Below, one piece after another: positions 1 through 17,312 of a stretch of 17,312 nt of DNA. A program made the translations under genes and the position numbers. This stretch comes from Deltaproteobacteria bacterium. GTDB taxonomy: Bacteria; Bdellovibrionota_F; JAHFAK01. How positions within the stretch are numbered: position 1 is the first letter of the stretch; each line of letters begins with the position of its first letter. The notes below the pieces were generated by a model. The model was not told the DNA's origin. It ran no database searches and saw only the letters and a list, made by a program, of their open reading frames with translations. Location of the stretch: contig JAHFAK010000039.1 in NCBI GenBank assembly GCA_023250585.1, forward strand, positions 1 through 17,312, in the 5' to 3' direction.

Positions 1-8
1 TGCTCCAT
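1..8 (-). CDS. Start of a gene running off the left edge
   Basis: Only the first codons are visible (ATG GAG CA.). The ATG overlaps the TAA stop of the upstream 56-aa membrane protein by one base (TAATG), a standard translational coupling arrangement, so a further operon gene is expected to the left. It could also be the continuation of the same membrane protein after a frameshift. Nothing can be said about the product. Confidence 0.3.
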
Positions 9-178
9 TACTCAGTGTCTTCACCTTCATCAAGGTCCGTAGTTGAAAGATCTTTTTTTAGGATAATTGAGGACTGTATTTCCTTGGTGAAGAGCATTCG
101 TGATAGTACCATGAGAGCGCTGGTAATTATAAAAATGCCGATAAAAACTCCCAATAAAATTTTATTACTTAACTTCAT
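8..178 (-). CDS. Small single-span membrane protein (56 aa)
   Basis: The protein starts MKLSNKILLG and has one hydrophobic helix at about residues 7-26, followed by a polar tail ending in an acidic stretch (DLDEGEDTE). The ATG at 178 is chosen because AAAGGAAA lies about 7 nt upstream; an upstream ATG at 232 would add 18 polar residues before the helix and has no better ribosome site. The gene overlaps the end of the GntR gene by 14 nt, so the two are probably translationally coupled. The N-terminal pattern resembles the start of longer membrane proteins that I recall next to GntR/ABC operons in Bacteroidetes, which would make this a shortened or split version; that is recollection only. Function is unknown. 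Confidence 0.6.
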   Translation of the reverse strand: MKLSNKILLGVFIGIFIITSALMVLSRMLFTKEIQSSIILKKDLSTTDLDEGEDTE

Positions 179-554
179 GAGTATTTCCTTTCTTTTTTGT
201 TCTGAATTTTTGGTAGAGTTCTTTGAGATCATTCAAACTCACCTGCAATAACTCCATTTTGTGAAAAACATGCGGTAGTTCATTATCAATAAATCTGCCC
301 ATTTTTAATTTTATAATAGTATCATATGCATTGTTTGTTACAAAATATCCTATTCCCCGTTGGTTATAAATAATTTTTCTTTCTTCGAGATACGCATATG
401 TCCTCATCACCGTATTTGGATTGACCTCAAGATTTATTGCTAATTCACGTACCGAAGGAATTTTTTCTTCTGATTCTAATTCCTTACTCAAAATCAGATC
501 ACTCACATGATCAGCTATTTGTAAATAGATTGCTTCATTTTCTCTAAATTTCAT
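165..554 (-). CDS. GntR-family regulator, YtrA-like (129 aa)
   Basis: This is a short one-domain transcription factor. It begins with the GntR winged helix (IYLQIADHVSDLI, then IPSVRELAINLEVNPNTVMRTY as the helix-turn-helix, then the wing around RGIGYFV) and continues into a short helical tail of about 50 residues. That is the size of the YtrA subgroup, which lacks a large effector domain and usually controls ABC exporters. The start at 554 is supported by AGAGGTG just upstream. A longer version from 587 would begin inside the left arm of the palindromic repeat and lacks a ribosome site. It lies downstream of the ABC ATPase and permease genes and may regulate them; the operator is not proven. 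Confidence 0.85.
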   Translation of the reverse strand: MKFRENEAIYLQIADHVSDLILSKELESEEKIPSVRELAINLEVNPNTVMRTYAYLEERKIIYNQRGIGYFVTNNAYDTIIKLKMGRFIDNELPHVFHKMELLQVSLNDLKELYQKFRTKKKGNTHEVK

Positions 555-582
555 ATGGACACCTCTAATACCAATGTTTTTC

Positions 583-707
583 GGCAACCTCTAAAAAGTG
601 CCCAGATACGAGGCGTCCACAGATGAGCAACCGGAGCGTATATGCCAATACGTGAGGATTGCGAGTTTGTGGACAACAAAGTAGATGGATAGTTTTTAGA
701 GGTTGCC
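583..707. repeat. 125-bp palindromic repeat (REP/MITE-like)
   Basis: Perfect 15-bp inverted arms (583-597 GGCAACCTCTAAAAA and 693-707, its reverse complement) enclose further nested stems: 615-621 with 668-674 (GTCCACA/TGTGGAC), 627-630 with 659-662, and 637-641 with 648-652 (CGTAT/ATACG). The element fills nearly all of the gap between the permease stop (711) and the GntR start (554). No open reading frame is inside. The inner composition (CCGGAGCGTA...TACGTGAGGAT) resembles a palindromic repeat I recall from several proteobacterial genomes. In the mRNA it would fold into a long hairpin that could separate expression of the ABC pair from GntR. Confidence 0.8.
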
Positions 708-710
708 ATA

Positions 711-1490
711 CTACATGACCTCAAGTTCTTTTAATCGGATATAACCAAGAATCCAAAAAAAGAATGTTGCACCAAAAAAGAACCCGGAACGAATTGTCGG
801 CCATATAACGCCGCGGGTGAATTCATTATACATTCCAAAAAATTTTAAATAGCTAAGATTTAAAGTATAGTTTCCCTGAAGGCCCTGCAAGAAATCACCA
901 TAGAGGAGCCAAATGCCCAGCCCAATGAATACAGAAAATATAATGGTAAAACTCATGATCGATAAACTCGTTTTGAGCAATGCCGTCCTTCTAAAATAAA
1001 TTGATCCAAAGAAATAAAGGGAATGCGCAAACAAAAATGTTCTGATAACTTTTATAATTTCTGTTTGAAAAGGATTAAAAATAGGAGTCGATATACTAAA
1101 CATATGGTAATTAATCCCCCAAGCAATAAAAGAAACCACAACTGAAAATAGAAGCGAGATAATAATAAATATAAAAGATGTCAGCATGAGTTTACTCATA
1201 TATTTCTCGGCAGGTGAAGCCGGGAGGAGTAAATAGTGAGCATCTATAAGCGGTTTATGGAGTTTTGATAAAACTGCATTTACCATAATAATTCCAGTAA
1301 ATAAAAAAAGTTTATAGTAAGATCCGACCGTATCAGCAATATCTCCTTGGGCAGTATGTGATACACTCGTAATGAGTACAATACCCGCAAAGAGTAAAAA
1401 TACACTTATAAAACTTTTGCTGTATAAAAAAATATCTATTTTAAGTAATTGCCAAACTCTTCCCAAACTCATGTGATTAGATGTGTGCAT
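711..1490 (-). CDS. ABC-2 type transporter permease (259 aa)
   Basis: This is a polytopic inner-membrane protein with about six hydrophobic segments (roughly residues 24-44, 60-75, 98-122, 143-163, 174-196 and 232-252). It carries the sequence LLLPASPAEKYMSKL after the second segment; I recall such 'LPAS..EK' segments from ABC-2 family permeases, often in Bacteroidetes. It starts within the last codons of the ATPase gene (14-nt overlap) and has a strong AAGGAGG site 5' of the ATG, located in the ATPase coding sequence, so the pair should be made together. It is expected to form the membrane half of an exporter. The substrate is unknown. Confidence 0.8.
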   Translation of the reverse strand: MHTSNHMSLGRVWQLLKIDIFLYSKSFISVFLLFAGIVLITSVSHTAQGDIADTVGSYYKLFLFTGIIMVNAVLSKLHKPLIDAHYLLLPASPAEKYMSKLMLTSFIFIIISLLFSVVVSFIAWGINYHMFSISTPIFNPFQTEIIKVIRTFLFAHSLYFFGSIYFRRTALLKTSLSIMSFTIIFSVFIGLGIWLLYGDFLQGLQGNYTLNLSYLKFFGMYNEFTRGVIWPTIRSGFFFGATFFFWILGYIRLKELEVM

Positions 1491-2337
1491 GATGATCCTC
1501 CTTATTAAAAATTTTTCCTATTTTTTCTCGTTCAGTAATAACAGCATTGAAGAGCAGTTCTAAATTCATTCTGTCTTCAACTTGATTATCACTATTTTCC
1601 GTAATAATTGAATACCCACCCAACATTTTTTCTGAAAAAAGTACTGATTGCTGATTTTCAATTTCTTTAGTTTCTACGACTTTTAATTTTTGTGCTACCG
1701 TAAACATATTCTCATTAAAGATTATTTTTCCATCATCGAGAATGATGACGTGATCGAGAAGATTTTCAAGATCACGAACTTGATGAGTAGAAATAATCAC
1801 TATTCGACCGTCGGTAAGATTGGAAGCTAACAGTTTACGAAATTCGCTCTTGGTTGGAATATCAAGACCATTCGTCGGTTCATCTAACAGTAAAAGCTTA
1901 ACTCCCGTAGCAAGGCCGAATGAAAGAAAGAATTTCTTTTTTTGGCCATAGGAAAGTGTTCGTAGATTACTTTTGAATGAAAGTGAAAATGTTTCGAGAT
2001 AAGAAATAAAATTGGTGTGTGAAAAATGCGGATACAGCGGGCTATAATATTTTTCATATTTTTCAATGGTTAACGATGGCGTATAAAATTCTTCAGGGAT
2101 AAGATAAATGTTTTGTAAAAAACTCACATCGCGTTTTTGTGGCGAAAATCCAGAAACGTTACACGTTCCTGTTTGTGGAAATAGTAATCCCGAAAGAATT
2201 TTGAAAAGCGTTGTTTTGCCCGCACCGTTTTTTCCTAAAAGTCCATAGATGTTGCTATCGGTTAATGAAAGATCGAGATCATTAAAAAGCATTCTATCCT
2301 GCTTGTAACGAAATGAGAGATTTTTAATTTCAATCAT
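1477..2337 (-). CDS. ABC transporter ATP-binding protein (286 aa)
   Basis: This is the nucleotide-binding subunit of the exporter. The Walker A motif is GKNGAGKTT (residues 35-43), the signature LSYGQ (128-132), Walker B LLLLDEP (148-154, catalytic Glu153), the D-loop NGLD (156-159) and the H-loop His185 in ISTHQ. The Q-loop position reads LIPEE without Gln, as in the GldA/YtrB-like branch with 'YLPE'. About 70 residues follow the core and end in HHAHI, which overlaps the permease start. AAGGAG lies 5 nt before the ATG. It is the first gene of the minus-strand operon and has its own promoter upstream. Confidence 0.92.
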   Translation of the reverse strand: MIEIKNLSFRYKQDRMLFNDLDLSLTDSNIYGLLGKNGAGKTTLFKILSGLLFPQTGTCNVSGFSPQKRDVSFLQNIYLIPEEFYTPSLTIEKYEKYYSPLYPHFSHTNFISYLETFSLSFKSNLRTLSYGQKKKFFLSFGLATGVKLLLLDEPTNGLDIPTKSEFRKLLASNLTDGRIVIISTHQVRDLENLLDHVIILDDGKIIFNENMFTVAQKLKVVETKEIENQQSVLFSEKMLGGYSIITENSDNQVEDRMNLELLFNAVITEREKIGKIFNKEDHHAHI

Positions 2338-2379
2338 AATGACTCCTTTTACTAATCACTGTATTATATAACTAGAACA

Positions 2380-2408
2380 CTAATATATAAGTACAAAAAC
2401 TTTGTCAA
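2380..2408 (-). promoter_or_regulatory. Sigma70-type promoter of the ABC operon, with AT-rich dyad
   Basis: On the minus strand a perfect TTGACA (2408-2403) is followed by a 17-bp spacer and TATTAG (2385-2380). The predicted start is about 35 nt upstream of the ATPase ATG. An AT-rich dyad (TTATATA at 2364-2370 and TATATAA at 2384-2390) overlaps the -10 region and is a candidate site for the nearby GntR regulator. The dyad is weak evidence because the region is very AT-rich. Confidence 0.6.
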
Positions 2409-2434
2409 CCATTTTTCGTATATTTTAGTAACAG

Positions 2435-2578
2435 CTCAGTTAAATGGGGGATTAAGTAATTTCTTTATGGAACTGGATCCCATGGTCAAGCCGTGGGATG
2501 ACAATTTGAGAGTGTTTCCCGTTTGTCATCCCGTGGCTTGACCACGGGATCCATCTTCATTTTTCCCTTATAACTGAG
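2435..2578. repeat. Nested palindromic repeat of the CTTGACC family
   Basis: Two 28-bp units face each other (2475-2502 minus orientation, 2525-2552 plus orientation). They are nearly identical, each having the form GTCATCCC...CTTGACC...GGGATCC. Outside them, 8-bp outer arms (CTCAGTTA at 2435-2442 and TAACTGAG at 2571-2578) with partly matching flanks suggest terminal inverted repeats of a small mobile element. A single related unit lies at 17084-17111. There is no coding capacity. The element fills most of the region between the ABC promoter and the secreted-protein gene. Similar units are, from memory, common in Rickettsiales and other bacteria. Confidence 0.8.
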
Positions 2579-2598
2579 GCATTACATATTTTATTATA

Positions 2599-2627
2599 TT
2601 GACTTACTGCATTTATTATTGTAGTAA
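2599..2627 (+). promoter_or_regulatory. Candidate promoter of the secreted 354-aa protein
   Basis: TTGACT at 2599-2604, a 17-bp spacer and TAGTAA at 2622-2627 lie 43 bp before the ATG. The -35 is good and the -10 is weak. It starts just after the palindromic repeat. Confidence 0.4.
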
Positions 2628-2670
2628 AAATTTCGTCTAACTCAGTAATATCTTAAGAAAGGAAGTTACG

Positions 2671-3735
2671 ATGAAATTACAAAAAATAAGCATTATTTTT
2701 TTCTTTGCTGTATTTATTTTAAATCATTCCTCGGTAAAAGCACATAGGGGGATATGTGAAAATGAACAATTCATAAAACTTAAATGCGAAGGAAAGAAAG
2801 AAAAATATTTTGACTGTTCAGTTCATTATAGAAATAAAATGCCGAGTGAAGTCGTCTGTAAAATATATAGTAATGACCTTGGTTGGAGACTTGTTGATAA
2901 AGAGGCATATATAGAACGCTTGTTTCTTGATACTCATCTCAATATTACTTCCTATGAAGTTCTTGAGCTATTAGGAACAAAGGTGAGTAATCATGAAGTT
3001 GATATGCTCGCAGAGAAGCTACCAAATACTCAGGATAAAATCAGTCCCGAATCAACACTCCCTTATAAAAATAACATCACGCTTAAGCATCAGTATTTTC
3101 AATGCCAAAAACCAGATGGAGATACTTCATACAATATCAATGAAAACTGCCTTATAGAAAATGGTACTCAATCATTTGAAGAATTATCAGAATCCATATT
3201 ATTTAATCCTCGAGCATGGGAAACATGGAGAATAGCTAAATCATTCTATCTAACAGAGTCGTGTAAGTTTGAAAATATAGAAACAATCAGAGAAGAAACA
3301 ACAAGAAATACTGACCCGCAATACTCCTTTAATGAATTTGAGATATACGAACAATCAGTTGATGGATCTCAAAAGAAAGTACGCTACGATGTCTCTTATA
3401 GCAATAAAACAAAAAATAAGGACCGAAATATTATTATAGGACAACTTTTTACGCGATCTATTTCAGAAAAAGATTATGAAACACTCTATAATACTGACGA
3501 ACTAACTATACGAGTCTTTGATAATAACCGACGATATCCTATGACAACTCTTATTATTAAGGATAAGGGGCTTGATACAATTCCAGAATATGTCTATCAG
3601 ATAACAAAAAATGGTTCTCTTGAAATATGGGGAAAAAAACCTGATGCACCTGTCCCTCAAAAATGGCTTGATCTTTATAAAGAAGTCCGCCTTGGACTCG
3701 TCAAAGCTATTGAGAGACATGAAGACAAAAAATAA
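2671..3735 (+). CDS. Secreted protein of unknown function (354 aa)
   Basis: I do not recognise this protein. It has a clear signal peptide (MKLQKISIIFFFAVFIL..., cleavage likely after VKA at residue 24), so it acts outside the cytoplasm. The first part of the mature protein holds four Cys (CENEQF, LKCEG, FDCS, VVCK), which could form two disulfides, and three more occur in the middle (FQCQ, ENCL, ESCKF). The second half is rich in charged and beta-type sequence (RYDVSYSNKT..., LTIRVFDNNRR) and ends in a helical Lys/Glu-rich tail. AAAGGAAG precedes the ATG with good spacing. It stands alone, convergent with the ATPase gene downstream. No terminator hairpin is obvious in the 86-bp gap that follows. 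Confidence 0.75.
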   Translation: MKLQKISIIFFFAVFILNHSSVKAHRGICENEQFIKLKCEGKKEKYFDCSVHYRNKMPSEVVCKIYSNDLGWRLVDKEAYIERLFLDTHLNITSYEVLELLGTKVSNHEVDMLAEKLPNTQDKISPESTLPYKNNITLKHQYFQCQKPDGDTSYNINENCLIENGTQSFEELSESILFNPRAWETWRIAKSFYLTESCKFENIETIREETTRNTDPQYSFNEFEIYEQSVDGSQKKVRYDVSYSNKTKNKDRNIIIGQLFTRSISEKDYETLYNTDELTIRVFDNNRRYPMTTLIIKDKGLDTIPEYVYQITKNGSLEIWGKKPDAPVPQKWLDLYKEVRLGLVKAIERHEDKK

Positions 3736-3821
3736 TGATTAAAAATTCGTAAATAGTTATGACGCATCTGTCTTGTAAAACAATGGCTTGGAGTAATTGT
3801 ATGCAAAGCTTTGATGGTATT

Positions 3822-5081
3822 TTAGAAAAGTTCCCAGACGCGAATATGAGATATTCCTTCTTTATTACCTAGTGAGAAATCATCAAGACTTACAACGATC
3901 TTCTCATAATTATCATTAATCTCTTCTAAATTTCCGAATTCTCTTTTTATGACTTTTTCATCAGACAAAGCGTATGCCACTTGGATATATTTTTTTTCTT
4001 TACCCTTTTCGATAATAAAATCTATTTCTTTACTCCCAATGGTTCCAACATAGAGCGTATAACCTAATGACCTATAGTAGAGATAGATACAATTTTCTAA
4101 AATATTTCCTGCCCCATAATCAAAACTCGAAGATAAATAATTTTTAAATGACAAATCATTTACATAATATTTTTTCCCTCGAGATAATATATTTTTTCCT
4201 TTAATATCAAAACGCTCAACTCCATGAATTAAAAAGGTTTGAGAAAGATATTCAATATAATTTGATATCGTTTCGAAATTAGTCTTTATTTTATGGCTAT
4301 TAAAATAACCTACCACGGTATTTATTGAGAACAATTTTCCGATGTTATCGATGAGAAATTTAAAGACAGTTTCCAAAAGATACGTATCTTTTATATTATA
4401 CCTTTGGACAATATCTTTGAAAAGAATCGTATTTTGTAAGGAAGTAACATAATTCGTTCTGGTCTCTTCATCATGTAATTTATACAATTCTGGTAAACCA
4501 CCGATCTTAATATATGAGAGATAACTTTCTTTGCTCAATGACAAAGAAAAATAATGACAATATTCTCCAAATGAAAACGGCATTATCTCAAATGATATAT
4601 ATCTTCCACTTAAATAAGAGGCAAGTTCACCTGAAAGAAGCTTTGAATTTGAGCCAGTAATAAATAACTCATATTTGTTCTTATAGTCTTGTGAAAATGA
4701 ATTGACTACCTTTTCCCAGCCATCAATTTCCTGTACTTCATCGAGAAATATAAAAATTTTTCCTCGAACTTTTAATTCTTTTTTATACAATTCAACAAGC
4801 TTCGAAAGATCTCGATATGTTTTTATATCATCAAAATCTACAAGTTCTTTATTAAGATAGAATATATTTTTTGCATTAATGCCTTGATTGATGAGCTCTT
4901 GAATGATTTGTCTTAAAATATAGCTTTTCCCGGTTCTTCTTTGTCCAACCAAGACTTTTATTAAATCATTTCCAATATATTTTTGAATTTTATTTAAATA
5001 ACTACTCCTTATAAAACCACAATCAATAGCTCGACCTTCCCAAAAATTATACTTATAGAGCTTTTTAACAATTTCAATCAT
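3822..5081 (-). CDS. DUF4143-type AAA ATPase (419 aa)
   Basis: The N-terminal ATPase domain has Walker A GQRRTGKS (residues 46-53), Walker B IFIFLDEVQ (109-117) and a sensor TGSNSK (142-147), followed by the LSGRY segment typical of the family. The C-terminal half matches the DUF4143 region: a restriction-endonuclease-like fold is suggested by E330 (LENCIYLYY), D354 (KEIDFII) and QVAY at 367-370, where the usual E-x-K is not intact. These proteins are common stand-alone accessory genes in bacteria and archaea, and their cellular role is not settled. No ribosome site is visible before the ATG; a near-consensus promoter lies about 35 nt upstream, so the leader is short. Confidence 0.88.
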   Translation of the reverse strand: MIEIVKKLYKYNFWEGRAIDCGFIRSSYLNKIQKYIGNDLIKVLVGQRRTGKSYILRQIIQELINQGINAKNIFYLNKELVDFDDIKTYRDLSKLVELYKKELKVRGKIFIFLDEVQEIDGWEKVVNSFSQDYKNKYELFITGSNSKLLSGELASYLSGRYISFEIMPFSFGEYCHYFSLSLSKESYLSYIKIGGLPELYKLHDEETRTNYVTSLQNTILFKDIVQRYNIKDTYLLETVFKFLIDNIGKLFSINTVVGYFNSHKIKTNFETISNYIEYLSQTFLIHGVERFDIKGKNILSRGKKYYVNDLSFKNYLSSSFDYGAGNILENCIYLYYRSLGYTLYVGTIGSKEIDFIIEKGKEKKYIQVAYALSDEKVIKREFGNLEEINDNYEKIVVSLDDFSLGNKEGISHIRVWELF

Positions 5082-5108
5082 ACTTTAAATTAACCATTTT
5101 TTATCTAT

Positions 5109-5130
5109 AATTTAAAGTATACCTTAAATT
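5109..5130. promoter_or_regulatory. 22-bp near-perfect palindrome, probable operator
   Basis: The 22 bases are palindromic apart from one mismatched pair: AATTTAAAGTA on the left arm mirrors TACCTTAAATT on the right. The dyad covers the -10 box of the ATPase promoter. One arm recurs at 5080-5094 as ATACTTTAAATTAAC (one mismatch to the copy at 5119-5133), overlapping the ATPase start codon. Such spacing suggests a repressor binding both sites, possibly autoregulation, but the regulator is not identified. Confidence 0.6.
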
Positions 5131-5143
5131 AACATAAAGTCAA
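5116..5143 (-). promoter_or_regulatory. Promoter of the DUF4143 ATPase
   Basis: On the minus strand TTGACT (5143-5138) is followed by a 16-bp spacer and TATACT (5121-5116). Both hexamers are near consensus. The predicted start gives a leader of roughly 28 nt. Confidence 0.7.
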
Positions 5144-5183
5144 GGAGATGGTTATAGGAATTTCTCACGTAAAGTTTTTCGAC

Positions 5184-5211
5184 TTGACTTTTGAATATTT
5201 TAGTGTATATT
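5184..5211 (+). promoter_or_regulatory. Promoter of the toxin-antitoxin operon
   Basis: TTGACT (5184-5189), a 16-bp spacer and TATATT (5206-5211) lie about 30 bp before the antitoxin ATG. It diverges from the ATPase promoter, with about 40 bp between the two -35 boxes. Confidence 0.65.
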
Positions 5212-5230
5212 AGAATATAATAGAATACAG
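5211..5230. promoter_or_regulatory. Direct repeats, candidate antitoxin operator
   Basis: TAGAATA occurs at 5211-5217 and again at 5221-5227, exactly one helical turn apart, just downstream of the -10 box. Ribbon-helix-helix antitoxins typically bind such 10-bp-spaced sites and repress their own operon. Assignment to this antitoxin is an inference from position. Confidence 0.4.
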
Positions 5231-5240
5231 GAGAAAATAT

Positions 5241-5483
5241 ATGCCAAGAGTAGTTACTTTACGACTAAAGGACGAAGAGTATAATTTTATTGTAGAAGCT
5301 GCTGAAATTGAGAATAGGCCTCTCTCAAATTTTATTACCACAAAAGTTCTTAAATTTATTGAAGAATCTTATTTTGTTGACTCTATCGAAATGGAACAAA
5401 TAAATATTGATAAAAAACTACGGGAAAAACTGCGTGTAGGTTCCCTCGATGCTAAAAAAATGAAGGGAAAATTTATTGGCTAA
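5241..5483 (+). CDS. Ribbon-helix-helix antitoxin (80 aa)
   Basis: The N-terminus has the ribbon-helix-helix pattern: a beta strand (RVVTLRL, residues 3-9), helix A (DEEYNFIVEAAEIE), the turn RPLSNFI and helix B (TTKVLKFIEE). It should dimerise, bind the operon's own promoter and neutralise the downstream toxin with its C-terminal tail (residues 45-80, charged, ending KGKFIG). AGGAG at 5229-5233 lies 7 nt before the ATG. The stop codon overlaps the toxin start by 8 nt. It belongs to the CopG/RelB-like class; the exact family name is not certain. Confidence 0.85.
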   Translation: MPRVVTLRLKDEEYNFIVEAAEIENRPLSNFITTKVLKFIEESYFVDSIEMEQINIDKKLREKLRVGSLDAKKMKGKFIG

Positions 5484-5754
5484 CTTTACCATATTTGAGA
5501 CAAATCGTTTTCAAAAAGATCTTACTGAAGATTTTCAAGGACAACAAAAAAAGATTTATACAAAACTCACTGAGTTTGTTTATCCTCAGCTCAGAGAAAA
5601 TCCTTATCTTGGCAAAAACATCAAGAAGCTTGTAAACTGGAAGCCTGATACATGGCGATATCGAATCGGTAATTACCGTTTTTTCTATATTATTGATGAA
5701 AAGAAAAAAATAGTTTTTATGATTACAGCTGAACATCGTAGGAATGTATATTAA
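5476..5754 (+). CDS. RelE/ParE-superfamily toxin (92 aa), TTG start
   Basis: The protein has the RelE/ParE fold pattern: strand FTIFETN, helical hairpin (residues 11-38), then PYLGKNIKKL, WRYRIGNYRFFYII and the final strand MITAEHRRNVY. Basic residues usual for ribosome-dependent RelE nucleases are present (R61, R63, R68, R88/R89) and Tyr92 is the last residue. The start is a TTG within the antitoxin's last codons; GAAGGGA upstream gives the ribosome site. A TTG start and the overlap would keep toxin made below antitoxin. Whether it cleaves mRNA or acts on gyrase (ParE) cannot be decided here, though H87, R88 and Y92 favour a RelE-type RNase. Confidence 0.85.
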   Translation: MANFTIFETNRFQKDLTEDFQGQQKKIYTKLTEFVYPQLRENPYLGKNIKKLVNWKPDTWRYRIGNYRFFYIIDEKKKIVFMITAEHRRNVY

Positions 5755-5768
5755 ATACTCAAAGCAAA

Positions 5769-8711
5769 TTAATATTCCAATTTGTGATAATCAAGATATG
5801 TATATCCACCACACCATGTTGAAGCAGTATCTTCAGCTCCCATTTCAACGAAAACTTCTCGACTCGTTGGATTCATATTGATCCCAAAATCCTTTAAGGC
5901 ACAGTTATTATAATTTCCAAGTTTGCATTTTACAGGAACTTTAAACTCTTGGGCCTCCTTTCCAAGTTGATCATACGTATGAACAAAACTTTTAATGACA
6001 AAATAACCATCAGAACCACCATTTTTAAAATAAGGAATCCCATAGGCAACATGTGTTTCTCCATTGAGAGTATAAGAATTCGATTTGATTCTATTATCAG
6101 AATTTGTTTGTGAATTTAAATACGTCATTTCCTTCTGATCACACCACCCCGCCTTACAATTTTTTGATTTCTCTTTTTGTGAATATTTCGTTATAGAAAT
6201 CATGGTAGAAGTTATAATGTCATCGGAGTTAATTTTAGGGTATACAATTATATCCTTAAACATATTTTTATTAGATGATACGACGCTGGTGATTGTACAA
6301 AAGTCATCGCTTGCTGAAAATTTCTCGCCAAAAGATTCATCTAGGTTAGGAACCACTGATTTTTCTAAAAGCTGATTTGTTGTTAGGTTTAATAGTAAAT
6401 ATCTATACCGCTCATCGTTTGCTTTAATGAATTTATAACAAGCATGTAACAAATCATTATCGTTACTATCTTTTGTTACTACAAATGAAGCATTAGATGA
6501 TACATTTTCTTCCCTCCATTTATAGTCCCAATTATTGTTATAATTTTCTTCAAAATCTTCAGAATTTCTGTATAAAAAATAAACTACACGAGTAGAAGTT
6601 TCTTCTTCATTTTCATTATTTGTCTCTTCTGCAATAAATGAAATAACAAAATTATTATTTTCTGTCTTCTTAAAATAGAGTTTCTTAAATCCATTACTAG
6701 TTCCAAGATCTATTTCCTTAGCCTCACTACTATATAAAGGCAGCTCTGTATTATTTGGGTCATTAATATTTATTTTTACAATGTATAATCTTAGATCATA
6801 ATCACTACAATTAGTGGTAAACTTTTCCGTTAATACATAAAGATAGTTATTATAATATACCATATTTTCACTATCTAGCGGACGACTATATGGAACTGTA
6901 GTAGAGATATTTTCTGATCTACAGTATATTGTATCTAATAAGTATATTGTTTTCCAATTAATACCAGTCCATATATCTAATCTATTGTTATTACTTGTTA
7001 AAATTGGATAATTATTATCTCCATAATACGTCAAGAACCCAGTATCGCGCCATTCATAAAAATAATTACATTGAGGTGTGTTATATACTCCCACAGAAAT
7101 ATCTTCCTCTTTTACTGAATAAATGCTATTATCTGTAAGTGGTGAATCATAATATCCACCATAATAATATTTGTGTAATTGAATATAATAATCTCCTGTT
7201 GGTAGGTCATACGGTAATCGAAATGTTATTTTATCACTTTTCCACGACTCATAACATTTACTTAAATAAGCATTTGGATCATTTAAATAATACGATGAAG
7301 GATCATTCGTATACTCTGCTGGATATTCCTTTGACTCACAATCAGGATAACTATCAGTAGGAGAAATAATATATATCTTTTTATTTATATCGGATTTTGG
7401 CCTCATAAGTAAATAATGAGAGACAGATGTATCATCAAAGTTCCTTCCTTTGATAGTTATGAGTTTTCCGGCTCGTTCCATTCCTTGTTCCCAAAGAATT
7501 CCACTCGAAGGTAATACCTCTGTAATTTCAACTTGGCATGCATCACCAAGATTGGGATCACCAGTTTCATTTAATTGGTCAGGGTTATATACATCTTCAC
7601 AATTATCACAAGCATTACCGAAGGAATCAGTATCATCATTAGTTTGGGAAGGATTATAGGTACTAAGGCAATTATCACAGACATCTCCAACCTTATCACT
7701 ATCAAGATCTTCCTGGTTTATATTATCGATATACTTGCAATTATCACAGACATCTCCAACCTTATCAGTATCAGAATTTTTTTGATCAGGGTTTGCAGTA
7801 GTTGGACAATTATCACACGTATCACCTATCTTATCGGAGTCCATATCTTTTTGATCAATGTTGGCGACATACACACAATTATCAATGTTATTTTCAATAC
7901 CATCATTATCACTATCTACTGTAAATGAACAGTCCAATGGACCTTGGGTATTATTTGGTTTATTAGGGCAATTATCACATGTATCCCCTACTAAATCTTT
8001 ATCGCTATCGAGTTGATCATTATTAGTAACAAAAACACAATTATCACATGCGTCTCCAAGAGCATCGTGATCTGAATTTTTTTGATCTGGATTAGATATA
8101 GATAAGCAATTATCACATGCATCTCCAATGCCATCTTTATCTGCATCTTCTTGCCGCCTATTACTCACATTCGGGCAATTATCTACATCCATACAAATAT
8201 TATCATTATCTACGTCGTCGCTAATGTTAGGGTTATTTGGACATATATCACAAGCGTCCCCAACCCCATCATTATCGCTATCTTTCTGATCATCATTCAT
8301 AGTTGTTGGACAATTATCTTGATCAGAACATGTATTATCTTTATCAAAATCGTTTTCAGGATCATTCGGACATTTATCACATGCATTTCCTTTGCCATCT
8401 TGGTCGGTATCTTTCTGATCGCTATTAGCTACGCCTTTACAATTATCTTCAACACATCGATTATCGATCTTATGCTCATCATAAGGATCATAGGGACAAT
8501 CATCAACTGCCCCATCTCCATCACTATCATGGTTAGAATTAATTTTGTCTCGGATGATGATTACTTTATTATTTGAAGTACTATCATCAACACTGGTATC
8601 TGAACAAATGAATCCGAACGACAACGTAAGAATGAATAAGGAAAGAGCAATTAATTCATATGCTATGCCTTTTCTTTGAAAATGATAAAGAAATCTTTTA
8701 AATTGCATCAT
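5769..8711 (-). CDS. Secreted thrombospondin type-3 repeat protein (980 aa)
   Basis: A hydrophobic N-terminal segment (residues 16-35, ending FGFIC) serves as signal peptide or anchor; the sequence before Cys36 is a poor lipobox. Residues 62-393 hold about 13 TSP3 repeats of the form NPDQKxSDxDxxGDxCDNC, each with Asp-rich Ca2+-binding loops and a Cys pair. A TIG/IPT-like immunoglobulin domain follows (ITEVLPSSG...ITIKGRNF, to about residue 540). The remaining 440 residues are beta-rich, with Tyr/Trp-rich segments, and may be a propeller-like or adhesive domain; I do not recognise it. A surface or envelope Ca2+-stabilised protein is likely. No strong ribosome site precedes the ATG; Met2 is an equal candidate start. 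It is convergent with the toxin gene, 14 bp away. Confidence 0.9.
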   Translation of the reverse strand: MMQFKRFLYHFQRKGIAYELIALSLFILTLSFGFICSDTSVDDSTSNNKVIIIRDKINSNHDSDGDGAVDDCPYDPYDEHKIDNRCVEDNCKGVANSDQKDTDQDGKGNACDKCPNDPENDFDKDNTCSDQDNCPTTMNDDQKDSDNDGVGDACDICPNNPNISDDVDNDNICMDVDNCPNVSNRRQEDADKDGIGDACDNCLSISNPDQKNSDHDALGDACDNCVFVTNNDQLDSDKDLVGDTCDNCPNKPNNTQGPLDCSFTVDSDNDGIENNIDNCVYVANIDQKDMDSDKIGDTCDNCPTTANPDQKNSDTDKVGDVCDNCKYIDNINQEDLDSDKVGDVCDNCLSTYNPSQTNDDTDSFGNACDNCEDVYNPDQLNETGDPNLGDACQVEITEVLPSSGILWEQGMERAGKLITIKGRNFDDTSVSHYLLMRPKSDINKKIYIISPTDSYPDCESKEYPAEYTNDPSSYYLNDPNAYLSKCYESWKSDKITFRLPYDLPTGDYYIQLHKYYYGGYYDSPLTDNSIYSVKEEDISVGVYNTPQCNYFYEWRDTGFLTYYGDNNYPILTSNNNRLDIWTGINWKTIYLLDTIYCRSENISTTVPYSRPLDSENMVYYNNYLYVLTEKFTTNCSDYDLRLYIVKININDPNNTELPLYSSEAKEIDLGTSNGFKKLYFKKTENNNFVISFIAEETNNENEEETSTRVVYFLYRNSEDFEENYNNNWDYKWREENVSSNASFVVTKDSNDNDLLHACYKFIKANDERYRYLLLNLTTNQLLEKSVVPNLDESFGEKFSASDDFCTITSVVSSNKNMFKDIIVYPKINSDDIITSTMISITKYSQKEKSKNCKAGWCDQKEMTYLNSQTNSDNRIKSNSYTLNGETHVAYGIPYFKNGGSDGYFVIKSFVHTYDQLGKEAQEFKVPVKCKLGNYNNCALKDFGINMNPTSREVFVEMGAEDTASTWCGGYTYLDYHKLEY
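7533..8528. repeat. DNA tandem array encoding TSP3 repeats (69-bp period)
   Basis: The repeats of the TSP3 protein are visible as DNA repeats, many 69 bp (23 codons) long and headed by GCAATTATCACA. Units at 7668-7698 and 7737-7767 are identical over 31 bases, exactly 69 bp apart, pointing to recent duplication or gene conversion. Others have drifted, and two units near 7920 and 8190 are shorter or longer than the period. Confidence 0.8.
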
Positions 8712-8780
8712 AGTCTTTATTTTAACATACTTAACCTAAAAAGAAAACACAAAAATTTCTGCTGTTCTAATAAAATCATA

Positions 8781-8809
8781 TTGATCTCTCTCCAACTACT
8801 TGGTATTAT
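8781..8809 (+). promoter_or_regulatory. Promoter of the outer-membrane protein gene
   Basis: TTGATC (8781-8786), a 17-bp spacer and TATTAT (8804-8809) lie 35 bp before the ATG at 8845. The match is good. No equally clear promoter was found for the divergent TSP3 gene. Confidence 0.55.
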
Positions 8810-8844
8810 TTTTAAATTATTATCTCAATTCTCAAGGAGAGGTT

Positions 8845-9675
8845 ATGAAAAAGTTATTTTTATTACTAATGTTTATTCCATATTATTCATTTGCAGCTAC
8901 ATATTATGTTGAAAGAATTGAATCAAAGATATCAGAAGACATAGATACTACTATTACTGAATTAATTGGAGTAACTATTAATGAAACTGGCTCACATACT
9001 ACAGTATCGAATAGCAGTGAAGCTGATTTCATATTAAAGCCTAAACTGTTAAAATTAGGAAATGCATATATTATTACATTGGATAAAATCAAAAATGGAA
9101 AAATTGTATTTTCAAGCAAATTAAAAGCTGAATCAATTGAAACTATAGATTCTATTGTATCTCAGCTTGTTCTGGCTGTTATAAAAGAGAATGCTCCTCT
9201 TAATGAACAACAGTCAAAAGAAAGACAGCAGAAAAAAAGACAGAGTGGAACGAGTGTTTCAATTGGCCCGGCGTTATTTTCAAACTTAAATACCGATAGT
9301 GTTGCAGTTAATGTGTCTCCAGCGTTGTATTGGGATGTAGACATTGCCCTGATCAAGCTTCTGGCTGATATTTCAACGTATCATGGTTCATCGCTCATTA
9401 ATTTTGGAATTGGAGGACAATATTTTATTTTAGAGAAAAATATTTCCCCTTTTATTGGAGGAGATTTTGGTTATGGCTTTGCAAAAATGAGAAATGCTCT
9501 TTCTTCAGAAGATGATTCCGCACGTGGATTTGCAGTTGGAGGTGTTGCAGGAGTTCAATTTCTACGATTTAAATTCGTTAATTTAGAACTATCTTTCCGC
9601 ATTGCTTCGGTTTTGGATAAAGTGGAACGAGGTTATCCCGTTGTCTATGCCCTACGACTAGGAGTTAACTTTTAA
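8845..9675 (+). CDS. Outer-membrane beta-barrel-type protein (276 aa)
   Basis: The signal peptide is MKKLFLLLMFIPYYSFA, cut before ATYYVE. Residues 18-120 form a periplasmic-type alpha/beta domain (ADFILKPKLLKLGNAYIITLDKI, VFSSKLKAE) that resembles N-terminal domains I recall from Bdellovibrio-type lipoproteins. A Gln/Lys-rich linker (about 121-135) follows. The last 140 residues alternate hydrophobic and Gly/aromatic strands (SVSIGPALF, LINFGIGGQYFI, ISPFIGGDFGYGF) and end in YALRLGVNF, the C-terminal aromatic signal of outer-membrane barrels. Strand number suggests a small barrel of about eight strands. The start at 8845 is set by AAGGAGAGG; an in-frame ATG at 8800 would precede the signal peptide with extra residues. 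Confidence 0.82.
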   Translation: MKKLFLLLMFIPYYSFAATYYVERIESKISEDIDTTITELIGVTINETGSHTTVSNSSEADFILKPKLLKLGNAYIITLDKIKNGKIVFSSKLKAESIETIDSIVSQLVLAVIKENAPLNEQQSKERQQKKRQSGTSVSIGPALFSNLNTDSVAVNVSPALYWDVDIALIKLLADISTYHGSSLINFGIGGQYFILEKNISPFIGGDFGYGFAKMRNALSSEDDSARGFAVGGVAGVQFLRFKFVNLELSFRIASVLDKVERGYPVVYALRLGVNF

Positions 9676-9725
9676 TATTCCTTAACTTGACTTCACCTCA
9701 TTATTCATGAAGATTATCCTCCAAT

Positions 9726-9866
9726 ATGAGTCCAACTGTTTTTCGGCATAAGAACTGGCGTTTTTATTTTTTCTCACGTGAAGAAGAAAGAATCCATATT
9801 CATAATGTTGATCTCGAACTTGATATAATACAGACTCCTCAGAATTACCCACTTATATATAAATAA
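9726..9866 (+). pseudogene. DUF4160 fragment (46 aa, C-terminus lost)
   Basis: The reading frame starts SPTVFRHKNWRFYFF and continues SREEERIHIH, the conserved beginning of DUF4160 proteins, small accessory proteins often paired with DUF2442 next to toxin-antitoxin genes. After HIH the family's usual 'GEAKFWLEP...LA.NYG' part is replaced by unrelated-looking residues and a stop, giving about half the normal length. No ribosome site is visible and no DUF2442 partner follows. I read it as a decayed remnant; a very diverged short homologue is the alternative. Confidence 0.6.
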
Positions 9867-9892
9867 AACAACAGGATTGTACCTTAATAATA

Positions 9893-10498
9893 ATGAAAGA
9901 AATATTCTTGTTCAGAAAGAACCATCCTCTAAAATTTACGAAAGAACATACTGCCCTCCTCGTTCTCGATATGCAGAGATATTTTTATGACGAAACCTCG
10001 CATGCCTATGTATCAAGCATGAAAAACATTATTCCCGCTATTAATTGTCTCATTGAGTTTTCACGGCACAATGATATCCCCGTTATATTTACACGACACG
10101 AAGAAGATACTGATGTAAAAAATTCCATGAAACGTTGGTGGAAAGGAACAATAAATCATAATGACGCTGAAATAATTAAAGAAATACGAACAGATTATGG
10201 AATCATTCTGACAAAATATTACTACGACGCTTTTTATAAAACAGACCTTGAAAAAATCCTGAAAGAACAAAAAATTGAAAACCTTATTATATCTGGTGTC
10301 ATGACTCATCTGTGTTGCGAAACGACTGCACGATCAGCTTTTATGCGTGGCTTTGAGGTATATTTCACCATTGATGGGACAGCAACGTATAATGAAGATT
10401 TTCATAGAGCAAGTTTATTAAATCTTGCACATGGATTTGCATATCCTGTGTTGGTTGAAGAGATTGTGTCATTGCGAGGAGGCTCTTTTGAGAGCTGA
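9893..10498 (+). CDS. Isochorismatase-family cysteine hydrolase (201 aa)
   Basis: The isochorismatase-like fold is clear, with the catalytic triad Asp26 (ALLVLDMQ), Lys108 (ILTKYYYDAF) and Cys141 (GVMTHLCCETTAR, with the expected cis-peptide at VM). Enzymes of this family hydrolyse amides, N-carbamoyl compounds or vinyl ethers; the substrate here cannot be told. The last nine residues and the stop codon (SLRGGSFES*) are encoded by the left part of a palindromic repeat, so the natural C-terminus has been altered. No clear ribosome site lies before the ATG. The gene is followed, across the repeat, by the flavoprotein gene and may share its operon. Confidence 0.88.
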   Translation: MKEIFLFRKNHPLKFTKEHTALLVLDMQRYFYDETSHAYVSSMKNIIPAINCLIEFSRHNDIPVIFTRHEEDTDVKNSMKRWWKGTINHNDAEIIKEIRTDYGIILTKYYYDAFYKTDLEKILKEQKIENLIISGVMTHLCCETTARSAFMRGFEVYFTIDGTATYNEDFHRASLLNLAHGFAYPVLVEEIVSLRGGSFES

Positions 10499-10557
10499 CG
10501 AAGCAATCTCTCTTAATTTATGGGATTGCTTCGCAAGCAGAGCTTGCTCGCAATGAC
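10468..10557. repeat. 90-bp palindromic repeat (GCAATGAC family)
   Basis: Outer arms GTCATTGCGAG (10468-10478) and CTCGCAATGAC (10547-10557) are perfect. Inner arms CGAAGCAATC (10499-10508) and GATTGCTTCG (10524-10533) are also perfect. Two small hairpins sit between them (GCTCT/AGAGC at 10482-10486 and 10491-10495; GCAAG/CTTGC at 10533-10537 and 10543-10547), giving a cloverleaf-like fold. The element spans the end of the isochorismatase gene and reaches to 9 bp before the flavoprotein ATG. Repeats with the same arms are, from memory, widespread in bacterial genomes. Confidence 0.85.
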
Positions 10558-10566
10558 AAAAGAACT

Positions 10567-11445
10567 ATGAAACATGAAAAAATCATCATAATTGGCGCAG
10601 GTCCAGCAGGGATTGCGGCCGCGATACAGTTGCAACACTTTGGTTTTAGTCCAATCCTTTTTGAAAAAGGAGATATTGGCGGGCTTTTACGAAATGCTCA
10701 ATCGATACAAAATTTCCCCGGCATATCTTATGGAATCTCAGGAATTGAGCTGATCGCAATTTTTAAAGATCATTTAGAAAAAAAACACATAAAAATTATT
10801 AAAAGTTATATAGAAAAAATTGATTTTAATAATCAGTTTATTCTCTTTTCCGATACTGAAACATTCACTGCAGATAGAGTTATCATTGCCACGGGGACGA
10901 GCCCCCTCTCTTATTCATGTGCCAATAATAAAAATGTCTTTTATGAAGTGTACCCGATCCGACAAGTAGAAAATAAAACTATCGCAATTGTGGGAGCTGG
11001 TGATGCTGCTTTTGATTATGCGAATACGTTGCTACCAAAAAATAAAGTAATTATTCTGAATCGATCGGAACGAATTAAAGCAAATAGAACTCTCTATAAT
11101 GAGGTCATGGAAAAGAAAAAGAATCTTGTGTATATCAAAAATGTCACTATTGAAAATATACAAACTAATGAATCTGGGAGTATAAGGCTTATTTTAACTA
11201 ATAATGAATCGCATGAAGTAGATTATGTAATTGCTGCAATTGGAAGAAAACCAACAATGCCAGAATTTACGCAAAAACTACAAGAATCCAAAGAGTATTT
11301 ACAAATCAAGAAAAAACTACTATTCATAGGTGATGTAAAAAATAATCATTTCAGGCAATCATCTATTTCTATTGGTGAAGGCGTTAAAGCAGCGATGGAG
11401 ATGTATGATGTGCTGACGGAGAATGAAGAACATGCGTGTGATTAA
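10567..11445 (+). CDS. Thioredoxin-reductase-like flavoprotein without CxxC (292 aa)
   Basis: This is a two-dinucleotide-fold NAD(P)H-dependent oxidoreductase: FAD-binding GAGPAG (residues 10-15), ATG motif (108-110, IIATG), NAD(P)-binding GAGDAA (143-148) and the C-terminal FAD-binding GD (255-256, LLFIGD) with SSISIGEG. The length fits thioredoxin reductase, but the region that should carry the CxxC (between ATG and GAGDAA) has none, so it is not a thioredoxin reductase. It could be a ferredoxin/flavodoxin reductase-like or low-molecular-weight disulfide reductase. The next gene overlaps it by 14 nt, so it may provide electrons to the radical SAM enzyme; this is inference. The ribosome site is weak. 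Confidence 0.87.
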   Translation: MKHEKIIIIGAGPAGIAAAIQLQHFGFSPILFEKGDIGGLLRNAQSIQNFPGISYGISGIELIAIFKDHLEKKHIKIIKSYIEKIDFNNQFILFSDTETFTADRVIIATGTSPLSYSCANNKNVFYEVYPIRQVENKTIAIVGAGDAAFDYANTLLPKNKVIILNRSERIKANRTLYNEVMEKKKNLVYIKNVTIENIQTNESGSIRLILTNNESHEVDYVIAAIGRKPTMPEFTQKLQESKEYLQIKKKLLFIGDVKNNHFRQSSISIGEGVKAAMEMYDVLTENEEHACD

Positions 11446-12364
11446 GACATTGGGCACTGATGCTTTGGCTAAAGTATATATTGCAGAAAATGACGAAGGA
11501 AAAAGAATTGAATTTGTTGAATCTATAAACCCTGGAACGCCTCTTAATGAAAAATGGATTCTTATTATTTCTACATTATATGGCTGCCCGACACGTTGTA
11601 TTTTTTGTGATGCCGGAGGATTTTATAAAGGCAAACTTTCTTATGAAGACTTACTTTTCCAAATCGAACACCCCGTTTTAAAACGTTTTCCCGATAAATT
11701 CGTCGATGTGCAAAAGTTTAAGATTCAATTTGCGCGAATGGGCGAGCCCACGTTTAATATGGAAGTTTTGAGGCTCATCGATAATTTTGATAGACATTTC
11801 AAAGCGCCAGGCTTTATGCCTTCAATCTCAACTATGGCGCCTTTCGGGCGAGATGAATTTTTTGATGAACTTATTCGTGTAAAAAATAAACACTATCATG
11901 GTCGATTTCAAATGCAGTTTTCTATTCATACTACGAATGATGAACAGCTAAAAAAATTCATCCCGTTTCCTCGCTTGCCTTATTCAAAAATGGCTGAGTT
12001 TGGTGATAAATTCTTCGAAAAAGGCGATCGTAAAATTGCCCTAAATTTCGCACTCTCAAGTGAATCAGAATTAGATGCAGCAAAGCTCATTCCTTATTTT
12101 AATCCTGAAAAATTTATGATTAAAATTACTCCAATGAATCCAACATTAAGACGAAATCAGCATAATCTATCCTCATATGAATTTGACGGGAGAGAAACAG
12201 AAATTGTTCGTTCACTTCAATCATGTGGTTATGATGTAGTAGTAAGTGTAAATGATTTTGAAGAAAATGCCATTGGCTCAAACTGCGGTCAATTTGTAAC
12301 ACGCATGGAACACAATGAATTTGAAGAAGCAAGCAAAACACGAGACTTCTATACCTATGCATAA
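11432..12364 (+). CDS. RlmN-like radical SAM protein (310 aa), substrate unknown
   Basis: The [4Fe-4S]/SAM motif is CPTRCIFC (Cys52, 56, 59). MGEP (103-106) matches the SAM-binding motif of RlmN/Cfr, and FSIHTTNDEQLKKFIPF and ITPMNP match later RlmN blocks. The RlmN methyl-carrying Cys near the C-terminus (CGQ) is kept as NCGQF (Cys285). The second catalytic Cys, seven residues before the cluster's first Cys in RlmN, is Ile45 here, and the N-terminal domain is short. I infer a methyl-transferring or related chemistry on an unknown, possibly non-rRNA, substrate. The start at 11432 is chosen because GGAGA lies 9 nt upstream; ATG at 11423 is too close to it. It overlaps the lipoprotein gene by 8 nt. 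Confidence 0.8.
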   Translation: MRVIKTLGTDALAKVYIAENDEGKRIEFVESINPGTPLNEKWILIISTLYGCPTRCIFCDAGGFYKGKLSYEDLLFQIEHPVLKRFPDKFVDVQKFKIQFARMGEPTFNMEVLRLIDNFDRHFKAPGFMPSISTMAPFGRDEFFDELIRVKNKHYHGRFQMQFSIHTTNDEQLKKFIPFPRLPYSKMAEFGDKFFEKGDRKIALNFALSSESELDAAKLIPYFNPEKFMIKITPMNPTLRRNQHNLSSYEFDGRETEIVRSLQSCGYDVVVSVNDFEENAIGSNCGQFVTRMEHNEFEEASKTRDFYTYA

Positions 12365-14309
12365 AACATGCTGTACCCTTATTATTTTTGTCAGCCTGCT
12401 TATACTGAGTTGCGGATCAAAAAAGACAACCATTTGGAAAGGTCAGCGAGTCACGCTTGAAATTGCAACCAAACAATCATTGCTCGAATCAGAAACAATC
12501 TATAAAAATGGCGATAAAGAAAGAGCAAAAATCGAATTTGAGAAATTCCTTCGCACGTTTCCTGAAAATGACTCTACTGATGACGTCTATTACTATTTAG
12601 GAAGAATTGCTTTTGAAAGCAAAAACTTTGACCAAGCTATTACGGTATTAACCAAATTCCAAACAACATATCAAAAAAGCACGAGAGTTACAGAAGCCCT
12701 TTTCTTTCTCGGTTTGTCTTACAAGAACCGCGGGGAATTTGAAACATCCAATACTATTTTGATTCCTCTTGCTTCTTCAAATTTAGATCGCAAAGAAATG
12801 CTCACACTCTATCAAGCAGTAGCAAGCAATTTTGAAATGCTCAAAAAATTTCGTAATTCCCTCACCTGGCTTCTCAAGGAATATTTAGCTCAGGAAAAAG
12901 GTCCCGAAAAGGAAAAGCTGAAGGAAAAAATAGTAAGCTTTATCGACGAACGCATGAGCCTTAAGGATTTGCGTGAGCTTATTGAATTTGCCGGCGCTGA
13001 ATTTCCGGCTCCTTACTACTATGCAAAACTCATTAAATATTTTTATCATACTTTAGAATATGAAAATGCGCTCGATCTCGCGCAAGAATTTCTCAACAAA
13101 TTTCCTCTCCATCCTTATGCAAAAGAGATACAAACCATTTTTCAAAATCTCACCAAATCTCAAGGAGTGAAACCAAAAAAAATTGGCTGTCTACTGCCGC
13201 TCACCGGTAAATTTGCTTCATATGGAAATGATGTCTTACAAGGAATTCTTTTAGCCAGCGGGATATTTTCAGATGCTGAAGGAACAATTGAACTCGAGAT
13301 TCGAGATACAGGAGATGATAGCCAACAAGCTGAAGATATGCTTCGTGAGCTCTATAACGAAGAACAGGTCATAGAAGTCATTGGCCCTCTAACGCAAGAA
13401 ACAGCTGTATCTACTGCTATTGCAGCTCAAACACTTAATCTGCCCATTATAACGTTATCACAAAAAGAACATATTACTAATATTGGCGATTATGTATTTA
13501 GAAATTTTATAACAAAATCTAATCAAGTTGAAAAACTTGTCCGCTTTGCCCGCTTTCATATGGGCATCAAAAATTTTGCAATCCTCTACCCTGATCATGC
13601 GTATGGTAAAGAATTTGCAAATCTCTTTTGGGATAGCGTTAGTAAATATGGTGGCTCTATTACCGCTGTTGAATCATACGATAAAGACCAAAAAGATTTT
13701 ACCAAAGAACTTAAAAAATTAGCGGGAACGTATTATACCGATGCACGACGAAATGAGATATGCGATACGACTGATCGCTTCCAAAATAAAATCAAAGGCC
13801 TTAACTGTTTTTCTGAAGATATGCTTCCACCAAAATTTGAATTTGAAGCACTTTTTATTCCTGATACCTATCAAACCGTAAGCCTCATTGCCCCTGCCCT
13901 CTCATTTTATGATATTACCGGTATTCAACTTATGGGAATTAATAGCCTCAATCACCCCGATTTTATTCCAAGAAGTGGAGAAGAAAATATTCAAGGAATA
14001 CTGTTTACTGATACTTTTTTTAGTGAAAGTACTCATAATGAATTGCGTGAATTTCTAAAACTTTATCAAACCATCTATGGCAAAGATCCTAACCTCTTTG
14101 CAGCTTTAGGTTATGATACTATGAATATTATCAAACAAGTTCTTGCCACTAATAAACCAGCTACACGAAGAGCATTCAAAGAAGCCCTGCATACCATTCA
14201 AGGATATAAAGGGGTTACAGGGACTACAAGTTTTTCAGAAAATAATGATGCGGATAAAGATTTATTCCTACTGTCAGTAGATAATGGAAAAATTGTAGAA
14301 GTAAATTAG
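12357..14309 (+). CDS. LpoA-like lipoprotein, TPR plus periplasmic binding domain (650 aa)
   Basis: The signal peptide ends in LILSC (lipid Cys19), so this is a lipoprotein. Residues about 33-265 are helical TPR-type repeats (KIEFEKFLRTFPEN, DDVYYYLGRIAFESKNFDQAI, EALFFLGLSYKNRGEF). Residues 271-650 are a type-1 periplasmic-binding fold starting KIGCLLPLTGKFASYGND. This layout is that of penicillin-binding-protein activator LpoA and its relatives, which span the periplasm to stimulate peptidoglycan synthases. A role as an amino-acid-type solute receptor is the alternative. The ATG at 12357 is chosen because the signal peptide starts there; an in-frame ATG at 12315 adds 14 polar residues. It overlaps the radical SAM stop (ATGCATAA). 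Confidence 0.85.
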   Translation: MHKTCCTLIIFVSLLILSCGSKKTTIWKGQRVTLEIATKQSLLESETIYKNGDKERAKIEFEKFLRTFPENDSTDDVYYYLGRIAFESKNFDQAITVLTKFQTTYQKSTRVTEALFFLGLSYKNRGEFETSNTILIPLASSNLDRKEMLTLYQAVASNFEMLKKFRNSLTWLLKEYLAQEKGPEKEKLKEKIVSFIDERMSLKDLRELIEFAGAEFPAPYYYAKLIKYFYHTLEYENALDLAQEFLNKFPLHPYAKEIQTIFQNLTKSQGVKPKKIGCLLPLTGKFASYGNDVLQGILLASGIFSDAEGTIELEIRDTGDDSQQAEDMLRELYNEEQVIEVIGPLTQETAVSTAIAAQTLNLPIITLSQKEHITNIGDYVFRNFITKSNQVEKLVRFARFHMGIKNFAILYPDHAYGKEFANLFWDSVSKYGGSITAVESYDKDQKDFTKELKKLAGTYYTDARRNEICDTTDRFQNKIKGLNCFSEDMLPPKFEFEALFIPDTYQTVSLIAPALSFYDITGIQLMGINSLNHPDFIPRSGEENIQGILFTDTFFSESTHNELREFLKLYQTIYGKDPNLFAALGYDTMNIIKQVLATNKPATRRAFKEALHTIQGYKGVTGTTSFSENNDADKDLFLLSVDNGKIVEVN

Positions 14310-14343
14310 GAACTCCTCAGCTGGAAACTCAGATAGCTCTAAC

Positions 14344-14664
14344 TTAATGTACCCGAGCCATTTTCTTAAATGAAAAAGCAAAATTTAAAAATGCTCCACA
14401 AGCTCTTGCTATTTTAGCTAAGAGTGGCAACGAAGGAATTCTTTTATCAGTTCCACTTTCAAGCCGTGCAATAACACTTTGGGTTGTATCAACTTTCTTG
14501 GCTAATTCAACTTGCGTTAAGCCAGCCTTGACCCGAGAAGCTCGAATTGCATATGCAATTTCGGTTCTTATTCTTTCTTCTTCGTAGTGAATTCGTATTT
14601 CAGGGTCTTTTAATAATTCATCAATGAATGCTTTTGTATCCCTGTAGTGCTTTTTCTTCTTCAT
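14344..14664 (-). CDS. HigA-type XRE antitoxin (106 aa)
   Basis: A helix-turn-helix domain of the Cro/CI (XRE) type spans about residues 37-92 (IRASRVKAGLTQVELAKKV, TTQSVIARLESG, PSLPLLAKIARACG). A charged N-terminal helix (1-35) precedes it. This matches antitoxins of the HigBA type, in which the toxin gene comes first. The ATG lies 2 bp beyond the stop of a HigB-like frame, and the site AAGGAGG sits in that frame's last codons. Because the toxin is broken, it is now probably a solitary antitoxin or a simple regulator. Confidence 0.85.
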   Translation of the reverse strand: MKKKKHYRDTKAFIDELLKDPEIRIHYEEERIRTEIAYAIRASRVKAGLTQVELAKKVDTTQSVIARLESGTDKRIPSLPLLAKIARACGAFLNFAFSFKKMARVH

Positions 14665-14666
14665 AT

Positions 14667-14864
14667 TTATAAAACCTCCTTCATTCTTTTTTCTGCTAAT
14701 TCAATATCTGAAATCTGCGTTTTTTGTGTTTTCTTCTTAAAAACATGCAGCCAAACCATACTATCTTTTGCAATAATAACATATGCAATTCGATAACTCC
14801 CCTCAGGGGATGACGACCTCGAATATACTCTCCCTAAAATTGAGATAAGGCAGAGATATTCTTT
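14667..14864 (-). pseudogene. HigB-type toxin, 5' end missing
   Basis: The last 65 codons before 14667 read as the C-terminal half of a HigB/RelE toxin: SPEGSYRIAYVIIAKDS, then WLHVFKKKTQKTQ and LAEKRMKEVL. An in-frame TAG at 14865-14867 closes the frame upstream, and no ATG, GTG or TTG lies between it and the conserved region; the only internal Met is at 36. The N-terminal helical half (about 40 residues) is absent. The remaining 87 bp to the end of rpsI shows no recognisable toxin start in any frame. The toxin is therefore disabled, and deletion next to the ribosomal operon is likely. Confidence 0.8.
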
Positions 14865-14951
14865 CTATTTCTTAGACATAACAAAAGTATATTTTTTATT
14901 AAATAAACAAGAAAACTGGTATTGATTCTTTTAGAAACCTTGAATTTTGAA

Positions 14952-15353
14952 TTATCTCTTAGAGAATTGATAACGAGCTCGTGCGCCTTTTTGGCCATAT
15001 TTCTTTCGTTCTTTTTCACGAGCATCACGGGTAAGTAATCCCTGTTTTTTGAGAGCTGGTCTCAGTGTACTATCATATTCAAGAAGCGCACGCGAAATGC
15101 CGTGTCTCACTGCTTCCGCTTGAGAGGCATATCCTCCGCCTGAAACATTTGCCATAAGACTAAACTTGCCCTTAGTACCAGTAACTTCAAAAGGTTGATT
15201 AACAATAAATTCAGCAGTTACTTCTTTGAAATAATTGTTAAAGGGTATTTTATTAATTATTTTTTCGTCTTTGCTATCTACACTGAGATACACACGGGCT
15301 TGTGCTGATTTTCTTCGTCCCGTCGCATAATATCGTGCTTCTTGTTTCGTCAT
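14952..15353 (-). CDS. rpsI: Ribosomal protein S9 (133 aa)
   Basis: All hallmarks of bacterial S9 are present: YYATGRRKSAQARV at residues 8-21, the central SGGGYASQAEAVRHGISRALL (71-91), and the C-terminal RNA-binding tail GLLTRDAREKERKKYGQKG (105-123) ending in QFSKR. Length is normal. GAGGAG lies 6 nt before the ATG. It follows rplM by 18 bp in the usual rplM-rpsI operon and is a core small-subunit protein whose tail contacts P-site tRNA. No clear terminator hairpin follows the stop. Confidence 0.98.
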   Translation of the reverse strand: MTKQEARYYATGRRKSAQARVYLSVDSKDEKIINKIPFNNYFKEVTAEFIVNQPFEVTGTKGKFSLMANVSGGGYASQAEAVRHGISRALLEYDSTLRPALKKQGLLTRDAREKERKKYGQKGARARYQFSKR

Positions 15354-15371
15354 AATTTCTCCTCTGATAGT

Positions 15372-15812
15372 CTATGCAGTCTTTTTTTCAAATAAAGGAT
15401 GTGGTTTTTGTGCCTTATGAGGATGAGGCGTATCCGTATAAATTTTTAATTTCTTTACCATCTTTTTCCCAAGATATGATTTGGGCAACATATTTCTCAC
15501 CGCTTGATAAATCATCTCTTGAGGTCTTTTGTTCAATAAATCCTCTGCTCTAATTTGTTTAACCCCGCCAATATATCCTGTATGTTGATGATATATCTTT
15601 TCATCTAATTTCTTGCCTGTTAGACGGATTTTATGAGCGTTCTTCACAATAACAAAATCACCACAATCAACTGAAGGAGTATAGGTTGGCTTATGTTTAC
15701 CCATTAGAATACGAGCAATTTTACTGGAAAGTCTTCCAAGGACCCAGCCAGAGGCATCAACTTCATACCAATCTCGTTTAACTTCTTCTTTTTTGAGTAA
15801 TGTTGTCTTCAT
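15372..15812 (-). CDS. rplM: Ribosomal protein L13 (146 aa)
   Basis: This is the large-subunit protein L13: [22 protein letters not shown] at the N-terminus, [12 protein letters not shown], the TGYIGG block and the C-terminal [18 protein letters not shown]. Length is normal when started at the ATG at 15812. A TTG at 15824 would add four residues, but it directly follows AAGGA with no spacing, so the ATG (12-nt spacing) is preferred. It is the first gene of the rplM-rpsI operon and has its own promoter. Confidence 0.97.
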
Positions 15813-15856
15813 AGATGTGCTCAATCCTTCTGTTACTATTCAATCTAAAGAGTGCT

Positions 15857-15886
15857 TCTATATCGAAAATTTACTATCAGAGTCAA
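15857..15886 (-). promoter_or_regulatory. Promoter of rplM-rpsI
   Basis: On the minus strand TTGACT (15886-15881), an 18-bp spacer and TATAGA (15862-15857). It sits 45 bp before the rplM start, so the leader is about 38 nt. Confidence 0.5.
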
Positions 15887-15910
15887 GAAAATTAATGGGG
15901 ATTAGGAATA

Positions 15911-16984
15911 CTACAGTGGTTGTCCGTTATACGTTGAGCTATAGGTACAATTATTATAGGTAATAACAATTTCATTATCACTACCATCGGTAAAAGATAA
16001 TGTACCACTTTGATAGTAGCTCGCACATGGGGTGCTTGGATGAACTAAATCCTTAGCATCGATTGCTACTACATATTGCGCTTTGCCTTGAGCTTCTTGT
16101 CCCTTACTTGAAAATTCATACTTATAGAATCCTTTTAGACTTGAAATCGTTCCTGCATCGTATGGATTATCATTGCTATCAGCAAGTGGAGTATAATCAA
16201 GGTTCATAAAATAACCTAAGGTATATTCATATGAACTTACCGTATCAAGAGCGTACGTACCGGAAAACGCAAAATCGTATTCAGTGTGATATGTTCCATT
16301 ATTGATAGAGTTATCAAACGTTCCTTCATATTCGCCTGTGTAATGATATGTCTGTGATTGGCTTGATCCATTAGCGCTATAGGTATACGTGTAATCATAT
16401 TTATAGTCTTCGATAATAAATTCATATCCACCTGATGTATTCGCATCATCTTTATCGGTAATAGTAAATTTTCCAGATGTAGTAAATGAATAGGTATCTT
16501 CTTTAAAAGTACAATCAAATTCTGCAACCACATGAGCAGGAATTCCGTCACAGTCAGCATCGGTTTCTGAGCCTTCGGTCACTTTGTATGTACAGTCCGA
16601 AGATTCTTCATCATTAGAATTATCGCTGTTGTCATCACCATCCTTGTTATCGTCGTTCCCATTGTCGTCGTTTTGACATTTTCCTTCTTCAAGCTTTCTC
16701 AACAATGCCTTAACTGTTCTTGCTTTTGTTTGGTCAGTTGGAATGCTCCCAACACTACTTGTGATATCACTGGTAACGCTGCCATCAACTGAATCTAAAA
16801 GTTGAGCAGCAATAACTTGAGCGTCATTAGCAACAAAAGTTGTTGCCTGTTCTTCTGAAATTTCTCCTGAAGCTTTTGTTGGACTTGAAGTACTTGATGA
16901 GCTCTTTCCTCCTCCGCATCCAACCAGAATAAGAGAAAGAAGGACGAGAATGGCCATAAGACCTAATTGTTTCTGTATGTTCAT
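15911..16984 (-). CDS. Lipoprotein with Asp/Asn-rich loop (357 aa)
   Basis: The signal peptide ends in LILVGC (lipid Cys23), followed by GGGKSSSSTSS, so an outer-membrane lipoprotein is likely (no Asp at +2). Residues 45-100 are helical. Residues 104-130 are almost wholly Asp, Asn, Ser, Gly and Glu and lie between Cys103 and Cys131, which could close a disulfide loop; TDADCDGIPA (141-150) looks like a lone Ca2+ loop. The C-terminal 200 residues are Tyr/Ser/Thr-rich beta strands, ending in a Cys pair. I do not recognise a family. AAGGAG lies 6 nt before the ATG. It is separate from rplM downstream on the same strand (98 bp), which has its own promoter. Confidence 0.8.
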   Translation of the reverse strand: MNIQKQLGLMAILVLLSLILVGCGGGKSSSSTSSPTKASGEISEEQATTFVANDAQVIAAQLLDSVDGSVTSDITSSVGSIPTDQTKARTVKALLRKLEEGKCQNDDNGNDDNKDGDDNSDNSNDEESSDCTYKVTEGSETDADCDGIPAHVVAEFDCTFKEDTYSFTTSGKFTITDKDDANTSGGYEFIIEDYKYDYTYTYSANGSSQSQTYHYTGEYEGTFDNSINNGTYHTEYDFAFSGTYALDTVSSYEYTLGYFMNLDYTPLADSNDNPYDAGTISSLKGFYKYEFSSKGQEAQGKAQYVVAIDAKDLVHPSTPCASYYQSGTLSFTDGSDNEIVITYNNCTYSSTYNGQPL

Positions 16985-17083
16985 TGTTACTCCTTTGTAT
17001 TAAATTTATTGAATTAATAATTCGAGTCAGCTCTTTTAGTATAATCTACTCTTTCATGTCAAGCGCAAAATAAACCTAGTTGC

Positions 17084-17111
17084 GTCATTCCGCAACTTGA
17101 CCGCGGAATCC
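17084..17111. repeat. Single 28-bp unit of the CTTGACC palindrome family
   Basis: GTCATTCCGC, then AACTTGACC, then GCGGAATCC. The stem ATTCCGC/GCGGAAT (17087-17093 and 17103-17109) encloses a 9-base loop. It is the same unit type as the two at 2475-2502 and 2525-2552, with compensated stem changes that keep the hairpin. It lies between the lipoprotein promoter region and the glutaredoxin gene. Confidence 0.75.
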
Positions 17112-17141
17112 GGTCTCATGTAAAGTCTATAAAACCGTAGT

Positions 17142-17312
17142 ATGGATACCAAAAATTTGACATTATATTACTTTGACGGCTGCCCCTTTTGTGCAAAGGT
17201 CATGAATTTTTTAGAGAAAAATAATATTTCTGTTCCTATGAAAAATATTCATGAAGAAGCGGGCGCAAAAGAAGAACTCATTCGTATTGGCGGTAAAAGC
17301 CAAGTCCCCTGC
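17142..17312 (+). CDS. Glutaredoxin, partial (first 57 aa)
   Basis: The frame reads LYYFDGCPFCAKVMNFLEKN, with active-site CPFC (Cys14, Cys17) after the first strand, and ends at the window edge in GGKSQVPC, the thioredoxin-fold cis-Pro segment (TVP position). It is a glutathione- or NrdH-type disulfide reductant. The ATG at 17142 lies about 30 bp after the repeat; no strong ribosome site is seen. The C-terminal third is outside the window, so the exact class cannot be fixed. Confidence 0.88.
   Translation, partial: MDTKNLTLYYFDGCPFCAKVMNFLEKNNISVPMKNIHEEAGAKEELIRIGGKSQVPC

Follow-up and report, generated by a model that had tools for sequence, protein, structure and literature searches.

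A widespread bacterial family of RlmN-like radical SAM proteins without the resolving cysteine, encoded with a flavoprotein and a cysteine hydrolase

Introduction

The enzymes so far characterised as assembling a methyl group on a cysteine and transferring it through radical addition are RlmN and Cfr; a second cysteine is considered essential in each. Met176 of RlmN is a proposed stabiliser of the cysteinyl radical. Two conserved cysteines define the class A radical SAM methylases (PMC9692996). The essential Cys118 of RlmN, Cys105 in Cfr, deprotonates the covalent adduct so that the C–S bond fragments, and the RlmN C118A and Cfr C105A or C105S variants stall as covalent adducts (PMC9692996, PMC13001441). 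A first-pass annotation of the locus described here had Cys118 resolving the adduct; the residue is now regarded mainly as a general base that triggers C–S fragmentation, and less as a simple disulfide former (PMC9692996, PMC13001441). Cfr touches its target nucleotide A2503 through Ser103, Ser153, Asn288, Arg327 and Phe330 (PMC13001441). A different precedent is provided by LipT, an FAD-dependent NAD(P)H oxidoreductase whose gene accompanies those of the radical SAM lipoyl synthases LipS1/S2 and which is proposed as their electron donor (PMC10332631).

A family in which the methyl-bearing cysteine is retained and the second one is absent offers a natural test of how the covalent adduct resolves. 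Here we describe such a family, starting from one protein, P0001, encoded in a 17,312-nt stretch of contig JAHFAK010000039.1 (the window) from a deltaproteobacterium.

Results

RlmN motifs in a protein outside the known models

P0001 (11432–12364, forward strand, 310 amino acids) is identified as an RlmN-like radical SAM protein by its motifs, profile alignment, AlphaFold model and structural match. Its translation agrees with the motifs and numbering given by the first-pass annotation: the cluster ligands C52-x3-C56-x2-C59 (CPTRCIFC), MGEP at residues 103–106, Cys285 in NCGQF (SNC285GQ) and Ile45 seven residues ahead of C52. A second possible start, also an in-frame ATG, is found at 11423. 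P0001 reaches the cut-off of no Pfam, NCBIfam or PADLOC model, and its Pfam Radical_SAM score lies under the threshold. The best NCBIfam matches are RlmN/Cfr-type models at 21–26 bits, against cut-offs of 422–550; the Cfr-type models score 21–23 bits against 530–550, with CfrAB at 22.7 against 530. TIGR00048 (cut-off 290 bits) is absent from its NCBIfam hits and gives other family members 22–52 bits, and phmmer with the single P0001 sequence found no RlmN in the PDB. Since single-sequence searches place P0001 this far from RlmN, family-level alignments were needed.

A survey of 386 genomes spread over bacteria yielded 28 clear relatives of P0001 (35–53% identity, E < 1e-54) in 21 GTDB families, and an extra, frameshifted relative in Chlorobi bacterium OLB5 (L003). 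In one phylum the gene is carried by 45 of 103 genomes. The name of that phylum, Thermotoga-like, is inferred from one carrier (L128), which is most likely a Thermotoga because the closest PDB match of its TrpB is the engineered TmTyrS1 (388 residues, 843 bits). Members are about 300–325 amino acids long. In all 21 families the cluster motif, MGE/DP and Cys285 are unchanged, as are about 37 columns of the alignment, and K41, Q99, R102, K231 and E278 are invariant and family-specific. When the proteins were aligned and placed in a tree, as the first-pass annotation had proposed, they formed a single clade that excludes RlmN, Cfr and two short RlmN-like proteins, L090 and L091 (SH-aLRT 99, in a quick tree for which the program warned of long branches). 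Judged from sequence, this is a widespread and previously undescribed bacterial enzyme family, RlmN-like but without the resolving cysteine. Beyond the single protein first noticed, there is therefore a whole family, and it has two conserved partner genes.

The methyl-carrying cysteine is kept and the resolving cysteine is lost

A profile of 28 family members (A1) was aligned with a profile of 12 RlmN proteins (A2) by hhalign, giving 99.5% probability over columns 7–298. The alignment places Cys285 on the cysteine of the RlmN CGQ motif, as had been claimed for RlmN Cys355, and Ile45 on the cysteine of TLC/TVC, the Cys118 equivalent. An hmmsearch of A1 against the PDB matches E. coli RlmN, S. 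thermophilus RlmN and Cfr with E-values from 3e-10 to 3e-14 (Cfr 4.9e-13, over almost the whole protein), and the alignments to E. coli RlmN and to Cfr pair both positions as hhalign does, so that the assignment of Ile45 to the Cys118 position is borne out by two methods. We looked for a cysteine at the Cys118 position and for signs that the NCGQ match is not homologous, and found neither. Position 45 is Ile in 21 members, Met in three, Val in two and Leu and Ser in one each, and is Cys in none; it is Ile in all 45 additional readable stretches, some of which are duplicate readings of one gene. Cys285, in contrast, is kept in 28 of 28. The only conserved cysteine columns are C52, C56, C59 and C285, with strays in single members such as Cys265 in P0001 and Cys48 in L057. 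Loss of the Cys118 equivalent is a trait of the family and not a peculiarity of P0001.

Other residues of the RlmN and Cfr active sites are replaced as well. Thr116, Met176 and Gly177 of RlmN correspond to Val43 (27 of 28 members), Ala101 (26 of 28) and Arg102 (28 of 28). In the hmmsearch alignment of A1 with the PDB, none of the five Cfr residues that contact A2503 is retained: Ser103 becomes Val43 (Val in 27 of 28), Ser153 an invariant Gln99, Asn288 an invariant Lys231, Arg327 Gly or Asn at position 274, and Phe330 Glu277 (mostly Glu). An AlphaFold model of P0001 built on the 28-sequence alignment has a pLDDT of 88.4 and a pTM of 0.87, with confidence dropping to about 64–71 near residues 271–300. 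VIA-align ranks E. coli RlmN (5hr6) first for this model (Z 23.6, 268 residues, 3.1 Å), followed by Cfr (Z 17.6) and lipoyl synthase (Z 13.8). Residues 1–290 of the model pair with RlmN 80–361, and with Cfr from residue 66. Because they cover just this part of RlmN, the model indicates that the N-terminal HhH RNA-binding domain is absent from P0001.

The family thus shares with RlmN (TIGR00048) the radical SAM core and its preceding beta extension, CxxxCxxC, MGEP and the methyl-carrying cysteine in CGQ, but lacks the Cys118 equivalent and the HhH domain, has Ala-Arg for Met176-Gly177 and has replaced nucleotide contacts. With Cfr it shares the core and CGQ, but not the Cys105 equivalent or the Ser103, Ser153, Asn288 and Arg327 contacts. 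The short proteins L090 and L091 (271–277 amino acids) also lack the N-terminal domain, but differ from the P0001 family in keeping the Cys118 equivalent (RLCxSxQVGC) and in having CGT for CGQ; no FAD or hydrolase partner was found in their neighbourhoods, and they are another uncharacterised RlmN-like group. P0001 departs from class A in two defining features, the second cysteine and the family score, and the RNA-binding domain is also missing, for which reasons it should be annotated as neither RlmN nor Cfr.

The first-pass annotation had also suggested a search of the source genome for a canonical RlmN. One is present elsewhere in that genome (397.8 bits, both cysteines present), and an RlmN-type protein of at least 257 bits occurs in 25 of the 28 other carriers; the three carriers with no RlmN match are assemblies 82–92% complete. 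With a separate RlmN present, it is unlikely that the RlmN-like enzyme methylates C2 or C8 of 23S rRNA A2503 or of tRNA A37. The earlier suspicion that the substrate may not be A2503 is strengthened by this, by the predicted loss of the HhH domain and by the replaced nucleotide-contact residues.

A conserved three-gene operon

Two genes precede that of P0001 on the forward strand. At 9893–10498 lies an isochorismatase-family cysteine hydrolase (PF00857, 144.5 bits) with a D26-K108-C141 triad, and at 10567–11445 an NAD(P)H/FAD oxidoreductase of thioredoxin-reductase fold without CxxC (PF07992, 92.7 bits; thioredoxin reductase structural match, Z 31.4), which shares 14 nt with the P0001 reading frame. 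Across the family the order is hydrolase, FAD protein and, last, the RlmN-like enzyme, in genes that mostly overlap. Among the 29 loci that include DNA upstream of the radical SAM gene, 28, spread over 21 bacterial families, have the FAD gene immediately before it. In 22 of these 28 the FAD gene runs into the start of the radical SAM gene, and in 14 the shared stretch measures exactly 4 nt. The hydrolase gene comes first, as described, in 22 of the 28 loci whose upstream sequence reaches far enough; with L003, which has neither partner gene nearby, set aside, it is present in 22 of 27 and missing from five, and its step may therefore be dispensable. The partner genes of four loci (L044, L054, L055 and L060) were located by tblastn. 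The pairwise distance matrices of hydrolase, FAD protein and RlmN-like enzyme correlate (Mantel r 0.79–0.82; 0 of 2000 permutations as high), a correlation to which shared species history contributes and which fits joint inheritance of the three proteins, as expected.

Beyond the hydrolase and FAD genes, the family loci compared share no conserved neighbour. The LppC/Peripla_BP_6-type lipoprotein gene downstream of P0001 (12357–14309, forward strand), whose first 8 nt coincide with the end of the radical SAM gene, is a local neighbour only. For an operon of hydrolase, FAD protein and RlmN-like enzyme, no paper was found in the literature searched, which was open-access and did not extend to subscription papers.

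In the FAD protein, G10, G12 and G15 and G143, A148 and D150 are invariant and form two Rossmann GxGxxG/A motifs. CxxC is absent from 27 of 28 orthologues, which have no conserved cysteine column; L060 alone has a CxxC somewhere, and the site of the thioredoxin reductase CxxC carries no cysteine in the FAD partner of P0001. The protein therefore keeps the fold and the FAD and NAD(P)H motifs of thioredoxin reductase but not its redox-active CxxC. In this it resembles the thioredoxin-reductase-type ferredoxin-NADP+ reductases, which have the same fold and both nucleotide-binding motifs without a redox CxxC, although its sequence is closer to thioredoxin reductase (phmmer 1.5e-26 versus 1.7e-7). 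In the hydrolase, D26, K108 and C141 are invariant in 21 orthologues, and the nucleophile is the sole invariant cysteine.

Discussion

A family with an invariant methyl-carrier cysteine and a hydrophobic residue in place of Cys118 must either replace the step that Cys118 performs or run different chemistry. Since the C118A and C105A/S variants stall, loss of this cysteine would be expected to block class A chemistry unless it is replaced. Family-wide loss of Cys118 lends weight to the original proposal that the adduct is resolved in another way or that the chemistry itself differs. An invariant Cys285 is not in itself proof that the residue is methylated, and its methyl-carrier role is put forward here from homology.

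The reading we favour, held a little short of even confidence, is S-methylcysteine-based C-methylation or methylene transfer to a substrate that is not rRNA and is probably small, with the FAD protein driving the reaction and the Cys118 step done otherwise. Homology, fold, residue replacements, operon conservation and co-inheritance are established, and the catalytic steps proposed on them are all inferred. P0001 would be the catalytic subunit of the three-gene module. The FAD protein would take electrons from NAD(P)H and pass them to the radical SAM cluster, directly or via ferredoxin, because the CxxC that would route them to a disulfide is missing. This role of electron donor is favoured by analogy with LipT, as the LipS1/LipS2–LipT module likewise encodes its radical SAM enzymes with an FAD-dependent NAD(P)H oxidoreductase (PMC10332631), although LipS1/S2 are biotin-synthase-like and P0001 is RlmN-like. 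By homology, SAM would first methylate Cys285; a second SAM would then be cleaved to a 5'-deoxyadenosyl radical that abstracts hydrogen from S-methyl-Cys285, and the resulting methylene radical would add to an sp2 carbon of the substrate. Deprotonation of the adduct and breakage of its C–S bond might fall to the family-specific Glu278, to Lys41 or Lys231, or to the substrate itself; the three candidate bases are all invariant in the family. The substrate is probably a small molecule and not A2503 of 23S rRNA, as the RNA-binding domain and nucleotide contacts are gone and the partner is a small-amide-type hydrolase, which may act before or after the radical step.

The main rival is that the enzyme is not a methylase at all. 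Cys285 would be kept and the radical used otherwise, with Cys285 as a hydrogen-atom donor, in methylene or carbon insertion or in a small-molecule ring rearrangement, and the FAD protein and hydrolase would finish the product. Such chemistry would suit the loss of the Cys118 equivalent, which in RlmN serves C–S fragmentation, and of Met176/Gly177, of which Met176 is thought to steady the cysteinyl radical, and also the invariant family-specific K41, Q99, R102, K231 and E278. However, Cys285 is invariant and both its CGQ/CGM context and its register are those of the methyl-carrying cysteine, within an RlmN fold whose full core is retained, and we consider this rival on balance unlikely. Less likely still is an RNA methylase whose target would be some other adenine in tRNA or rRNA, with other surfaces recognising the RNA and another base replacing Cys118. 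The nearest characterised relatives are all RNA-acting, and the N-terminal domain is missing from the cysteine-bearing L090 and L091 too, so that its absence is by itself compatible with an RNA substrate. Against this stand the replaced Cfr nucleotide-contact residues and the identity of the conserved partners, a flavoprotein and a small-amide hydrolase; we know of no RNA methylation that needs such partners.

It is highly improbable that another cysteine, in P0001-type proteins or in a partner, substitutes for Cys118 in space. Single members do offer candidates such as the stray cysteines named above, but the family has no further conserved cysteine column, the FAD partner has none, and the one invariant cysteine of the hydrolase is its nucleophile. 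A dead or degenerate RlmN paralogue is very unlikely and the least credible of these alternatives: a residue essential in RlmN and Cfr is indeed missing, but the cluster motif, MGE/DP, Cys285 and the other invariant columns persist over 21 families, in a conserved operon whose partner genes co-vary.

Should S-methylcysteine-based transfer to a small substrate hold, the family may represent a further functional lineage of RlmN/Cfr, coupled to a flavoprotein, moving a methyl or methylene group from S-methylcysteine to a small molecule and resolving the adduct without a second cysteine, in an undescribed cofactor or metabolite pathway of many bacterial phyla including Thermotoga-like genomes; we hold this wider proposal more tentatively. 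The operon marks out a pathway, as yet uncharacterised, whose three genes are translationally coupled and include a flavoprotein dedicated to it; the occurrence of the operon in Thermotoga-like genomes is of practical value, as their proteins should purify easily.

Lineage-specific neighbours and other features

Several functional links were considered and set aside. A LipS2-type lipoyl synthase gene lies right before the hydrolase gene in three Thermotogota-like loci, L130 (5606–6499), L131 (9753–10667) and L138 (10274–11185), with scores of 342–352 bits in the first two (cut-off 270) and assignment by similarity in the third. LipS2 occurs in 18 of 386 genomes overall. As just three of 28 carriers have it, two from the same phylum, lipoate was rejected as a general function. 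In two Thermotoga-like loci a gene for an MBL-fold, GloB-like hydrolase sits between the FAD and radical SAM genes (L128, 8350–8922; L129, 7951–8529), and an MgsA-like gene lies downstream in L134, the latter judged by eye in a stretch that gave no NCBIfam match when submitted; a methylglyoxal/glyoxalase link was rejected as lineage-specific. A link to NAD(P)HX repair was rejected since a repair-like gene lies upstream in L034 only. A defence system was rejected, PADLOC having no match for the radical SAM protein or hydrolase and one trivial partial match for the FAD protein. A mobile origin was likewise rejected: no relative was found in the viral contigs searched, and a plasmid search gave just two weak RlmN/Cfr-type matches. 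In one genome (G480, contig C1; L141 and L142) the radical SAM gene is seemingly in two pieces about 76 kb apart, which suggests rearrangement or loss.

In the window, no Rfam families or tRNA genes were detected. A dispersed palindromic repeat at 10470–10557, between the hydrolase and FAD genes, has the core GATTGCTTCGC...TCGCAATGAC and 19 copies in the genome against none in a reversed control; it encodes the C-terminus of the hydrolase and its position between the two genes is probably incidental. Further upstream are an AAA_14/DUF4143 ATPase (3822–5081, by Pfam) and two small genes resembling an antitoxin and RelE-type toxin pair (5241–5754, by eye). At 5769–8711 lies a gene for a probably secreted 980-aa protein with many thrombospondin type 3-like DxDxDG calcium-binding repeats, also recognised by eye.
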